From the NCBI GenBank assembly GCA_903875445.1, contig CAIQWD010000016.1:1-64000 (forward strand): a stretch of DNA of 64,000 bases, written 5' to 3'. The translations under genes and the position numbers were made by a program. This DNA comes from an uncultured delta proteobacterium. Lineage in GTDB: Bacteria; Desulfobacterota; Desulfobulbia; Desulfobulbales; Desulfocapsaceae. Shown here piece by piece: positions 1 through 64,000 of this stretch (position 1 is the first letter of the stretch; every line of letters begins with the position of its first letter). The notes under the pieces were generated by a model. It was not told the DNA's origin. It ran no database searches and saw nothing but the letters and a program-made list of their open reading frames with translations.

Positions 1-1084
1 GTAATGTTTCATTTTCTAAAGGGAAATTTGTGTTTGAAAAATTTTGCCTTCCTTCTTTATCTCTCCATGAAAAAACCTTTCCTGCAGTAGAAAAACTTTG
101 ATATTTTTGCTTCTCAAAATCAGAAATAGTAGGAAGTGGTTCAGAAAATATGATATTCGTATCAGGCTGTATTTTGCTCGCAATTGTAATTATTTCTTTT
201 TCTTTAGTTGGCTGAGAGGTTTCAGGGCGAGGAATACTTTGAAAATTTGGAAGTGATTTTGCATTTGCAGGTAATGAAGCTACTTCAATATTTGGAGTAT
301 TTTTTCTTTCTGGAAATGCTGTCTTAATGGAATTGTAAATATGATGATAGTTGAAAAATGGAAACAAATCCGGCCGTAAAAGAATCATGACAACAGTAAT
401 GGAAATAATAAAAGCAGCAGAAAATAAGAATATTTCTTGCTGCCTACTGCTTTTTCTTGAAGAAAGATATCCTTTAGGTTTTTGAATAGGTATGTTAGCA
501 AAAGCACTTTCAGTTAAATCGTTTTCAGAATTCCAGAATTTGCTGTCTTTTTTCCTCCCACCATGAATTTTATGAATGAGGACTCTAATGGCTTTCGGAA
601 TGTCTTCGATGTTCCTTTCAGCAGGTGAGATAGATTCATTATTTGCAATGTTTAAAGGTTCTGTCCGATTATTATCTTTATTGCCTGATGCATCCTTTAT
701 CTTTGAAGGTTTTTCAGCCAATGATGAGATTAACCCTTTAGGTTTTCGTTTATAATTAATGAAAATATCTAAGCCATAATTAAAAATAAATATAATGATG
801 GCAGCTATCTGGAATAATATTACTATCATCCAGACGTTGAAAAGGTCTGATTGCTGAGGTGTTCTTAAATGTGCTTGAACACCAACAGCGACAAGATAAG
901 CTGGAGATAAAAAAGAAACATTAATGAAATTTAGAATTACTGCAGCCGCACCAAATGGTAACCCTCTTCCAATAGAAAACCATGCTAGAAAGCCTGATAA
1001 TCCAGCTATTATTACCCCAACACCAGGTATAAATATAGAAATAATCGAGAGTACGAGAGAAGCAATGCCAAATGCAAGAAACAT
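1..1084 (-). CDS. Membrane protein with DUF4124-like C-terminal region, cut by window edge
   Basis: An open frame runs without a stop from an ATG at 1084 through the left edge of the window, giving about 361 residues with the C-terminus missing. A GGAG lies about 10 nt before the ATG. The first ~70 residues are strongly hydrophobic (two or three membrane segments), another segment follows near residues 85-105, and one near 215-235 precedes a charged, Pro/Ser-rich stretch. Near residue 337 the motif VFSWRDKEGRQNFSNTN appears. This resembles the W-D-x-x-G-x-x-x-[FY]-S/T signature of DUF4124, a domain of unknown function usually found at the N-terminus of exported proteins; here it is near the C-terminus. 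A hydrophobic stretch reads on upstream of the ATG to a stop 22 codons away, so the true start is uncertain. Strongly AT-rich. Function unknown. Confidence 0.6.
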   Translation of the reverse strand, partial: MFLAFGIASLVLSIISIFIPGVGVIIAGLSGFLAWFSIGRGLPFGAAAVILNFINVSFLSPAYLVAVGVQAHLRTPQQSDLFNVWMIVILFQIAAIIIFIFNYGLDIFINYKRKPKGLISSLAEKPSKIKDASGNKDNNRTEPLNIANNESISPAERNIEDIPKAIRVLIHKIHGGRKKDSKFWNSENDLTESAFANIPIQKPKGYLSSRKSSRQQEIFLFSAAFIISITVVMILLRPDLFPFFNYHHIYNSIKTAFPERKNTPNIEVASLPANAKSLPNFQSIPRPETSQPTKEKEIITIASKIQPDTNIIFSEPLPTISDFEKQKYQSFSTAGKVFSWRDKEGRQNFSNTNFPLENETL

Positions 1085-1359
1085 AATAATTATACTCCAA
1101 TAGCATAGTAAGAGTAAATATATCTCCTCTAGTTATTGACCAACACCAGCCCCAAAATTGTTCATCCAAGATTTCAATACTTCCAGTCCTCATGCCCCAA
1201 GGGTATCTTGTTCAGTATCTCCCGACACTGTTTACATTGCAATAGAAACCTGTCCAGTGCTTTGAAACGGTCGTTGATATCTGTTCAAGAAAATGATTGA
1301 TTCATCTCTCCCAATATCAAGAATGAAAGCAGCCTGATTGATTTTGAGTTTTCATTAGT
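1085..1359. other. Intergenic, no supported gene
   Basis: AT-rich spacer between two minus-strand genes. A 90-codon frame on the minus strand (921-1193) overlaps the membrane protein gene in another frame and turns into Cys/Trp-rich nonsense after ~28 residues, so it is not called. No convincing promoter or terminator seen. Confidence 0.4.
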
Positions 1360-1746
1360 TTAGTTATACCTAGATTCTGCTTTATACAATATTTCATCTT
1401 CAAATATTTCAATTGATCCACCGGCCTTTAAGGGAAATTTATCAGGAAGGACAGTTAGTATATTTGCCATAACGCTTTCAGTATGAACCTCATCTACCTG
1501 TAAATCGATCACCCCTCCATCTATGCGCATATTTTTGCCTCTCCCAATACCAAAAAAAATCCTAATGGTAATGACATCACCAATTTCAAGGGTATTGATG
1601 CTGACGCCAGGGTAATTGGGCAATTCTGGTGGATAAAAATTTGGTATCTTAGTATTTTTGAGACTGTAGACATGATATCCATCTTTCTTGATATCGTCTA
1701 AAAATGCTGGTTCATTCTTTCCTGATGGTGACTTGACGTTTTTCAT
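1360..1746 (-). CDS. Hypothetical protein (128 aa)
   Basis: A 128-residue soluble protein with no signal peptide or membrane segment. The first ~50 residues are polar and Pro/Lys-rich. The rest alternates short beta-type stretches with Gly/Asp turns (for example IDGGVIDLQV), which suggests a small beta-barrel or beta-sandwich. I do not recognise the family. The ATG at 1746 has no clear Shine-Dalgarno sequence, which lowers confidence. It sits in the AT-rich segment between two membrane protein genes on the same strand. Confidence 0.5.
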   Translation of the reverse strand: MKNVKSPSGKNEPAFLDDIKKDGYHVYSLKNTKIPNFYPPELPNYPGVSINTLEIGDVITIRIFFGIGRGKNMRIDGGVIDLQVDEVHTESVMANILTVLPDKFPLKAGGSIEIFEDEILYKAESRYN

Positions 1747-1842
1747 AAAACACGAAGAGTTGATAAGGAAATTAAAATGAGGAGGTGGAGCTATAATATG
1801 ATTTTATCATCAAAATCGGTTGATGCATGAATTTGGATGGAT

Positions 1843-2670
1843 TTATGTCTTCTTAGCAAAATTAAAATCACATTGTGGATAAAGTTCAGTAGCACAATCA
1901 GGGCAGATACTATGGCTAAATTGAGCCGCTGAATGTTTAGAAATATAATCTTCAATGTGATTCCAAGAACCACCGCTATCTCGAATTTTTTTACAATTAG
2001 CGCATATAGGAAGAAAGCCTCTCAGGACATGAATCTCTTTGAAAGCGTTGTCTATAATTTCTTTATCCTTTATAGTTTGTTTTAAGATCTCCTCTTTTAA
2101 TGTTCGTTCTCTAAAGTATTCTCTAAAAACAAAATGAATAATTGATCCATTAATTACGAGACATAAAATTAGTGATATTCCAATATCAAAATATTCTTGT
2201 GTCTTGTTAACATATTTCATGAACAAATTAGGATAGTAATATTCCAAAACCAGTGTAATAGTCACTGATAGAACTATTGAGGGAAGATAGAATCTAAAAG
2301 GATTTTTTACAAAGATATTTCCATAGGTAACCAACACAAAGAAGAAAAACGGTAGGCTTCCATGAACTCCATTTGTGAAAAACCACGCCGCAGTTAAAGC
2401 TAGATAGAAATAAATGTTTGCTGGTGTAATTAATTTTCGATAATCTCTTTTAACGCGAGAATAAAAATAACAAAATCCGGGGACAATGCCACATAATGTG
2501 GAAATTGCTATTTGGTACACATTATCATCAAGTATCAAACCATATATTAATGTTGCTATTCCGGTAAGACTTATAAAAAACATAACCGTGTTAAATATAC
2601 GATTTTCTATCGTGAATAATTCAGGGTCTCCTAAAATTAAGTTCAAAATTTGAGATACATTTTTCTTCAT
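1843..2670 (-). CDS. Polytopic membrane protein with C-terminal zinc-binding CxxC motif domain
   Basis: 275 residues with about six hydrophobic segments (near residues 26-46, 52-70, 83-100, 104-118, 128-145 and 162-181), then a basic and coiled stretch (185-215), then a cytoplasmic tail. The tail carries LPICANCKKIRD, a Trp-containing spacer and HSICPDC followed by TELYP. This is the CxxC-KKIRD ... CPxC-xxxLYP motif found at the C-terminus of many PAS, GAF and receiver signalling proteins and thought to bind zinc. No kinase or GGDEF domain follows, so the protein looks like a membrane sensor stripped to its input and the motif. Its function is inference. No strong ribosome binding site is visible before the ATG. 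AT-rich codon use. Confidence 0.65.
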   Translation of the reverse strand: MKKNVSQILNLILGDPELFTIENRIFNTVMFFISLTGIATLIYGLILDDNVYQIAISTLCGIVPGFCYFYSRVKRDYRKLITPANIYFYLALTAAWFFTNGVHGSLPFFFFVLVTYGNIFVKNPFRFYLPSIVLSVTITLVLEYYYPNLFMKYVNKTQEYFDIGISLILCLVINGSIIHFVFREYFRERTLKEEILKQTIKDKEIIDNAFKEIHVLRGFLPICANCKKIRDSGGSWNHIEDYISKHSAAQFSHSICPDCATELYPQCDFNFAKKT

Positions 2671-2716
2671 TAGGTTATGAACGTGGAAGGATTCAGAATT
2701 AATCTCTCTGTAAACT

Positions 2717-2971
2717 TTAAGCTCGTGTAGAAAAATATTTAATGATGCTTGTTACAATATTGTAGGGCATCTCGAAAATGGTTACAAAAATATTTTTATC
2801 GGGAACCTTCCTTACCCCACCGAATTTAAAGTCAGAAATAATTTTGTTGCCACACGAGGGACAAACCATAGTTATCCCGCCTTTATTTTCAGGAATACGT
2901 AGTCGTTGATTGCACCTAGGGCATTTATGCATTTCCTGCTCCATAATATAAGAGTTCTTTTGCTGCATCAT
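2717..2971 (-). CDS. Small zinc-ribbon protein
   Basis: 84 residues. Two CxxC pairs (CPRC about residue 18, CPSC about residue 38) form a zinc ribbon of the type seen in zinc-ribbon and MJ0042-like domains. It is followed by a basic linker and an amphipathic or weakly hydrophobic tail (VTIFEMPYNIVTSIIKYF) that could touch the membrane. The ATG overlaps the TAA stop of the upstream reductase by one base (TAATG) with AGGA just before it, so the two are probably translationally coupled. Met10 would be an alternative start directly before the ribbon. Partner and role unknown. Confidence 0.6.
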   Translation of the reverse strand: MMQQKNSYIMEQEMHKCPRCNQRLRIPENKGGITMVCPSCGNKIISDFKFGGVRKVPDKNIFVTIFEMPYNIVTSIIKYFSTRA

Positions 2972-3624
2972 TATCCTACCTGATAATTTTCATAAACATG
3001 CACACCAACAGCAGGCTCTTCATGCGCCACCTTCACCATAAATCGAGCAACAGCTTCAGCTTCAACAGGACGATATTTCTTCAGCGAACCAACCAACAAG
3101 AGCTGCCATAATGGACTCATCAGTATTCCTATCCGTTCACCCAACCTAAATTCTTCTCTCTGCCCCAACAGCAAAGATGGTCGAATAATTCTCACACATT
3201 TATAACCGATCTCTTGAACAGCCTCTTCCATCTCCACTTTGATTCGATTGTAGAACACCTTTGAGTTACTGTTGGCACCCATAGCAGAGATAACTATGAA
3301 TTGTTCAGCACCTTGTTTTTTCATCACCTTTGCTACATCAACAACCAAAGAAAAATCTACCTTTCGGAAGGCTTTTTGTGATCCTGCTTTTTTTATAGTG
3401 GTTCCAAGGCAACAAAAGACATCATTTGCCGTAATTGTTGATAATGTCTTTTCGAGGTTGTTGAAATCCGTTATGACCTCTTTCAGCTTACGATGCGTTA
3501 TGAGGCTGCGTTTTCTTACGAGCGATGTTACTTCGGAATAAGCGGGATTATTAAAAATGTTCCGTAAGAGATGACTACCGACTAAACCTGTTGCTCCTAC
3601 TACTAATGCTTTGCGAGGAATCAT
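2971..3624 (-). CDS. HTATIP2/YbjT-like atypical short-chain dehydrogenase
   Basis: 217 residues with an N-terminal Rossmann nucleotide-binding motif (VVGATGLVGSHLL, residues ~8-20), the Asn-poor core CLGTTIKKAGSQKAFRKVD typical of the Tip30/HTATIP2 group of NAD(P)-binding proteins, and a Tyr-x-x-x-Lys pair (YNRIK) in the expected place. Length fits the family (~210-240). Substrate unknown; bacterial members are annotated as NAD(P)H-binding oxidoreductases. The start overlaps the stop of the HU-family gene by 4 nt (ATGA), so it is read as part of a three-gene run with HU upstream and the zinc ribbon downstream. Confidence 0.75.
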   Translation of the reverse strand: MIPRKALVVGATGLVGSHLLRNIFNNPAYSEVTSLVRKRSLITHRKLKEVITDFNNLEKTLSTITANDVFCCLGTTIKKAGSQKAFRKVDFSLVVDVAKVMKKQGAEQFIVISAMGANSNSKVFYNRIKVEMEEAVQEIGYKCVRIIRPSLLLGQREEFRLGERIGILMSPLWQLLLVGSLKKYRPVEAEAVARFMVKVAHEEPAVGVHVYENYQVG

Positions 3625-3914
3625 TTTTTCTTTCCATCTCCATCATCAACTGTCCTTTTCAATTCTCTTCCGACTGTAAATAAGACCGATTTTCTTGGTT
3701 TAATTTCCATTTTCTTTCCGGTCCTTGGATTACTAAATAGATAAGAAATACGATGTGTTATCTTGAGTGAGCCAAAGCCCCTAATCTCGACCTTTTCACC
3801 TCTCGCCAAGGATTCAGTCATGGCAGCAAGGATAGTATCGACAATGCCGGATGATGTTGATATTGTAATTTTTTGGTCTGTAGCAAGGGCCTCGATTAAA
3901 TCCGACTTGTTCAC
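3621..3914 (-). CDS. HU/IHF-family DNA-binding protein
   Basis: 97 residues covering the whole family: helical dimer body (MNKSDLIEALA), EIRGFGSL strand, the DNA-intercalating arm with NPRTGKKMEI, and the closing helix FTVGRELKRTV. The arm proline needed for DNA bending (NPRTG) is present. The N-terminal NKSDLIEALA looks closest to the IHF-beta side of the family, but HU versus IHF cannot be settled by eye. Translation probably starts at a GTG (position 3914) preceded by AAAGGAGAG. A long inverted repeat lies 56-84 bp upstream and may be its operator. It heads a short operon with the reductase and zinc-ribbon genes. Confidence 0.85.
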   Translation of the reverse strand: MNKSDLIEALATDQKITISTSSGIVDTILAAMTESLARGEKVEIRGFGSLKITHRISYLFSNPRTGKKMEIKPRKSVLFTVGRELKRTVDDGDGKKK

Positions 3915-3969
3915 GATTTTTCTCTCCTTTCAAGAACAATGAGATAATCTATATTTCGCACATCGCCAC

Positions 3970-3998
3970 TTTATTGTCTACCATAATTAGACAATAAA
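3970..3998. promoter_or_regulatory. Perfect 11-bp inverted repeat, candidate operator
   Basis: TTTATTGTCTA and its exact reverse complement TAGACAATAAA are separated by 7 nt (ccataat). The repeat lies between the divergent HU-family gene and the first small tandem gene. It has no T-tract on either side, so it looks like a dimeric repressor or activator site rather than a terminator. Confidence 0.5.
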
Positions 3999-4203
3999 AC
4001 AACTGGTTGAAGGTTCTCTTCAAATTGTCTTCTTCGCCAAGTTACTATCCCTATCCATAAATTCTAAAAGAGGCCAGTAATCAGGTATAACATCAACAAT
4101 TGTCATGACTGTTTTTCTGCCATGACCCTTGACGGCTTCTCTTTAGTTACATATCCTGTAATGAGAATAACTCTCAAAAATTATAATTATCTGAGAGAAT
4201 AAT

Positions 4204-4410
4204 ATGCAAGTAGCAGGTATCAGTATTTCAACAGCGTCGGCTGGCATGTCTATCCTCAAATCAGCCAATGAACAACCAAAGTTAGCTGGGGAGCTTATAA
4301 GCAAGACTGTTGAGGCCATGGGGAATATCCAGGTTGGCCAAACTTCTTCTCAACCTGTCGTCGCAGCAAATACCTCAACTACTGGAAATAACATCAACAT
4401 CATAGCATAA
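4204..4410 (+). CDS. Small YjfB-like putative motility protein, copy 1
   Basis: 68 residues without signal peptide. The N-terminal helix (MQVAGISISTASAGMSILK) with a following EQPKLAGELISKTVEAM segment resembles the YjfB-like 'putative motility protein' family (short proteins starting with a helix and ending in a hydrophobic beta tail); this is a resemblance judged by eye. A Gln/Thr/Ser-rich linker leads to a C-terminus NNINIIA. GAGAGAA precedes the ATG. A second gene of the same size with matching ends begins 61 bp downstream, so the two are probably paralogues expressed together. Confidence 0.6.
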   Translation: MQVAGISISTASAGMSILKSANEQPKLAGELISKTVEAMGNIQVGQTSSQPVVAANTSTTGNNINIIA

Positions 4411-4471
4411 GTTTTCGCTGTGACCAATATGGCGGCAACAGCGATTTCACCAACACATAAAGGAGAGTGAC

Positions 4472-4678
4472 ATGGGCGTAAGCGGAATTAGTGGATCAAT
4501 GAACTATCAGCTTTTTCAGGTTGCCTCTCAAAGGAACAACGGGCAAGTAGTCGGTAAAACCCAAAATGTACAACAAGGACAACAGGAGGAAAGCAGTGAA
4601 GGCGCTGCCGTTAAGACTAGTGAAGCAAGCCAAGGAACAGAAACACTTGAGTCAAATTCTATCAATATTTATGCTTGA
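4472..4678 (+). CDS. Small YjfB-like protein, copy 2
   Basis: 68 residues, the same length as its upstream neighbour. It starts MGVSGISGS (compare MQVAGISIS) and ends SINIYA (compare NINIIA), while the middle is a Gln/Glu/Ser/Thr-rich, probably disordered stretch. A strong ribosome site AAAGGAGAG lies 6 nt before the ATG. No signal peptide or membrane segment. Shared ends and a variable middle suggest the termini are the functional contacts, with the middle acting as a spacer. Function unknown. Confidence 0.6.
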   Translation: MGVSGISGSMNYQLFQVASQRNNGQVVGKTQNVQQGQQEESSEGAAVKTSEASQGTETLESNSINIYA

Positions 4679-4731
4679 AATTTGCTTGACAGTGGCTCTA
4701 CGCCCAAAGCATTTAATCTGCACTTAATACG

Positions 4732-4766
4732 AAAAAAGGGATTACGGCAAAAACCGTAACCCCTTT
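4732..4766 (-). terminator. Intrinsic terminator after tRNA-Pro
   Basis: On the minus strand, arms AAAGGGGTTACGG and CCGTAATCCCTTT (one mismatch) flank a 6-nt loop and run into a T-tract. It lies 8 nt past the encoded CCA of the tRNA. Confidence 0.8.
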
Positions 4767-4773
4767 AAATCAT

Positions 4774-4851
4774 TGGTCGGGGCGGAGTGATTCGAACACT
4801 CGACCTCCTGCTCCCAAGGCAGGCGCGCTAACCAGGCTGCGCTACGCCCCG
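4774..4851 (-). tRNA. tRNA-Pro (anticodon TGG)
   Basis: 78 nt folding as a standard cloverleaf. Acceptor CGGGGCG pairs with CGCCCCG, discriminator A, and the CCA end is encoded. The D-arm contains the GGTTAGCGC loop region, the anticodon stem CTGC/GCAG encloses loop CTTGGGA with anticodon TGG, and the T-loop is TTCGAAT. It reads proline codons CCN, mainly CCA and CCG. Confidence 0.95.
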
Positions 4852-4859
4852 ACTATATT

Positions 4860-4890
4860 GAAAAAGGCTCGATTTTGGGAAATCGAGCCT
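4860..4890 (-). terminator. Intrinsic terminator between tRNA-Asn and tRNA-Pro
   Basis: Minus strand: AGGCTCGATTT, loop CCCA, AAATCGAGCCT, then TTTTT. The stem is perfect over 11 bp. Its position between the two tRNAs suggests that much transcription from the tRNA-Asn promoter stops here and that tRNA-Pro depends on read-through or its own start. Confidence 0.85.
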
Positions 4891-4898
4891 CTGAATTC

Positions 4899-4974
<76 letters not shown>

Positions 4975-5047
4975 TTAGAAATATATTCAACACCTTTCAG
5001 GTCATCGACCTGCTGCTGTTTTGGTAACCGAAACAGCGTAGGCGGGC

Positions 5048-5076
5048 ACTATAAACCGCAGAGAAAGGGGTGTCAA
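5048..5076 (-). promoter_or_regulatory. Sigma-70 promoter for the tRNA genes
   Basis: Minus strand: TTGACA (5071-5076), 17-nt spacer, TATAGT (5048-5053). The -35 box is perfect and the -10 box has one mismatch. It points at tRNA-Asn and lies in the gap downstream of the exported-protein gene. Confidence 0.8.
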
Positions 5077-5139
5077 CTGATTTTTCCAAGCCCCTCTCCT
5101 TTCTTGTTAGACCTCGTTTTGGCCCTGAGGCAGTCAAAT

Positions 5140-5988
5140 CTATTGTGCAGCCTTTTCCTCCAGCCCTTTCATCATCTGCTCCATCTGTTGCATCATTTCT
5201 TCCTTTTCCTCCTGAGACATCGGCTTTCCCCCGTCGGGAACCATCGGTGCTATTATTCGCGCATTTTTGGCGCTCTCCGGATTTTTCAACATGGCAATCG
5301 CCTGCGTGGCCATGTCTTTGGCAATCTCATCAGCCTGGCCATTTATTTCAGCATCTATGCCTTCCGGACTTTGAAAGAATTTGTCGTCAACCTCGCCTTT
5401 ATCGACGGTTTCAGCCACCATCGTCAAATTCATACCCATTATGTTCATTTCGGTTCTCAGACTGACGTCGGTATCGTGAATCAGGTAGGTAGCAGAACCG
5501 CCCATTATTTCCACTTTATCACAGCTGTAGCCCAGGATCTCCAAGGCATTCTGCTGTATTGTCCCTCCCATCCCTTCGGTATAGGCGGCACCCATTTTCT
5601 TGACGCTTTGCCGTACCCTTTCCTGCTCCGCCGGGGACAGCTTGTTGTACTCCTCTATCATATATTTCTGCGGATTCACTGCCTTGAAACCCTGGTGTTT
5701 CTGTAGATCATAGGAATAAATAGAGTCGGGGTTCTTGATCGTGATGGTAGAGTTGGGCGTTTTCATGCCCATCATATTGGAAACGGTTTCTCTATATGTC
5801 GCTCGTTCCTTGCCGTTATCCCGAACATAAAGAGTTTCCTTCCCTTCTTCCATCCCCTTGATTACATAACGAATTGTGGCATGCTGAAAGGGTAGTTGCT
5901 TTTCCCATAGCAGTTCATTGCCGGCAAAAATCCGTACCGGCAACGCCAGGAATGCGACAACTAGCCACAGTGCCAAGAGTCTTTTCAT
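5140..5988 (-). CDS. Exported protein of unknown function
   Basis: Start chosen at the ATG preceded by GGAGATGA, 8 codons inside the longest frame; this gives 282 residues. It begins with a Sec signal peptide (MKRLLALWLVVAFLALPVRIFA), then a beta-rich mature domain with TIRYVIKGMEEGKETLYVRD and ATYRET, a central region around Cys in LGYSCDKVEIMGG, and a charged, Met/Glu/Lys-rich C-terminal tail (MMQQMEQMMKGLEEK). The pattern (signal peptide, YVIKG..., GYxCDK) resembles periplasmic DUF4412-like proteins, but I cannot confirm that by eye. It directly follows the ydfG-type gene with a 10-bp gap, so it may be co-transcribed. Confidence 0.75.
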   Translation of the reverse strand: MKRLLALWLVVAFLALPVRIFAGNELLWEKQLPFQHATIRYVIKGMEEGKETLYVRDNGKERATYRETVSNMMGMKTPNSTITIKNPDSIYSYDLQKHQGFKAVNPQKYMIEEYNKLSPAEQERVRQSVKKMGAAYTEGMGGTIQQNALEILGYSCDKVEIMGGSATYLIHDTDVSLRTEMNIMGMNLTMVAETVDKGEVDDKFFQSPEGIDAEINGQADEIAKDMATQAIAMLKNPESAKNARIIAPMVPDGGKPMSQEEKEEMMQQMEQMMKGLEEKAAQ

Positions 5989-5998
5989 TTCATCTCCA

Positions 5999-6772
5999 CT
6001 ATTGCTTACCAACGGCTATTTCTTTGCGGCTGACTGCGAAATTCCCCCAACTCTGACAAAGCGGCATGACTTCGACGCAATTGATATTGACATGGGCCGG
6101 ACGACTGGCCGTCCAGTAAATGATCTCGGCAATATCGGCCGGCGAAAGCGGCTCGGTGCCTTCATAAACCTTGGCGGCTTTCTCCTTGTCGCCGCCGAAA
6201 CGAACAAGGGAAAACTCGCTTTCGGCAAGTCCCGGTTCGATAGTGGTTACCCTGATTCCCGTCCCGTGCAAATCGGCCCGCAGATTTCTCGAAAATTGCT
6301 GCACGAAGGCCTTGGTTGCCCCGTAAGTGTTGCCGCCCGGATAGGGCCACGAGGCAGCCACTGATCCGATATTGATGATATGTCCCTTGCCGCGGGCAAC
6401 CATGCCGGGCAGAAGCAATCTGGTCATATACAACAGGCCTTTGATGTTGGTATCGACCATCGTTTCCCATTGGTCAAGATCGGTTTCCTGGGCGGGTCCA
6501 AGACCTAAGGCCAGACCGGCGTTGTTGAGAAGAATGTCGATATCGCGAAATCCCTCCGGCAAGCCCTGCACCATCTCCCGCACCTGTGAGAGGTCACGGA
6601 CATCAACGACAGCAATATGGACAGTGTCCGGGCCGAGTTTCTCCCGCAATTCGAAAAGACGGTCTCGCCGCCTTCCGGTAAGGATCATTTTCCAACCATT
6701 TTGGCTGAACAATTCGGCACTCGCCCTGCCAAATCCCGAAGTTGCACCGGTTATAAGAATTATCTTGGACAT
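5999..6772 (-). CDS. ydfG: YdfG-family NADP-dependent 3-hydroxy acid / serine dehydrogenase
   Basis: 257 residues from the ATG preceded by GGGAGGATGGA; a longer frame upstream is non-homologous. Classical short-chain dehydrogenase: TGATSGFG cofactor motif (residues 8-15), arginines GRRRDR after the second strand (NADP preference), NNAG at 83-86, and catalytic Ser137, Tyr150 and Lys154. GSVAASWPYPGGNTYGATKA and the C-terminal PAHVNINCVEVMPLCQSW are hallmarks of E. coli YdfG, which oxidises serine and 3-hydroxy acids and reduces malonic semialdehyde. Cytosolic. Close in length to YdfG (248). Confidence 0.88.
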   Translation of the reverse strand: MSKIILITGATSGFGRASAELFSQNGWKMILTGRRRDRLFELREKLGPDTVHIAVVDVRDLSQVREMVQGLPEGFRDIDILLNNAGLALGLGPAQETDLDQWETMVDTNIKGLLYMTRLLLPGMVARGKGHIINIGSVAASWPYPGGNTYGATKAFVQQFSRNLRADLHGTGIRVTTIEPGLAESEFSLVRFGGDKEKAAKVYEGTEPLSPADIAEIIYWTASRPAHVNINCVEVMPLCQSWGNFAVSRKEIAVGKQ

Positions 6773-6995
6773 TCCATCCTCCCATTTTGCGACATCGTGT
6801 GTTGTTCTTCCCCTGCCAAGCATCCGTTCGGGAATGCCAGTACAGCCTCCACCCTGATTCCCCAAGATTTCTAAGGGTATCTACCCTACCTCAATTCCAG
6901 GAAAATCTCAATTCAATCATACGCTGGGAAAAGCAGGTGCGACTTGGCATGCTCGACCTGTAAGGGTGAGGAATCAGGTGATCTTCGCCGGTTGC

Positions 6996-7937
6996 TCAGC
7001 AGGCAACCGCAAACCGGGCAACGGCCGCGAGCATCTCGCCAAAGCGGGGATTGGCCGGCTCCAGGGGCGCTGCTCCCGACTCTGCGCCGGGTGCATAAAT
7101 CGGATCCTGCAATACCACACAGGCGTGCTCGACTTGATCGCTCGCGGGGATGACATACGTCACGAAGCGGCCTTCGGGGCTCCGCCACTGCAAGTGGCGC
7201 AATTTGTCAAGGCTGATCACCTTGTCACATTCACTCCAGGCGGAAAAAATTCGCCGATCGGGGCTGCCGGTATCGATGAATTGCAGCGGCAGGTGGTTTA
7301 TTTTCCGGATAAGCTGCACCAGTTGGGCGGCGCTGTTGAGATAGATCCGGTCATACCGGAAAGGGTGTTTGCCGACTAGCGGGGGGGTGCTGCCAAACTT
7401 GCCGATAAAAGGCAGGCATAAAAGCACTTCTTTAAACCAGCCGGGAATGCCGCATGGTCCTTCGGGTAAACCCAAAGCCGCCGAGAAGAGGTAGAGATCT
7501 CCGGTAATCCTTGGGTCAATGCAGGCCATGAAATAACCGAGAGATCCACCCATCGACAAGCCGCCGATGGAAACCCTTGTCGCTCCCAGGGTCGCACAAT
7601 TGATAGCATAACCTACATTTTCCAACCAATGGGCAAGCGTCACCCCGGCCATACCCTGCGTTGATTTGAGACCGTGGCCTTGCAGGAGAGGAATGTAGAC
7701 ATCGTAGCCGAGAACACCATGAAAATATTCCCCGATAGCGCTCATATAATAAGCGGAGTCGCTCAGACCGTGTAAAAGGACGATAGCCTGCTTGGCAGCG
7801 GACGGATGAAGCATTTTCCGGGGATGACAGCCGACACGCACGGTCTCGGCCGAGAAGGCCGGAAACGCCTGATAATATTCCGGCCATAACCATTGACCGG
7901 GATTTTCCCCCAATCGGGCATTTTTTTCGGAACCCAT
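6996..7937 (-). CDS. Alpha/beta hydrolase (carboxylesterase/lipase-like)
   Basis: 313 residues from the ATG preceded by GAGAAGGAG. The N-terminal part leads to the oxyanion motif LLHGLSDS (His56-Gly57), then the nucleophile elbow GLSMGG with Ser128. A probable acid lies in the DTGSPD/SECD region and the catalytic His in ASDQVEHACV. No signal peptide. It fits the serine aminopeptidase S33 / esterase group, substrate unknown. It lies 31 bp downstream of the large acyltransferase-hydrolase gene and resembles that protein's C-terminal domain around the elbow (GGLSMGGSL versus GGIAFGGSL), which suggests duplication or joint work on lipid esters. Confidence 0.8.
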   Translation of the reverse strand: MGSEKNARLGENPGQWLWPEYYQAFPAFSAETVRVGCHPRKMLHPSAAKQAIVLLHGLSDSAYYMSAIGEYFHGVLGYDVYIPLLQGHGLKSTQGMAGVTLAHWLENVGYAINCATLGATRVSIGGLSMGGSLGYFMACIDPRITGDLYLFSAALGLPEGPCGIPGWFKEVLLCLPFIGKFGSTPPLVGKHPFRYDRIYLNSAAQLVQLIRKINHLPLQFIDTGSPDRRIFSAWSECDKVISLDKLRHLQWRSPEGRFVTYVIPASDQVEHACVVLQDPIYAPGAESGAAPLEPANPRFGEMLAAVARFAVAC

Positions 7938-7968
7938 ACACTCCTTCTCCCAGACAATGTCCAGTGTT

Positions 7969-10137
7969 TTACAATTCGTCGATAAAGGTTGCGATTTTCG
8001 CGAATACCTTGCCGGCCCCTTCCCCTTTGACGAGGATATGCCGATCATCACTGAGCAGGCAGTATTCCTTGCTCACGGACCCGATAGCGGCAAACAGCTG
8101 TTGCGAGCCCTTGGGATCGACTACCGGGTTTTTATCCGCCTGAAGGATGAGGGCGGGCTTGCTGATCGTTTTGTACTGCTGCTCAATAGCTTCGAGGAAG
8201 TCCCCAACCTCCTTTATCCCGGAAACAGGGTTTCGTGCATAGTTACCCTGAAACGAGCCGCCGGGAAAGTCGAGAAAATCAATATTTTTTTCTTCCCGCT
8301 TCATCTTGCCCCTGAGTCGATTCCAGACATCCGTCGCCGGCATGATTTTGCTGGAATAATCCCTAAGGGTAAAAGGCGGGCTTACGGCAAAGACACCGGC
8401 CAGGGTATCAGCCTGAATCCGACCGGCCAGATCAAGAACGAGACTGCCGCCGAAGGCAATGCCGCCAAGGACGACCCGGTCACAGATGGTGCTCATCAGC
8501 ACATAGCCGCTCTCAACTGTCTCCACCCACTCCCGGTATTTCCGGGTGGCAAGATCTTCCGCCGAGGTGCCGTGGCCGGGCAGCCGCGGGGCAAAGACCC
8601 AAACCCCGAGGCGCCGCAGATAGCCGGCCAGGGCGCGCACTTCTTCCGGTCCGGCAAGATAGCTGTGCACCAGTACCACTGCCAATTTACGCCGCAACCC
8701 GGGCAGGAGAAACGATTTGCCGCTGTCCTTTTGTCCGGCGGTATCGGTCCGGCAAAACGTCCGATAATCTTCTTCGTACCTGTCTTTGTCGCACTTCTGA
8801 AGATAGCGCACCAAGGCGAACCGCAGCAAAGGAGAAGGCAGCCAGGCCAAACGTTTCAGCAAGGCAGAGAGCGCATCGAGCGGCTCGACCTCATTGGCCA
8901 TGACCTCCACCGGATTGTCTATAAGGCCTCTTTGGATACTCAGTGGACCGGATAAATGGCAACGATCGCACACCAGCTTTTCGCCCTGTTTTTTAACGAC
9001 ACCCTTCTCCTCGGCCAACTTAAAAAAATTGGCATACTTGTGGAAACGGTCATCGGTGAGCAAATGGGCTTGATTTTCATGCAGAGATCTGTGCAGAAAA
9101 AAGATCTCTTTGCCATCTTCCTTACCGGTGATGAGAGAGGCGGCATAAAAGATGCGGCGCTTAAGCTCGCTCTCCTTGATCTGCTTAAACGGATACATGC
9201 GCAAAAAGGCGGCCAGGAGATGCTCATGATTGATCGTGGTCATGGAATAGATATCATGCATATACTGCTGCATCACCCGGTGGGCAGTATTGCGCATCTT
9301 GCCTTTCAACTCGGGGGATATGGAAAAACCGCTGATGCCCTGCTGTGCCATGTCCTCCTGCAGCCATTCTTGCTGCAGATGGTCGGCCATGCGGATGGGC
9401 TTGCCGAAGCGGATGTCGAGATCGACTCCGGAAAGCAGCATGGTGCCTTCGGTCATGATCTCCTCCACCGTCCTCTCTGACATATCCTTGACCAGCTTGG
9501 CCGCGATATTCAAGGCAATATTCTCGGCGGCACGAATAGGGTAGTAGGTGAGATTGACCGGCACGATAGTGGTCGGCAGCGTCTCGATCTCCGCAAGCGA
9601 TGCAATACCCAAGGGGTCGAGCAGCTGCCGCAAGCGGTCCGGAGCCGTTTGCGCCGTTTGCAGGAGATGGGTGCGATACAACTCGGCCCTGAGAGCAAGG
9701 GCGGCCGCTCCGGTATGGGGTTCGTGCATTCCGGCCGAATCGGCGACCATATACCGACCTCGGTCCATGATCTTTTTGGTTTTGACCATGCTGCCTTCCG
9801 GAAAGATGATCCAGTCGGCCTCGCCGGTCAAAAGACTTTTAACGATCAGTTCGTCGCGTTTCGGATCGTCGGTTGAGATAACCCCGACCATGTCAAAAAA
9901 CTTTTCCAGGCCGCCTTTAAAAAGCGACGCGGCAGCCAGAGACAACACCGGCTTATGGGTCAGCTTGTATATATAATAGGGGAGCAGAAGGGTTTCGATC
10001 CGGGTGAAATGGTTCATCACGAAGATGATCGGGCCGCTCGGAATATTCTCCTGGCCGTGCATAAAAATATTGGCCTTCGAGAGACGGGAAAAAACCTTGA
10101 TCGCCAGGCCGGTAGTAAGATATGCGGATCGAATCAT
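7969..10137 (-). CDS. PlsC-type acyltransferase fused to a degenerate alpha/beta hydrolase
   Basis: About 722 residues from an ATG at 10137; a GTG at 10179 would add 14 residues, and neither has a strong ribosome site. Residues ~20-280 form a glycerolphosphate acyltransferase domain: NHFTRIE (H-x4-E variant of H-x4-D) at His43-Glu48 and FPEGS at 112-116. A helical middle follows. Residues ~480-720 form an alpha/beta hydrolase: PRLPGHG, elbow GGIAFGG, acid region QADKNPVVDP and DDRHIL. At the elbow the nucleophile position is Ala561 (codon 8455-8457) instead of Ser, and the oxyanion His-Gly reads His-Ser. The acyltransferase can be expected to work on phospholipid or wax precursors; the hydrolase domain may only bind. 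Fused plsC-hydrolase proteins exist, but the substrate here is unknown. Confidence 0.82.
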   Translation of the reverse strand: MIRSAYLTTGLAIKVFSRLSKANIFMHGQENIPSGPIIFVMNHFTRIETLLLPYYIYKLTHKPVLSLAAASLFKGGLEKFFDMVGVISTDDPKRDELIVKSLLTGEADWIIFPEGSMVKTKKIMDRGRYMVADSAGMHEPHTGAAALALRAELYRTHLLQTAQTAPDRLRQLLDPLGIASLAEIETLPTTIVPVNLTYYPIRAAENIALNIAAKLVKDMSERTVEEIMTEGTMLLSGVDLDIRFGKPIRMADHLQQEWLQEDMAQQGISGFSISPELKGKMRNTAHRVMQQYMHDIYSMTTINHEHLLAAFLRMYPFKQIKESELKRRIFYAASLITGKEDGKEIFFLHRSLHENQAHLLTDDRFHKYANFFKLAEEKGVVKKQGEKLVCDRCHLSGPLSIQRGLIDNPVEVMANEVEPLDALSALLKRLAWLPSPLLRFALVRYLQKCDKDRYEEDYRTFCRTDTAGQKDSGKSFLLPGLRRKLAVVLVHSYLAGPEEVRALAGYLRRLGVWVFAPRLPGHGTSAEDLATRKYREWVETVESGYVLMSTICDRVVLGGIAFGGSLVLDLAGRIQADTLAGVFAVSPPFTLRDYSSKIMPATDVWNRLRGKMKREEKNIDFLDFPGGSFQGNYARNPVSGIKEVGDFLEAIEQQYKTISKPALILQADKNPVVDPKGSQQLFAAIGSVSKEYCLLSDDRHILVKGEGAGKVFAKIATFIDEL

Positions 10138-10256
10138 AAGAAGCCTAGGATGAGCGATGCTGTCACAGGAAAAAACCACATGAAATTTCAGTATATTATA
10201 TTGTAAAAGGATTTTTCTGCAGGGTCAAGAAGAGAACCTGAGAAAGGGATCTTACG

Positions 10257-10285
10257 TTGCTTTTTCAAGGCTTGTCTCCTATAAT
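10257..10285 (+). promoter_or_regulatory. Sigma-70 promoter for the ornithine cyclodeaminase/arginase genes
   Basis: TTGCTT (10257-10262), 17-nt spacer, perfect TATAAT (10280-10285). The start would fall near 10292, giving a ~65-nt leader before the ATG at 10358. It is the only good candidate in the divergent gap. Confidence 0.6.
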
Positions 10286-10357
10286 AACTCAGATTGTATA
10301 CAATTACTCCAGACGCAACCGAATGAATTTAAAAATCTCTTCTCCATAGAGGCCGGT

Positions 10358-11455
10358 ATGAAACTGAATTTCATCTATACCCCGCCGGATTTCAGCCAAA
10401 GCCGCTTGCAGAACAGTCCGGCGGCAAGCCTTGCAGCCGCACCCGCCGACGGCATCGCCCCGGACAACTACCATGCGACATCGAACCATCCGGAGTATAT
10501 AAAAATTGATCAATCCACCTGGGTCCTCGCCCCGGAAAGCCGCATGGATGCAGTCTTCGTCGTCAGAGGTCGTACTCTTGATGTCGTTGAGGCCAGACGC
10601 TTGAAAAAAGGCGCTATGGTGGTTATCGGCCGAACGGAAAACGGCGAGGAAGGCATCCTCGTCCACGAACGGGGCTTTGAACAGGTCGCCGCCAATGCCG
10701 ACAAGTTTGCCTTTCGCTCCAGGGGTACAAGAGAGACCCCCTTCTCCTATTCCTACGACGCCCTCTACGAGATCCTCAAGCACGACCGGCGAAATGGCCA
10801 TATCGTCTGGGTCCTCGGCCCCGCCGTGGCCTTCGACAAGGACTCCCGTTCGGCAATGCAGGGGCTGATCGAGAACGGCTTCTGCCACGCCCTGATGGCC
10901 GGCAATGCCCTGGCCACCCACGATATCGAGGCCGCCATCTACAATACCGGCCTTGGCCAGAATATCTACACCCAGACCCTCCAGCCGATGGGCCATTACA
11001 ACCACCTCGACGTCCTCAACGCGGTGCGCAAGGCCGGTTCCATCGCCCGGGCAATCAAGACCCTCGATATCGACAACGGCATCATGTACGCCTGCGAAAA
11101 ACAGGGCATCCCCTACGTCCTTGCTGGTTCGATCAGAGACGACGGCCCCTTGCCGGAAACCGTCGGCAACGTCTATCAATCCCAGGACCTCATGCGCGTC
11201 CATGCCAGGCAGGCGACGACGGTGATCACCATGGCCACCCAACTGCATTCCATAGCTTTTGGCAATATGACCCCCGGCTACAAGGTACTGGCGGATGGCT
11301 CGGTACGGCCGGTGTATTTTTATGTGGTGGATATGTCGGAATTCAGCGCCGACAAGCTGGCCAACCGCGGGTCTGCCCAGGCCCAGGCCATCCTTACCAA
11401 TGTCCAGGACTTTATCGTCAACCTGTGGAATCACCTGAAAAAAGAGTCGCCATGA
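10358..11455 (+). CDS. Archaeal-type ornithine cyclodeaminase-like protein (LOR/SDH conserved-region family)
   Basis: 365 residues, GAGG 9 nt before the ATG. The sequence (GHIVWVLGPAVAFD, FCHALMAGNALATHDIEAA, GHYNHLDVLNAVRKAGSI, PYVLAGSIRDDGPLPE) matches the TIGR00300 family, named after the region shared with lysine-oxoglutarate reductase/saccharopine dehydrogenase. A methanogen member has been shown to be an ornithine cyclodeaminase (ornithine to proline plus ammonia), unrelated to the bacterial Ocd fold. The arginase gene overlaps its stop by 4 nt (ATGA), so the pair would take arginine to ornithine to proline. This pathway is inference from pairing and family knowledge. Cytosolic. Confidence 0.82.
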   Translation: MKLNFIYTPPDFSQSRLQNSPAASLAAAPADGIAPDNYHATSNHPEYIKIDQSTWVLAPESRMDAVFVVRGRTLDVVEARRLKKGAMVVIGRTENGEEGILVHERGFEQVAANADKFAFRSRGTRETPFSYSYDALYEILKHDRRNGHIVWVLGPAVAFDKDSRSAMQGLIENGFCHALMAGNALATHDIEAAIYNTGLGQNIYTQTLQPMGHYNHLDVLNAVRKAGSIARAIKTLDIDNGIMYACEKQGIPYVLAGSIRDDGPLPETVGNVYQSQDLMRVHARQATTVITMATQLHSIAFGNMTPGYKVLADGSVRPVYFYVVDMSEFSADKLANRGSAQAQAILTNVQDFIVNLWNHLKKESP

Positions 11456-12342
11456 AAAAGACCCTGCGTATCATCGGCGTGCCCATGGACCTCGGGCAAA
11501 ACCACCGGGGGGTCGACATGGGGCCGAGTGCCCTGCGCTACGCTAACCTCGCCGGCAGTCTGCGCGATCTCGGTTATTCCACCATCGACAGCGGTGATAT
11601 CGCCATTCCCGGCCACTACGCCCTCGTGACCACCAGCCTTGAGGAACGCCTGCCGCATATCTGCAAGGCCTGCGAAAGCGCCTATGAACTGGGCAGACAG
11701 GCCATTGCCGCCGGTGAAATCCCGATCTTTCTCGGCGGCGACCACTCCGCTTCCATCGGCACCGTCGGCGGAGTCACCGACGGTACGGAGATAGGTCTCA
11801 TCTGGATCGATGCGCACGGCGATTTCAACACCCCGGCAAGCTCGAAAAGTCACAATGTCCACGGCATGGCCCTGGCGGTGCTGCAGGGGCTCGGCGCCAA
11901 GGAACTGGTCGATGTCGGTCGGCCCGGGCCGAAGGTGAAACCGGAAAATGTCGTCCTTTTGGGCGTTCGCGATCTCGACCGGCAGGAGAAAGAACTGCTC
12001 CGCGCCTCCGGTTGCACCGTTTTCACCATGCGCGATGTCGACGAGGTGGGCATTCGCGCCCTCCTCACCCGCATCCTCAAGGGCTTCAAGCATCTTGACA
12101 AGATCCATGTCAGCCTCGATCTCGATGTCATGGACCCCCTCGATGCCCCCGGCGTCGGCACGCCGTCCCAGGGCGGCCTCACCTACCGGGAGGGCCAGTT
12201 GATCATGGAAATTCTCGCCGAAACGAAAAAGCTGCATTCCGTCGATATCATGGAAATCAACCCCATCCTCGATATCCAGAACCGCACGGCCCAGATGGCG
12301 GTCAATCTCGTCGCCTCCCTTTTCGGCAAGAGGATTTTGTGA
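11452..12342 (+). CDS. rocF: Arginase (ureohydrolase family)
   Basis: 297 residues from the ATG that overlaps the upstream stop; nine extra codons upstream are ignored. All manganese ligands are visible: GGDH (His98), DAHGDFN (Asp120, His122, Asp124) and SLDLDVMDP (Asp223, Asp225). HNVHGM after the second motif and the terminal EINPILD are typical of arginases rather than agmatinases. It hydrolyses arginine to ornithine and urea in the cytosol. Coupling to the ornithine cyclodeaminase-like gene suggests use of arginine as a carbon, energy and nitrogen source. An amino-acid ABC operon follows on the same strand. Confidence 0.9.
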
Positions 12343-12433
12343 TTATGTCGTTAGGCTATTTTTCTGCGCCAACGACCAACGGGTAGCAAAAACAAAACTC
12401 CACTCCCCAAAGGCTTACCCACGACTTGATTTC

Positions 12434-12462
12434 TTGACTTTGAAATATCGCAATGCTAAAAG
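12434..12462 (+). promoter_or_regulatory. Weak candidate promoter before the first liv operon
   Basis: TTGACT (12434-12439), 17-nt spacer, TAAAAG (12457-12462). The -35 is good and the -10 poor. It is the best match in the gap between arginase and the binding-protein gene. Confidence 0.3.
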
Positions 12463-12519
12463 ACTTCAGAGGTTGACCTGCTTTTTTTCTGTTTCCTTTA
12501 CTCATTTATGGAGGAAGTT

Positions 12520-13671
12520 ATGCACAATATTCAACGCCTCAAACCGCTTGTTGTTACCCTCGTTATGGCCCTTTGTTTTCTTTCCGGACAACTCTCTACC
12601 GAGGTCTTCGCCGCGGCCAGTGAGGCGAAGATCGGCTTTGCCCTCAGTATGACCGGAGGTGCGGCCTCGTACGGTGCCACCCAAACAAAAGGTGCCCAGC
12701 TGGCTATCGATGAGATTAATGCCGCCGCAGGGGCCGATGGGTTGAAAATTCTTCCGGTTTTTGAGGACGATGCCAGCGTCCCCCAGCAAGGAATCAGCGT
12801 TTTCAATAAATTTATCAACGCCGACAAGGTTTCCATCATCATCGGACCGACTCTCAGCAATACCGCACAGGTGGCCGACCGCATTGCCCAGGATGCGGGA
12901 ATGCCGGTCCTCGGGATTAGCAACACGGCAAAAGGCATAACCGAAATCGGCGACTTCGTCTTCCGCAATTCCCTGACCGAGATGATAGTCATCCCCAACA
13001 CCATCAAGGTTGCCAAGGAAAAATTCGGCTTAAAGAAGGTAGCTGTCTTCTACGGTAACGACGATGCCTTCACCAAAGGTGGCTACGAGGCCTTTAAAAA
13101 GGCCCTGGCTGATGCCGGGATAGAGATCTTGACGGAACAATCCTTTGCCAAGGGCGATCGCGATTTTTCTCCGCAGCTCACCCAGATCAAGGGTAAAAAT
13201 CCTGATGCGATCATCGTCTCCGCCTTGGTGGAAGAGGCCTCGGGGATTGTCAGCCAGGCGCGGCAGTTGGGTATCGCCGCCACTGTCCCGATCATCGGCG
13301 GCAACGGCTTTAATTCCCCTGCTCTCATTAAAAATGCCGGCGAGGCCGCCGAAGGTGTGATGATGGGCGCAGCCTGGAATGCCTCCTCGACCCTGCCGGC
13401 AAACAGCAAATTCGTTGCCGCCTTCACCGCCAAGAATGGCGGCGCACCGGACCAGTTCGCCGCCCAGGCTTACGCCGGTGTCTATATTGCCTATGAGGCC
13501 ATTAAAAAGGCCGGCTCGACAACCGACCATAAGGCTATCCGCGATGCTCTCTTACAACTGAAAGAGCTTGACACGGTACTCGGGAAATTCTCCTTCACCG
13601 CCGGACGCGACGCCGACCATATCCCCGTGGTGCAGATCGTCAAAGGCGGCAAATTCACGGTCCTTGAATAA
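12520..13671 (+). CDS. livK: Branched-chain amino-acid-type ABC transporter substrate-binding protein 1
   Basis: 383 residues from the second ATG, because the GGAGG inside the longer frame is its ribosome site. A signal peptide ends near AAASEAK. The mature part opens KIGFALSMTGGAASYGATQTKGAQLAIDEIN, a type I periplasmic-binding fold of the Peripla_BP_6 family (Leu/Ile/Val, amide, urea). Features such as GPTLSNTAQVADRIAQ and VAVFYGNDDAFTKGGYEAF are standard. It delivers ligand to the permeases encoded just downstream. Ligand not determinable by eye; the neighbouring arginase leaves basic amino acids or urea-type ligands open. Confidence 0.9.
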   Translation: MHNIQRLKPLVVTLVMALCFLSGQLSTEVFAAASEAKIGFALSMTGGAASYGATQTKGAQLAIDEINAAAGADGLKILPVFEDDASVPQQGISVFNKFINADKVSIIIGPTLSNTAQVADRIAQDAGMPVLGISNTAKGITEIGDFVFRNSLTEMIVIPNTIKVAKEKFGLKKVAVFYGNDDAFTKGGYEAFKKALADAGIEILTEQSFAKGDRDFSPQLTQIKGKNPDAIIVSALVEEASGIVSQARQLGIAATVPIIGGNGFNSPALIKNAGEAAEGVMMGAAWNASSTLPANSKFVAAFTAKNGGAPDQFAAQAYAGVYIAYEAIKKAGSTTDHKAIRDALLQLKELDTVLGKFSFTAGRDADHIPVVQIVKGGKFTVLE

Positions 13672-13695
13672 CATGGCTAAAAGGATGTTCCGGTA

Positions 13696-14586
13696 ATGGA
13701 TCTTCTCGCCCAACAATTGGTCAACGGCCTTTTCATCGGCAGCGTCTATGGGCTGTTTGCGGTGGGATATACCCTGGTCTTTGGGGTACTTGACATCCTC
13801 AACCTGGCCCATGCCGCTGTCTTCACCCTGGGCGGCCTCATCGCCCTCTGGCTCGTGGAGACATGGGGGCTGTCCATCTGGATAGCCTTCCCGGCCTCGG
13901 TTCTTATCTGTGGTTTGCTTGGTCTCTTGCTCGATCAGGTCGCCTTTGCGCCCCTGCGCCAGCGTGCCGATTCGAATTTTTCCGGGCTGATTTCCAGTAT
14001 CGCCATGGCTATTATTTTCGAGAGTGCGGCCCTTGGTCTTTTCGGGGCGCGCACCGTGCGCTTTCCGGCGGGTACCGTGTCCGTCCATATCTGGCGCTGG
14101 GAAGGGCTCTCCATTACCTCCCTGCAGGTGGAAATTGTCGCTATCTCGATTCTTCTGATGTTTGCTCTTACCCAGTTTCTGAACCGGGCACGGGTGGGTA
14201 AAGCCATCCGTGCCGTGGCGGAAAATGATCGTACCGCACGACTCCTCGGTATTCACGTCGATGGTATCATCGCCTTTACTTTCTTCATTTCCTCGGCCTT
14301 AGGTGGCGCCGCGGGTATCCTTTTCGGCCTCTATTTCGACTCCCTTTCCCCGGACATGGGGCGCTCCATCGAGCTCAAGGGACTGGCCGTCATCATCCTC
14401 GGCGGCATGGGCAGCATTCCGGGGGCTATCCTCGGCGGTCTGGCCTTTGGCCTCAGCGAGGTCTTGACCGTGGCCATCACCGGCACCTCAAACCTGCGGG
14501 ATGCCGTGGCCTTCACCGTCCTCTTCACCGTTCTCGTTCTCCGTCCCTCCGGCCTGCTTGGGCGGAAAAAGCTCCGGGAGGCATGA
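13696..14586 (+). CDS. livH: Branched-chain amino-acid ABC permease LivH 1
   Basis: 296 residues, about eight membrane helices, with the LivH signatures FIGSVYGLFAVGYTLVFGVLDILNLAHA near the start (the NLAHG-type motif), AVAENDRTARLLGI (cytoplasmic coupling loop contacting the ATPases) and ILGGMGSIPGAILGG. Length is normal for LivH. It starts 24 bp after the binding-protein gene. Inner membrane; pairs with the LivM encoded next. Confidence 0.92.
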   Translation: MDLLAQQLVNGLFIGSVYGLFAVGYTLVFGVLDILNLAHAAVFTLGGLIALWLVETWGLSIWIAFPASVLICGLLGLLLDQVAFAPLRQRADSNFSGLISSIAMAIIFESAALGLFGARTVRFPAGTVSVHIWRWEGLSITSLQVEIVAISILLMFALTQFLNRARVGKAIRAVAENDRTARLLGIHVDGIIAFTFFISSALGGAAGILFGLYFDSLSPDMGRSIELKGLAVIILGGMGSIPGAILGGLAFGLSEVLTVAITGTSNLRDAVAFTVLFTVLVLRPSGLLGRKKLREA

Positions 14587-14590
14587 TACG

Positions 14591-15478
14591 GTGGAAGCCC
14601 TGACCCAGTTCTTTGCGATCTACGGAAGCCTTGTCAATTTTATCGGCATCAACGCCATTCTTGCCCTCAGCCTCTATCTGACCCTGGCGGCCGGTCAACT
14701 CTCCCTGGGCAGTGCCGCCTTTGCCGGGATTGGCGGCTATACCGCGGGAATCCTCACCATGAAATTGGGTGTTCCTTTTCTCCTTTCCGTGGTTGCCGGA
14801 TCGGTTCTGTCCGGGTTGGTGGGCCTGTTGATCGGTCTGCCGGTTCTGAGACTGCATGGAGTCTTTCTCGCCATAGCCACCTTGGCCTTTGGTGAAGTGG
14901 TACGTATTACCGTACTCAATCTCGACATCACCGGCGGCGCCCAGGGGCTCGTCGGCATTCCCAACCATACCAAGACCTGGGGCATCTATCTCGCCCTGGC
15001 GGTGGTCGGCTACGCCATTGCCAAACTGCGTTATTCCCGTCTTGGCTGGTGTTTTGAAAGCATCAGGGAAGACGAAACCGCCGCCGGGGCAATGGGCATC
15101 GACACCACCTACTACAAGACCCTGGCCTTTGTCCTGGGTGCCATGCTTGCCGGTTTCGCCGGGGCTCTCTACGCCCATCTCAATTACCTCATTACCCCGC
15201 GGGAATTCGGCTTTTCGGTGGCCGTCGATCTTCTGATCTTCAACATTGTCGGCGGTACCCGTGCCTGGTATGGGCCGATACTCGGTGCCGTGCTGCTCAC
15301 CGCCTTGCCGGAGATCCTCAGAGGAACCGGCATAACCGCCGGCCCGATGCGAATGGCGGTCAACGGCCTTATTCTGCTGCTCGTCATCCTCTTTCTCCCC
15401 AATGGTCTGGTTTCAATTTTTCGGCGAAGCGCAAGTAAAGCAAAGGATTCCACCCTTGCCATCTCGGAGGAAGCCTAG
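14591..15478 (+). CDS. livM: Branched-chain amino-acid ABC permease LivM 1
   Basis: 295 residues from a GTG start 10 nt after GGGAGG; the longer frame overlapping livH is non-homologous at its N-terminus. Membrane permease with LYLTLAAGQLSLGSAAFAGIGGY, FLAIATLAFGEVVRI, the coupling loop IREDETAAGAMGID and VGGTRAWYGPILGA, all LivM hallmarks. Partner of LivH; the stop is 4 bp before livG. Confidence 0.92.
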   Translation: MEALTQFFAIYGSLVNFIGINAILALSLYLTLAAGQLSLGSAAFAGIGGYTAGILTMKLGVPFLLSVVAGSVLSGLVGLLIGLPVLRLHGVFLAIATLAFGEVVRITVLNLDITGGAQGLVGIPNHTKTWGIYLALAVVGYAIAKLRYSRLGWCFESIREDETAAGAMGIDTTYYKTLAFVLGAMLAGFAGALYAHLNYLITPREFGFSVAVDLLIFNIVGGTRAWYGPILGAVLLTALPEILRGTGITAGPMRMAVNGLILLLVILFLPNGLVSIFRRSASKAKDSTLAISEEA

Positions 15479-15481
15479 ACC

Positions 15482-16249
15482 ATGCTGCTGCAAGTCAAAG
15501 ATGTAACCCGCACCTTCGGCGGTGTCAGAGCCCTCGATGGGGTGTCTCTTTCGGTCGAGAAGGGCGCAGTACACGGGCTCATTGGTCCGAACGGGGCCGG
15601 GAAAACTACCCTTATCAATGTGTTAAGCAGCACCATTGCTCCGTCTTCGGGGGAGGTGCTCTTCGATGACCGGCCGGTCCATACCCTCCCTGCCTATCAG
15701 CTGGCGGCCAGGGGTATGGCCAGGACTTTTCAGAATATCCGCCTCTTTCCGGCGATGACCTGTCTTGAGAATGTCATTGCCGGTCAGCACCTGGTTGCTC
15801 CCCGCCCGTTTTTCCCCAGATTATTCTGCCTGCCTTCGGCCACGCGCGAGGAAAAGGGGTATCGCCTGCAGGCCATGGCCTGTCTTGCCCGTGTCGGCAT
15901 CGAGGCCAAGGCGCATTTTCCGGCCAAGGCCCTGTCCTATGGCGAACGCAGGCGTCTGGAAATCGCCCGGGCCTTGGCCTCGCGCCCCCGTCTCCTGCTC
16001 CTCGACGAACCGGTGGCCGGAATGCGGCAGAAGGAGGTCGAGGACGTCGGCAGCCTCATCCGCTCCCTGGCAAAGGAGGACATGACCATCCTCCTCATCG
16101 AACACAATATGGCCTTTGTGATGGGACTCTGTTCCAGGATTACCGTGCTCAACTTCGGTCGCACCCTGATCACCGGCGACCCGGATCAGGTGAGCCGCCA
16201 TCCGGAAGTTATCGAAGCCTACCTGGGAGTGAGTGAAAATCATGCTTGA
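15482..16249 (+). CDS. livG: Branched-chain amino-acid ABC ATPase LivG 1
   Basis: 255 residues. Walker A GPNGAGKTT (about 34-42), Q-loop ARTFQNIRLFP, signature degenerate as LSYGERRRLEIARAL, Walker B LLLLDEPVAGM, switch His in LIEHNM. The LSYGE signature and the extended C-terminus ending in EAYLG are typical of LivG. Cytosolic face of the importer. It overlaps livF by a few bases. Confidence 0.92.
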   Translation: MLLQVKDVTRTFGGVRALDGVSLSVEKGAVHGLIGPNGAGKTTLINVLSSTIAPSSGEVLFDDRPVHTLPAYQLAARGMARTFQNIRLFPAMTCLENVIAGQHLVAPRPFFPRLFCLPSATREEKGYRLQAMACLARVGIEAKAHFPAKALSYGERRRLEIARALASRPRLLLLDEPVAGMRQKEVEDVGSLIRSLAKEDMTILLIEHNMAFVMGLCSRITVLNFGRTLITGDPDQVSRHPEVIEAYLGVSENHA

Positions 16250-16949
16250 AATCGACAACTTGACCGTAGCCTATGGCCCCATGGAAGCTGTACGCGGCAT
16301 CTCTTTTACGATCAAGGAGGGGGCGATCGAGACCCTGATCGGCCCGAACGGCGCCGGCAAAACGACCATCCTCAATACCATCAGCGGCGTCATCCCGGCC
16401 CAGTCCGGACGGATCCTTTTTAATGGCCGGGACATTACCCGGATGAGCGCCCATAAACGCGTGCCGGCAGGGGTGGTACAGGTGCCGGAGGGCAGGCAGA
16501 TCCTTGCCGGCATGACGGTGCGGGAGAATCTGGAACTCGGCGGATACCGGCGACCGCATCGGGAGGCCTTGCGCGACCTGGCCCGGATGGAGGACCGTTT
16601 TCCGATTCTGAAGGAACGCTGCAACATGCTGGCCGGCACCCTTTCCGGCGGCGAACAGCAGATGCTGGCCATTGCCAGGGGCCTGATGGCCCGCCCGAAA
16701 CTGCTGCTTCTCGATGAACCCTCCTTAGGGCTTGCCCCGAAAATGGTGCAAACCGTTTTTGCCATCATCCGCCAATTGCATGACGAGGGCTTGACCATTC
16801 TGCTGGTCGAGCAAAATGCCCATCTCGCCCTTGCCGTTTCCTCCCATGCCTATGTCGTCGAAAGCGGCAAGATAGTGCTCGATGGTCCTGCCGAGGTATT
16901 GCGCACCGACCAATCGGTCATCAATACCTACCTGGGGCAGGCCGGTTGA
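16242..16949 (+). CDS. livF: Branched-chain amino-acid ABC ATPase LivF 1
   Basis: 235 residues from the ATG overlapping the livG stop; a GTG at 16233 would add three residues. Walker A GPNGAGKTT, VPEGRQIL (the LivF motif after the Q-loop), signature LSGGEQQMLAIARGL, Walker B LLLLDEPSLGLAPKMV, switch LLVEQNAHLAL. It ends NTYLG as usual for LivF. Last gene of the first operon; no T-rich terminator hairpin is visible in the 170 bp that follow. Confidence 0.92.
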   Translation: MLEIDNLTVAYGPMEAVRGISFTIKEGAIETLIGPNGAGKTTILNTISGVIPAQSGRILFNGRDITRMSAHKRVPAGVVQVPEGRQILAGMTVRENLELGGYRRPHREALRDLARMEDRFPILKERCNMLAGTLSGGEQQMLAIARGLMARPKLLLLDEPSLGLAPKMVQTVFAIIRQLHDEGLTILLVEQNAHLALAVSSHAYVVESGKIVLDGPAEVLRTDQSVINTYLGQAG

Positions 16950-17122
16950 CTTTCACCATCTCTCACTCCTGATTATAACAGAAATACAGAACTCTACTTG
17001 ACCTTTCCGGCATGAATCGGTTAGTTTCATTCTCCAGTAACCTTGCCTGCAAGGAACTATTGAGGAGGTGTGTTTTTGCACGGACTATCTGATTATTTCC
17101 AAACTAAGAAAGGAGCGGTTCG

Positions 17123-18346
17123 ATGAAAAAGACGTTGATTACCTTTATGCTTATGAGCATGGCAGCTACCCCGGTATTTGCTGCGGATACCATCAAAATT
17201 GCCATCACCGGGCCCTTTACTGGCGGCTCGGCACCGATGGGTGGATCCATGCGCGATGGTGCCAAACTGGCGATAGCCGAGATCAATGCCAAAGAAGGTA
17301 TCGTTATTGGCGGCAAAAAGATGCAATTCGAGGTTATTGAACGCGATGATGAGGCCAAGAACGACCGTGGCGCACTCATAGCCCTGGAACTGGCCTCCAT
17401 GAGCGATCTCTCCGGGGTAATCGGTTCGGTGAATACCGGCGTGGTTCTTGCCGGCGACAAGCATTACCAGGAGAAAGGTATTACCAAAATCATTACTCCC
17501 GCGGCCGGTTCCGCATCCATGACCCAATGGAGCAAGGCCGGAGTACCGGATCTGTCGATCTTCCGCTTTGCCGCCCATGACGGCATCCAGTCGGAAATGG
17601 TAGTCGAAGAGGCGATCAACCGGAAGCTCAATAAAGTGGCAATTATGTACGATTCCACCAACTACGGGGTGTCCGGCCGGGATGACATGATGGAGCAAAT
17701 CAAGAAACAGGGTAACAAACTGGACGTGGTTGCCTCTGAGAAATTCAACATCGGCGATAAAGACATGACCGCCCAGTTGTTGAAAGCCAAATCCGCCGAC
17801 GCCCAGGCGATTCTCATCTGGGGTATCGGCCCGGAACTGGCGGCCTTTGCCAACGGCATGGCAAAAATGGACATGAAGATCCCCCTGATCGGCGGCTGGC
17901 CGCTGTCCATGTCCAACTTCATCGATAACGCGGGCAAAAACGGCAATGGTACTCTGATGCCGCAGACCTTTATCGAAGAACCTATTACGCCTAAAGTAAA
18001 AGGTTTCATTGACAGCTATCACAAGGCCTATAACGTTGAGCGCATTGCATCCCCGGTCTCTGCTGCACAAGGGTATGACGCCGTTTATATCTTTGCGGCC
18101 GCAGTAAAACAAGCCCAAAGTCAGGACACCAAAAAAATTAAAGAAGCGCTTGAGGATTTACGCGACCCCGTTGAGGGCGTGATTGCCACCTGGAAGCAAC
18201 CGTTCAGCAAATGGGATCCGGCCAATGAGCAGACCCATGAGGCCTTTCGCCGCGAACAGGTCGTGATGGGCATGGTCCAGGACGGACATGTTGTCTTCGG
18301 CAATGACGCAGACCGCCAGCGACTCATTAAAAACGCAGCCAAATAA
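17123..18346 (+). CDS. livK: Branched-chain amino-acid-type ABC transporter substrate-binding protein 2
   Basis: 407 residues. AAAGGAG lies 8 nt before the ATG. Signal peptide MKKTLITFMLMSMAATPVFA, then a Peripla_BP_6 fold (IKIAITGPFTGGSAPMGGSMRDGAKLA is the opening strand-helix region). It is clearly diverged from the first binding protein (different length, different ligand-pocket surroundings such as PAAGSASMTQWSKAGVPD), so a different ligand is likely. First gene of the second liv-type operon. A hairpin separates it from the permease genes. Confidence 0.9.
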   Translation: MKKTLITFMLMSMAATPVFAADTIKIAITGPFTGGSAPMGGSMRDGAKLAIAEINAKEGIVIGGKKMQFEVIERDDEAKNDRGALIALELASMSDLSGVIGSVNTGVVLAGDKHYQEKGITKIITPAAGSASMTQWSKAGVPDLSIFRFAAHDGIQSEMVVEEAINRKLNKVAIMYDSTNYGVSGRDDMMEQIKKQGNKLDVVASEKFNIGDKDMTAQLLKAKSADAQAILIWGIGPELAAFANGMAKMDMKIPLIGGWPLSMSNFIDNAGKNGNGTLMPQTFIEEPITPKVKGFIDSYHKAYNVERIASPVSAAQGYDAVYIFAAAVKQAQSQDTKKIKEALEDLRDPVEGVIATWKQPFSKWDPANEQTHEAFRREQVVMGMVQDGHVVFGNDADRQRLIKNAAK

Positions 18347-18353
18347 GGTGCCC

Positions 18354-18385
18354 GGCTTGTGTGAGACGAGTTTCTTACACAAGCC
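18354..18385 (+). other. Intercistronic hairpin after binding-protein gene
   Basis: GGCTTGTGT and ACACAAGCC form a perfect 9-bp stem around a 14-nt loop, with no T-tract after it. Hairpins here commonly protect the upstream binding-protein message from 3' exonucleases, allowing more binding protein than permease. That role is inferred from position. Confidence 0.55.
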
Positions 18386-18403
18386 ACTTAGGATTCTTCC
18401 GCC

Positions 18404-19282
18404 ATGAATTCGACTATCATTGCTCAGATGGCTGTGAGCGGTGCGATGATGGGCTTGGTTTACGCCCTCATCGCCTATGGTTTTCAGCTTACTTTCTCGA
18501 CCAGCAAGAGCATTAATTTCGGCCAGGGAGAACTGGTGATGCTCTCGGCCTTCTTCAGCCTGACCTTATTGAATTGGGGTGTCCCCTACTGGCTGATGGT
18601 ACCCGGCGGCCTGCTCTTCGGCGTGGTCCTCGGCCTGGCCGTTGAACGGGCCGGCGTGCGTCTGGCACTGGAACAAAAGAGCGAGGGCTGGATCCTCCTC
18701 ACCATTATCATCGGCCTGCTCGGCTTTTCCGCCGCCGAAAATATCTGGGGCCGCGATGATCGCCCGTTCCCAACCCCCATCTCCTCCGATGCCCTGCATT
18801 TTTTCGGGATCAGCATTACGCCGCTGGAAATTTCCGTCGCCGTCGGCGTCTTTGCCGTCATGGGTCTGATCGAGTTGTTCAAACGCAAGACCCTGCTCGG
18901 CAAGGCCTTTGAGGCGGTTTCCGCCGACCGGGACGCAGCCGAATTGATGGGGATTTCCGCCACCCGGACCGTCATGCTCTCCTATGGCCTGTCGGGAATG
19001 GTGGCGGCCATGGCCGGGATTCTGGTATCGCCCATCACCACCGTCGGCCCCACCATGGCCTCGGCCCTGATTCTCAAGGCCTTCTCGGTGGCGGTGGTGG
19101 CCGGTCTCGAATCAGGCTTTGGGGTGGTGATTGTCGGTATTTTCCTTGGCGCCCTGGAAAGCCTTACCAGCTTCTATCTGGGCAGCGGATGGCGTGAGGC
19201 ACCGGGACTGATTCTCTTGATTCTCGCCTTGGCCGTGCGTCCCAACGGGATATTCGGCAAGGCCACTATTCGCAAGGTTTGA
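18404..19282 (+). CDS. livH: Branched-chain amino-acid ABC permease LivH 2
   Basis: 292 residues, about eight membrane helices. MGLVYALIAYGFQLTFSTSKSINFGQGELVMLSAF is the LivH N-terminal region with NFGQGE in place of NLAHG. AVSADRDAAELMGI is the coupling loop. VVAGLESGFGVVIVGIFLGALES closes the domain. It lies 57 bp after the binding protein with the hairpin between, and 40 bp before the fused LivM-LivG gene. Confidence 0.9.
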   Translation: MNSTIIAQMAVSGAMMGLVYALIAYGFQLTFSTSKSINFGQGELVMLSAFFSLTLLNWGVPYWLMVPGGLLFGVVLGLAVERAGVRLALEQKSEGWILLTIIIGLLGFSAAENIWGRDDRPFPTPISSDALHFFGISITPLEISVAVGVFAVMGLIELFKRKTLLGKAFEAVSADRDAAELMGISATRTVMLSYGLSGMVAAMAGILVSPITTVGPTMASALILKAFSVAVVAGLESGFGVVIVGIFLGALESLTSFYLGSGWREAPGLILLILALAVRPNGIFGKATIRKV

Positions 19283-19322
19283 CGGTTTTCACTAAATCTT
19301 TTCAAGGTATGCACGGCCGATC

Positions 19323-21266
19323 ATGTTAAAACGACTGCTTCTTATACGTGGTGCGGAAATCGTTGCCTTTACCCTTCTTGCCACTATCCCTCTTGCAGTA
19401 AGCAATTCCTACGTGCTCGGGTTGCTGACCTTACTCGCCATTTACGGAATTCTCCTGATTGGCCTTGATGTCACCGTCGGCTATCTGGGGCAGGTCAATC
19501 TCGCCCATGCCGCTTTTCTCGGACTCGGAGCCTACGGCGCCGGCTTGAGTGTCTCTTTGCTCGGGTTCGGGATGCTCAGCGCACTGGCCGTCAGTATGTC
19601 GATCGGCCTTGTTCTCGGCGGTCTCTTGGCCTTCCCGGCATTACGCCTGGAAGGCCCGCAGTTCGCCCTGGCGACTCTCAGTTTCATGGCCCTCAGTGCC
19701 ACCGTCCTGAACGAATGGGAAAGCCTCACCTTCGGCGCCCAAGGCCTGACGGTGAGCCGCCCCGCGCTTTTTGCCCACACGGTCAATGCCCAGGGTTTTT
19801 ACTGGCTCTGCCTGATCTTCCTGGCTCTAGTCTGGATGGGGATGCGCAACCTGCTCTCCTCGCAATGGGGACGTGCCTTTGAGGCCCTGCGCGACAGCCC
19901 GATAGCCACCGATGCCATGGGTGTGGGCACCTATCGCCATAAGGTCATAGGCTTTGCCTTGGGCTCGTCCCTCGGTAGCCTGGCAGGTGGGCTTTATGCT
20001 TTCAATTTCCAATATTTACAGCCGCTCAGCTTTACCTATGAACTGATGGTCATCCTCCTCCTGGGGGTGGTTTTAGGCGGCCGAAAGAGTCTGTGGGGTG
20101 CTTTTTTTGGAGCTTCGCTAGTTGCTCTCTTGCCCAATTTACTCTCAAACCGGTTGCTGTTTGAAATTATTTCCGCAGTCGGTTTTCTGGCCGCCCTCCT
20201 TGCCGGTGTGCGTGGATTGATGAAAAAGACCACCAAACCGTTTCAGGCGATTGCCCCGATTATCGCCCTGGGACTGCTCGTCTTCGGGGGGATTCTCGTA
20301 AAAAATACCGAGGACTGGCGCAAGGCTATTTTTGCCCTGATGTTGTTCTCGGTGGTGGTTGGCTTGCCTGAAGGCCTAATGGGGTTTGCCGCCCGATTTC
20401 TCACTCGGTTGTTTCACATCGAGCCACCGACCCTGCCGCAGGCTACGGCTCTCGATACCGTGCTGCCGACCAAGGTACCGGACGCCGGCCCTCTCTTGCA
20501 ATTAGAGGATCTGAAGCGATATTTCGGCGGCGTCAAGGCCGTTGACGGTGTCACCATGACAATTCAATCCGGACAGGTCCACGGCTTGATCGGCCCTAAC
20601 GGCTCCGGCAAGAGTACCGCCGTCAATGTCATTTCCGGACTGTACACCCCATCGGCCGGAAGAATGCTGCTGCATGGTAAGGCATTGCCCAAAGGCTTGT
20701 TCAAGGTGTCCCGAACAGGGATTGCGCGGACCTTCCAGAATCTGCAGCTTTTCAGTGAATTATCTGCCATGGACAATGTTATGGTAGCGCTGAAAGGGGT
20801 TTACCACATGCCATTGCCGCTGGTCCTGCTCGGTTTTGCCAAGAGGGAGGAAAAGCGAGCCCAGGCAGACGCTCTCGCGTTGCTGGGACTGATCGACCTC
20901 AGGCAACAAGCACGCGTCAGCGCCAAGGACCTGACCTACGGCGCCCAGCGTTTTCTGGAAATCGCCAGGGCCCTGGCCCGCAAACCGGAACTGCTGATTC
21001 TCGACGAACCGGCAGCCGGTCTTGCTCTTCCCGATGTCCATAAACTGGTGGAAATTATCCGAAGCATCCATAAGCGAGGTATTACCATCATTCTCATCGA
21101 ACATCACATGGATGTGGTAAGTGAACTCTGCAATGTGGTTACGGTCTTGGATGGCGGCAAGGTGATCGCCGAGGGCACCGCTGAAGAAGTGAAGCGCGAT
21201 CCCAAAGTCATCGAGGCGTACCTGGGAACAACAAACGAAACAGCTGCTACGGTCGTTGTCAAATAA
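19323..21266 (+). CDS. livM: Fused LivM permease - LivG ATPase
   Basis: 647 residues. Residues 1-~300 are a LivM permease (GYLGQVNLAHAAFLGLGAYGA near 53-73, coupling loop ALRDSPIATDAMGVGTYRHK). Residues ~307-357 add an extra hydrophobic pair not expected in plain LivM, then a Pro-rich linker (~366-390). Residues ~391-640 are a LivG ATPase: Walker A GPNGSGKST 424-432, FQNLQLF, signature LTYGAQRFLEIARAL, Walker B LLILDEP, switch LIEHHM. One polypeptide thus supplies membrane and ATPase halves; LivM-LivG fusions are known in several proteobacteria. Works with LivH 2 and LivF 2 encoded on either side. Confidence 0.92.
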   Translation: MLKRLLLIRGAEIVAFTLLATIPLAVSNSYVLGLLTLLAIYGILLIGLDVTVGYLGQVNLAHAAFLGLGAYGAGLSVSLLGFGMLSALAVSMSIGLVLGGLLAFPALRLEGPQFALATLSFMALSATVLNEWESLTFGAQGLTVSRPALFAHTVNAQGFYWLCLIFLALVWMGMRNLLSSQWGRAFEALRDSPIATDAMGVGTYRHKVIGFALGSSLGSLAGGLYAFNFQYLQPLSFTYELMVILLLGVVLGGRKSLWGAFFGASLVALLPNLLSNRLLFEIISAVGFLAALLAGVRGLMKKTTKPFQAIAPIIALGLLVFGGILVKNTEDWRKAIFALMLFSVVVGLPEGLMGFAARFLTRLFHIEPPTLPQATALDTVLPTKVPDAGPLLQLEDLKRYFGGVKAVDGVTMTIQSGQVHGLIGPNGSGKSTAVNVISGLYTPSAGRMLLHGKALPKGLFKVSRTGIARTFQNLQLFSELSAMDNVMVALKGVYHMPLPLVLLGFAKREEKRAQADALALLGLIDLRQQARVSAKDLTYGAQRFLEIARALARKPELLILDEPAAGLALPDVHKLVEIIRSIHKRGITIILIEHHMDVVSELCNVVTVLDGGKVIAEGTAEEVKRDPKVIEAYLGTTNETAATVVVK

Positions 21267-21279
21267 CTGAGAGAGAAAG

Positions 21280-21996
21280 ATGTTAGTCGTTGAAAATCTC
21301 TATGCCGGTTATGGCACCAGTAAGGTACTGACGGGCGCATCCCTGAAAGTGGCACAGGGCAAGGTCGTGGCCCTGATCGGCGCCAACGGGGCCGGCAAAA
21401 CCACCACCATGCGGGCCATCTCGGGAATGTTGAAACCGGATAAGGGTCGCGTTCTCCTTGACGGCCATGAGGTACAGGGCAAGGACGCCTCGCGGATTGC
21501 CAGGCTGGGACTTGCCCACGCCCCGGAAGGGCGCAAGGTATTCGGACCACTGTCAGCCGAAGACAATCTGTTGCTCGGCGCCTATAGCCGCCTACCGCTT
21601 TTCTTCGGCTTCCGCGCCAAATCCGCTCGCGACCTCGAACGGGTTTATGAACTGTTTCCCCTTCTCAAGGAACGACGCCTGCAGGCATCGGGCACCTTGT
21701 CCGGAGGGGAGCAACAGATGCTGGCCATTGGTCGAGCGCTCATGGCCAACCCCAAGATCATGCTCCTGGACGAGCCGTCCATGGGCCTTGCCCCGGTCAT
21801 CGTCCAGGAGGTCTTTAACATTATTCGCCGCCTGAAAGCGGCCGGGATCACCCTGCTGCTCGTTGAACAATTTGCCAAAAGCGCTCTGGAAGTCGCCGAT
21901 TACGCCTATGTGATGGAACGTGGCCGCATCGTCGCCGAAGGCAGACCTTCCGAGCTTCACAAGGACGAACGGGTACTCGCCGCCTATCTTGGCTGA
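21280..21996 (+). CDS. livF: Branched-chain amino-acid ABC ATPase LivF 2
   Basis: 238 residues. Walker A GANGAGKTT, APEGRKVFGPLSAEDN, signature LSGGEQQMLAIGRAL, Walker B IMLLDEPSMGLAPVIV, switch LLVEQFAKSALE, C-terminus LAAYLG. It starts 13 bp after the fused gene with GAGAGAAAG as ribosome site. Terminal gene of the operon, convergent with the GntR regulator 44 bp away. Confidence 0.92.
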   Translation: MLVVENLYAGYGTSKVLTGASLKVAQGKVVALIGANGAGKTTTMRAISGMLKPDKGRVLLDGHEVQGKDASRIARLGLAHAPEGRKVFGPLSAEDNLLLGAYSRLPLFFGFRAKSARDLERVYELFPLLKERRLQASGTLSGGEQQMLAIGRALMANPKIMLLDEPSMGLAPVIVQEVFNIIRRLKAAGITLLLVEQFAKSALEVADYAYVMERGRIVAEGRPSELHKDERVLAAYLG

Positions 21997-22040
21997 AAGA
22001 GATGATTCTTGGCGAAATACTCCTGGCCGGACAACTGGAG

Positions 22041-22745
22041 TCACCGACTCCGGAAATACTCCTGGACATACCTGATGTGCGTATGCATGGCATCATACGC
22101 CGCCTGGGGATTGCGCTTTTCGATAGCGGCAAAAATTGCCTGATGATGGCGCAACACATCCTCAAGTGCTGCCCGATCCATATACATATGGGTGAGATTC
22201 TTCTTGATTCCGACAAACAGGAAATCATAGAAATTGCGCATAAGGTGGATAAGAACGGGGTTCTTGGTTGAAAAGGTGATCGCCATATGAAAGGCGGTAT
22301 CGGGGGTGGTGCCGATTTTATCGGTCTGGGCCAGATCTTCGGCCATCTCTTCCAGGCTTTTTCGGATAGTTCGTAAATCCATTTCCGTCGCCCTTTGTGC
22401 CGCCAGCATCGCCGCATTGCACTCCAAGCCGAGCCGCACCTCAAGCAGATCATCAAGCGTTGCCTCATCGGTCGCCATAACCGCTGCCAGGGGGTTGCCT
22501 TGCCTCGTTTCCGGAGAACTGACGAAGGTACCCTGCCCCTGTCGATGTTCGAGAAGCCCGAGGGTAACCAGCTTATTGATGGCATTGCGTACCGAGGTTC
22601 TGCTTACCGCCATGGAAATCGCCAGTTCCCGTTCCGGGAGAATTTGCTGTCCGGGCGTGAATTCACCCTTGTAAATCAACTCGCGAATCTGTTCAAATAC
22701 CTGATCTGAAATGCGCTTTGGCTTAATGGGTTTGAGGTTCATCAT
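22041..22745 (-). CDS. GntR-family transcriptional regulator with FCD domain
   Basis: 234 residues. N-terminal winged helix (residues ~10-77): ISDQVFEQIRELIYKGEFTPGQQILPERELAISMAVSRTSVRNAINKL is replaced here by its key parts GEFTPGQQILPERELA and VSRTSVRNAI, then LGLLEHRQGQGTFV as wing. The C-terminal FCD helical domain (~95-230) has the metal/ligand residues in DTAFHMAI, HHQAIFAAI and MHTHIRYV. This is the FadR/PdhR/LldR branch, which senses carboxylates or amino acids. Convergent with livF 2 and upstream of citramalate synthase in the opposite direction. Its target may be the liv operon or the divergent cimA; neither is shown by the sequence. The ribosome site is poor. Confidence 0.85.
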   Translation of the reverse strand: MMNLKPIKPKRISDQVFEQIRELIYKGEFTPGQQILPERELAISMAVSRTSVRNAINKLVTLGLLEHRQGQGTFVSSPETRQGNPLAAVMATDEATLDDLLEVRLGLECNAAMLAAQRATEMDLRTIRKSLEEMAEDLAQTDKIGTTPDTAFHMAITFSTKNPVLIHLMRNFYDFLFVGIKKNLTHMYMDRAALEDVLRHHQAIFAAIEKRNPQAAYDAMHTHIRYVQEYFRSR

Positions 22746-23118
22746 TTTTTTCTATGGTAAAGGTATTCTGTCTTTTCGGATTGCATAACACGGGGAGATC
22801 CTGGCAATTTTTGGAGAAAAATGTTTGAATCCCCTATCCCCTCTTGGAGGCCCAAGGTTATAAAAAAAACCATAATATTGCAACCGAGAAATTCAGCAGC
22901 GTGATCACTTCTTCCTTTTTCAACACCCAGTTACAAAAACAATTGGTCTCCCGAATCATATTTATTCTTGGTTTTTACTAAAAAGTTATCTATCATGAAA
23001 GGTCGCACTATAACCCCGCTGAACGATTTCAACCTCCTTGTAATAAATGAAATTTTGAGGACTCATCGGTAATCAACCCGCTCCCCCTATTACCCGACTA
23101 ACGTTAGGCAGAACAATT
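22746..23118. other. Divergent intergenic region, no gene seen
   Basis: 373 bp between the GntR regulator and citramalate synthase. AT-rich in the middle. I looked for a T-box or leucine/isoleucine leader peptide before cimA and saw neither. No consensus promoter stands out. It presumably contains both promoters and any regulator site. Confidence 0.35.
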
Positions 23119-24723
23119 ATGGCGCAGTATGTTGAACTCTACGACACCACCCTCCGCGATGGAACACAGGCAGAAAACTTTAACCTCTCCGTCGAAGACA
23201 AGGTCCGCATCACCTTAGCCCTTGATGAACTGGGCATGGATTTTATTGAAGGGGGCTGGCCGGGTTCAAATCCGGTTTCCGTCGATTATTTTGAACGGAT
23301 GCAGTCGATTAAGCTGCAACACGCCAAACTGACCGCCTTCGGTTCAACCCGTAATTTCAAAAACAGTCCAGCCAAAGACCCCAATCTTCTCGCGCTGCTG
23401 CACGCCAAAACCCCGGCGGTGACCATCTTCGGGAAAAGCTGGGATATTCATGTGCACGATGCCCTGCATATCGAACTGGAAGACAACCTGCAAATAATTG
23501 AGGATACCCTCGCTTTCCTGCGCCCCTCCGTAGACTTTCTCTTCTACGACGCCGAACATTTTTTCGACGGTTTCAAGAACAACGAGGAATATGCACTCAA
23601 GACCCTGGAAAGCGCGGTCAGAGGTGGAGCACAGACAATCATTCTCTGCGACACCAACGGCGGCACTCTGCCTCAGGAAATTCCTCCGATAATCGCTAAG
23701 GTACGGACATATCTGGCGGCAAGAAATAGCACCGTCGATCTCGGTATTCATGCCCACAACGACTCCGAGACCGCCGTCGCCAACTCCCTGATTGCCATCT
23801 CCCTGGCCAAGGTCAAGCAGGTACAGGGAACGATGAACGGCTTTGGCGAACGTTGCGGTAATGCCAATCTGACCTCGATCATTCCGGCCCTGGTGTTCAA
23901 GATGGGTGTCGAGTGCGAAGTACGAAAAAATATCGACCGCCTTTATACCACCTCGCGTCTCGTCAACGAACTTGCCAATCTGCCGCACTACCGCTACCAA
24001 CCGTATGTCGGCGAATCGGCCTTCGCCCATAAGGGTGGCGTCCACGTCAGCGCTGTAAACCAGAACCCGCTGACCTACGAGCATATCGCTCCCGACAAGG
24101 TAGGGAATATCCGCCGCATTCTCATCTCCGATCAGTCCGGACGGGCCAATATTCTCCACAAGGCGAAACAATGGAACCTGCCGCTGTCAATGGATGATCC
24201 GATTCTGGCGGCAATCATCAGCGAATTGAAAGAACTGGAAAACCAGGGGTACCAATATGAAGGTGCCGAGGCCAGCTTTGAACTGCTCATGCGCCGAGCC
24301 ATGGGTCTTACGAGAAACTACTTCAAATTCGAAAGCTTCATGGTGATGAACCATAAATATCTTATGGACAAACCACCGCTCACCGAAGCGACGATCCGGT
24401 TGTTTGTCGGCGGCAGCGAGGTCCATACCGCCGCCATGGGCGATGGCCCGGTAAACGCCCTCGACTGTGCCATCCGCAAGGCTCTTACCCGTTTCTACCC
24501 AAGTCTTGAGGAAATGGAGCTGACCGACTATAAAGTCCGGGTACTGTCCGGCGAACACGGCACCGAGGCGAGGGTCCGCGTGCTTGTGGAGAGCCGGGAC
24601 CGGCATAACACCTGGGGCACTGTCGGGGTCTCGGTGAACATCATCGAGGCCAGCTGGCAGGCCCTGGTCGACAGCATCAACTATAAGCTCATGCAGGAGG
24701 ATCGAAAATCAGCGGCAAAGTAA
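23119..24723 (+). CDS. cimA: (R)-citramalate synthase
   Basis: 534 residues. N-terminal HMGL-like TIM barrel with YDTTLRDGTQAENFNLS (metal Asp10 and the catalytic Arg), FIEGGWPGSNP, LCDTNGGTLP and HAHNDSETAVANS (metal histidines), plus NGFGERCGNANL. The C-terminal part is the LeuA dimer/allosteric domain. GGWPGSNP and the length of ~530 distinguish this citramalate synthase group (TIGR00977) from 2-isopropylmalate synthase (~510) and homocitrate synthase. It condenses pyruvate with acetyl-CoA for threonine-independent isoleucine synthesis; ilvC in this window acts later in the same pathway. Feedback control by isoleucine through the C-terminal domain is family knowledge. Confidence 0.92.
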   Translation: MAQYVELYDTTLRDGTQAENFNLSVEDKVRITLALDELGMDFIEGGWPGSNPVSVDYFERMQSIKLQHAKLTAFGSTRNFKNSPAKDPNLLALLHAKTPAVTIFGKSWDIHVHDALHIELEDNLQIIEDTLAFLRPSVDFLFYDAEHFFDGFKNNEEYALKTLESAVRGGAQTIILCDTNGGTLPQEIPPIIAKVRTYLAARNSTVDLGIHAHNDSETAVANSLIAISLAKVKQVQGTMNGFGERCGNANLTSIIPALVFKMGVECEVRKNIDRLYTTSRLVNELANLPHYRYQPYVGESAFAHKGGVHVSAVNQNPLTYEHIAPDKVGNIRRILISDQSGRANILHKAKQWNLPLSMDDPILAAIISELKELENQGYQYEGAEASFELLMRRAMGLTRNYFKFESFMVMNHKYLMDKPPLTEATIRLFVGGSEVHTAAMGDGPVNALDCAIRKALTRFYPSLEEMELTDYKVRVLSGEHGTEARVRVLVESRDRHNTWGTVGVSVNIIEASWQALVDSINYKLMQEDRKSAAK

Positions 24724-24924
24724 CAGGTGTTGCCAAGGTTGTGAAAAGATCTGCAGCCTGCTCGCCATATCTGCACAGGTAGTGATCCGCAAGGAAGAAC
24801 GTCGTTACCATAAATATTTTTTATTGCTGGATTCCATTCGATCAGTGTGGTATCTTGCCCATTGCTTGGCGTTTAACAAGATGTTTTTGTGATACACTCA
24901 GAAACCCTTCCCAAGGAGTACCCC

Positions 24925-25902
24925 ATGAAAACCCCAGTACGTGTAGCCATTACCGGCGCCGCCGGTCAGATCAGTTATTCCCTTATTTTTCGTGTTGCGG
25001 CCGGCGATATGCTGGGAATGGACCAACCGGTCATCCTCCAGCTTTTAGAAATTCCGCCGGCAATGAAGGCTCTGGAGGGCGTCGTTATGGAACTGAACGA
25101 CTGCGCCTTTCCGCTGGTGGCGGGCATCGTCGCCACCGATGATCCGAATGTCGCCTTCAAGGATGCCGATTTCGCCCTTCTCGTCGGCTCCAGACCCCGT
25201 GGCCCCGGCATGGAACGTTCCGACCTGCTCAAGGCCAACGGTGCCATCTTTACCGTCCAAGGCAAGGCGCTGAACGATCATGCCAGCCGCAAGGTAAGGG
25301 TCCTGGTGGTCGGCAACCCGGCCAATACCAATGCGCTTATCGCCATGAAAAACGCCCCGGACCTCAGTCCCCGCAATTTCACCTCGATGATGCGTCTCGA
25401 CCATAACCGCGCCATGTCGCAGATCGCCGGAAAAACCGGCAGCCATTCCTCCAAAGTCGAAAAAATGGTGGTGTGGGGCAACCATTCCGCCACCCAGTTC
25501 CCCGATATCAGCTATGCCACCGTTGACGGCGCTCCGGTAAAAGACAAGGTCGACAACGAGTGGTATGTGCAGTATTTCATCCCCACCGTGCAACAACGCG
25601 GCGCGGCGATCATCAAAGCCCGCGGCGCCTCCAGTGCCGCATCCGCTGCTTCGTCGGCCATCGACCATATGCGCGACTGGGCCCTTGGCTCGAATGGCCG
25701 TTGGGTGAGCATGGGGGTATGCAGTGCCGGTAACAGCTACGGCATCAATGAAGACCTGATGTACGCCCTGCCGATCACCTGTGAAAACGGAGAGTGGAAG
25801 GAAATCAAAGGCTTGCCGGTAAACGAGTTCGCCCGCAAGATGATGACCGCCACCGAGCAGGAACTCCTTTCCGAAAAAGAAGCGATTGCCGATCTGCTCT
25901 AA
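24925..25902 (+). CDS. mdh: Malate dehydrogenase (cytosolic-type)
   Basis: 325 residues from the ATG preceded by AAGGAG; 12 extra upstream codons are not used. N-terminal Rossmann motif [15 protein letters not shown] (Gly11-Gly14), [17 protein letters not shown] as the substrate loop with its arginines, [20 protein letters not shown], and catalytic His in [11 protein letters not shown]. This is the MDH type with GAAGQI, found in animals' cytosol and many proteobacteria. It interconverts malate and oxaloacetate with NAD. Single gene followed by a strong terminator. Confidence 0.95.
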
Positions 25903-25922
25903 TTCTCTTGCCGGTCCTCCAC

Positions 25923-25964
25923 AGGCCGATATGGCTGCCGTAAGCAGCCGTATCGGCCTTTTTT
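25923..25964 (+). terminator. Intrinsic terminator after mdh
   Basis: AGGCCGATA.GGCTGC, loop, GCAGCC.TATCGGCCT, then TTTTTT. The stem is 15-16 bp with one or two interruptions; it ends 62 bp after the mdh stop. Confidence 0.9.
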
Positions 25965-26114
25965 CCTCCCTGTCTCCCACACCGCTCATTACCTCTTGGC
26001 TACATCGGCCAAGACAGGCAAAAGAGTTCTTCCTTTTTTATTTTGCTTGGGCTAGGCTTCCAAGAGAGTTGTATTTTTGTTTTTATCTCCAGTTCAGCGA
26101 ATATAGCCGCCCCC

Positions 26115-27014
26115 ATGAATGACGATATCCAAAGGAAATTACAACATTTTTTCCCGGGAGAACTGCTTTCTGCCAAGACTCTTGAGTCGGCCCTGGCAAA
26201 CGGCGATATTCTCACCGGCAAAGAACCTATCCTTCCGTATCTGCAAACCGCTTTACTTGATGAAAAGGTTCTCGAGGTGCAACTGGACGGCATGCCGATG
26301 GTCTACTTCTCGCGACTGAAGGATGATATTCCCCGCCCATCGGGAGTTGACGGGGATGGCGAAACGGTCGTGACTCAGCCTGAAAGCGAAGAGGGTGAAT
26401 ATCTCGCCGCCATGAGCCATCTTGTAACCCTGCCGCTGGAACCTGGTCTCGGCAACCTGCAACTCCGCTATTCCCGTGGTATTATACTGAGAATGTTCAC
26501 CAACACCTTTGCGGTCGAAATGGCAACGACCTTCGAGGACCTGGCAAAGGTTGACGATATTCCCGTACTTCGCCTGGCCTTTCCCGAGTTGGCAAGGATT
26601 GTCCGCAATGCCCGGGAGTTCCGGGCCAAGGTCCCGGATACCCTGAATTTTGCCTTATCTCTTCAATCTGACGACGAATCGCCGGAAGTGGATACCAGAC
26701 CGGTCAATATCAGTATCCGAGGTCTCTCTTTTGCCGTCAATAAAAAGGCCCAGAAGTTGTTCAAGATAAACACCCTGTACTCGCTAAAACTGTTTGTTGA
26801 AGACGAACTGTTGATACGAATCGACGGCACCGTTAAATATCTTGCCAGGATACGCAAAAGGACCGGAATAGAATACATCTGCGGTATTGAATTCGATCTT
26901 CACACCAAAACCCAGGCGGCTGTTATCGAATCGATCGTCGCGATGGTCCAACGGGCTCATCTGAAGGAACTAGCCGAAAAATCGCACACCACCGGCATAA
27001 ACCTGATAACTTGA
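26115..27014 (+). CDS. PilZ-domain protein (probable c-di-GMP binding)
   Basis: 299 residues from the ATG reading MNDDIQRKL; the 24 codons upstream look non-coding. No signal or membrane segment. The N-terminal ~190 residues are an unknown alpha/beta region. Residues ~205-290 look like PilZ: RPVNISIRGLSFAV contains the [DN]xSxxG motif, and an upstream region has conserved-type arginines (REFRAKVPDT), though the classical RxxxR is not exact. The beta pattern ends in IEYICGIEFDL. If it binds c-di-GMP it may control motility or surface traits, in keeping with the chemosensory operon in the window. Ribosome site weak. Confidence 0.65.
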   Translation: MNDDIQRKLQHFFPGELLSAKTLESALANGDILTGKEPILPYLQTALLDEKVLEVQLDGMPMVYFSRLKDDIPRPSGVDGDGETVVTQPESEEGEYLAAMSHLVTLPLEPGLGNLQLRYSRGIILRMFTNTFAVEMATTFEDLAKVDDIPVLRLAFPELARIVRNAREFRAKVPDTLNFALSLQSDDESPEVDTRPVNISIRGLSFAVNKKAQKLFKINTLYSLKLFVEDELLIRIDGTVKYLARIRKRTGIEYICGIEFDLHTKTQAAVIESIVAMVQRAHLKELAEKSHTTGINLIT

Positions 27015-27060
27015 AAGCTGCGTTGCAGGACGAGAAATACCATTTCTACTGGAGGCATCC

Positions 27061-27291
27061 ATGGTGAGATTCACCGTTCACACCCTTGGCGAACACATCA
27101 TCGACAATATGGTCATCACCGGCCCTTGCCGGGATATCATCATGACCATGGCCGAGATGTTTCTCGCAGCCTATAACGGACCGCCGGATGGCGATCTCGA
27201 CTACGCTTTCGCCGAACACATCATTGCGCTATCTATGGGTCAGGGTAAAATCCTCGACTGGCAGCCGGCACCACCTTCGAAAATTCACTGA
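27061..27291 (+). CDS. Hypothetical protein (76 aa)
   Basis: 76 residues, start supported by GGAGG 5 nt before the ATG. It begins with a beta strand (VRFTVHTLGEHIID) and a helix (CRDIIMTMAEMFLAAY), with an acidic stretch PPDGDLDYAFAEHI. No membrane segment or recognisable motif. It lies 46 bp after the PilZ gene on the same strand, so they may be co-expressed. Confidence 0.6.
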   Translation: MVRFTVHTLGEHIIDNMVITGPCRDIIMTMAEMFLAAYNGPPDGDLDYAFAEHIIALSMGQGKILDWQPAPPSKIH

Positions 27292-27372
27292 TTGTTCCTC
27301 TCATCCCGGCGCCAGCCCGGCCATCATCCGGCAAAAAGGATGACCTTTTCCTCGTCGGCAACGAAAAATCGC

Positions 27373-28107
27373 CTACAACACCTGTTTCAGGAAAAGTTTG
27401 GCCCTCTCCTCGCGCGGATTGGTAAAAAAGTGCTCCGGCGTACCCACCTCGACCACCTTGCCCTCGTCCATAAAAATGACCCGATCGGCCACCTCTCGGG
27501 CAAAACCCATTTCATGGGTGACAACCATCATGGTCATACCTTCTTTAGCCAGCTGCTTCATAACATCGAGCACTTCACCAACCATTTCCGGATCAAGGGC
27601 CGAGGTCGGTTCGTCAAAGAGCATGATCTTCGGATCCATGGCCAGGGCCCGGGCAATGGCCACCCGCTGCTGCTGTCCACCGGAAAGCCGGGAGGGAAAC
27701 TCATCGGCCTTTTCGTGAATCCCGACCTTGCGCAACAGCATGCGGGCCTTTTCCTCGGCCACTTTTTTGCTGCGTTTTCGTACCCGGCACTGGGCCAGGG
27801 TGAGATTTTCGAGGACCGTCTTATGGGGAAACAGGTTGAACTGCTGAAACACCATACCAACCTCGGCGCGCACCTTGTTGATATTGGTTTTTTTATCGGC
27901 GAGGTCAACACCATCGATGATGATATGGCCCTCGGTGAAGGCTTCGAGGCCGTTTATGCACCGCAGAAAGGTCGATTTGCCGGAACCGGATGGACCGATG
28001 ATCACCACGACCTCACCCTTCGCCACCTCGGTCGACACCCCGTCCACCGCGCGAACCACACCTGATTGCCCGGAAAATATTTTCACTACGTTTTGAGCTT
28101 TAATCAC
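27373..28107 (-). CDS. Polar amino-acid ABC transporter ATPase (GlnQ/HisP type)
   Basis: 244 residues from a GTG that overlaps the permease stop by 8 nt, with GGAGG 10 nt before it. Walker [10 protein letters not shown] (38-46), Q-loop [10 protein letters not shown], signature [15 protein letters not shown], Walker [15 protein letters not shown], switch [17 protein letters not shown] and the PEHFFTNP end are typical of GlnQ. It powers the importer encoded by the two upstream genes. Confidence 0.92.
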
Positions 28108-29059
28108 TGACGGCAAGCCTCCTTTCCATATAGAACACAAGTTGTGACAGGAGGGAGGTCACGAGGAGATACATCGCCGCAACCAGCAACCAAACCTCAA
28201 AGGTTGCAAAGGTTGAGGTGATAATTTCCCGTCCTGATTTGCTCAGGTCGGTAATGGCGATAACCGATACCAGGGACGAGTCCTTGATCAAGCTGATAAA
28301 TTGTCCGGACAGCGGCGGGAGAATACGCTTGAAGGCCTGAGGCATAACAACATCCCGCATGGTCTGGAAGGCGGTCATCCCAAGAGACCTGGCGGCCTCG
28401 GTCTGTCCTTTGGAGATGGACTGTATGCCGGCCCGAACAATTTCCGCCACATAGGCACCGGCGAACAACGCCAAGGCACCGACACCGCAGACATTGCGAC
28501 TGAGATTAAACACGGTGCCAAGGAAAAAATAAGCTATGAAGATCTGAACCAGAAGCGGCGTACCGCGAATACATTCAACGTAGAGCAGCGCCAGCCAACG
28601 GATGGTGAAGTTCTTGGAAACCCTGGCAAGGCCGGTTATTAAGCCAAGGAACAGACCGAAGAGACTGGAGACCGCCGAGAGCCAGAGGGTAGTCCATAGA
28701 CCAAGCATTAATGGGCCGAGACGCCAGCTCTTTTCGAAGCCGACCGTATCGCCGGCAAATAATTCCTCACCTTCCTTGACCTTCAGACTGTCGGCAGAAA
28801 CGGTGAGCACTATTTTTTCAGATTTTCCTGCGACAAGAGTTACAAGAACATCCTTCCCTTGGGGAACAATAGCGGTGACCTTGCCGTCAAAGGGGACTTT
28901 CCTGGCCTCCTCGGCGAGATAGGCAAAATACTGAGGCACCCGGTTCCAGCGCCATTGGTAGTCTATTCTCTGAACCGCACCCCAGGTACCGGCGGCCACT
29001 CCGATGAGGATGACCGCCAGCAAAAGCTTCCAGGGCCACGTTTTATCTGTGGCGTTCAA
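28100..29059 (-). CDS. Polar amino-acid ABC permease with extra N-terminal periplasmic domain
   Basis: 319 residues, ~90 longer than a usual HisM/GlnP permease. A first helix (11-29) is followed by ~80 residues outside the membrane (30-112), rich in beta strands ([18 protein letters not shown] and [11 protein letters not shown]). The permease core follows with [29 protein letters not shown], and the EAA loop [17 protein letters not shown]. The core is the His/Glu/Gln/Arg/opine 3-TM family. The extra domain may contact the binding protein or ligand. Functions as homodimer with the GlnQ-type ATPase. Confidence 0.88.
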
Positions 29060-29128
29060 TAGAGTTTCCTTTTGGTTGAAGATCTAACAATAGTTTCAGG
29101 TTGTTGGTTAATTTTCCTGAATATCTGC

Positions 29129-29932
29129 TTATTGAATTTCCTTCAACCACGCATCATCCTGGAACCATTTTTGATAGATCTTGTCGTACACACCGTCATA
29201 CTTGACCTGATGCATAAAATTGTTCAACCAGTTGAGGAAGTCGGGATCACCTTTACGGACCGCCCAGGCCAGGGGCTCTTTGGTGAAGGGTTCGCTTAAA
29301 TGAACAATTTTGCCTTGGCCCTTCTGATTGACGGCGATGGCATTAAAGGGCAGGTCGTAGATAAAGGCGTCGATTTTGCCGTTAACAAGCTCGATAACGC
29401 CTTCCTGTTCAGTTTCGTAGGAGATATATTTGGCGTCGGGAATCATCTTTTTAGTGGCCTGTTCGCCGGTAGTTCCCAGTTTCGAGGCAACGGTATATTT
29501 GGCGTTGTTCAGGTCTTTATAAGATTTCACCGTCCCGGCGAGTTCTTTTTTCAAGAGAACGGACTGACCGATAAGGATATAAGGATCTGCAAAATTGACA
29601 CTCAGGTTTCTTTCCTGGGTAAGGGTCATACCGGACATGATGACATCGAACTTGTCGGTAAGAAGGGCCGGAATGATTCCGTCCCAGGCGGTGGAGACCA
29701 GTTCCAGCTCAACCTTCATAGCTGCCGCCATTCTCTTGGCCATATCGACGTCGAAACCAATGATCTCGCCTTTCTGATTCATCAGCTCAAAGGGCATATA
29801 GCCGGGTTCCATACCGACTCGCAGCTTGCCGCGTTTCTGGATTTCGGAAAGCGTATCGGCAGCCAAGGCCGCGCCGACGGAAAAGGTCAGAACGGCAAGT
29901 GCAACAACAAAAAACAGCGACAGTCTTTTCAT
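29129..29932 (-). CDS. Polar amino-acid ABC transporter substrate-binding protein
   Basis: 267 residues from the second ATG, which has AAGGAG at proper distance; the first ATG abuts the ribosome site. Signal peptide MKRLSLFFVVALAVLTFSVGAALA. Mature domain is SBP_bac_3: LRVGMEPGYMPFE, GEIIGFDVDMAKRMA, DKFDVIMSGMTLTQERN, KLGTTGEQATKK. Ligand is an amino acid, perhaps glutamine or a basic residue, but not decidable. First gene of the importer; 69 bp before the permease gene. A small hairpin (CATCTC/GAGATG, 29974-29989) lies in its leader. Confidence 0.9.
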   Translation of the reverse strand: MKRLSLFFVVALAVLTFSVGAALAADTLSEIQKRGKLRVGMEPGYMPFELMNQKGEIIGFDVDMAKRMAAAMKVELELVSTAWDGIIPALLTDKFDVIMSGMTLTQERNLSVNFADPYILIGQSVLLKKELAGTVKSYKDLNNAKYTVASKLGTTGEQATKKMIPDAKYISYETEQEGVIELVNGKIDAFIYDLPFNAIAVNQKGQGKIVHLSEPFTKEPLAWAVRKGDPDFLNWLNNFMHQVKYDGVYDKIYQKWFQDDAWLKEIQ

Positions 29933-29938
29933 CCTCAT

Positions 29939-30400
29939 CTCCTTCTTGGTTAGTATTTTAAAGGCTCCGACTTCATCTCTCAGGAGATGTAAGCCCCTTA
30001 CTTCTCAATGTAATTAATATATTGAAAACATTTCATTTTATTGATTTGTCCGGCCTTTTTAAAAGGCGGTTTAGTCGTTCCTCCTTTGCGTAACAAACTC
30101 CTTTATAAAACTCAAGGAGAATCGTACATCGGAGGGAAGGTTCCCTTTTGTCAGTCTTTTTCGCGCAAAAAGACCGGAAAAAAGATTCCTGCCGTTTTTT
30201 CCCCCCGAGAGCTAATCGCCGCGAGATTTTTCCGAACAGATGCGTTATGGTCAAATCTTCGCCGAGGCGGATTTCGTTCTGTCGGAGAAAAATGTTTTTC
30301 AGAATAACCCATACTTTTTTTCGGGGATTTTCCTGTATTGCAAGCCAAATTGTGGCTGTCATGTTTTCACCCTTTTCAACTCTCAAAGTAGGTTTATACG
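29939..30400. other. Divergent intergenic region, no supported gene
   Basis: About 460 bp between the binding-protein gene and the PfkB gene. Open frames of 88-117 codons on both strands here have poor composition (Lys/Phe/Arg-rich) and no ribosome sites. A palindromic GCCTTTT-t-AAAAGGC sits at ~30055-30069. No clear promoter seen. Confidence 0.35.
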
Positions 30401-31324
30401 ATGAAACAAATAATTGTCTCCGGTTCCCTGGCCTATGATCGTATCATGAACTTCTCCGATCGCTTTTCCGACCACATCCTGCCGGACAAAATCCATAGCC
30501 TCAATGTCTGCTTTCAGGTGAACGGTGTTACGGAAAATTACGGTGGTACCGCCGGAAATATCGCCTACGCCCTGAAACTCATGGGCGAAAACCCGATCAT
30601 TTCCGCGACAATCGGCAGTGATCACCATAAGTATTTAGAATGGCTAGATAAAAATGGTATAGACAAGGGCGGTATCCGGGTCATTGCGGAAGAGCTTACC
30701 GCCGGGGCCTACATTACCACCGACATGGCCAATAATCAGATCACCGGTTTCAATCCGGGAGCGATGAAGTTTTCCTCAGGTCTTAATTTCGATGCCCTTG
30801 TTCCGGAAAAAACCCTGCTTCTCGTCTCGCCCGGCAACCTTACCGATATGGTCAACTACCCCCGGCTCTGCAAAAAGGCCGGAATCGAGTACGTCTTTGA
30901 TCCCGGCCAGGCCCTGCCCATGCTGCAGGCCGAGGACCTGATCGAAGTCATTACCGGCTGTAGCCTGCTCATCGTCAACGATTATGAGTTCAATCTCATC
31001 CAGGATAAAACCGGCCTTGGCAACGGCGATCTCCTGGCCCTGGCAAAAACCACCATCGTCACTCTCGGTGGTGCCGGCTCTAGGATTCATGGACCGAATG
31101 GACCAGTTGCCATTCCCGCCTTTAAGGCAAGACAGGTCGTTGACCCGACAGGGGCGGGCGATGCCTATCGGGGGGGACTGTTGAGCGGTTTGCTAAATGG
31201 CCACGATATGCAGACCAGTGCCATGAAAGGCAGTGCCTGCGCCTCCTTCGCGGTGGAATGCAACGGCACCCAGGTGTACTCCTTCACAGCACAGGAACTC
31301 GCCGATCGGATGCGCGAACATTGA
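30401..31324 (+). CDS. PfkB-family carbohydrate/nucleoside kinase
   Basis: 307 residues. The N-terminal GG motif is in NYGGTAGNIAYALKLMG (about 49-64), and the C-terminal motif DPTGAGDAYRGG starts at Asp248 with catalytic Asp254. SGSLAYDRIMNF at the start, together with the Thr/Ala-rich lid, resembles the adenosine-kinase-like bacterial group, but the substrate (adenosine, ribose or other sugar) cannot be fixed by eye. ATP-dependent phosphorylation in the cytosol. It lies 31 bp before the carboxypeptidase gene on the same strand. Confidence 0.85.
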   Translation: MKQIIVSGSLAYDRIMNFSDRFSDHILPDKIHSLNVCFQVNGVTENYGGTAGNIAYALKLMGENPIISATIGSDHHKYLEWLDKNGIDKGGIRVIAEELTAGAYITTDMANNQITGFNPGAMKFSSGLNFDALVPEKTLLLVSPGNLTDMVNYPRLCKKAGIEYVFDPGQALPMLQAEDLIEVITGCSLLIVNDYEFNLIQDKTGLGNGDLLALAKTTIVTLGGAGSRIHGPNGPVAIPAFKARQVVDPTGAGDAYRGGLLSGLLNGHDMQTSAMKGSACASFAVECNGTQVYSFTAQELADRMREH

Positions 31325-31355
31325 TTTTCATGGCCATCAACTCATCAGGAGAAAT

Positions 31356-32423
31356 ATGAAACACATTGCTCTGGTTATTCTTGTCACCGTCCTCTGCACC
31401 CAGACGGCATGGGCCGCTCGGGCAAAAATACAATCCATGGCCAAAGATCCTTATGTGTCGGCCCTAGTCATCGACGCCGATACCGGCAAAGTGCTGTTTT
31501 CCGAGCAAGCCGACACCGTGGTCTACCCCGCTTCCGTCTTAAAACTGATGAATCTTCTGGTCATCCTCAAACAGCTTGAACAGGGGAAACTGAAATTGGA
31601 TGACATGGTGAAAGTTACCGTGGAAGCTGCCAAGACCGGCGGTTCCCAGGTGTATCTCGATCCGAAGGAGGAGTTTCCGCTCGAAGAACTCCTCTACGCC
31701 CTGGCCGTACAATCGGCCAATGATGCGGCAGTAGCCCTGGCCGTCCATGTGGGCGGCTCGAAGGAAGGCTTTATTGCCCTGATGAATCAGCAGGCAGCGG
31801 AACTCGGGATGAAATCGAGCCATTTCCATTCGGTCCACGGCCTGCCTCCGGCGGAGGGACAAAAACCGGATGAGACCACGGCCAGTGATCTCGCCATTTT
31901 ATGTCGCGAATTGGCCAAACGGCCGGAAGCCTTAAAATATACCGGAACCAAGGAACGAGGTTTCCGTGATAATAAATTTATGATGCGCAATCATAATCAT
32001 CTCCTCGGCGCGGTGGATGGCTGCGATGGTTTCAAAACCGGGTATTATGAGGCGGCCGGATTTTCCATCGCCGCTACCGCTAAAAGAGGCGGGGTGCGGG
32101 TCATCGCCATCGTCATGGGCAGTAAGGATCGCAAGGTCCGTGATGCAAAAGCATCCGAGCTAATAGCCAAGGGCTTTGCCTTACTCCCGCCGAAACCTGG
32201 AATTCCGACAGCTGCTACAAGCAAGCCGGGCGTAACTGCAAAAAAAATCGATACCTCTTCCGCTCCTGTTGAAGCCCAGCCGACACCGTCACCGGAAAAA
32301 GAGAAACCGACCCCCTCAGCTATGGGGGGATGGGCTATGTTCGCCTTAGGTCTGGCAAGCGGCCTGGTTATTTTCGCTTTAGGAACGTTTTTCTTGTTGA
32401 AAAGAGGTGGCAAGAAGCGGTGA
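31356..32423 (+). CDS. D-alanyl-D-alanine carboxypeptidase (DacC-like, peptidase S11)
   Basis: 355 residues from the ATG preceded by AGGAGAA; the frame reads upstream into the pfkB gene but this is not used. Signal peptide 1-20. Penicillin-binding motifs are all present: S60-V-L-K63, S120-A-N122 and K227-T-G229. A Pro/Thr/Ser-rich linker (~270-320) leads to a single C-terminal membrane helix (~327-350) with GGKKR at the end, in place of the usual amphipathic anchor and beta-sandwich tail. Removes terminal D-Ala from peptidoglycan pentapeptides in the periplasm. Confidence 0.9.
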   Translation: MKHIALVILVTVLCTQTAWAARAKIQSMAKDPYVSALVIDADTGKVLFSEQADTVVYPASVLKLMNLLVILKQLEQGKLKLDDMVKVTVEAAKTGGSQVYLDPKEEFPLEELLYALAVQSANDAAVALAVHVGGSKEGFIALMNQQAAELGMKSSHFHSVHGLPPAEGQKPDETTASDLAILCRELAKRPEALKYTGTKERGFRDNKFMMRNHNHLLGAVDGCDGFKTGYYEAAGFSIAATAKRGGVRVIAIVMGSKDRKVRDAKASELIAKGFALLPPKPGIPTAATSKPGVTAKKIDTSSAPVEAQPTPSPEKEKPTPSAMGGWAMFALGLASGLVIFALGTFFLLKRGGKKR

Positions 32424-32436
32424 CACGCAGCAACTC

Positions 32437-33165
32437 TCAGACGCTCGTGCCATCCGCAACCTCGGAGTGGTCACCCGCTTCGACGATGTCGTTGCTTGTC
32501 AGAGCCCGGAAGAGTGGACAGGTTGCAGGAAAATCCTTGCCCTGGCGGTAAGGCAGGAGCAGCTCCATGGACTGCCCTGCCAGCTGGCTACGTACCTCCC
32601 TGCGGCTGCCCTTTACCCGGGCAATGGTCATTCGATCATATCCAGTGGCCTGATGCCGCAGCCAGGCGATGACTGCCGCCCTTGCCCGATCCGCCAGAGG
32701 AATCCGTTCCGTCCTCGCCACCGTCCCGCTGCCGACCGGAGTGGCCAGAGCAGTTACCTTGTCCGCCAGGTTTTCGGCAAGCAGGGCAAAGCGCGGATGA
32801 AAGTCGAGAAACGTGAGAACTTCCGTATAAAATGCCCGGACGTAGACCTGGTGCTTTTTTTCTTTCGCCGCTTGTTGCTTCTCCCGTTGCAGATCATACC
32901 CCGGAGCCGTGCGTTTGCCCCTCAGTTCTTCGACGGCGGCGAGGACATTGGTCTTACTCGCCCAAATCCCCCGCGACATAACCCGCCTGCCGACCTTCAC
33001 CTGAACCAACCAGGTCGGTCCCTGGGCCTTGACCAGTTTGGTCAAGGCTCCATCTCCAGGAGGGAGAAGCTCCCATTCCGGCGGTGGCACCAGCGCTTCT
33101 CCGGTTTCAGTCAGGACGGTACCTGCCTTTAGTCCCGGCTTTACCGTACGATTCTCTGTGGGCAT
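32437..33165 (-). CDS. DUF2293 domain protein
   Basis: 242 residues, soluble. The C-terminal half carries RARAAVIAWLRHQATGYDRM and KGSRREVRSQLA, the signature of DUF2293, a family of unknown function. Residues ~40-80 form a WLVQVKVGRR...GIWASKTNVLAA beta-helix segment. Convergent with the carboxypeptidase gene (13-bp gap) and 18 bp after the LysE gene on the same strand. Confidence 0.8.
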   Translation of the reverse strand: MPTENRTVKPGLKAGTVLTETGEALVPPPEWELLPPGDGALTKLVKAQGPTWLVQVKVGRRVMSRGIWASKTNVLAAVEELRGKRTAPGYDLQREKQQAAKEKKHQVYVRAFYTEVLTFLDFHPRFALLAENLADKVTALATPVGSGTVARTERIPLADRARAAVIAWLRHQATGYDRMTIARVKGSRREVRSQLAGQSMELLLPYRQGKDFPATCPLFRALTSNDIVEAGDHSEVADGTSV

Positions 33166-33183
33166 AGGTATGAAAATGAAAGA

Positions 33184-33810
33184 CTATCGCTTGGCCATGG
33201 CCAGTTTCACCGCTAAAGCGATAAAGACACAGGAGGCGAGCCGATTGAGAAAGATCTGGGCCTTTGCCGATTTGCGAAAACGGGCGCCGACACCCCCGGC
33301 TAAAAGACTAATACCACCGAAGACGAGGATGGTCGAGAGGATGAAGAGTAGTCCGAGAAGAAGAATCTGGGGCACCAGAGGACCTCGGGCCGGATCGGTG
33401 AATTGCGGCAGAAAGGCCAGAAAAAACAGCGACACCTTGGGATTGGTGACATTCATTATAATACCGCGGCCATAGAGTCCGGCAAAGCTGCGATTCCCGG
33501 ACTGCTGCCAGCCATTGTCATCCGCCCCGGCCCGCAGGGACTGCCATGCCAGATAGAGCAGATACGCCGCGCCGATATATTTCAGCAGGGCAAAGGCCAG
33601 GGCGGATGCCTGAAAGATCGCCGCCACACCGAGTGACACCGCCGCGGTATGCACTAAAAGTCCGGTGCATAAACCCATGGTCACCGCTATGCCCGCCATC
33701 TTGCCATGCTGTGCGGCCTGCGCCAGGACAAAGAGATTATCCGGTCCCGGAGTCAGGGCGAGAAGGATTGAGGCCATGAAAAAGACCAATTGGGTATCAA
33801 CGGACGGCAT
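33184..33810 (-). CDS. LysE/RhtB-family amino-acid exporter
   Basis: 208 residues, six membrane helices. The LysE signature LTPGPDNLFVLAQAAQHG at residues ~19-36 and NPKVSLFFLAFLPQF in the middle are typical of the RhtB (threonine/homoserine) branch. Inner membrane; exports amino acids. Lies 27 bp after the CheY-like gene on the same strand, so it may be transcribed with the chemosensory operon. Confidence 0.9.
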   Translation of the reverse strand: MPSVDTQLVFFMASILLALTPGPDNLFVLAQAAQHGKMAGIAVTMGLCTGLLVHTAAVSLGVAAIFQASALAFALLKYIGAAYLLYLAWQSLRAGADDNGWQQSGNRSFAGLYGRGIIMNVTNPKVSLFFLAFLPQFTDPARGPLVPQILLLGLLFILSTILVFGGISLLAGGVGARFRKSAKAQIFLNRLASCVFIALAVKLAMAKR

Positions 33811-33837
33811 CGCTTCCGCATTTCTGTTCTGTGCTCA

Positions 33838-34203
33838 TCAGATATTTTTCCGGATGGCGGCAATAAGATCGTTTTCCGAGTAAGGCTTGGTGATGTAGTC
33901 ATCGGCACCTTGTTTCATACCCCAGAATTTATCGCTGGGCTGATCCTTGCTGCTGACAATGATGACTTTGATCTCCTTGGTTTCGTTGTTGGTTTTCAGC
34001 TGCCTGCACACCTGAAAACCATTTTTATTGGGCAAAATAACATCGAGCAGGATCAAATCCGGCTTTTTCTCGATCGCTGTAGAGAGAACCTTGTCACCCT
34101 CGGTTACGGTTATTATCCGGTAACCGTTTTCCGAACAAACAGTTTCGGCAATCTTCCTGTCGGTCGGACTGTCTTCAACAATCATTATCAATTTGCTGGC
34201 CAT
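33838..34203 (-). CDS. CheY-like single-domain response regulator (PilH type)
   Basis: 121 residues, one receiver domain. Acid pocket VEDSPTD near residues 9-15, phosphoacceptor Asp in LILLDVILP, Ser/Thr in VIIVSSKD, Lys in ITKPYSE. VEDSPTDRK is the form seen in PilG/PilH regulators. Last gene of the chemosensory set; a probable phosphate acceptor or sink for the CheA-type kinase. Confidence 0.9.
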   Translation of the reverse strand: MASKLIMIVEDSPTDRKIAETVCSENGYRIITVTEGDKVLSTAIEKKPDLILLDVILPNKNGFQVCRQLKTNNETKEIKVIIVSSKDQPSDKFWGMKQGADDYITKPYSENDLIAAIRKNI

Positions 34204-34239
34204 GGCTGGTTTCCTTATTATTAAGGGTAAAATTGAATA

Positions 34240-34716
34240 CTAAAACGGCTGATTTCCCCGCCATTTCAAGGAATGACAGATTCCCGCAACATCGGGAACG
34301 AGGCCGATGCCACCATCCGGCATCGCATAAATCCCTAAAAGATGATCGTTGTTTCGCGGCAAGGAAGGTAGCCGTGAAACAGCAAAGCCGGTCTCCAGTT
34401 TTTGCATTTTCAGGGCATGCGGCGTTCGAATGATGACTTTGATCAAGGTCTTCTCGGCAGTCACCGCCCTGACAACCAAGTATTTTATCGACCTGCCGGG
34501 CACGGTTTCCGAAAGCCCGAAATGCTCTTCCAGATTGAGGACCGGAAGCGTGGCTTCCTGATATTGTGCTGTGGCAATCAAAGGTGGTGACTGAAAAACC
34601 GTGATATCCTGCAGGATAAACTCCAGCTGATTCCTGCTCAAAAGCCAATACAACGGAAGTCCTCCGAGAAGAGGAGTGTTTGCTTTAATAATTGCAACTT
34701 CCAGCTTAGTTTCCAT
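34240..34716 (-). CDS. Degenerate CheW-like protein (PilI-like)
   Basis: 158 residues showing the CheW SH3-like pattern: opening strands, LPVLNLEEHFGL (compare 'PVIDLRxxFG'), KYLVVRAVTAEKTLIKVII, and a closing HLLGIYAMPDGGIGLVPDVAGI. The usual Val-Arg-Gly signature is weak, so it is a divergent member. It lies between the CheA-type kinase (21 bp) and the receiver gene. It likely bridges the kinase to the chemoreceptor or another output. Confidence 0.7.
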   Translation of the reverse strand: METKLEVAIIKANTPLLGGLPLYWLLSRNQLEFILQDITVFQSPPLIATAQYQEATLPVLNLEEHFGLSETVPGRSIKYLVVRAVTAEKTLIKVIIRTPHALKMQKLETGFAVSRLPSLPRNNDHLLGIYAMPDGGIGLVPDVAGICHSLKWRGNQPF

Positions 34717-34737
34717 TCTGCCTCACTGCAAGAAAAA

Positions 34738-37700
34738 TCAATTGCTCAATGCACTTCGAATCTTCTCCAACATTCTTACAAAGGCCTCCTCCTGGTAGGG
34801 TTTGGTCATGTAGTGCCGTACCCCCAACTCCTTGGCCTTCTGCTGGTGTTTTTCGGAGGTCCGCGAAGTCAGCATGACGACCGGGATATCCTTCAACTGC
34901 CGATTGTTATTGAGATTGCTTTTGAATTCGTAACCATTCATTCTCGGCATTTCAATGTCGAGAATGATAACATCCGGCATAAAAGTCTCGAGTCTCGCCA
35001 AGGCATCGATACCGTCTACCGCCTGCTGCTGCTTCCATCCCTGGCTCTCCACCAGTCTGGCGACGCTATGTCGCACGGAAATGGAATCGTCAACAATCAG
35101 CACCTTGAGAGGTTCATGCAATCCGGCTTTACTGACCGATTCGCCTTCGATCCTCGTTTCCGGTTTTTCGATGTCGATGAGTTCCCTGATATTAATGATG
35201 GGGATCAGTTCTCCGGAGCCGGTGAGCGTCACACCACTGATACCTGGAACATGGGTCAGATGGCTGCCGAGGCTTTTGACGATAATCTCCCGCTGTTCAA
35301 CAACCTCATCAACGGAGACGGCAAAGAGTTTTTCTCCCTTGGTGAAGAGTATTGCCAAAATCCCTTCCCGGCCTATAGGCAGGGCCGTGGTCCTTGTCTC
35401 CAGTTGCAGGCAGAATCCGAGATTGACAACGGGGACGACATCGCCCCCCTGGCGAAGGAGTATTCCATCGCCCTCCACCAACTCCGTCACAGCAAATCGT
35501 TTTACCTGCTGAATATCCTGCAGAGGTACGGCAAATACTCTTCCCGCCACCCTTACCATAACCGCACGGTTCACCGACAAAGTGAACGGGATACGGATTT
35601 CGAAGGTCACCCCCTGACCGGGATTATTGAGAAGCTGCACATTGCCCCGCAGATCTTGAATATTTCTGCGAACTACATCAAGACCGATACCGCGACCGGA
35701 AATGGTACTGATATCCTGACGGGTTGTAAAACTCGGATGGAAAAGAAATTCGAGGAGTTCTTTGTCGTTGAGCGCATCCGGATTATCCGCCAGACCGCTA
35801 CTCCTGATTTTTTCCTTGACCCGTGCAAGATCAATACCGCCACCGTCATCGGAAATCCGTAAAATAACAAAACGGCTGCGTTGATCGGCGGCAACACGGA
35901 TGGTCCCGCTCTCCGGTTTTCCGACAGCGGCACGCTCTTCCGGGCTTTCAATACCATGGTCCAGGGCGTTTCTCAACATATGCATGAGCGGGTCGGTGAT
36001 CTTCGCCCAGACAAACCTGTCCATATACACATCTTCACCGGTGATAACCAGATTGGCCTTTTTCTCAAGCTTTCTGGCGGTTTCCCGCACTGTCCGAAAG
36101 AGCACGCGAGAGAGTGACGACATCGGCGTCATCCGAATGCGCATGAGCTTTTCCTGCATCAAACGCATGGTCAGCTGCTGCTTGCCGACCTGGGCACCGA
36201 TATCGCCGACGAGAGACATCAGAGTGGCATGAATCGAGTTTACGTCAACGGAGATCTCGTTGAGGGATCGGATTATCAGGTTCAATTGCGAATATCGATC
36301 CAGTTCTATCGGATCAAATTCGGAAAAATCGCTGTCGGTCGTCGCCTCACTCGTCCGCGGACTGAACCCATAGAGGGATTGCACCTCAAAACCGGCTTCC
36401 AGTTCCTGCGATTTGCGCCGGAGATTTTCCTTGACGGTGTCGAGTTCAAAGAGGGTATCGGAAAACTCTTCGAGCATCTTCTCCATGGCGCCCCGAGCAA
36501 CTACCAGTTCACCCTCAATACCCGCCAATTCATCAAGATCATCGAGCTTAACGCGGAGAATACCGGATTCTCCAGGTAATTTGGCCGATATTACCGGTTC
36601 CGCAAGGGGTTCAACATCAACGCCTGCATCTGCTGCCCCTGCTTCGTCTTGACTATCAGTTTCCTCCGACTCGGAACCCTCCGGTTGCCTTGTCTCTGTC
36701 CGAACCGCTAAATACTCGTCGATTGTTTCCACGAGACGATTGAGATGCACCGATTCATTGGTCTGCGCCGATTGCGACAGCAGCTCAATGACATCAACGC
36801 CGGTGGCGATTACTTGCACCTCCTCCGGGGTGATCTCCATTGCATCATCATGGAGCCAGTCAAGCATATCTTCGAGGGAGTGGGCACCCCGGGCCGTCAG
36901 ATTCATACCGGTCATGGCCGCTGCCCCTTTCAAAGTATGAACGGCCCGGCGCATCTCGCTGACAGTTTCCTTTAGAGCGGAGGACAAGGGGCATGACTGC
37001 TTAACCTCGTTTTCCAAGACGTTGAGCGAATGGTTCATAACAATGAGGTGCTCTTCGCATTCCGACCGGAAAATATCCAGTAGCTGCTGCTCTTCGCTGA
37101 TCGCCTCTTCCTCTTTCTCCTCATCGGGCGACAGAAAGGTTTCGTGTTCGGGTTCTTCCTGAGTAACAGAAGACACCAATAGCTCGGATTCCTCAATCTG
37201 CTCCTCGAACAACATGGAATCAGCGAGTTCTTCGAGGAGAATCAGCGAGTCGTCTTCCGGCTCCGAAACAACAAAGATGTCTTCTTCATGCTCTGTTTCC
37301 CGGGCATCGAGAACGTCCTCCGATACTGCCGCCCTGTCGGCAATCGACAACAGCGTATACAGCCCGTGCAGTTGATCTTTCACCCGCCGCACTGTTGTAC
37401 TGTTTTCAGGATCCGCATAGATATACACGGTCTCCAGAAAGAGCAGAAAATCCGCTATAAGCCCGGGCATCTCAGATAACCAACAATGACCGGATCGAAA
37501 ATTTTCCAGTAACAGATGAAAATCGTACATCAAGAGGGATTGCTGACGAAGGCCGACTGCCTGGCCGCCGGCAGCCAGAGTCTTAACCGCCCGGGAAAGT
37601 TTGCCGTACACCTTGGCGTTATTTTCAGCACCAGACACCTGCGGCGACAGGTATCCGGCCAACTCCCGCAATAAAGGTAAAACCGAACGAGTTGCCAGAA

Positions 37701-38163
37701 TATACTCCTGCCGTTCATCCGGCTCCAAATGATGGTCGGCATCATCAATAAAACGACCATCTTCGCCGTTCCTTCTGAATTCGGCAAACAGCGTGGCAAT
37801 CCGAGCATAAAAGGTTTCTTCGTCTGCTGTTCCCGTCTTTTCTTTGCGAACGAACTCGTCGAGGAGATCAACAGTTTGATGAAGCGCCGCGACAAGCCGG
37901 GCGGAAGTCGGCTTGCCCTCTTCAACCAAGTTGGCCAGCAGCGTCTCAACGATTTTTGCCCCTCGACTCAAATCGGCCAACTGCACCTGGGAGGCCGCCC
38001 CTTTGATATTATGAAAGAGCCTATGGAGTTCATCCAAGGTGGCTGTTGCCGTACTCTCGACGGCAAGGATCGCCAATCCTTGCCGTATTTCCGGGAGATA
38101 GGATTCGACTTCCTGGAGAAAAAGTTCGAGGAGGTCGGCGTGCGGTAATCTCGCCATCGTCAT
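34738..38163 (-). CDS. CheA/ChpA-type hybrid histidine kinase with two Hpt domains
   Basis: 1141 residues. Hpt 1 (1-110) has LFHNIKGAASQ with His51. A second helical bundle (~150-270), then an acidic linker. Hpt 2 (~360-460) has VHTLKGAAAMTG with His409. Dimerisation helices ~540-690. HATPase (~690-860) has the N box HMLRNALDHGIE and G boxes DDGGGID and GRGIGLDVV. CheW domain ~865-1000. C-terminal receiver ~1018-1138 with VDDS and Asp1069, Thr/Ser in MLTSRTS and Lys in YMTKPY. This is the PilL/ChpA and FrzE architecture, which controls twitching or gliding and c-di-GMP or cAMP outputs rather than flagella. GGGGAGGGGG lies just before the ATG. Confidence 0.92.
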   Translation of the reverse strand: MTMARLPHADLLELFLQEVESYLPEIRQGLAILAVESTATATLDELHRLFHNIKGAASQVQLADLSRGAKIVETLLANLVEEGKPTSARLVAALHQTVDLLDEFVRKEKTGTADEETFYARIATLFAEFRRNGEDGRFIDDADHHLEPDERQEYILATRSVLPLLRELAGYLSPQVSGAENNAKVYGKLSRAVKTLAAGGQAVGLRQQSLLMYDFHLLLENFRSGHCWLSEMPGLIADFLLFLETVYIYADPENSTTVRRVKDQLHGLYTLLSIADRAAVSEDVLDARETEHEEDIFVVSEPEDDSLILLEELADSMLFEEQIEESELLVSSVTQEEPEHETFLSPDEEKEEEAISEEQQLLDIFRSECEEHLIVMNHSLNVLENEVKQSCPLSSALKETVSEMRRAVHTLKGAAAMTGMNLTARGAHSLEDMLDWLHDDAMEITPEEVQVIATGVDVIELLSQSAQTNESVHLNRLVETIDEYLAVRTETRQPEGSESEETDSQDEAGAADAGVDVEPLAEPVISAKLPGESGILRVKLDDLDELAGIEGELVVARGAMEKMLEEFSDTLFELDTVKENLRRKSQELEAGFEVQSLYGFSPRTSEATTDSDFSEFDPIELDRYSQLNLIIRSLNEISVDVNSIHATLMSLVGDIGAQVGKQQLTMRLMQEKLMRIRMTPMSSLSRVLFRTVRETARKLEKKANLVITGEDVYMDRFVWAKITDPLMHMLRNALDHGIESPEERAAVGKPESGTIRVAADQRSRFVILRISDDGGGIDLARVKEKIRSSGLADNPDALNDKELLEFLFHPSFTTRQDISTISGRGIGLDVVRRNIQDLRGNVQLLNNPGQGVTFEIRIPFTLSVNRAVMVRVAGRVFAVPLQDIQQVKRFAVTELVEGDGILLRQGGDVVPVVNLGFCLQLETRTTALPIGREGILAILFTKGEKLFAVSVDEVVEQREIIVKSLGSHLTHVPGISGVTLTGSGELIPIINIRELIDIEKPETRIEGESVSKAGLHEPLKVLIVDDSISVRHSVARLVESQGWKQQQAVDGIDALARLETFMPDVIILDIEMPRMNGYEFKSNLNNNRQLKDIPVVMLTSRTSEKHQQKAKELGVRHYMTKPYQEEAFVRMLEKIRSALSN

Positions 38164-38249
38164 CGCCCCCTCCCCGGGAGGATTACAGCCTTGGTTTTCA
38201 CGCCATCACGGTTCGTTGCAGATATCATTCCCTCTCCTCAAGTCTTTTC

Positions 38250-38810
38250 CTAACGACTCCTAAAGTCGATAAGACTTGGCGCCGTTAAAAATTTCCGGAC
38301 ATTTAGAATATAATAGAGTGTGTTCTCGACCAGCAACCCAGCGGTAAACAACGATGTGTCCATGGGAGTGTTATCGAAAAAATCAAGGGGTTTGCTTTCC
38401 GTTGCCGCGCGACTGACCGTGCTGACGATCCGGTCCAGTCTGATTCCGATTTTTTGTTTACGGTGCCGCAGGACCACGAAACGATTGCCGGCACATACGC
38501 CCCGGCCACTAAGCTTCAGAAACCCGCCCAAATCAATGACCGAAATTATCTCACTCCTGACATTAACAACACCTTGAATCCACTCTGGAAGATTGGGAAG
38601 AAAAGTGATTGCCGGCAAAGGTCCGACCTCGGATAAATCATCAATGGCTATCGCCAGATGTAAACTCCCTGTGGCGACGAGGATGTATTTCGTCAACTTC
38701 TCCTGCACCGGGACAAACTGCAGATTCGCCGAGCCTGAGTCGCTCATCACCACCGAGAGTTCTGCATCGATATTTTGAATAAGAGTATATAAATCGGGCA
38801 AACTTGACAT
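38250..38810 (-). CDS. CheW-family coupling protein
   Basis: 186 residues. CheW fold: KYILVATGSLHLAIAIDDLSEV, then LPEWIQGVVNVRSEIISVIDLGGFL with the VNVRS variant of VNLRG, RFVVLRHRKQKIGIRLDRI. An N-terminal extension of ~35 residues and C-terminal extension are present. Couples the receptor (encoded two genes upstream) to the ChpA-type kinase. Confidence 0.88.
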   Translation of the reverse strand: MSSLPDLYTLIQNIDAELSVVMSDSGSANLQFVPVQEKLTKYILVATGSLHLAIAIDDLSEVGPLPAITFLPNLPEWIQGVVNVRSEIISVIDLGGFLKLSGRGVCAGNRFVVLRHRKQKIGIRLDRIVSTVSRAATESKPLDFFDNTPMDTSLFTAGLLVENTLYYILNVRKFLTAPSLIDFRSR

Positions 38811-38847
38811 ATGTTCTCTTTAGATTTTTACAACTTTGATCTGCTGT

Positions 38848-40773
38848 TCATATGTTGTCATCAATAACGGCAAGCAGTTTTTCCGGGTCAAAGGGTTTAG
38901 TCAGATATGCCGCCAATCCTCCTTTCAAACCCTTCTGTCTGTCTACCGGATTGTTTTTTGCCGTCAGCATGACCACCGGAATATTTTTTAGCCGCTGATC
39001 ATTTTTCAACCGGAAGAGGATGTCATACCCGGTCATATCGGGCAACATGGCATCGAGCAGGATCAGATCCGGTATCACTTCTTCCATCTTCCGTAAGGCA
39101 GCCCCACCGGTCGCCGCTTCCTCTATTGCATAGCCCCGCTTGGCCAACACCATCGAAATAACCTTTCGAGAGGTCGGACTGTCCTCAACTACCAGAACCG
39201 TTTTATCAGCTTTCCCGGCCCCTGTTTGCGGAACCACATGCGAATAGGGGAATACGGGGGGAGGTACAGCCGCTGCCGGCATGACCGGAGTCTCTCTAAC
39301 AGGAACCGCCGCAGAATTGGCTGGTTCGCTCTTTTGCGGACTGACGGTGGCCGGTGCAACCGATACTTGCAGAGGCTTTGCCGTAACCGGAACCGATGGT
39401 TCGGTCCTTTTACCACCGGCAGGTGCCGCTGCCGGTTGTTCGAGATATTTTTCAAGAACCGCCAAAAGTTTTGCAGGGTCAAAGGGCTTTGTCAGGTATT
39501 CGTTCGAGCCGTGAAACAAGCCTTTCAAGCGATCCGAAGGTTTGCTCTTGCCGGTAAGCATAATGACCGGAACCTCGGCCATCCCCGCACTTTGTCTCAG
39601 TCTCGACAAAACTTCATAGCCACTCATGTCGGGGAGCATCACATCAAGGAGAACGAGATCGGGAGCCATTTCCTCGCTCTTTTGCAACGCCTCCGAACCA
39701 CTTTTCGACTCGATAATTGTGTAGCCCTTACGGCCGAGCAGCATGCTGATAACCTTTCGAGAGGTCTGGCTGTCTTCCACCATAAGAATAGTTTTATGCA
39801 CAGCCGAAGAAGTCACGCGTGGGCCGGTCGTGCGCCCTGTGGGAACTGCTCTGACAACCGGTGTCGCCTGTTTCTTCAAGAGGGCCGTAGCCCTGTTAAA
39901 TATCGGTTCCCGCGGTGATATCTGCAAAGCCTTGTCGATAAACTGCCGCGCCCGGTCGATGTTGCCAAGGGAAAAATGGCCAAGACTAAGACAGTAGGCA
40001 ATACGAGAATTCTCGGGGTTGAGCTGCAATTCCCGTTCATATGCCTGGAGGGCCTGCACCAGCTCGGAACTCCTGCTACCCTCCGGAGAAATATGAGCAT
40101 CAGAAATGCGCAAAGCGCCCTGGCAGGTCTTACAGCGTATTTCGCCGGCAGCAACCAAAGACCAACAGAAGATGCATCGCTTCACCGTCTCCTGCGAGCC
40201 GCCAAGCTGGGGCAAAATTTTCTCTGTCTCCCGCTGGACAACCGGATCGCAATTGCCCCATTTTCGAGCCTCGGCGAGCGCCTTTTTGATGTAATCTTCC
40301 CGGCTCATGACGCGAGAATGCCAGAGCCACGCCGGATAATAAAACCGGTTGCTGCGGAGAACCTCGATCAGTTTTGAACCTGCCTCCGTCCGTCTAAACT
40401 GATAAATGAGATGAATCGCCTGCTGCAGGCTTTCCTCCTCATTACAACTAGGAGCGACCGGGGTATGCGATAATTTGCTCAGTAATCGTTCCACCAAAGG
40501 GAGGCTGAGGGAGACATTGCCCTCAAACGGTTGACTGGACGTTTCCGCCTGAATCTCTCCATCCCGGATGGCTGCCAGGGTTAGAAGGGCTCCGTTACCA
40601 CTCAGCTTGTCGCAGGAAGCGGTTACGACCTGCCCCTTACGAACCTGAAGCCGTCCAAGATACTTAACATTTTTCACTGAAACATCAACATTACCCGAAA
40701 GCACCTGTTGTGACTTCAGATAGAGCAGAATATTCTTCTCTGTCTCGGCAGAAATGATGCACGAGTCGGTCAT
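38848..40773 (-). CDS. Double-receiver protein with PATAN-like N-terminus and zinc ribbon
   Basis: 641 residues. Residues ~5-100 look like a DUF4388/PATAN-type domain (GRLQVRKGQVVTAS, GNGALLTLAAIRDG). Residues 200-217 carry CIFC and CKTC, a zinc ribbon. A TPR-like pair follows (~235-300). Receiver 1 (327-446) has Asp377, receiver 2 (524-641) has Asp574, joined by a Pro/Ala-rich linker. Both keep the acid pocket VEDSxTSRKVIS and TKPFDP. The two receivers are near duplicates, suggesting an internal duplication. Probable output or phosphate-buffer element for the kinase. No DNA-binding or enzyme domain. Confidence 0.88.
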   Translation of the reverse strand: MTDSCIISAETEKNILLYLKSQQVLSGNVDVSVKNVKYLGRLQVRKGQVVTASCDKLSGNGALLTLAAIRDGEIQAETSSQPFEGNVSLSLPLVERLLSKLSHTPVAPSCNEEESLQQAIHLIYQFRRTEAGSKLIEVLRSNRFYYPAWLWHSRVMSREDYIKKALAEARKWGNCDPVVQRETEKILPQLGGSQETVKRCIFCWSLVAAGEIRCKTCQGALRISDAHISPEGSRSSELVQALQAYERELQLNPENSRIAYCLSLGHFSLGNIDRARQFIDKALQISPREPIFNRATALLKKQATPVVRAVPTGRTTGPRVTSSAVHKTILMVEDSQTSRKVISMLLGRKGYTIIESKSGSEALQKSEEMAPDLVLLDVMLPDMSGYEVLSRLRQSAGMAEVPVIMLTGKSKPSDRLKGLFHGSNEYLTKPFDPAKLLAVLEKYLEQPAAAPAGGKRTEPSVPVTAKPLQVSVAPATVSPQKSEPANSAAVPVRETPVMPAAAVPPPVFPYSHVVPQTGAGKADKTVLVVEDSPTSRKVISMVLAKRGYAIEEAATGGAALRKMEEVIPDLILLDAMLPDMTGYDILFRLKNDQRLKNIPVVMLTAKNNPVDRQKGLKGGLAAYLTKPFDPEKLLAVIDDNI

Positions 40774-40816
40774 AACAAGCCTCTAAACGTTAAGAGAAAT
40801 GTTTCTTTGCCCCGGG

Positions 40817-42979
40817 TTAAACTACTTGAGTTTCGCCGACTTTGAAGATCTCAACCGCTGAATGCAGATCCCGAGCAGTTTTACTGAGAACATTCATGGA
40901 TGCCGCCGTATCCTGTGAAGAAAGTGAGGATTCCCGGCTGATCTCACCAACCTCTTTCATGGTTTGCGAGATGGTCTCGGAAACATGTACCTGACCAGTG
41001 GTAGCCTCGGTAATAGCCTCGATCAGTTCCGCAAGATCGTTGGAAACCTTCTCAATTTCCTGGAGCTTGGCATGGGCACCGTCAGCAAGTTTCGAACCCT
41101 GAACAACCTTGCTGATACCTTCATCGATACGGTTACTTACCTCTTTAATTTCATTCTGGATACTCTTCACCAGAACCTCGATCTGCTTGGTCGAGTTACT
41201 TGAATTGTCGGCGAGACGCTGAACCTCGTCGGCGACCACCGCAAAGCCATGGCCGGCCTCGCCGGCCATGGCCGCCTGAATGGAGGCGTTGAGGGCGAGA
41301 ATGGATGTTCGGTCGGCTATCTCGTCAATAATCTGGACGATGTTGCCGATCTCGAGAGAGCTCTCTCCAAGGCGTTTGATGGGGCGCGCCGTTTCATTGA
41401 TCTGCTCGCGGATATCGGCCATGGCTTTATTGGTCTCGGTAACCGCCAGAGCACCTTCCTGCGCATTCAGCCTCGATTGACGGGATACCGAGGCCGATTG
41501 TTGGGCATTGGCGGCAACTTCCCGGATCGATTGGGCCATCTGTTCGATAGCCTCAACTGCTCCGGTAACTCCCTTCACTTGCTCGATATTTTTCTGAGCG
41601 AGAGTCATGGTCTGGCGAGCTACCTGCTCCGAGGTACTATCTACCGATTCGGTCGCCACCTTAACTTTACTAATAATGTCGGAGAACTGGTCAGCCATGG
41701 CGTTGAAAGAATCGGCAATGGCACCGGTCATATCTTCCGTTACCTCGGCTCGACCGGTAAAATCACCCTCGGTCAAGGCGCTGATCTCTTCCAGCAGCTT
41801 CATGATCGATTCCTGGATGGTGTCACGTTCCGCCTGACTCTGAATGAGCACCGTGATATTATCAAGCATCCCGTTCAGAGTCGAGGCCATGACGCCCAGT
41901 TCGTCATTGCTGACCACCTTGGTACGAGCCTGATAATTACCTCCGCCGATTTCATCGAGAAGGCCCATGATATGATTGACTTGGTTGGTAAGTCCCCGAG
42001 ACAACTTCACGGCGATAAAAATTGCGAGAAGAACAGAGACGATACCTACGGCCAACACAACTTTTAACACCAGAGAGGCGGTATCCTCCATATCCTTGGT
42101 GGCCTTTGCCTCATTGGCGACGGCAAGATCGAGGAACGACTTGATTGCCGGCTCGGCCCGTTTTGCCGCATCCTGGTAACCGACAATTCTGGCGGCGATA
42201 ATGCCGTCAGTGTTGCCTACCTCGACAAACCATTTATCAAACTCCTTCAGTTGATCGGCCAATTTTGCTTTAACCGGTGCAGCCAATGCCGAGGATTCAA
42301 TAAGGGTTGCCAGGGCGGCTCTTCCTTCCTTCACCTTGCTGCTGTTTTCCTTTTCCGGAGCTGTGAGATATTCCTGTAGGGTTGCTTTGAGCAAGAAAAA
42401 GCTATTTTGCACCGGAGCAAGATTTGAAGCAGCGACAGTGGTACCGAGATTGTCAAGACTCTGTCGCAATTTGACCAATTCGCCAAATTCCTTATCAACA
42501 CGTAACTCAAGAATGTTGACGGTTCCGACAAAGGCACTCAGGTATTCATTGATGGAATCCATTGCCGTTTGTGCGACATCAATATCCTTGGGGGTTTTGG
42601 CCAACTGTTGAATCTGGTACAAGGTGCGGTAAGCCTCACCGCCAAGAGCAATAAAGGGATTGATATACAGTTCCTTGGCTTCGCGAATACCTTTCTTCTC
42701 TTGATTAAGAAGAAAATCTTTCTCATATCGCTGCATAACGCGAAGGGTGTTTTCAGTTTCCAGACTCAGGCGCGCAATCTTGCCATGGACCATGACCAGG
42801 GCCTCAATCGTTTTTTGGGCGTAGGTCTGTGAAATCAAGGTGATTGCTATAACCGCAAGGGTCAGGGCAATCAGCGTCATAAACGACCACAACAGTTTCG
42901 TACGAATCTTTTGGCGTCCCGAAAGTTGCGATCCAACACGACTTTGCACTACTCCAGGCTCTTCTGTTTTTCCGTCCAT
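40817..42979 (-). CDS. Methyl-accepting chemotaxis protein (PilJ-like)
   Basis: 720 residues. Transmembrane helix near 30-52, a helical periplasmic sensor (~55-305), second helix near ~308-328, HAMP (~330-385), then a second HAMP-like/coiled region, and the signalling hairpin with [18 protein letters not shown] and [16 protein letters not shown]. The IQAA form and tip resemble PilJ receptors of the Pil-Chp system more than classical flagellar MCPs (IEAARAGE). First gene of the operon; no cheR or cheB is seen nearby, so adaptation genes lie elsewhere or are absent. Confidence 0.92.
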
Positions 42980-43141
42980 TACGTCTCCATAATTTCTGTT
43001 ACTGTCCTTAAAAGGAAATTCCTCTCAGACCCACCCTGCAAGACTAAGAAACATCTAGCAGACTACCCTAAATCCGCTTTTTTTTGCAACTTTTTTGATC
43101 AATTTGGTGATGGTTCTTGTAATTTTGCAATCTTGCACGCA

Positions 43142-45034
43142 TCAAGGTCGGAGAAGAGAGAGAATCTTCTTGATAATATCGTCCACGGCAAGCCCCTGAT
43201 GGGGCAATTGTTCGGCTATGCCGCCCTGACCGATTTTACTCGTTCCGAGATACCCATATCGCGGATGCAGCCCTCTCTCCAGAAGCCAGGTGCCGTAACG
43301 AATGCCCAGTCCGGTCTTGCTGTTCTGACTTTCCACCACCAGCACGAAGGGGCTGCCGCCTACCTTTTCGAGCATCTCCTCGTCAATAACATTCAGTGTC
43401 GGCTTATTGATAAGCCCTACAGTGATCCCTCTGTTTCGCAGCTGCAACACCGCGTCCAGACAGCGATAGGTCATTTCCCCATAGGTAACGAGATAGCCGT
43501 CCTTGCCCTCGCGAATGAGTTCATCCTTGCCAGGCCTAAAAACGTAACCATCGCCAAACACTTTATCGCCCTTCTCGGTGAGTAGATACGGGGTTGCCGA
43601 ACGGGTGGAAAAGAGGAACCTCAGTCCCGAGTCATGAAACACTTCTTTCAGCATCGCCCGCAGTTGCAGCGTATCGGCAGGGAAATAGAGGCGGGTCGCG
43701 TCCCCTTCGGCGACCGCGTTATCGGCAAAGAAGTTGTTAATACCGAAGTGACAGGTGTTGTCCGCCATATCGTCGATTCCCGAATGGGAGAAGTGGGCGA
43801 GGACATTAGCATGGTTGAGACGGGCCATGGTAATCTCGGAAACAACCATCTCCAGGAAGGCGGCAAAGGTTCCGAAGATCCCCTGACGACCGGATTCGGA
43901 GCCGAAGCCTGCCGCCACCGAATAGTTATTGCGTTCCATGATTCCACCGTGCACATAGACCTCGGGATGGTTCTTGCGGATGTGGTGCAGGCCGCAGGAT
44001 CCCTCAAGATCGGAGTCAACAACCAGCACCTTGTCGGCTGGATTAGCCATGGAATCGAGGAGTTCGCAGACCGCGCGGCCGAAGTCATCGCGCACCTTTC
44101 CGGTTTCCGCAGTGCTGCCCAGATAGGTGTCCTTGGTTTTTTTCAGCGGATAGGTCTGCAGCATTTCAACCGCGTCGCTCAGACCGCGGGCGGTCAGATA
44201 ATCGACCGCCAAATTTACGGCAATGACATCATGGCCCTTGGGCGAGCCCTCGATTCCGGGGACGCCCACAGCCATTGGCCGTTTGTTGACGAGGGCGACC
44301 GGGCCTGCTGCCACCAGCGCCCCTTGTATGCGGGCGAACAGGGCATTGAGGTCCTCGCCGTTGCCGACACTGATGGCCAGCCCTTGTCCGGCAAGAGTTC
44401 GCGCTACATCATAACCTTTCATATACTGGCTGGGATGACCGGCGATGGTGACATCGTTGTCATCGATGAACAACTTGACGCTCAGCTTTCGTGCCACCGC
44501 ATAGCGGGCCGCCTCGGCGTTGTCGCCTTCCATCTGTGAACCATCGCTGCCGAACATGACCACGGTCTTGGTCTTGTCGGCCTCGGCAACGCCATTGACA
44601 TAACTCCACAGGTGGCCAAGGCGACCGGAAGAAAAGAAAACTCCGTTGTCTTCATCGCGTTCGGGATGACCGTAGAAGCCTTTACCATACTCGCGGTAAT
44701 GGAGCAGGGACTCGGGTTTTTTATAGCCATTGAGAACGGCCATCACATACTGGATGGCCACCCGGTGCCCGGCTTCATCAAAGTAGACCGGATGCAGGGC
44801 CACCGAGCCCTTCATAAAACCGTCAACAATCAACATTTCCGGGACGATATCGAATGCACCTCCGGTGTGACCGCCGAGCCCTTTCACGTTGGCCAGAGCG
44901 GTAAAAAACACCAGACAATCTCGTACCAACTGGATATTGTCAGTCAGTATCCGCTGTTGTTCTTCTGTCAGTGCGGTCTGCTGCAAGTCGAACTTCAGTG
45001 ATGTATATTTACTTAAATCTATTGGAAAAACCAT
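43142..45034 (-). CDS. tkt: Transketolase
   Basis: 630 residues from the ATG preceded by CCGGAGGA; 17 extra codons upstream are not used. N-terminal TPP-binding part with GLGGHTGGAFDIVPE, FFSSGRLGHLWSYVNGVAEA and GSDGSQMEGDNAEAARYA...DDND, a variant of the GDG-x25-NN motif. Pyrimidine-binding domain with HFSHSGIDDMAD and the C-terminal domain with VESQNSKTGLG. It differs from the textbook E. coli enzyme in several motifs, so it belongs to a divergent transketolase-like clade; two-carbon ketol transfer in the pentose phosphate pathway is the expected role. Cytosolic, single gene. Confidence 0.82.
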   Translation of the reverse strand: MVFPIDLSKYTSLKFDLQQTALTEEQQRILTDNIQLVRDCLVFFTALANVKGLGGHTGGAFDIVPEMLIVDGFMKGSVALHPVYFDEAGHRVAIQYVMAVLNGYKKPESLLHYREYGKGFYGHPERDEDNGVFFSSGRLGHLWSYVNGVAEADKTKTVVMFGSDGSQMEGDNAEAARYAVARKLSVKLFIDDNDVTIAGHPSQYMKGYDVARTLAGQGLAISVGNGEDLNALFARIQGALVAAGPVALVNKRPMAVGVPGIEGSPKGHDVIAVNLAVDYLTARGLSDAVEMLQTYPLKKTKDTYLGSTAETGKVRDDFGRAVCELLDSMANPADKVLVVDSDLEGSCGLHHIRKNHPEVYVHGGIMERNNYSVAAGFGSESGRQGIFGTFAAFLEMVVSEITMARLNHANVLAHFSHSGIDDMADNTCHFGINNFFADNAVAEGDATRLYFPADTLQLRAMLKEVFHDSGLRFLFSTRSATPYLLTEKGDKVFGDGYVFRPGKDELIREGKDGYLVTYGEMTYRCLDAVLQLRNRGITVGLINKPTLNVIDEEMLEKVGGSPFVLVVESQNSKTGLGIRYGTWLLERGLHPRYGYLGTSKIGQGGIAEQLPHQGLAVDDIIKKILSLLRP

Positions 45035-45322
45035 CTTATCCTCCGGTTGGTTATGGTACTGAAAGTGAAAGTCCGATTGCAGCAATTGCCTTGACTTGTC
45101 CTACTTGGTGCCGAACATTTCTATTGTCCATATTTTATGACAACGGCTTATTTCGTAGGAGCGCAGGCATTCGGTGAGAGTTTCGACGAAAAAACATTTT
45201 TCTTTGAAGCTACAAAGACCGTGTTTTAAAAAATAATGGTGAAAAAAGCTAGGAATTTTCCCAAATGGAACGATCCAAGAAGAAACTGGAAAACACACTG
45301 CCGTCTCATTAAAACACCTTGA

Positions 45323-47554
45323 TCATTTGGCCCGGGGCTGACGGTAATACCACTGAAGTTGATCCGGACTGCTGTCCTCATCCACATTCTCACTTGCTAA
45401 TTTCTTCTTCCCCTTGGCGGTTGGCAACAATTCTTTCAGCTTCCACACACCATCCAAGCGGCCGAAAGTCCAGAATTCTTCAAAAGGCTCCACATCTTCC
45501 TGCGCGCTCCAGACTGCGCTGCCTTTGTAAAGAATTCTCTGGGCATGGGCGTTGATTCGCACAGTAAACTCATCTCTGGCCCGATCCGTGAAGTTTCGCA
45601 CCAGAATCAACTCAGCTTTCCGAACACAGATATTACGGTACTCGACCTTTAATCCCTCTGCTTGCCATTGGATGAGCTGATTTTGAAGACTGTCGGCGAC
45701 CTCGGGAAAGAGATCAGCAGTCGGTATTTTTGCAGAATCTCCGGATTCCCTTGCTAGGTAAAGATTCATAAAAACTTGCCGTGCCCGTTCCAGCATTGAA
45801 TTACGATCCCAAAGTTTATCGGTCTGAACCAAAAAGTTCAGCATGCGATCAATACGGGTAATTTTCTTTTCGACGTTTTTTTCAAGCCAGGGACCGGCCG
45901 GTCCGCTTTGCCCGGCGTTTTCCGCGTAAATCCCTTTGATTGTTTGGTCCGTAAGCATCTCCGCAAAGTTTTCATCCTTGAGAACCTCCGACTCTCCGGC
46001 TTGCTCAATTTCCCTCAGGAGCCAAATTCCGCCAGAAAAATGGAAGACCAAAAATTCCTGAAATGTGGCAGACGCACGGTCGCCGCGCAGAAATTTCCCG
46101 GTACGGTCATCCACATAGTAATCGCGGGCCGAGGCAGTAATCAGAGCAGTAAATTCCCGCTGGTCCGGTTTCTCAGTGTACCGGACATTGACGATATCAA
46201 TGTGTTGAATAGCGAGCGTCTCGATGCGGTTGATCTCATGATTGCGGGTAAGCCCCTCAAGCTGGACCAAGTGCTGCGTGAACAAATCCTTAAGGAGAAG
46301 CGGTGCCATCGGGCTGTACTCCCTTTTCTCCCAGCATTCCTGGAGCTTGAGAAATACCGTTTCGGCAAGTTTTCGTAAAGCATCTGCAGAAACCGATGCG
46401 TCCTGGTGGCTCAAAAAGGTCAGGAGCTTTTCGGTTTTTGCTGCTTTTGCGGCTATGGCTTTTCGACTGTAGACGAAGTCAAGATTCTGCTTTTTCGTCT
46501 GTCTCCTGCTTGCGGCAATCACCAGAATGATCACCACCGCAATGACGATAAAAAAAACCACAAAGCCAAAAAAGGGTATGGAATCGTCGGAAGAACCGCC
46601 GCTTCCCGAACTGGAACTGGAGCTGGAATGGCTCGAACTGGAATGGCTGGAGCCTCCGCCGCCACCTTTGTTATGGACCGCAAGATGGTCGACAAAAAAA
46701 GTGTTGGGATAGTCTGTTTGCAGGTTGAAAACCGCGACCGACTCCCGCACCGACTCTATGGAAATAATGGGTTGCCCGGTTAATGATTGACCATTCCAGG
46801 CCATGATCTGGTCGCCGGTGCGGAGTGCCTCCACAGTCTTAAATCTACCCTCACCAACGGAGAATGGATGATCGACAGTTACTCGAACCATCTGCTGCTC
46901 GGTCTTGAGCACGACAAATTCCTCGACCGTTCGCCGTAGAACCGTCTGCACCTTTGTCTGCACAAGCCGGCCCTCCGGCGTAAAGGCCAGAAGAGTCTCT
47001 CCTGCCTCGACCTTGCTGATGGGAAGCTCTGTTCCATCAGGTTTCAGGACCATGGTTTCGGGGAGAAAACACCCCTTGTTGTGTACCACAAAACCAGAGG
47101 AAACAAAGGTTCCGGCGGGACTGACCATCAGGTTAAAAGCCGGCAGCGTTGCTTTTGCAGTATGTATGGATTGGATTGGCGTTTTAAAAATTGCCCCATC
47201 CTTTGCAAGGTAAACAGAATCACCGGTATGCAGACGACCGGCAACCAGGAATTCACCCATGGCGACCATGATGGGATGTTCCTCGGTGACTCGCAACGTG
47301 TCACCGCCGGCCAGAATCTCCAAGATCATTTCCGGCTTGACAACCGCAACCCCCGCGACTTCTACCTCTTGCAAACGCCCGGCTGCAAAGCCTATGACAT
47401 GATCACCGGGCTTGAGCCTTTCAATGGCAGTTGAACCCGTCGGGGTCAAGACCTGTGTTCCTTCTTCGAGGCATCCACCTCCACCTCTCGCCCAGCAAGG
47501 ATTCTGACCAAGGAAAATGGCGAGGAGCAAGGTAAACCCGATAATCCATTTCAT
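45323..47554 (-). CDS. Membrane protein with two tandem Hint domains and two Tim44-like domains
   Basis: 743 residues from the ATG 9 nt after GGAG. Signal peptide 1-22. Hint 1 (28-159) starts at Cys28 (CLEEGTQVLTPTG), has the TEEH block (Thr90-His93) and ends VVHN. Hint 2 (162-295) starts at Cys162 (CFLPETMVL), has TVDH (226-229) and ends AVHN. Neither is followed directly by Cys/Ser/Thr; the next residue is Lys. A Gly/Ser/His linker (296-323) leads to one membrane helix (326-349). The cytoplasmic part has two Tim44-like repeats (~363-518 and ~563-710), each ending in a conserved W-x-L-x-E-x strand (GGIWLLREIE, DGVWKLKELL). So the Hint pair faces the periplasm. Neighbours are a DUF350-like gene and lemA, a membrane-stress context. 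Confidence 0.85.
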   Translation of the reverse strand: MKWIIGFTLLLAIFLGQNPCWARGGGGCLEEGTQVLTPTGSTAIERLKPGDHVIGFAAGRLQEVEVAGVAVVKPEMILEILAGGDTLRVTEEHPIMVAMGEFLVAGRLHTGDSVYLAKDGAIFKTPIQSIHTAKATLPAFNLMVSPAGTFVSSGFVVHNKGCFLPETMVLKPDGTELPISKVEAGETLLAFTPEGRLVQTKVQTVLRRTVEEFVVLKTEQQMVRVTVDHPFSVGEGRFKTVEALRTGDQIMAWNGQSLTGQPIISIESVRESVAVFNLQTDYPNTFFVDHLAVHNKGGGGGSSHSSSSHSSSSSSSGSGGSSDDSIPFFGFVVFFIVIAVVIILVIAASRRQTKKQNLDFVYSRKAIAAKAAKTEKLLTFLSHQDASVSADALRKLAETVFLKLQECWEKREYSPMAPLLLKDLFTQHLVQLEGLTRNHEINRIETLAIQHIDIVNVRYTEKPDQREFTALITASARDYYVDDRTGKFLRGDRASATFQEFLVFHFSGGIWLLREIEQAGESEVLKDENFAEMLTDQTIKGIYAENAGQSGPAGPWLEKNVEKKITRIDRMLNFLVQTDKLWDRNSMLERARQVFMNLYLARESGDSAKIPTADLFPEVADSLQNQLIQWQAEGLKVEYRNICVRKAELILVRNFTDRARDEFTVRINAHAQRILYKGSAVWSAQEDVEPFEEFWTFGRLDGVWKLKELLPTAKGKKKLASENVDEDSSPDQLQWYYRQPRAK

Positions 47555-47600
47555 ATGTGCAATCTCCATACGGGTGGGCTGAAACGAAAATTCTAAGGTG

Positions 47601-47870
47601 CTAATGGAGTGCAGCGATGATACCGCCCAGGACCGCGGCCGCCGCAACAATGCTTACGCCAAGAATGGCCGCAGCCACCACCCTCCCAAAATATTCGCCA
47701 ACTGCTGTGTTGCCGCGGGCAATTTCCTTATGTTCGTCAATATTCGGAGTCATTCGATCAATAAGCCCTGGAAGTATCAACGATGATGCAATGACCATCG
47801 CCATCCCGACTAAGCCACCGATTATTGAAAAAACCATCGCCCAGCCGATGCTGTAAATCGTCTCTGTCAT
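47601..47870 (-). CDS. Small DUF350-like membrane protein
   Basis: 89 residues with two strong membrane helices (~8-36 and ~62-88). Between them, DEHKEIARGNTAVGEYF matches the 'RGNxAVA' signature of DUF350, a two-helix family of unknown function found with LemA, PspA and Tim44-like proteins. A strong ribosome site (AGGAGG) precedes the ATG. It sits 15 bp after lemA and 46 bp before the Hint-Tim44 gene, so the three genes form an operon. Confidence 0.75.
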   Translation of the reverse strand: MTETIYSIGWAMVFSIIGGLVGMAMVIASSLILPGLIDRMTPNIDEHKEIARGNTAVGEYFGRVVAAAILGVSIVAAAAVLGGIIAALH

Positions 47871-47885
47871 GGGGACCTCCTTTTT

Positions 47886-48443
47886 CTAAAATTTCACTTT
47901 GGGAGCCAACCTTTCTTCCGAGGCGTCAACCTGAAAAAAAGCCTCGGGCTGAAAACCGAACATGTTGGCGATGAGATTGCTCGGAAAGACTTCAACCCGA
48001 TTCTTATACCGCATGGCTGCATCGTTATAATACTGCCGCGCAAAGCCAATTTTATTCTCAGTGCCGGCCAATTCTTCCTGAAGTGACAGGAAGTTTTCAT
48101 TGGCTTTAAGCTGTGGGTACGCCTCGGCCAAGGCAAAGAGCGAACGCAGGCTGGATGAAAGGGCGTTTTCGATCTTGGCCTTTTCTTCCACGCTGCCGGA
48201 AAAATTGATGGCCTGTTGCCTGGCATTGACAACTGCCTCAAGGGTTTGCCGCTCATGGCCGGCATAGCCCTTGACCGTTTCAATCAGGTTGGGAATGAGA
48301 TCATATCGGCGCTTGAGTTGCACCTCAATGGAACTCCAGGCGCTTTTGACTTCATTTCTGCCTCGAACCAGCCCGTTATAAGCTCCGATCACCCAAAAAA
48401 ACACTGCAAGCCCAACAACAATGACAACGATCAAAGGTATCAT
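47886..48443 (-). CDS. lemA: LemA family protein
   Basis: 185 residues. One N-terminal membrane helix (~3-21) with the short outside stretch typical of LemA, then a coiled helical cytoplasmic domain: YNGLVRGRNEVKSAWSSIEVQLKRR, YDLIPNLIETVKGYAGHE, then ENKIGFARQYYNDAAMRYKN and FPSNLIA. Standard LemA features and length. LemA proteins are thought to act in membrane maintenance and stress; their exact role is unknown. First gene of the operon. Confidence 0.92.
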   Translation of the reverse strand: MIPLIVVIVVGLAVFFWVIGAYNGLVRGRNEVKSAWSSIEVQLKRRYDLIPNLIETVKGYAGHERQTLEAVVNARQQAINFSGSVEEKAKIENALSSSLRSLFALAEAYPQLKANENFLSLQEELAGTENKIGFARQYYNDAAMRYKNRVEVFPSNLIANMFGFQPEAFFQVDASEERLAPKVKF

Positions 48444-48532
48444 CTCCCCTCCTTTTATTTTTCAGTGAGATCAGTCGTTAATGATGGACACCAACCCTGT
48501 TAAACATTTTCTTTGTTGCAGAAACCTTTCCC

Positions 48533-48880
48533 TCAAACGGTTTCCGAGCGGCGAGGTTCCGGCAAGTAGTCTTTGCGTACCGGGGCAAAGACCTCGACAG
48601 CCACTGAATCCTCAAGGATTTCGGCGCCATGTTTGACACCCCCGGCAATACACCAGCTGTCCCCCGGGGTAACCAAATGAACCTCCGTACCAATGGTCAA
48701 CCGAAGCCGTCCACTCACCAGATATCCACTCTGTTCATGGGGGTGCGCATGCAGCGGAAGAATGGCCCCTTTATGCAGACGAAATTCAACCATCAGGGTC
48801 TTTTCGCCGTACACCAGGGTCTTCTGCTCGATCCCGTCAACTGCTCGCATATAGCCGACTTCACTCTGCTTTTCGAACAT
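48533..48880 (-). CDS. Cupin domain protein
   Basis: 115 residues, single cupin barrel. Motif 1 is LPLHAHPHEQSGYLVSGRL with the metal ligands His-x-His and Glu; motif 2 is PGDSWCIAGGVKHGAEIL with the closing His. Length fits a small one-domain metal-binding cupin. Function unknown: sugar isomerase-like or ligand-binding sensor are possible. It begins opposite the msrAB gene. Confidence 0.88.
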   Translation of the reverse strand: MFEKQSEVGYMRAVDGIEQKTLVYGEKTLMVEFRLHKGAILPLHAHPHEQSGYLVSGRLRLTIGTEVHLVTPGDSWCIAGGVKHGAEILEDSVAVEVFAPVRKDYLPEPRRSETV

Positions 48881-49213
48881 TTTTCACCTCATTTTCTCCG
48901 TCTGCAACACTCTTCTCTTTCCCACCGTCTTGGCAATCGCCAAATCTCTCAACGAGATTACCATGTTACCCAAAATGATGCCATTATTTCATCAGCATGC
49001 CTCCAACCGCCGTGCCGACGAAGGTGCCCTTGGTATCCCTGCCGATGGTCTGCCTGCCAACTCTTCCCGCCCGCTCTTTATCAATTTTTAAAACTGATTA
49101 TCATTACTGTAAGTTTTTAGGGGCAAGATAAGGTTTCAACACCAACCACCTATCGTGGAAGAAAGGGAACCTCCTCTTACTCCGACTCTCCTTATTATAA
49201 CAACGGAGCTGCT
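48881..49213. other. Divergent intergenic region with Fur-like site
   Basis: 333 bp between the cupin and msrAB genes. A short AT-rich site near 49090-49108 resembles a Fur box (separate entry). No gene seen. Confidence 0.4.
49090..49108. promoter_or_regulatory. Fur-box-like site upstream of msrAB
   Basis: AAAACTGATTATCATTACT matches 13 of 19 positions of the classical Fur consensus, including the inner TGATnATCA palindrome. It lies ~105 bp before the msrAB ATG. Weak support on its own. Confidence 0.3.
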
Positions 49214-50290
49214 ATGAAAAACTCTCTCTTTATAACCCTCTGTATTACCGCCCTCCTCCTTGTCTTGGGAACAATCATCGGAATCACCGGCAACAAAGAC
49301 CATCCGCGCGCCCAGGAGGTGCCAAAGACAACCGAAAAAGCCCTTTTTGCCGGGGGCTGTTTCTGGTGCATGGAAAAGCCCTTTGAGGCGCTTGATGGGG
49401 TACTCTCCGCCACCTCCGGCTATGCCGGCGGGACGACGAAAAACCCGACTTACCAGGATTACGGCGCCGGCGGCCACATTGAAGTAGTGCAGATTATCTA
49501 TGATCCGCAGAAGATCTCTTATGCCCGGCTGCTCGACACCTTTTGGCGGCAGATCGATCCGACCGACGCCGGCGGCCAGTTCGTCGATCGCGGACATCCC
49601 TATATTTCCGGGATTTTTTACTATGACGACAGCCAGAAAAAATTAGCCGAAGAATCAAAGAACAATCTTCAACGCAGCGGAATCTTTACCGGCCCGATAG
49701 TAACACCGATCGAACCGGCCCCGGAGTTCTGGGCGGCGGAGGAATATCACCAGGATTATTATAAGAAAAACCCCCTCCGTTACGCCTTCTACCGAAACGG
49801 CTCCGGACGCGACAACTTTCTGAAAAAGCACTGGCAAGGCAAAGAATTCACAGCGATACAGGAAGACAAACCCAAGGATCTCCGCAGCCGACTCACCCCC
49901 CTGCAGTACAAGGTGACCCAGGAAAACGATACCGAACCGCCCTTCGAGAATGTTTACTGGAACAACAAAGAGCCTGGTATTTATGTCGATATCGTTTCCG
50001 GGGAACCGCTGTTCAGTTCAGTGGATAAGTTTGATTCGGGGACGGGCTGGCCGAGTTTCATCCGGCCCCTGGTACAAGACAATATCGTCGAACATTCGGA
50101 TCGGGTATGGCTGACGGTCAGGACGGAGGTGCGCAGCAAGAAGGCAAATTCGCATCTGGGGCACGTCTTCAATGACGGCCCGCCGCCAACTGGTTTACGC
50201 TATTGCATCAATTCTGCCGCGCTGCGATTCATCCCGGCCGACAAGCTTGGCCAGGAGGGACTTGAGGAATACACCGCCTTGTTCCGGTAA
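49214..50290 (+). CDS. msrAB: Membrane-anchored fused methionine sulfoxide reductase MsrA-MsrB
   Basis: 358 residues. An N-terminal hydrophobic helix (~4-24) anchors or exports the protein. MsrA (~40-200) has the active site GCFWC (Cys49, Cys52), GYAGG and GQFVDRG. MsrB (~213-355) has [26 protein letters not shown] with catalytic Cys331 and NS after it. Together they repair both S and R stereoisomers of methionine sulfoxide. The anchor implies a periplasmic role, like PilB/MsrAB of Neisseria but without the thioredoxin domain. GGAG precedes the ATG. Confidence 0.93.
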
Positions 50291-50350
50291 GTGCATCCCG
50301 GTCGGCTGCTTCCCGGAAATAACCGGCTGCCGAACAACACCAATCGCCTT

Positions 50351-51247
50351 TCACAGCGGTCGAGGTCGGCCTATGCCAGTCAGGGGTACAAGCTCCACCG
50401 CGAGAATGCTGGCGAGGATGAGAGAACCCCCGGAAAGCTGCACCAGCGACAGGCGTTCCCCCAAGAAGACCATGCCGCCAAGGGCCGCAAAAATCGTCTC
50501 GGAGCTGAGGATGATCGCCGCGTCCGCCGCCGGGGTAAAGCGTTGTCCGACCACCTGCAGGGTAAAGGCCATGCCGACGGAAAAAACTCCCACATAGAGA
50601 ATACCCCAGACAGCGCCGAGAATCTGAGAGATGGTCGGCGATTCAACAAAAAAACCGAGAAGGAGTCCCCCCACTCCGCAGACCAAAAACTGCCCGGCCG
50701 CCACCACTAGCGGCGCCCCGGTCCTTGACGCCATGATACCGACAAGCGTCACATGGGTTGCCCAAAAAATGGTGCTGGAAATAACCCAAAGATCACCGAT
50801 GGCCAGCTCGACATGCTGCGCCCCGCTGAGGATATAGGTGCCGACAAAGCAGCAGACCGATGCCGGCCAGATGGCAAAATGCACCTTGCGCTTCAGGACG
50901 AGGAGGCCTAACAGAGGCACTAGAGGGACATACAGGGCGGTGAGAAAGCCCGAATTGGTAACCGAGGTGCGCAAGATCCCGTGTTGCTGCAGCACCGCCG
51001 CGGTCAGAAGGACACAGCCGGTGAGGAGGATGCCGAGCCAATCGGTGGCATGAAACCTTCGTTCCCGCTCCAGCCGCCGCATCTGGCGGATGGCAAGAGG
51101 CAACACCAGAAGAGCCCCGACCAGGAAGCGAGAGCCGGTGAAAGTGATGGTTCCCAGTTTGCCCGTGCCGATCTGCTGCACCACGAAGCTGCTGCCCCAG
51201 ATCATTGCAGTGAGGGTGAGTAGCAGATTCGCTTGGATGCGTGTCAT
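50351..51247 (-). CDS. EamA-family (DMT) transporter
   Basis: 298 residues from the ATG 9 nt after GGAG; the frame is open for 175 more codons upstream but that stretch is not hydrophobic and lacks family likeness. About ten membrane helices in two EamA repeats: LTAMIWGSSFVVQQIG in the first, IGDLWVISSTIFWATHVTLVG and SSETIFAALGGMVFLGERLS in the second. Drug/metabolite exporter, substrate unknown. Convergent with msrAB. Confidence 0.9.
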   Translation of the reverse strand: MTRIQANLLLTLTAMIWGSSFVVQQIGTGKLGTITFTGSRFLVGALLVLPLAIRQMRRLERERRFHATDWLGILLTGCVLLTAAVLQQHGILRTSVTNSGFLTALYVPLVPLLGLLVLKRKVHFAIWPASVCCFVGTYILSGAQHVELAIGDLWVISSTIFWATHVTLVGIMASRTGAPLVVAAGQFLVCGVGGLLLGFFVESPTISQILGAVWGILYVGVFSVGMAFTLQVVGQRFTPAADAAIILSSETIFAALGGMVFLGERLSLVQLSGGSLILASILAVELVPLTGIGRPRPL

Positions 51248-51434
51248 TTTTTGCTCCAAACTTTTATCCTGAAATTTCTTTTCCGGCGCACGGTAAATCG
51301 GTGATGCACGAAGGATGCGGCAGTATACAGGCCCGCCATAATTTTTCAAGCAGAGTCGGCACCGATCCAAAGAACCCTGCATGGCAGACCCGCAACTTGC
51401 CCTCCGAAGATTTTCGCTATTTTCGAATTTGAAG

Positions 51435-51462
51435 ATATCATATTTCATATGAAATATGATAT
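51435..51462. promoter_or_regulatory. Perfect 28-bp palindrome, candidate operator
   Basis: Half-site ATATCATATTTCAT is followed immediately by its exact reverse complement, with no spacer. The last base is the first base of the -35 box of the promoter below. This places it where a bound protein would cover the polymerase site, so it is a strong candidate autoregulatory operator. It does not resemble the E. coli GlpR site (TGTTCGATAACGAACA). Confidence 0.7.
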
Positions 51463-51490
51463 TGACAATATCGACCCTTCGAGGGATAAT
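51462..51490 (+). promoter_or_regulatory. Sigma-70 promoter for the GlpR-type regulator
   Basis: TTGACA (51462-51467), 17-nt spacer, GATAAT (51485-51490); 11 of 12 consensus bases. Start expected near 51497, giving a leader of ~88 nt. Confidence 0.8.
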
Positions 51491-51584
51491 GATTGCAGAC
51501 GACAAGATTCCGCGCTCTTCTTGCCGGCAGGAAGGAGTCAGCCGGAACACTGTCCGGCAAAATCGCCCAATGCAGGAATGAATT

Positions 51585-52352
51585 ATGGAAACGCTCTCGG
51601 AACGGCAGAACAAGATCCTTTCCCTGGCGCGGGAATTCGGCAGAATTGATGTCGAGGAACTTTCCGTAAGCTTCAAAGTCTCGCCCCAGACCATCCGCAA
51701 AGACCTCAACGAACTGTGCGACAAGCAGTTGCTGCAGAGAATCCACGGCGGAGCCATCGTCGGCTCGGGCATTGAAAATGTAAGCTATGAAGCCCGACGC
51801 CTCCTCGCCCCCGACCAGAAGCAAGCAATAGGCAAAAAGGCTGCAAAACTGATCCCCGACAACAGTTCACTCCTGATCAATATCGGCACGACTACCGAGC
51901 AGGTCGCCCGTGCCCTGTCCGATCACCGGGGCCTGCTGGTCATTACCAACAATATCAACGCAGTCGAAATAATGAAGAATTTTCTTGGCGTCGAGCTGAT
52001 CATTGCCGGCGGCCAGGTGCGGCGCTCGGATGGCGGTATTGTCGGTGATGCAACGGTTGATTTTATCAACCAATTCAAGGCCGATTATGCGGTCATAGGG
52101 GTTTCCGCCATCGATGAAGATGGCTCCCTCCTCGATTATGATTTCCGCGAAGTTCGGGTGGCGCAGGCGATCATCAGAAATTCCCGGCATATCATACTCG
52201 TCGCCGACGCCATGAAACTCAAAAGGACCGCTCCCATTCGCATTGGCCACATCTCGCAGATCAGCACCATGGTCATCGACGAGGATATGCCGAAAAAGCT
52301 GAAAGATATCTGCGCACAAAGCGGTGTCGATATCGTTATTGCCAGACCTTGA
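51585..52352 (+). CDS. glpR: DeoR-family regulator, GlpR type
   Basis: 255 residues. N-terminal helix-turn-helix (1-57): LSERQNKILSLA, VSPQTIRKDLNELCDKQLLQRIHGGA. C-terminal DeoR sensor domain has INIGTTTEQVARAL (phosphosugar-binding Gly/Thr loop), ITNNIN, GGQVRR and DYAVIGVSAIDEDGSLLDYDF. Length equals E. coli GlpR (252). It is the first gene of a glpR-glpD-glpK run, so it most likely represses glycerol genes with glycerol-3-phosphate as inducer; this is inferred from family and context. Confidence 0.88.
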   Translation: METLSERQNKILSLAREFGRIDVEELSVSFKVSPQTIRKDLNELCDKQLLQRIHGGAIVGSGIENVSYEARRLLAPDQKQAIGKKAAKLIPDNSSLLINIGTTTEQVARALSDHRGLLVITNNINAVEIMKNFLGVELIIAGGQVRRSDGGIVGDATVDFINQFKADYAVIGVSAIDEDGSLLDYDFREVRVAQAIIRNSRHIILVADAMKLKRTAPIRIGHISQISTMVIDEDMPKKLKDICAQSGVDIVIARP

Positions 52353-52496
52353 CGAAGGCGACACAGTGAAAACGCGCCATGCTGTAAAAAAAATCCACTT
52401 GCCCCGAGAATTTATTTTCGGTTAATCTCTAAATTTACTTGCATTCGAAATTTATTGTCATGCAATATGAAATCAACACAGCAAAGGAGGCCGGAT

Positions 52497-54020
52497 ATGA
52501 ACACCCCTGTATTCGATCTTGCGGTAATCGGCGGCGGCATCAACGGTTGCGGCATCGCCCGGGATGCGGCGGGGCGCGGTCTTTCGGTATTCCTCTGTGA
52601 ACAGGACGATCTCGCCTGCGGCACCTCCTCGGCATCCACCAAACTTATCCACGGCGGCCTCAGGTATCTCGAATACTACGAGTTTCGCCTGGTTCGCGAG
52701 GCCCTGCGCGAGCGTGAGGTACTTCTTACGGCCGCCCCACATATCATCTGGCCACTGCGCTTCATCCTTCCGCATCACGCCGGTTTACGTCCGGCCTGGC
52801 TGATTCGCCTCGGCCTCTTTCTCTACGATCATATCGGCGGCCGCAAGCTCCTGCCCGGCACCACCTCCGTCGATCTGCGCACGGACGAGGCCGGCCGGGT
52901 TCTAAAAAAGAATTTCTCCAAGGGTTTTGAATACTCCGACTGCTGGGTTATGGATAGTCGGCTGGTGGTCCTCAACGCCATGGATGCCGCCGCCAAAGGG
53001 GCAACCATACGTACCCGCACCAGGTTGCTGTCGGCCACCCGCACCGGCAAGACCTGGACGCTCAGGCTCCTCGACCGATCGCAGGACAAAGAATATAACG
53101 TCGAGGCCCGTGTTCTCGTCAACGCCTCCGGTCCCTGGCTCGACGAGCTGATGCCCCGCATCACCCACACCGCCTCCCGGGAACATATCCGCATGGTCAA
53201 GGGCAGCCATATCATCGTCCGCAAGATGTTTGACCACGGCCGGGCCTATATCTTCCAGAACGAGGATGGCCGGATCATCTTCGCCATCCCCTACGAAGGG
53301 GACTTCACTCTCATCGGCACCACCGATGTTGATTTCCACGGCGATCCGAGTGCAGTGGCAATCTCGGAAGAGGAGACCGCCTACCTGTGTCGCGCCGCTT
53401 CCGAGTATTTCACCAACGAATTGTCGCCCGCCGATGTGGTCGGCAGTTTCTCCGGCATCCGCCCGCTTTTTGATGACGGCAAGAGCGATGCCAAGGCGGC
53501 CACCCGCGATTATGTTGTAAAACTCGATACCGGTCGGGACGAGGCGCCGCTCCTCTCCCTCTACGGCGGCAAGATCACCACCTATCGCAAACTTGCCGAG
53601 TCGGTACTCGCCAAACTCTCCCCTTTCCTGCCAAACATGGGAGGCACCTGGACCGAAAAAGCCCCTCTCCCCGGCGGCGATTTCCGACCGGAGAACTTTA
53701 CCGCCGAGGTCGACAGACTGCGTGCCCACCGCCCGGTCCTCACCGTGGGTCACGCCACCCGCCTGATCAGAACCTACGGCACCTGCGCGCAGACCATGAC
53801 TGCACCAATCAAGGATCGCCACGCTCTGGGAAAATGTTTTGCCGCCGACCTCTACGGCTTTGAGGTTGACTACCTTATCGACAATGAATGGGCGCGAAAT
53901 GCCGGGGATGTGCTGTGGCGACGCACCAGACTTGGGCTTGTCGCTACCGAAGAGGAAGCAGCGACGCTTGACGGCTATATCCAAGAGAAAATATCGGTCG
54001 ATCGACTGCTGTCGATATGA
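52497..54020 (+). CDS. glpD: Glycerol-3-phosphate dehydrogenase, aerobic type
   Basis: 507 residues from the ATG 7 nt after AAAGGAGG. N-terminal FAD motif VIGGGINGCGIARDAAGRG (~9-27), SSASTKLIHGGLRYLE, which is typical for GlpD, KGSHIIV and YGGKITTYRKLAE. The C-terminal DAO_C domain is present to ~500. Oxidises glycerol-3-phosphate to dihydroxyacetone phosphate at the inner membrane and passes electrons to quinone. No anaerobic glpABC subunit genes are nearby. Between it and glpR a TTGCAT/ATGCAA repeat (15-nt spacing) might be an operator. Confidence 0.93.
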   Translation: MNTPVFDLAVIGGGINGCGIARDAAGRGLSVFLCEQDDLACGTSSASTKLIHGGLRYLEYYEFRLVREALREREVLLTAAPHIIWPLRFILPHHAGLRPAWLIRLGLFLYDHIGGRKLLPGTTSVDLRTDEAGRVLKKNFSKGFEYSDCWVMDSRLVVLNAMDAAAKGATIRTRTRLLSATRTGKTWTLRLLDRSQDKEYNVEARVLVNASGPWLDELMPRITHTASREHIRMVKGSHIIVRKMFDHGRAYIFQNEDGRIIFAIPYEGDFTLIGTTDVDFHGDPSAVAISEEETAYLCRAASEYFTNELSPADVVGSFSGIRPLFDDGKSDAKAATRDYVVKLDTGRDEAPLLSLYGGKITTYRKLAESVLAKLSPFLPNMGGTWTEKAPLPGGDFRPENFTAEVDRLRAHRPVLTVGHATRLIRTYGTCAQTMTAPIKDRHALGKCFAADLYGFEVDYLIDNEWARNAGDVLWRRTRLGLVATEEEAATLDGYIQEKISVDRLLSI

Positions 54021-54043
54021 TAAAATGAAAAGGAGAACCGCTC

Positions 54044-55534
54044 ATGGCGTCGTACATCCTGGCAATCGATCAGGGAACCACCTCCAGCAGGGCGATTGTT
54101 TTCAACGAGCGGCTTGAGATACAGGGCGTCGGTCAGCAGGAGTTGCGGCAGTTCTTTCCGCAATCCGGTTGGGTGGAACATGACCCGGAGGAGATCTGGA
54201 GTTCAACCCTTGCCACCTGTCGCATGGCCCTGGAAAAGACCGGTCTCAGGGCCGCCGATATCACCGTCATCGGCATCACCAATCAGCGCGAAACCACGAT
54301 AATCTGGGATAAAGAGAGCGGCAAACCGATCCATAAGGCGATCGTCTGGCAGGACCGCAGGACCTCCGATTGTTGTGCCGAGTTGCGGGCAGCGGGCCAC
54401 GACCCGCTCATCACCGAGAGAACCGGCTTGCTCCTCGACTCCTATTTTTCCGGCACCAAGATCAAATGGCTGCTCGACCATGTGCCGGGAGCCAGAAAAA
54501 AGGCCGAGTCGGGCAAACTCCGTTTCGGCACCGTCGACAGTTTTTTGCTCTCACGCCTCACCGGCGGCAAAGAGCACGCCACCGACGCCACCAATGCCTC
54601 ACGCACCATGCTTTTTAATATCCATGACAACTGCTGGGACAAAGAATTGCTGGCGCTGCTGGATATCCCCGCCGCCCTGCTGCCCGAGGTAAAGGATTCG
54701 TCCGCCGATTTCGGCAGCACCGATCCGGCCCTGTTCGGCACCGCCATCCCGATCGGCGGTATCGCCGGCGACCAGCAGGCGGCTCTAGTCGGCCAGGCCT
54801 GTTTCCAGCCGGGCATGATCAAATCCACCTACGGCACCGGCTGCTTCGTCGTCCTCAATACCGGTGAGCAGGCGGTGCGTTCGAAAAACCGTTTGCTGAC
54901 CACCATCGGCTACCGCCTGGCGGGCAAGACCACCTACGCCCTGGAGGGCTCGATCTTTGTCGCCGGCGCCGCGGTACAGTGGATGCGTGACGCCATGGGC
55001 CTCATCGAGTCGGCTTCGGATACCGGCAAACTGGCCCGCCGCGCCGACATCAGCCAGGATGTCTATCTCGTCCCGGCCTTCACCGGTCTCGGCGCACCGC
55101 ACTGGGACGCCGAGGCCCGCGGTGCCATTTTCGGCCTGACCCGGGCTACAGGCCCGGCCGAATTGGCCAAAGCGGCTCTCGAATCGGTCTGCTATCAGAC
55201 CCGCGACCTTCTGGAGGCGATGGGCGGCGACTGGGAAAGCACGGGCGCGACGGTGTTGCGCGTCGACGGCGGCATGGTTGCCTCCAACTTTACCATGCAG
55301 TTTCTTGCCGATATCCTCAACGCGCCGGTCGATCGGCCAATGGTGCTGGAAACCACCGCCTTAGGCGCCGCCTACCTGGCCGGACTGCAGAAAGACCTCT
55401 TGCCGCCACCACATGAGTTTGCCGGATCGTGGAAATGCGACAAACGCTTCACCCCGTCGCTTGCCGAGGACATTCGCGTCCGCAAATATAACGGCTGGAA
55501 GGATGCGGTGCGAAGGACCCTCAGCACACTGTAG
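54044..55534 (+). CDS. glpK: Glycerol kinase
   Basis: 496 residues, FGGY family. N-terminal [13 protein letters not shown] phosphate motif, [32 protein letters not shown] (substrate arginine), [13 protein letters not shown], and the C-terminal FGGY motifs [17 protein letters not shown] and [12 protein letters not shown]. Phosphorylates glycerol to feed GlpD, 23 bp upstream. No glycerol facilitator gene is present here. Confidence 0.95.
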
Positions 55535-55559
55535 AGGTTTTTAAAGGAGAAGCAAAGTT

Positions 55560-56381
55560 ATGCAACCGCTCAGGACAATGGCGCCGGGTACCTTCAGCGA
55601 AGTTCTCTATATTCTTACCGACATTGACGACACCCTAACCCTTGCCGGCAAGCTGCCTGCATCCGCCTACAGCGCCCTGTGGCGCCTGACAGCCGCAGGC
55701 TATCAGATTATTCCGGTCACCGGCCGACCGGCCGGCTGGTGTGACTTGATCGCCAGGCAATGGCCGGTAGCGGGGGTGGTGGGCGAAAACGGCGCCCTGT
55801 ATTTCCGGTACGACGAAAGGCGAAAGGTCATGGAGCGGCACTACTGGAAGACGGCAGAGGAGCGATCCATCGACCGGAAGCGGCTTGCGGCAATCCGTGA
55901 AGAGGTCCTTCGCTCGGTGCCTGGCTGCGCTGTTGCCGCCGATCAGGCCTACCGCGAGGCCGACCTGGCCATCGATTTCTGTGAAGATGTGGCGCCACTC
56001 GGACGGGAGGCGGTCGAAGCTATTGTCAAATGTTTCTTAAAGGCGAAAGCCATCGCCAAGGTCAGCTCCATCCATGTCAACGGCTGGTACGGCAACTATG
56101 ACAAGCTCGCCATGAGCCGCCGCTTTTTTGCCGATGTCTTCGCCCTCGATATTGAAGTGAACCGCCACCGGGTTCTCTATGTCGGCGATTCCCCCAACGA
56201 CGCCCCGATGTTCGGTTTCTTCCCGCACAGCGTCGGAGTCGCCAATGTGCTCCATTTCACCGAGCAACTGGAACACCGACCGGCCTGGGTCACAGAAAAG
56301 GCGGGGGGCGACGGCTTTGCCGAACTGGTGGATTACCTGCTCAAAATTTGCCCTATTTCTCCTTCTCGACCAGACCCTTGA
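55560..56381 (+). CDS. HAD-superfamily hydrolase (IIB/Cof type)
   Basis: 273 residues. Motif I LTDIDDTL (~18-25) with both nucleophilic-type Asp residues, motif II IIPVTGRPAGW, Lys in the IHVNGWYGNYDKLA region and motif III/IV VGDSPNDAPMFGFF. The type IIB cap insert lies between motifs II and III. Members dephosphorylate sugar phosphates. Lying directly behind glpK (25 bp), it may act on glycerol-3-phosphate or a related metabolite, but this is unproven. The 3' end overlaps ugpE by 29 bp on the opposite strand. Confidence 0.82.
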   Translation: MQPLRTMAPGTFSEVLYILTDIDDTLTLAGKLPASAYSALWRLTAAGYQIIPVTGRPAGWCDLIARQWPVAGVVGENGALYFRYDERRKVMERHYWKTAEERSIDRKRLAAIREEVLRSVPGCAVAADQAYREADLAIDFCEDVAPLGREAVEAIVKCFLKAKAIAKVSSIHVNGWYGNYDKLAMSRRFFADVFALDIEVNRHRVLYVGDSPNDAPMFGFFPHSVGVANVLHFTEQLEHRPAWVTEKAGGDGFAELVDYLLKICPISPSRPDP

Positions 56382-57285
56382 CAAACCAGCGTTGCATGAG
56401 CAACACCACAAGGACCGGCGGGGCCATGACCAAGAGTGACCCAGCCATAGCGACATTCCACATAGGCACGTCGTCGGCCTGGGGGATCAAGTCCTTGAGA
56501 CCGATAACCGCGGTGGTCATGTTTGGACTGGTAGTGATGAGGAGCGGCCAGAGATACTGGTTCCAACCGTAGACAAACTCGATTACCACGAGTGCTGCGA
56601 TATTGGTCACGGAAAGAGGTAAAAGGATCTTCCAGAAAAAAACCATCGGCGAAGCGCCGTCGAGCTTGGCCGCTTCGCAGAGTTCTTCGGGGATGGTGAG
56701 GAAAAACTGGCGGAATAAAAAGGTGCAGGTCGCCGAGGCTACCAGAGGAAGGATCAGACCGGTATAACTGTTGAGAAGGCTCCATTCGAGGGAGATTTCA
56801 AAATTGTTGCCGACTACCCACTGCACCGCCGGGTTCAGATGGAGAACATTAACCAACCATTGCAATGGCCCGAGGAGATTGGCGGCCATTTCATAGGTGG
56901 GCAGGATACGGACTTCCACCGGCAGCATGAGGGTGCAGAAGACCGTGGCAAAGGCCACCTTGCGGAAGCGATAGTCGAAATAGACGATGGAAAAGGCGCC
57001 CAGCATGGAAACCACTATCTTGCCGAAGGTGATACCCGCCGCCATGATAAAGGAATTGACCAGCTGTCGGCCGAGGTGCACTTTATTCCAGGCCGCATGG
57101 ATATTGATCAGGAACTGATCCCCCGGAACGAGAGGCATCGGCACCCTGGCTACCTGGTCAAGCGGTAGGGTGGCGGCGGTAATGGCGTAGAAAATCGGAA
57201 AACCGACGACGCAGATACCGACCATGAGAAAGATGTAGGTACAGGTATCGAGTATCGGGGTGCGTTCAACCATCATAGCGATCAC
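56353..57285 (-). CDS. ugpE: Glycerol-3-phosphate ABC permease UgpE
   Basis: 310 residues, six membrane helices. MVERTPILDTCTYIFLMVGI mirrors the start of E. coli UgpE. The EAA loop is EELCEAAKLDGASPMVFFWKILLP. The GTG at 57285 overlaps the ugpA stop by 4 nt; ATG at 57276 or 57273 are alternative starts. Pairs with UgpA to form the inner-membrane channel. Convergently overlaps the HAD gene. Confidence 0.9.
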   Translation of the reverse strand: MIAMMVERTPILDTCTYIFLMVGICVVGFPIFYAITAATLPLDQVARVPMPLVPGDQFLINIHAAWNKVHLGRQLVNSFIMAAGITFGKIVVSMLGAFSIVYFDYRFRKVAFATVFCTLMLPVEVRILPTYEMAANLLGPLQWLVNVLHLNPAVQWVVGNNFEISLEWSLLNSYTGLILPLVASATCTFLFRQFFLTIPEELCEAAKLDGASPMVFFWKILLPLSVTNIAALVVIEFVYGWNQYLWPLLITTSPNMTTAVIGLKDLIPQADDVPMWNVAMAGSLLVMAPPVLVVLLMQRWFVKGLVEKEK

Positions 57286-58172
57286 GTAGTGTACTGCACT
57301 CGGCGTTCAACGAAGCGGAATTGCAAAACGGTAACGGTGATGATAAGGGCCATCAATACCAGGGATTGAGCGGCGGAAGCCCCCATGTTCAACCCGATAA
57401 ATCCATCCTGATATACTTTGTAAACCAGGGTATTGGTTGCCCCTCCCGGGCCGCCCTGGGTGACCGTATGGATCACCCCGAAGGTCTCGAAGAAGGCGTA
57501 AATGATGTTCATTACCGTGAGGAAAAAGATAGTCGGCGACAACAGCGGAAAGGTGATAACCCAAAAGCGGCGGAGCGGTCCGGCACCGTCCATTGCCGCC
57601 GCCTCGATCAGAGAAAGGGGAATGGCCTGAAGCCCGGCCATGAAAAACACGAAGTTGTAACTGATCTGTTTCCAGGCGCTAGCCACCACCACCAGAAACA
57701 GAGCGTCGTTGCCGTTAAGTAACGGGTTCCAATGCATCCCCACTACGTTTTTCAAAAAATAGGCGACGACACCGTACGAGGGATGCAGAAGAAAGAGCCA
57801 GAGAATGCCGGAGATGGCCGGGGCCACCGCATAGGGCCAGATCAGCAGGGTACGAATCAGTGCCTTGGCACGCAGAGCCCGGTTGGCAAGGCAGCCGATG
57901 GCCAGCCCGATAGCGAGACTTACGAGGGCGGTGGCAAGGCTGAAAAACAGCGTGATACCGATGGATTTCAAATACAGAACATCGGTAAAAATCCGGACAA
58001 AATTTTCAAGCCAAACGAACTGACTTCTCCGGCCAAACGGATCACTGAGCATAAGGGATTGCAGCAAGCCCTGGATCGCCGGCCAGTAGAAAAATGCCAA
58101 CGTCACCAGTACCTGCGGGGTAATGAGCAGATACGCCAAGGCGTTCGCTTTGAAATGGGAGCGTTTGATCAT
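57282..58172 (-). CDS. ugpA: Glycerol-3-phosphate ABC permease UgpA
   Basis: 296 residues, about six helices. SLMLSDPFGRRSQFVWLENF and WKQISYNFVFFMAGLQAIP are the UgpA-type stretches; EAA-like loop is LIEAAAMDGAGPLRRFWVITFPLL. Length equals E. coli UgpA (295). It lies 130 bp after ugpB with a hairpin region between, and overlaps ugpE by 4 nt. Confidence 0.92.
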   Translation of the reverse strand: MIKRSHFKANALAYLLITPQVLVTLAFFYWPAIQGLLQSLMLSDPFGRRSQFVWLENFVRIFTDVLYLKSIGITLFFSLATALVSLAIGLAIGCLANRALRAKALIRTLLIWPYAVAPAISGILWLFLLHPSYGVVAYFLKNVVGMHWNPLLNGNDALFLVVVASAWKQISYNFVFFMAGLQAIPLSLIEAAAMDGAGPLRRFWVITFPLLSPTIFFLTVMNIIYAFFETFGVIHTVTQGGPGGATNTLVYKVYQDGFIGLNMGASAAQSLVLMALIITVTVLQFRFVERRVQYTT

Positions 58173-58228
58173 TGCATGACCCGATGGTCGCCGAAAGAAT
58201 TGCTGCCGGTTGCGGTTTTTCTACCGGC

Positions 58229-58269
58229 GACCGCTGGAAACCTATTATGATCACGAGCCGCCAGCGGTC
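58229..58269 (-). other. Intercistronic hairpin between ugpB and ugpA
   Basis: GACCGCTGG and CCAGCGGTC form a perfect 9-bp stem around a 23-nt loop; a second stem GCCGGT/ACCGGC (58205-58228) follows on the minus strand. No T-tract. As with the liv operon hairpin, it probably stabilises the abundant binding-protein message or limits read-through. Confidence 0.5.
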
Positions 58270-58302
58270 TGTACCTATACAGAATGAAGAGCTTCGGCTC
58301 TG

Positions 58303-59628
58303 CTATTTGTTGGTTTTTTCAAACTCCCGCAACTTGTCGTTGCCACGTTTGGTGGCGTCGGCCATAGCCTGTTTCGGCGTCTTGCTACCGTTCCAGATCA
58401 ATTCCATCTCTTCGTCGAGAATGTTGCGAATCTGCACAAAATAACCGAGACGGATACCCCGGGAATTTTTATTGGGTACAGTCCGGTTAAGCTGCTTGAT
58501 ACCGACTTCCTGGTAGGGAATTTTGTCGAAGAAGCCTTCGCTCTTCAAGGACTCGTAAGCCTTCATGGTAATCGGGAAATAGCCGGTCTCCTTATGCCAG
58601 AGCTCCTGCATATCGGTCTGGGCAAGGAAATTCAAGAAGGCGGCAACACCTTTATAATCGGCCTTCGGATGGCCCTTCATAACCCAGAGAGAGGCACCGC
58701 CGATGATGCTGTTCTGCGGTTCCTTCATCTCGACTTCTACCGGGAGCGGAGCGATATCCCAGGCGAATTTAGCGTTCTTGGCGACATTGCCAATCCCACT
58801 TACCGATTCCATCATGATTGCTGCGTCGCCGGCCACAAAGGCGGCATTCGGTCCCTGATACTCCCGGCCTTCATAAGCAAAACGATTATCGGCCATCCAG
58901 GATTTCAGCCGTTCCAGATGTTTTACTACCTTGGGATTGTCGATCATCAATTCGCAGTCCAGACCTTCGTAACCGTTGGCCTTGGAGGCGAAAGGAATAT
59001 CGTGCATGGCGCTGTAGTTTTCGATCTGAATCCACGACTGCCAGGTGGTGACCATCCCCTTCTTGGCCCCGGAGGCAACAAGTTTTGCCGTTATTTCCGC
59101 CATCTGGTCCCAGGTAAGCGGGGTGGTTTTCGATGGCAGGTCGATACCGGCCTTCTTAAACAGATCGACATTGTAAAACATTACCGCGGTCGAGGAGTTA
59201 AAAGGCATGGAAAGCAGATTGTTTTTTTCATCGACATAGTAACTGAGAACCGCCTGCAGGTAGCCGGACCAATCGATTTTATAACCTTGGTCGGCCATAA
59301 GTTGATAGACCGGGTAAATAGCCCCGGAAAGCATCATGGTCATGGTGCCGACCTCAAAAGCCTGGATGATGTGGGGATGTTTTTTGGCACGGTAGGCGGC
59401 GACCCCGGCGTTGACGACCTCGCCGTAATCGCCCTTATTGGTGGCGACGACCTTATATTCCGTTTGTGAATCGTTGAAGGCCTTGACCATTTTATCGAGG
59501 GTTTCGCCCCTGGCCCCTCGCATGGCGTGCCACCATTCGATGGTGATCGGTTCCGCCCAGACCTGGCCGGCAAGAAGAACCATCGCCAGCATCACGGCAA
59601 TGAGTGTTGCTCCGCGTTTTCCTTTCAT
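58303..59628 (-). CDS. ugpB: sn-Glycerol-3-phosphate-binding protein UgpB
   Basis: 441 residues with a signal peptide (MKGKRGATLIAVMLAMVLLAGQVWA), then EWWHAMRGARGETLDKMVKAFN, the start of the UgpB-type SBP_bac_1 fold. Length equals E. coli UgpB (438). NKGDYGEVVNAGVAAYRAKKHP and GGASLWVMKGHPKADYKGVAAFL are typical. AGGAGGA precedes the ATG. Binds glycerol-3-phosphate or glycerophosphodiesters in the periplasm. Confidence 0.92.
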   Translation of the reverse strand: MKGKRGATLIAVMLAMVLLAGQVWAEPITIEWWHAMRGARGETLDKMVKAFNDSQTEYKVVATNKGDYGEVVNAGVAAYRAKKHPHIIQAFEVGTMTMMLSGAIYPVYQLMADQGYKIDWSGYLQAVLSYYVDEKNNLLSMPFNSSTAVMFYNVDLFKKAGIDLPSKTTPLTWDQMAEITAKLVASGAKKGMVTTWQSWIQIENYSAMHDIPFASKANGYEGLDCELMIDNPKVVKHLERLKSWMADNRFAYEGREYQGPNAAFVAGDAAIMMESVSGIGNVAKNAKFAWDIAPLPVEVEMKEPQNSIIGGASLWVMKGHPKADYKGVAAFLNFLAQTDMQELWHKETGYFPITMKAYESLKSEGFFDKIPYQEVGIKQLNRTVPNKNSRGIRLGYFVQIRNILDEEMELIWNGSKTPKQAMADATKRGNDKLREFEKTNK

Positions 59629-59924
59629 GAGTCTGTCCTCCTGTAAATGGTAGAAGTGTTCCCCGTAAGCCTCTCGACAACTCCTCTGATCTGTAGCCGA
59701 CCAACTGCCAAAAACCGCAAGTATCTCTGTTTTTTTTAATCGGTTCCGGGAAGAGAGTCAAGTTTTGTTGTCGGTACGGAGTGCCGCCGCTCCTTCCTCC
59801 TCCCCCTGCTATTTATTGGTTTTTGTGGTTGAATGCGGCAGCGTCATGGGGTAAAGAAGGCAGTGATGTCAGGGCTCGGAGAGTATGGGCGGTAAGGTTT
59901 TCCAAGATCACAGAGAGATGAAGC

Positions 59925-61031
59925 ATGGCGCAGGTACTTCTTGAGAAGGTAGTGAAACGTTTTGGCAAGAGCGAGGTCGTCCATGGCGTCGATTTGAGCA
60001 TCGCCGACATGGAATTCCTGGTGCTGGTCGGGCCGTCCGGTTGCGGTAAATCCACTCTCTTGCGGATGGTTGCCGGCCTCGAAGAAATCAGTGAAGGCCG
60101 CATCCTGATCGACGGCAAGGTAGTCAATGATGTGGCACCTAAGGACCGGGGCTGCGCCATGGTCTTCCAGAATTACGCCCTGTATCCGCACATGAACGTC
60201 TATAAAAATATGTCTTTCGGGCTGACCATCAAAGGTTTCTCCAAGGCGGAGATTGAAAGCCGGGTGCAGGAGGCAGCGCAGATCCTTGGTATCGGGGAGT
60301 TGCTTACCCGTAAGCCGCACGAACTATCCGGCGGCCAGCGGCAACGGGTGGCGATGGGTCGGGCAATTGTTCGCAACCCTTCGGTCTTTCTCTTTGATGA
60401 ACCTCTTTCCAATCTCGACGCCAAGCTGAGAAATTCGATGCGCACCGAGATCAAACGCCTGCACCAGAAGGTGCGTTCGACGATAATCTATGTCACCCAC
60501 GATCAGGTAGAGGCGATGACTCTCGCCGACCGCATTGTCGTCATGCGCAGCGGTCGAGTGGAGCAGATCGGCACGCCGCTCGATCTTTTTGAACGACCGG
60601 CCAACACCTTCGTTGCCGGCTTCATCGGCAGCCCTCCCATGAATCTGGTGGACGGCCGGCTTCTCCGGACAGCCGACGGTTTCCAGGTACTTTTGTCCGA
60701 GGCTTTGCGGCTGCCAATTCCTGCAAAAGATCAAATGGCCACATTCGAAGATGGTCAAAAAGTGGTCTTTGGCATCCGCACTGAAAGCATCAAGCCTCTT
60801 TTTGCCGATTCCCGACCACCTCAGCCGGAAGAATGGAGTACCAACGGCTTGCTTGAGGTTGTTGAACCGCTTGGCGGTGAGACTCATTTGCACACCGATA
60901 TTCTCGGCGTAAAATTCATAGCTAAATGCGATGGACGACAGCGGATCACTGCAGGAACGGATATGACCTTTTCTTTCCGCCTCAATGCCATCCACCTCTT
61001 CGACGCCGAGACCCGACAGGCAATTTATTGA
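59925..61031 (+). CDS. ugpC: Glycerol-3-phosphate ABC ATPase UgpC
   Basis: 368 residues. Walker [10 protein letters not shown] (36-44), Q-loop [11 protein letters not shown], signature [14 protein letters not shown], Walker [13 protein letters not shown], switch [13 protein letters not shown], then a C-terminal TOBE/MalK-type regulatory domain (~240-365) with [10 protein letters not shown]. Transcribed divergently from ugpBAE, an arrangement unlike the single ugpBAECQ operon of E. coli. No glpQ phosphodiesterase gene is in the window. Confidence 0.92.
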
Positions 61032-61105
61032 ATAATATATTTTGACATTGTTTGTGACAAAACCGGCGATAACCTTGTCAACAACAGGACCATAAGAACC
61101 CTCAC

Positions 61106-61858
61106 TTACCGGCCTCCCTCCACCAGCCATTTTTCTTTTAAAAAGGTAATGCCGGCATGGTTGGTGAGATCGAGCTGGATGGGGGTGATGGACACATTGC
61201 CATCGGCAAAGGTATGCACATCGGTGTCTTCGCCGGGATCGGTGACCGGCGTCCCGCCGCCGATCCAGTAGTGTTTGGCGCCCCGCGGATCGAGGGTTTC
61301 ATGGATGGAATTCTCCCAGAGTCTCCGACCCTGACGGGTCACCCGGATCTTTTTATAACTGCTGCCGCTCGGCACATTGATATTTAAGAGGGTATCGCCG
61401 GGCAGAGAGTTACGGAGTATTTTCCCGGCCATGCAAACGGCGATCTGCATGGCCGCCCGATAATCGTAGGGTGGTTCACCGCCCACCGAGATGGCCATGG
61501 AGGGAATCCCGTACATTGTCCCTTCGATGGCGGCGGACACAGTCCCCGAGTAGGAGATATCGTCGCCGAGATTGGCACCGGCATTTATTCCGGAAACGAG
61601 AAGATCGGGGCGAACGGAGAGAATTTTCTTCAGCCCGACGGCGACGCAGTCGGTTGGCGTGCCGTCGATGGTGTAGAAGTTTTCCCGGAGGAGCACCACC
61701 TTCAGTGGTCGGTTCATGGTGAGAGAGTGGGAAACCGCCGAATTATCGCGATCGGGGGCGATGACAATGGTTCTGCCGAGTCCGCTTAAGGCCTGCTGCA
61801 GGGCGACAATACCGGGACTGTGAATGCCGTCATCGTTGGTAATGAGGATTGTTTTCAT
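61106..61858 (-). CDS. surE: 5'-nucleotidase SurE
   Basis: About 250 residues from an ATG reading MKTILITNDDGIHSPG; ATG two codons upstream is an equal alternative. Metal-binding motif TNDDG (Asp8, Asp9), SGINAGANLGDDISYSGTVSAAIEG and GTPTDC are standard SurE. Dephosphorylates nucleoside 5'- and 3'-monophosphates, and may function in survival and polyphosphate metabolism. Convergent with ugpC (74 bp). Confidence 0.93.
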   Translation of the reverse strand: MKTILITNDDGIHSPGIVALQQALSGLGRTIVIAPDRDNSAVSHSLTMNRPLKVVLLRENFYTIDGTPTDCVAVGLKKILSVRPDLLVSGINAGANLGDDISYSGTVSAAIEGTMYGIPSMAISVGGEPPYDYRAAMQIAVCMAGKILRNSLPGDTLLNINVPSGSSYKKIRVTRQGRRLWENSIHETLDPRGAKHYWIGGGTPVTDPGEDTDVHTFADGNVSITPIQLDLTNHAGITFLKEKWLVEGGR

Positions 61859-61947
61859 GGGCATAACTGATAATCCGAGGGAAGGATTTTTGCAAGAGAA
61901 ACACCAAGAGGGTCGGTAAAAGTGCCATGAATTCACTTATAAATCAC

Positions 61948-61976
61948 TTGACGCAACCGGAGTTTCCCAATATATC
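61948..61976 (+). promoter_or_regulatory. Sigma-70 promoter for ilvC
   Basis: TTGACG (61948-61953), 17-nt spacer, TATATC (61971-61976). Start near 61983, about 58 nt before the ATG. No attenuator seen. Confidence 0.6.
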
Positions 61977-62040
61977 AGATGAAACATTACCGATTACCCG
62001 GTCTATCAATGAAAAATAATACAGATTCAAGGAGATAAAA

Positions 62041-63513
62041 ATGGGAGTGAATTACTTTAATACCTTACCGCTGCGTCGGCAGATAGAGGAACTGTCCAAA
62101 TGTCGCTTTATGGATGCGGCGGAGTTCGACGGTGTCGAGTCTTTGCAGGGGAAAAAGATCGTCATTGTCGGTTGTGGCGCCCAAGGCCTGAACCAAGGAC
62201 TCAATCTGCGCGACAGCGGACTTGACATAACCTATGCCCTGCGGCAGGCGGCAATCACCGGAAAACGCCAGTCGTGGAAGAACGCCACGGAAAATGATTT
62301 TGCCGTGGGCACCTACGAAGAGCTTATTCCGTCCGCCGATCTGGTGATCAATCTGACCCCCGACAAGCAGCATACCAACGTCGTTTCAACGATCATGCCG
62401 CTGATGAAAAAAGGCGCCTGCCTCTCCTATTCCCACGGTTTCAACATCGTCGAGGAAGGGATGAAGATCCGCGAGGACCTGACGGTCATCATGGTCGCCC
62501 CCAAGGCACCCGGCACCGAGGTTCGCCAGGAATACAAGCGGGGCTTCGGCGTACCAACCCTCATCGCCGTGCATGGCGAAAACGATCCGAACGACGAAGG
62601 CTGGGATATCGCCAAGGCTTACTGCTGCGCTACCGGTGGCGATAAGGCGGGGGTGCTGGAATCCTCCTTTGTCGCCGAGGTGAAATCGGATCTCATGGGG
62701 GAACAAACCATCCTCTGCGGCATGCTGCAGACTGGTTCCCTGCTCTGCTATGACAAGATGGTCGAACAAGGCATCGATGCCGGATATGCGGCAAAGCTCG
62801 TGCAGAACGGTTGGGAGGTGATCACCGAATCCCTGAAATTGGGCGGCCTTACGGCAATGATGGACCGACTTTCGAACCCGGCCAAGATCAAGGCTTACAT
62901 TCTCGCCGAGGAGTTGAAGAATATTCTCCGGCCGCTTTTTGAAAAACACATGGACGATATTGCCTCCGGCCACTTCTCGAAAACGATGATGGCCGATTGG
63001 GCAAACGACGACGCCAACCTTATGAAATGGCGGAAAGAAACCGGAGAAAGCGCATTTGAACGAGCCCCGGCGACCACTGCCAAAATCGAGGAGCAGGAGT
63101 ATTACGACAAGGGAATTCTTATGATCGCCATGGTTAAGGCCGGGGTGGAACTGGCCTTCGATACCATGGTCAGCTGCGGCATCAAAGAGGAATCGGCGTA
63201 TTACGAATCCCTCCACGAAGTCCCGCTTATTGCCAATACCATTGCCAGAAAGAAACTCTACGAGATGAACGTAGTGATCTCCGACACCGCCGAGTATGGC
63301 AACTATCTTTTTGCCAACGCGGCGGTGCCTTTGCTCAAGGACTTCATGAACACCATCGATACCGATGTCATCGGCAAGGGCTTTGAGCCTTCCGATAACG
63401 GGGTCGATAATCTCGACCTGATTCAGGTGAACGAAGGCATCCGCTACACGGTCATCGAAGGGGTCGGGGAAGAATTACGTTCGCACATGAGCGCTATGAA
63501 ACCGATAATGTAA
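62041..63513 (+). CDS. ilvC: Ketol-acid reductoisomerase, class II
   Basis: 490 residues. The long (class II, E. coli-like) form: Rossmann motif [33 protein letters not shown] (NADPH-binding residues), catalytic His in SYSHGFN, and two C-terminal helical knotted domains. [17 protein letters not shown] is highly conserved. AAGGAGATA precedes the ATG. Converts acetolactate or acetohydroxybutyrate to dihydroxy acids for valine and isoleucine; links to cimA elsewhere in the window. Single gene between its own promoter and terminator. Confidence 0.95.
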
Positions 63514-63549
63514 GGCTATTCCTCCGGTTTTCATGGCCGGAAACACTGC

Positions 63550-63588
63550 AGGGAACCTGGATGATGACTTTTCAGGTTCCCTTTTTTT
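63550..63588 (+). terminator. Intrinsic terminator after ilvC
   Basis: AGGGAACCTG, 13-nt loop, CAGGTTCCCT, then a T-tract. Perfect 10-bp stem, 37 bp after the stop. Confidence 0.9.
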
Positions 63589-63706
63589 ATTTTTATGCAC
63601 TTTTTTAAAAAAATTTACCGAACCAAGTCATTTGTTAAGAAAAATGTAAGGACGGGAAGGTATCGTGGGGACAACAACAATGAAGTTGGAGATTGTTGAA
63701 CAAGAT

Positions 63707-63750
63707 ATTGGTTTCCAAACGGAAACCAATGGAAGAGGGGCATCCGCCCC
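63707..63750 (+). other. Two adjacent leader hairpins before ComEA-like gene
   Basis: ATTGGTTTCC-aaac-GGAAACCAAT (perfect 10-bp stem) is followed 6 nt later by GGGGC-atcc-GCCCC. They sit 33-76 nt before the ATG with no T-tract, so they look like structured 5' leader RNA rather than a terminator. I could not match them to a known riboswitch class. Confidence 0.5.
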
Positions 63751-63782
63751 ATTACAGAAAACCCACATTTTGAGGAGGTTCC

Positions 63783-64000
63783 ATGAAAGCTTTACATTTG
63801 TTACTGGTAACTATTTTTACTTTTTGCTTTAGCCTGCCGGTTCTCTACGGTGATGTTCAGGCGGCAAGCAATAAACAAGAGGTTGTCGCTCCGGTCGATA
63901 ACGCCACCGCACCTCTAATAGTTACCCCGGATGGGAAAAAAAGTTCAACAAGAGCAACGAAAGCAAGCAAAGGCATTCCCAAGGACGTTAATATAAATAC
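63783..64000 (+). CDS. ComEA-like helix-hairpin-helix exported protein, cut by window end
   Basis: First 72 residues only. GAGGAGG precedes the ATG. Signal peptide (~1-28: MKALHLLLVTIFTFCFSLPV), then a Lys/Thr/Ala-rich linker, then PKDVNINT at the very edge. VNINTA is the opening of the ComEA-type helix-hairpin-helix domain, so the missing part is probably that short (~60-residue) DNA-binding domain. Such exported proteins bind double-stranded DNA in natural transformation. Identity rests on eight residues. Confidence 0.6.
   Translation, partial: MKALHLLLVTIFTFCFSLPVLYGDVQAASNKQEVVAPVDNATAPLIVTPDGKKSSTRATKASKGIPKDVNIN

Follow-up and report, generated by a model that had tools for sequence, protein, structure and literature searches.

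Hint domains are known from several kinds of protein. The Hog domain of hedgehog proteins is not known to have a C-terminal Asn cyclisation site. Class 1 inteins need a Cys, Ser, or Thr at position +1, directly behind the terminal Asn. A-type BIL domains have no such nucleophile and can splice in part: excerpts of PMC4031507 describe how a thioester is formed, the Asn is cyclised, and the new amine attacks the thioester. The N-terminal step involves Cys1 and the block-B His (block names follow excerpts of PMC7765530). The accessible part of PMC7664689 reports that BILs give mostly cleaved products, and that of PMC5874633 places them in variable, non-conserved regions of their hosts. In the BUBL systems of Tetrahymena, which have more than one BIL per protein, the BIL2 domain (PDB 6Y75/6TMM) has a Gly-ended upstream motif, RGG (excerpts of PMC9200820), which we presume to stand before Cys1, and it is reported to be linked through an isopeptide bond to the epsilon amine of a Lys (excerpts of PMC8616854).

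The gene analysed here lies on the reverse strand of the window, by which we mean the whole stretch of 64,000 nucleotides, at 45323..47554. Its translation and the comparison with its family give a protein of 743 aa plus stop, for which the earlier note had claimed two Hint domains, one membrane helix, and two Tim44-like domains; Pfam, NCBIfam, an AF2 model, Foldseek, and hydropathy all bear this out. The protein, whose features are all on the reverse strand, begins with a putative signal peptide (residues 1-22, 47489..47554), a short hydrophobic start followed by xWA/RGGGG (here and below the slash marks a cut or the edge of a Hint). The cut at xWA/R is predicted from the sequence and the family starts, and the hydropathy scan did not flag this region. 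The family alignment then delimits an N-extein RGGGG (residues 23-27, 47474..47488). Hint1 (residues 28-159, 47078..47473; C28, TEEH, HN159) is separated by a Lys160-Gly161 spacer, seen in the sequence and the family (47072..47077), from Hint2 (residues 162-295, 46670..47071; C162, TVDH, HN295). Cys28, Asn159/Lys160, Cys162, and Asn295/Lys296 are present in the translated frame as that note had claimed. Both Hints are identified by Pfam, NCBIfam, fold match, and family, and Hint1 also by a PDB sequence match. Behind them come a Lys296-GGGGG and Ser-rich linker read from the sequence (residues 296-326, 46577..46669), a transmembrane helix predicted by the AF2 model and hydropathy (residues ~328-350, 46505..46573), a first Tim44-like domain (residues 384-516, 46007..46405; Pfam, fold match), and a second one (residues ~558-699, 45458..45883; Pfam, NCBIfam, separate model, fold match).

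The profile search that had been proposed for Hint and Tim44 recovers both above the Pfam cut-offs. PT-HINT (3e-14) matches in two stretches, together with Hint and Hint_2, and Tim44 (PF04280) also matches in two, with 71.6 bits against a cut-off of 29.6 (9.6e-20). NCBIfam adds intein_Nterm (1.3e-8), again in two stretches. Among PDB sequences, the BIL domain 2LWY matches best, over Hint1 (E 7e-9). The AF2 model of the protein (11 family members) has a mean pLDDT of 75 and a pTM of 0.41. Its residues 28-159 and ~160-297 match inteins, BILs, and hedgehog in Foldseek and VIA (VIA Z up to 22.3, in rows that span residues 28-297 only), with the Tetrahymena BIL2 as the top fold match of the Hints and 2LWY also high. 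The Tim44 part was modelled apart; this C-terminal part alone reaches a pLDDT of 81 and has yeast Tim44 as its top fold match (E 1.5e-6). The hydropathy scan gives a single long hydrophobic segment (residues 321-354) with basic residues after it, which suggests that the Hints would lie outside and the Tim44 part inside. In one family member (L004, 3974-6139) the linker contains no transmembrane segment, so that its Tim44 part may lie elsewhere than in the cytoplasm.

The architecture recurs across genomes in 14 other proteins: 10 relatives came from a scan of GTDB contigs and four from a search of the phylum (G105, G142, G177, G187), making a family of 15 with the window protein. Another phylum match (L017, in G234) is identical in sequence to L008 and was counted once. 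The earlier note spoke of a pair of Hints, which is correct for the window protein, but across the family the array has two (eight proteins), three (five), or four (two) of them. All 38 readable Hint units of the 15 proteins follow the scheme G/Cys...His-Asn/Lys, and the arrays tile without leftover as RGGGG, C...HN, KG(n), C...HN, etc., with units of 132-134 aa. The units were cut out by these motifs; had any unit lacked them, a merged stretch would have remained, and none was seen. RGGGGC occurs in all 14 family proteins with a start in the same frame; L005 has no start, and a contig end of its genome (L101) has one, ending in FARGGGGC. Only six of the 135 columns of the unit alignment are invariant (C1, G13, H66, G73, H131, and N132), four of them catalytic (C1, the block-B His, and the terminal His-Asn), and T63 of the block-B TxxH is kept in 37 of the 38 units. 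This pattern of conservation points to active self-processing in the family and lends support, at the level of sequence, to the earlier proposal that both Hints could autoprocess. That four of six invariant columns are catalytic also argues against inert Hints, retained as folded extracytoplasmic modules; arrays of two to four could serve as spacers, but we regard such retention as very unlikely.

Identity, calculated without the archaeal units, is 48-59% for units at the same position of the array and 27-32% for units at different positions. The tree has clades by position, i.e., H1 (13 rows, 99/97), H2 (14 rows, 100/98), and H3/H4 (9 rows, 99/97), with two archaeal units outside them on long branches. 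Such clades suggest an old duplication and long separate selection. The array would thus be old, every position having kept its catalytic residues.

The Hint-Tim44 array is real and conserved, and it is a variant of the A-type BIL kind. It shares with the BIL of C. thermocellum (2LWY) the Hint fold, Cys1, TxxH, the terminal His-Asn, the lack of Cys, Ser, or Thr at +1, and a variable low-complexity setting, here a Gly/Ser-rich tail of varying length. It differs from it in the direct tandem of two to four Hints, in the Lys always found at +1 (38 of 38 units), in the Gly on both sides, and in the host, a Tim44-like membrane protein whose neighbouring genes are conserved. The same Lys sets the family apart from class 1 inteins, whereas the His-Asn at the end of every unit distinguishes it from hedgehog Hog domains. 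A canonical-looking intein ending in HN/C lies in a phage-type terminase of one phylum genome (L046, G308). The PT-HINT domains of polymorphic toxins belong to the same superfamily and match the same Pfam model, yet the readable ones in our sample end in HN/N, S, A, T, D, or C, and in our family Tim44 follows instead of a toxin. A toxin reading was rejected, since Pfam shows no toxin family behind the Hints at E 1 and PADLOC gave no hit to any of the three proteins of the operon (E 0.01).

Judged from the Hint-free Tim44-like relatives, most of which have an R-x-GGG tail in this position, the array is set into a Gly tail at the N terminus and interrupts it. The tail motif [AGS][RK]x(0-3)GG is found in 36 of the 40 such relatives whose loci were compared, e.g., as RAGGGRS, RGGGGGHSGG, or FARGGGGGHSGG (L153); one of the 36 matches (L156) is a chance match upstream of the actual tail, ADARGGGGSHFSGG. 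Among the four misses, L032 reads AQRAGGGRS, and no start in frame was found for L024, L152, and L155. In the family, RGGGG stands directly ahead of the array and Gly(n)-Ser behind it; removal of the Hints with ligation would therefore restore a tail like that of the Hint-free relatives. These TimA-like proteins have in common with the window protein the hydrophobic start, the R-x-GGG tail, the Gly-rich stretch, and the Tim44 domain. The window protein differs in that it has two Tim44 domains and that its tail holds a Hint array, and it stays below the NCBIfam cut-off for TimA (NF033779; 34.9 against 80 bits). In a protein from a Chloroflexota sample (L153, 414-2043), the tail reads RGGGGGHSGG, Hints are absent, and two Tim44-like repeats can be made out by eye; it is a possible Hint-free counterpart.

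We prefer a reading, to which we give a probability of roughly 0.5, in which the tandem A-type-like BIL domains excise outside the cytoplasm and at least partly religate RGGGG to Lys-Gly. The host would be an exported Tim44-like protein anchored in the membrane, and the array would sit within its Gly-rich tail at the N terminus. Following export, the Gly-Cys1 bond of each Hint would become a thioester, the last Asn of each Hint would cyclise and cut the C-terminal side, and the freed Lys amine would attack the Gly thioester. The Hints would then depart, leaving a short tail like that of the Hint-free relatives, in which RGGGG is bonded directly to the Lys-Gly(n)-Ser linker, with hydrolysis or C-terminal cleavage alone giving side products. 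The purpose could be a delayed or triggered maturation of the tail. The computations show the architecture, the fold, the invariant residues, the gene neighbours, and the Hint-free relatives, whereas we infer export, all of this chemistry, and the ligation; the residues kept in the family all fit the chemistry of A-type BILs described in excerpts of PMC4031507. The earlier note had held that a Lys after Asn precludes normal splicing. This is right for the transesterification route of class 1 inteins but does not extend to A-type BILs, which can ligate without a +1 nucleophile (same excerpts). Its idea that autocleavage would release periplasmic pieces needs narrowing: if the signal peptide is cut, N-terminal cleavage alone would free RGGGG only.

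It is also conceivable, if unlikely, that the Hints perform C-terminal self-cleavage only, Asn cyclisation shedding the Hint block and exposing a Lys-polyGly N terminus on the remainder anchored in the membrane, with no ligation. BILs are reported mainly to cleave (accessible part of PMC7664689), which favours this outcome and weakens the case for ligation, and one group of phage proteins has an HN/K-polyGly Hint at the extreme N terminus of the frame. Yet cleavage of this kind would need neither Cys1, nor the block-B His, nor RGGGG, all unvarying in the family (RGGGG in 14 of 14), which suggests that the N-terminal step is used and favours ligation over shedding. Excision with ligation is further supported by the nearest PDB sequence being a BIL, 2LWY, which is a high structure match too. 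Several observations weaken it. Among the phage HN/K-polyGly Hints, 10 of 31 located starts are at about residue 2 of the frame, leaving almost nothing to join. In these 31 phage Hints, Cys1 often follows a residue other than Gly (C 10, S 7, and D 5, against G 9), and given this variation the phage Hints do not share the Gly-thioester side. Hint1 and Hint2 in the window are separated by two residues only, and a Hint-free or decayed form may exist in one genome (G158, see below).

The unvarying Lys demands further explanation, because an alpha-amine would be available from any residue. Among the other Hints of our samples with a readable end (which 7 of the 14 loci of the +1 survey have), HN is followed by N, S, C, A, T, or D, and by K in a single archaeal protein. 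An archaeal protein of 1609 aa (L172, G510) has two separate Hint stretches, one ending in HN/KK. In IMG/VR contigs, 38 of 41 DNA matches to HN-K-GGGGG are Hint C-termini (E < 1e-3, family-unit profile); these amount to 19 distinct 12-residue ends, with many near copies. At a stricter database size, 35 of these matches, chosen for their Lys, pass, and the Hint-framed matches are 39 in all, with K in 35. A viral scan with the +1 codon left open gave at least 120 stretches, 80 of them listed. Among the 80 matches listed, 14 are Hint-framed (K 10, G 3, S 1), and only two of the 66 others have K, both of which resemble Hint ends too. In the 116 matches separable from the Lys-chosen set, 13 are Hint-framed at the stricter size (K 9, G 3, S 1). 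Searching GenBank phages with Hint2 (tblastn) returned six records, all below 60% identity, and in two of these, from Ruminococcus phages, the Hints end in HN/S or HN/A. Seven phage host proteins were scanned: three (L176, L186, L189) match families of tail protein J, and the other four have matches to Gly-rich or unnamed families or almost none at all. Further proteins (L175, L180-L182, L193, L198-L200) are alike in sequence to these three tail-J proteins with HN/Lys-polyGly Hints. An unrelated host protein of 1916 aa, on a 133-kb viral contig (L173, 1012-6759), has three tandem Hints, joined by KDGG and by Lys plus a long Gly run. These phage and viral examples indicate that Lys and oligo-Gly behind a Hint are not tied to Tim44.

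The Lys could have another role, its side chain attacking the Gly thioester to form an isopeptide bond, intra- or intermolecular, as reported for the Tetrahymena BIL2. We find this doubtful. Its presence at +1 in all 38 family units, and in 10 of the 14 Hint-framed HN-x-polyGly junctions among the 80 viral matches listed, where +1 was unselected, argues for such a role, as do the reported epsilon-amine bond and the RGG motif of BIL2 (excerpts of PMC8616854 and PMC9200820), the top fold match of the modelled Hints. Against it, G and S also occur at +1 among the viral matches listed, and the acceptor Lys of BIL2 is proposed to lie in the neighbouring Ubl domain rather than at +1 (excerpts of PMC8616854), which makes BIL2 a precedent and not a proof. 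The family resembles BUBL proteins in having more than one BIL per protein, in the Gly-ended motif, and in the Lys, there the reported acceptor, but it has no ubiquitin-like domains (no ubiquitin family in Pfam at E 1; the spacers are KG(n)), its Lys stands directly at +1, and its setting is the bacterial or archaeal envelope. More speculatively, and we think improbably, HN/Lys-Gly(n) Hints could be an autoprocessing class of their own, so far unrecognised and common to phage tail proteins and to the Tim44-like membrane proteins of bacteria and archaea. In this class the side-chain amine of Lys+1 would take the oligo-Gly thioester. If true, Hint arrays would yield envelope proteins that are cross-linked or branched by isopeptide bonds (BUBL-like), with no need for ATP or enzymes. 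The open-access literature on BILs, Hints, tandem inteins, and Tim44-like and phage tail proteins does not, in its accessible portions, describe such a class.

The distribution of the family is patchy. In the phylum sample, 68 of 395 genomes match the family profile at 1e-15. Seven of the 68 have the double-Tim44 family, with Hints visible in six and G158 as the seventh; the remaining matches are one terminase intein (G308) and 60 over one Tim44 stretch only. In 97 related genomes, including its own, the other matches are three Hint-free proteins only, and none of the 14 other genomes of the genus, some of them incomplete, matches the profile. The family protein is carried by 4 of 5 genomes of the order of G142. 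A Diapherotrites archaeon carries one member on a contig of 307 kb, where five of ten frames beside the gene have any family match (including GlyRS above the cut-off and aNOP56 below it); this member is the sole full match in 87 genomes of its phylum, ten others matching over Hint parts only. The Anaerolineales label of another carrier, on a 4.7-kb contig (L007), may be due to misbinning; of 251 genomes of its phylum, 11 match the profile and none has a further family member. In one member (L006, 3615-5848), the reading frame is broken in the Tim44 region, by sequencing error or decay. The DNA pattern HN-K-GGG matches in 26 of the 395 genomes, six being the family and 20 lying outside any Hint frame, and it is uninformative alone, since a reversed control matches in 23 genomes. 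Plasmid carriage was considered and rejected: in the seven matching records the match never extends over 80% of the protein, and by annotation they are four toxin-type Hint proteins and three others.

This patchiness, with 0 of 14 in the genus, is what selfish intein-like insertions without benefit to the host might produce, but we consider them highly improbable, given that 132-134 aa leave no room for an endonuclease, that the clades are position-specific, and that a partner protein is confined to six Hint carriers in 297 phylum genomes. This partner is a small membrane protein of 89 aa (47601..47870, reverse strand; Pfam, hydropathy, family loci), which we call DUF350-like only, because it scores 23.3 bits against the Pfam cut-off of 26. 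It is found beside 15 of 15 family genes, and in 8 of 8 further carrier genomes. LemA (47886..48443, reverse strand; Pfam, family loci), conserved in the bacterial members, is found beside 14 of 15. Both precede hint-tim44 in the window and in 12 of 12 bacterial loci that include this flank. At the archaeal locus there is the small protein and no LemA match. The L005 locus is cut, and LemA and the small protein adjoin the gene start on the other contig of that genome. In G158 (estimated as 99% complete), the gene is cut by the contig end (L047) with only its Tim44 end in view, and both the small protein and an HNKGGG match are absent. This may be a Hint-free or decayed relative, or the missing stretch may hold the Hints and the small protein. 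The argument from neighbours is slightly weakened by G158 and gains from the eight further carriers. Our guess is that the mature protein probably acts together with LemA and the small protein at the membrane. A gene for an MsrA/MsrB-like methionine sulfoxide reductase is also found near hint-tim44 in the window (49214-50290) and around the archaeal copy (L011).

The earlier note knew of no described role for such a protein, and the open-access literature, in the portions available, yielded none for the Hint-Tim44 architecture. The family provides a native array of self-processing domains in a putatively exported protein, each position kept apart by selection, with an unvarying Lys standing where inteins need Cys, Ser, or Thr. 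Given the array together with relatives that lack Hints and neighbours that are conserved, the old question of the purpose of A-type BILs becomes testable, and one can ask which outcome, ligation or cleavage, has been selected. If the Lys were the acceptor, the array would be a new ATP-free protein ligase.
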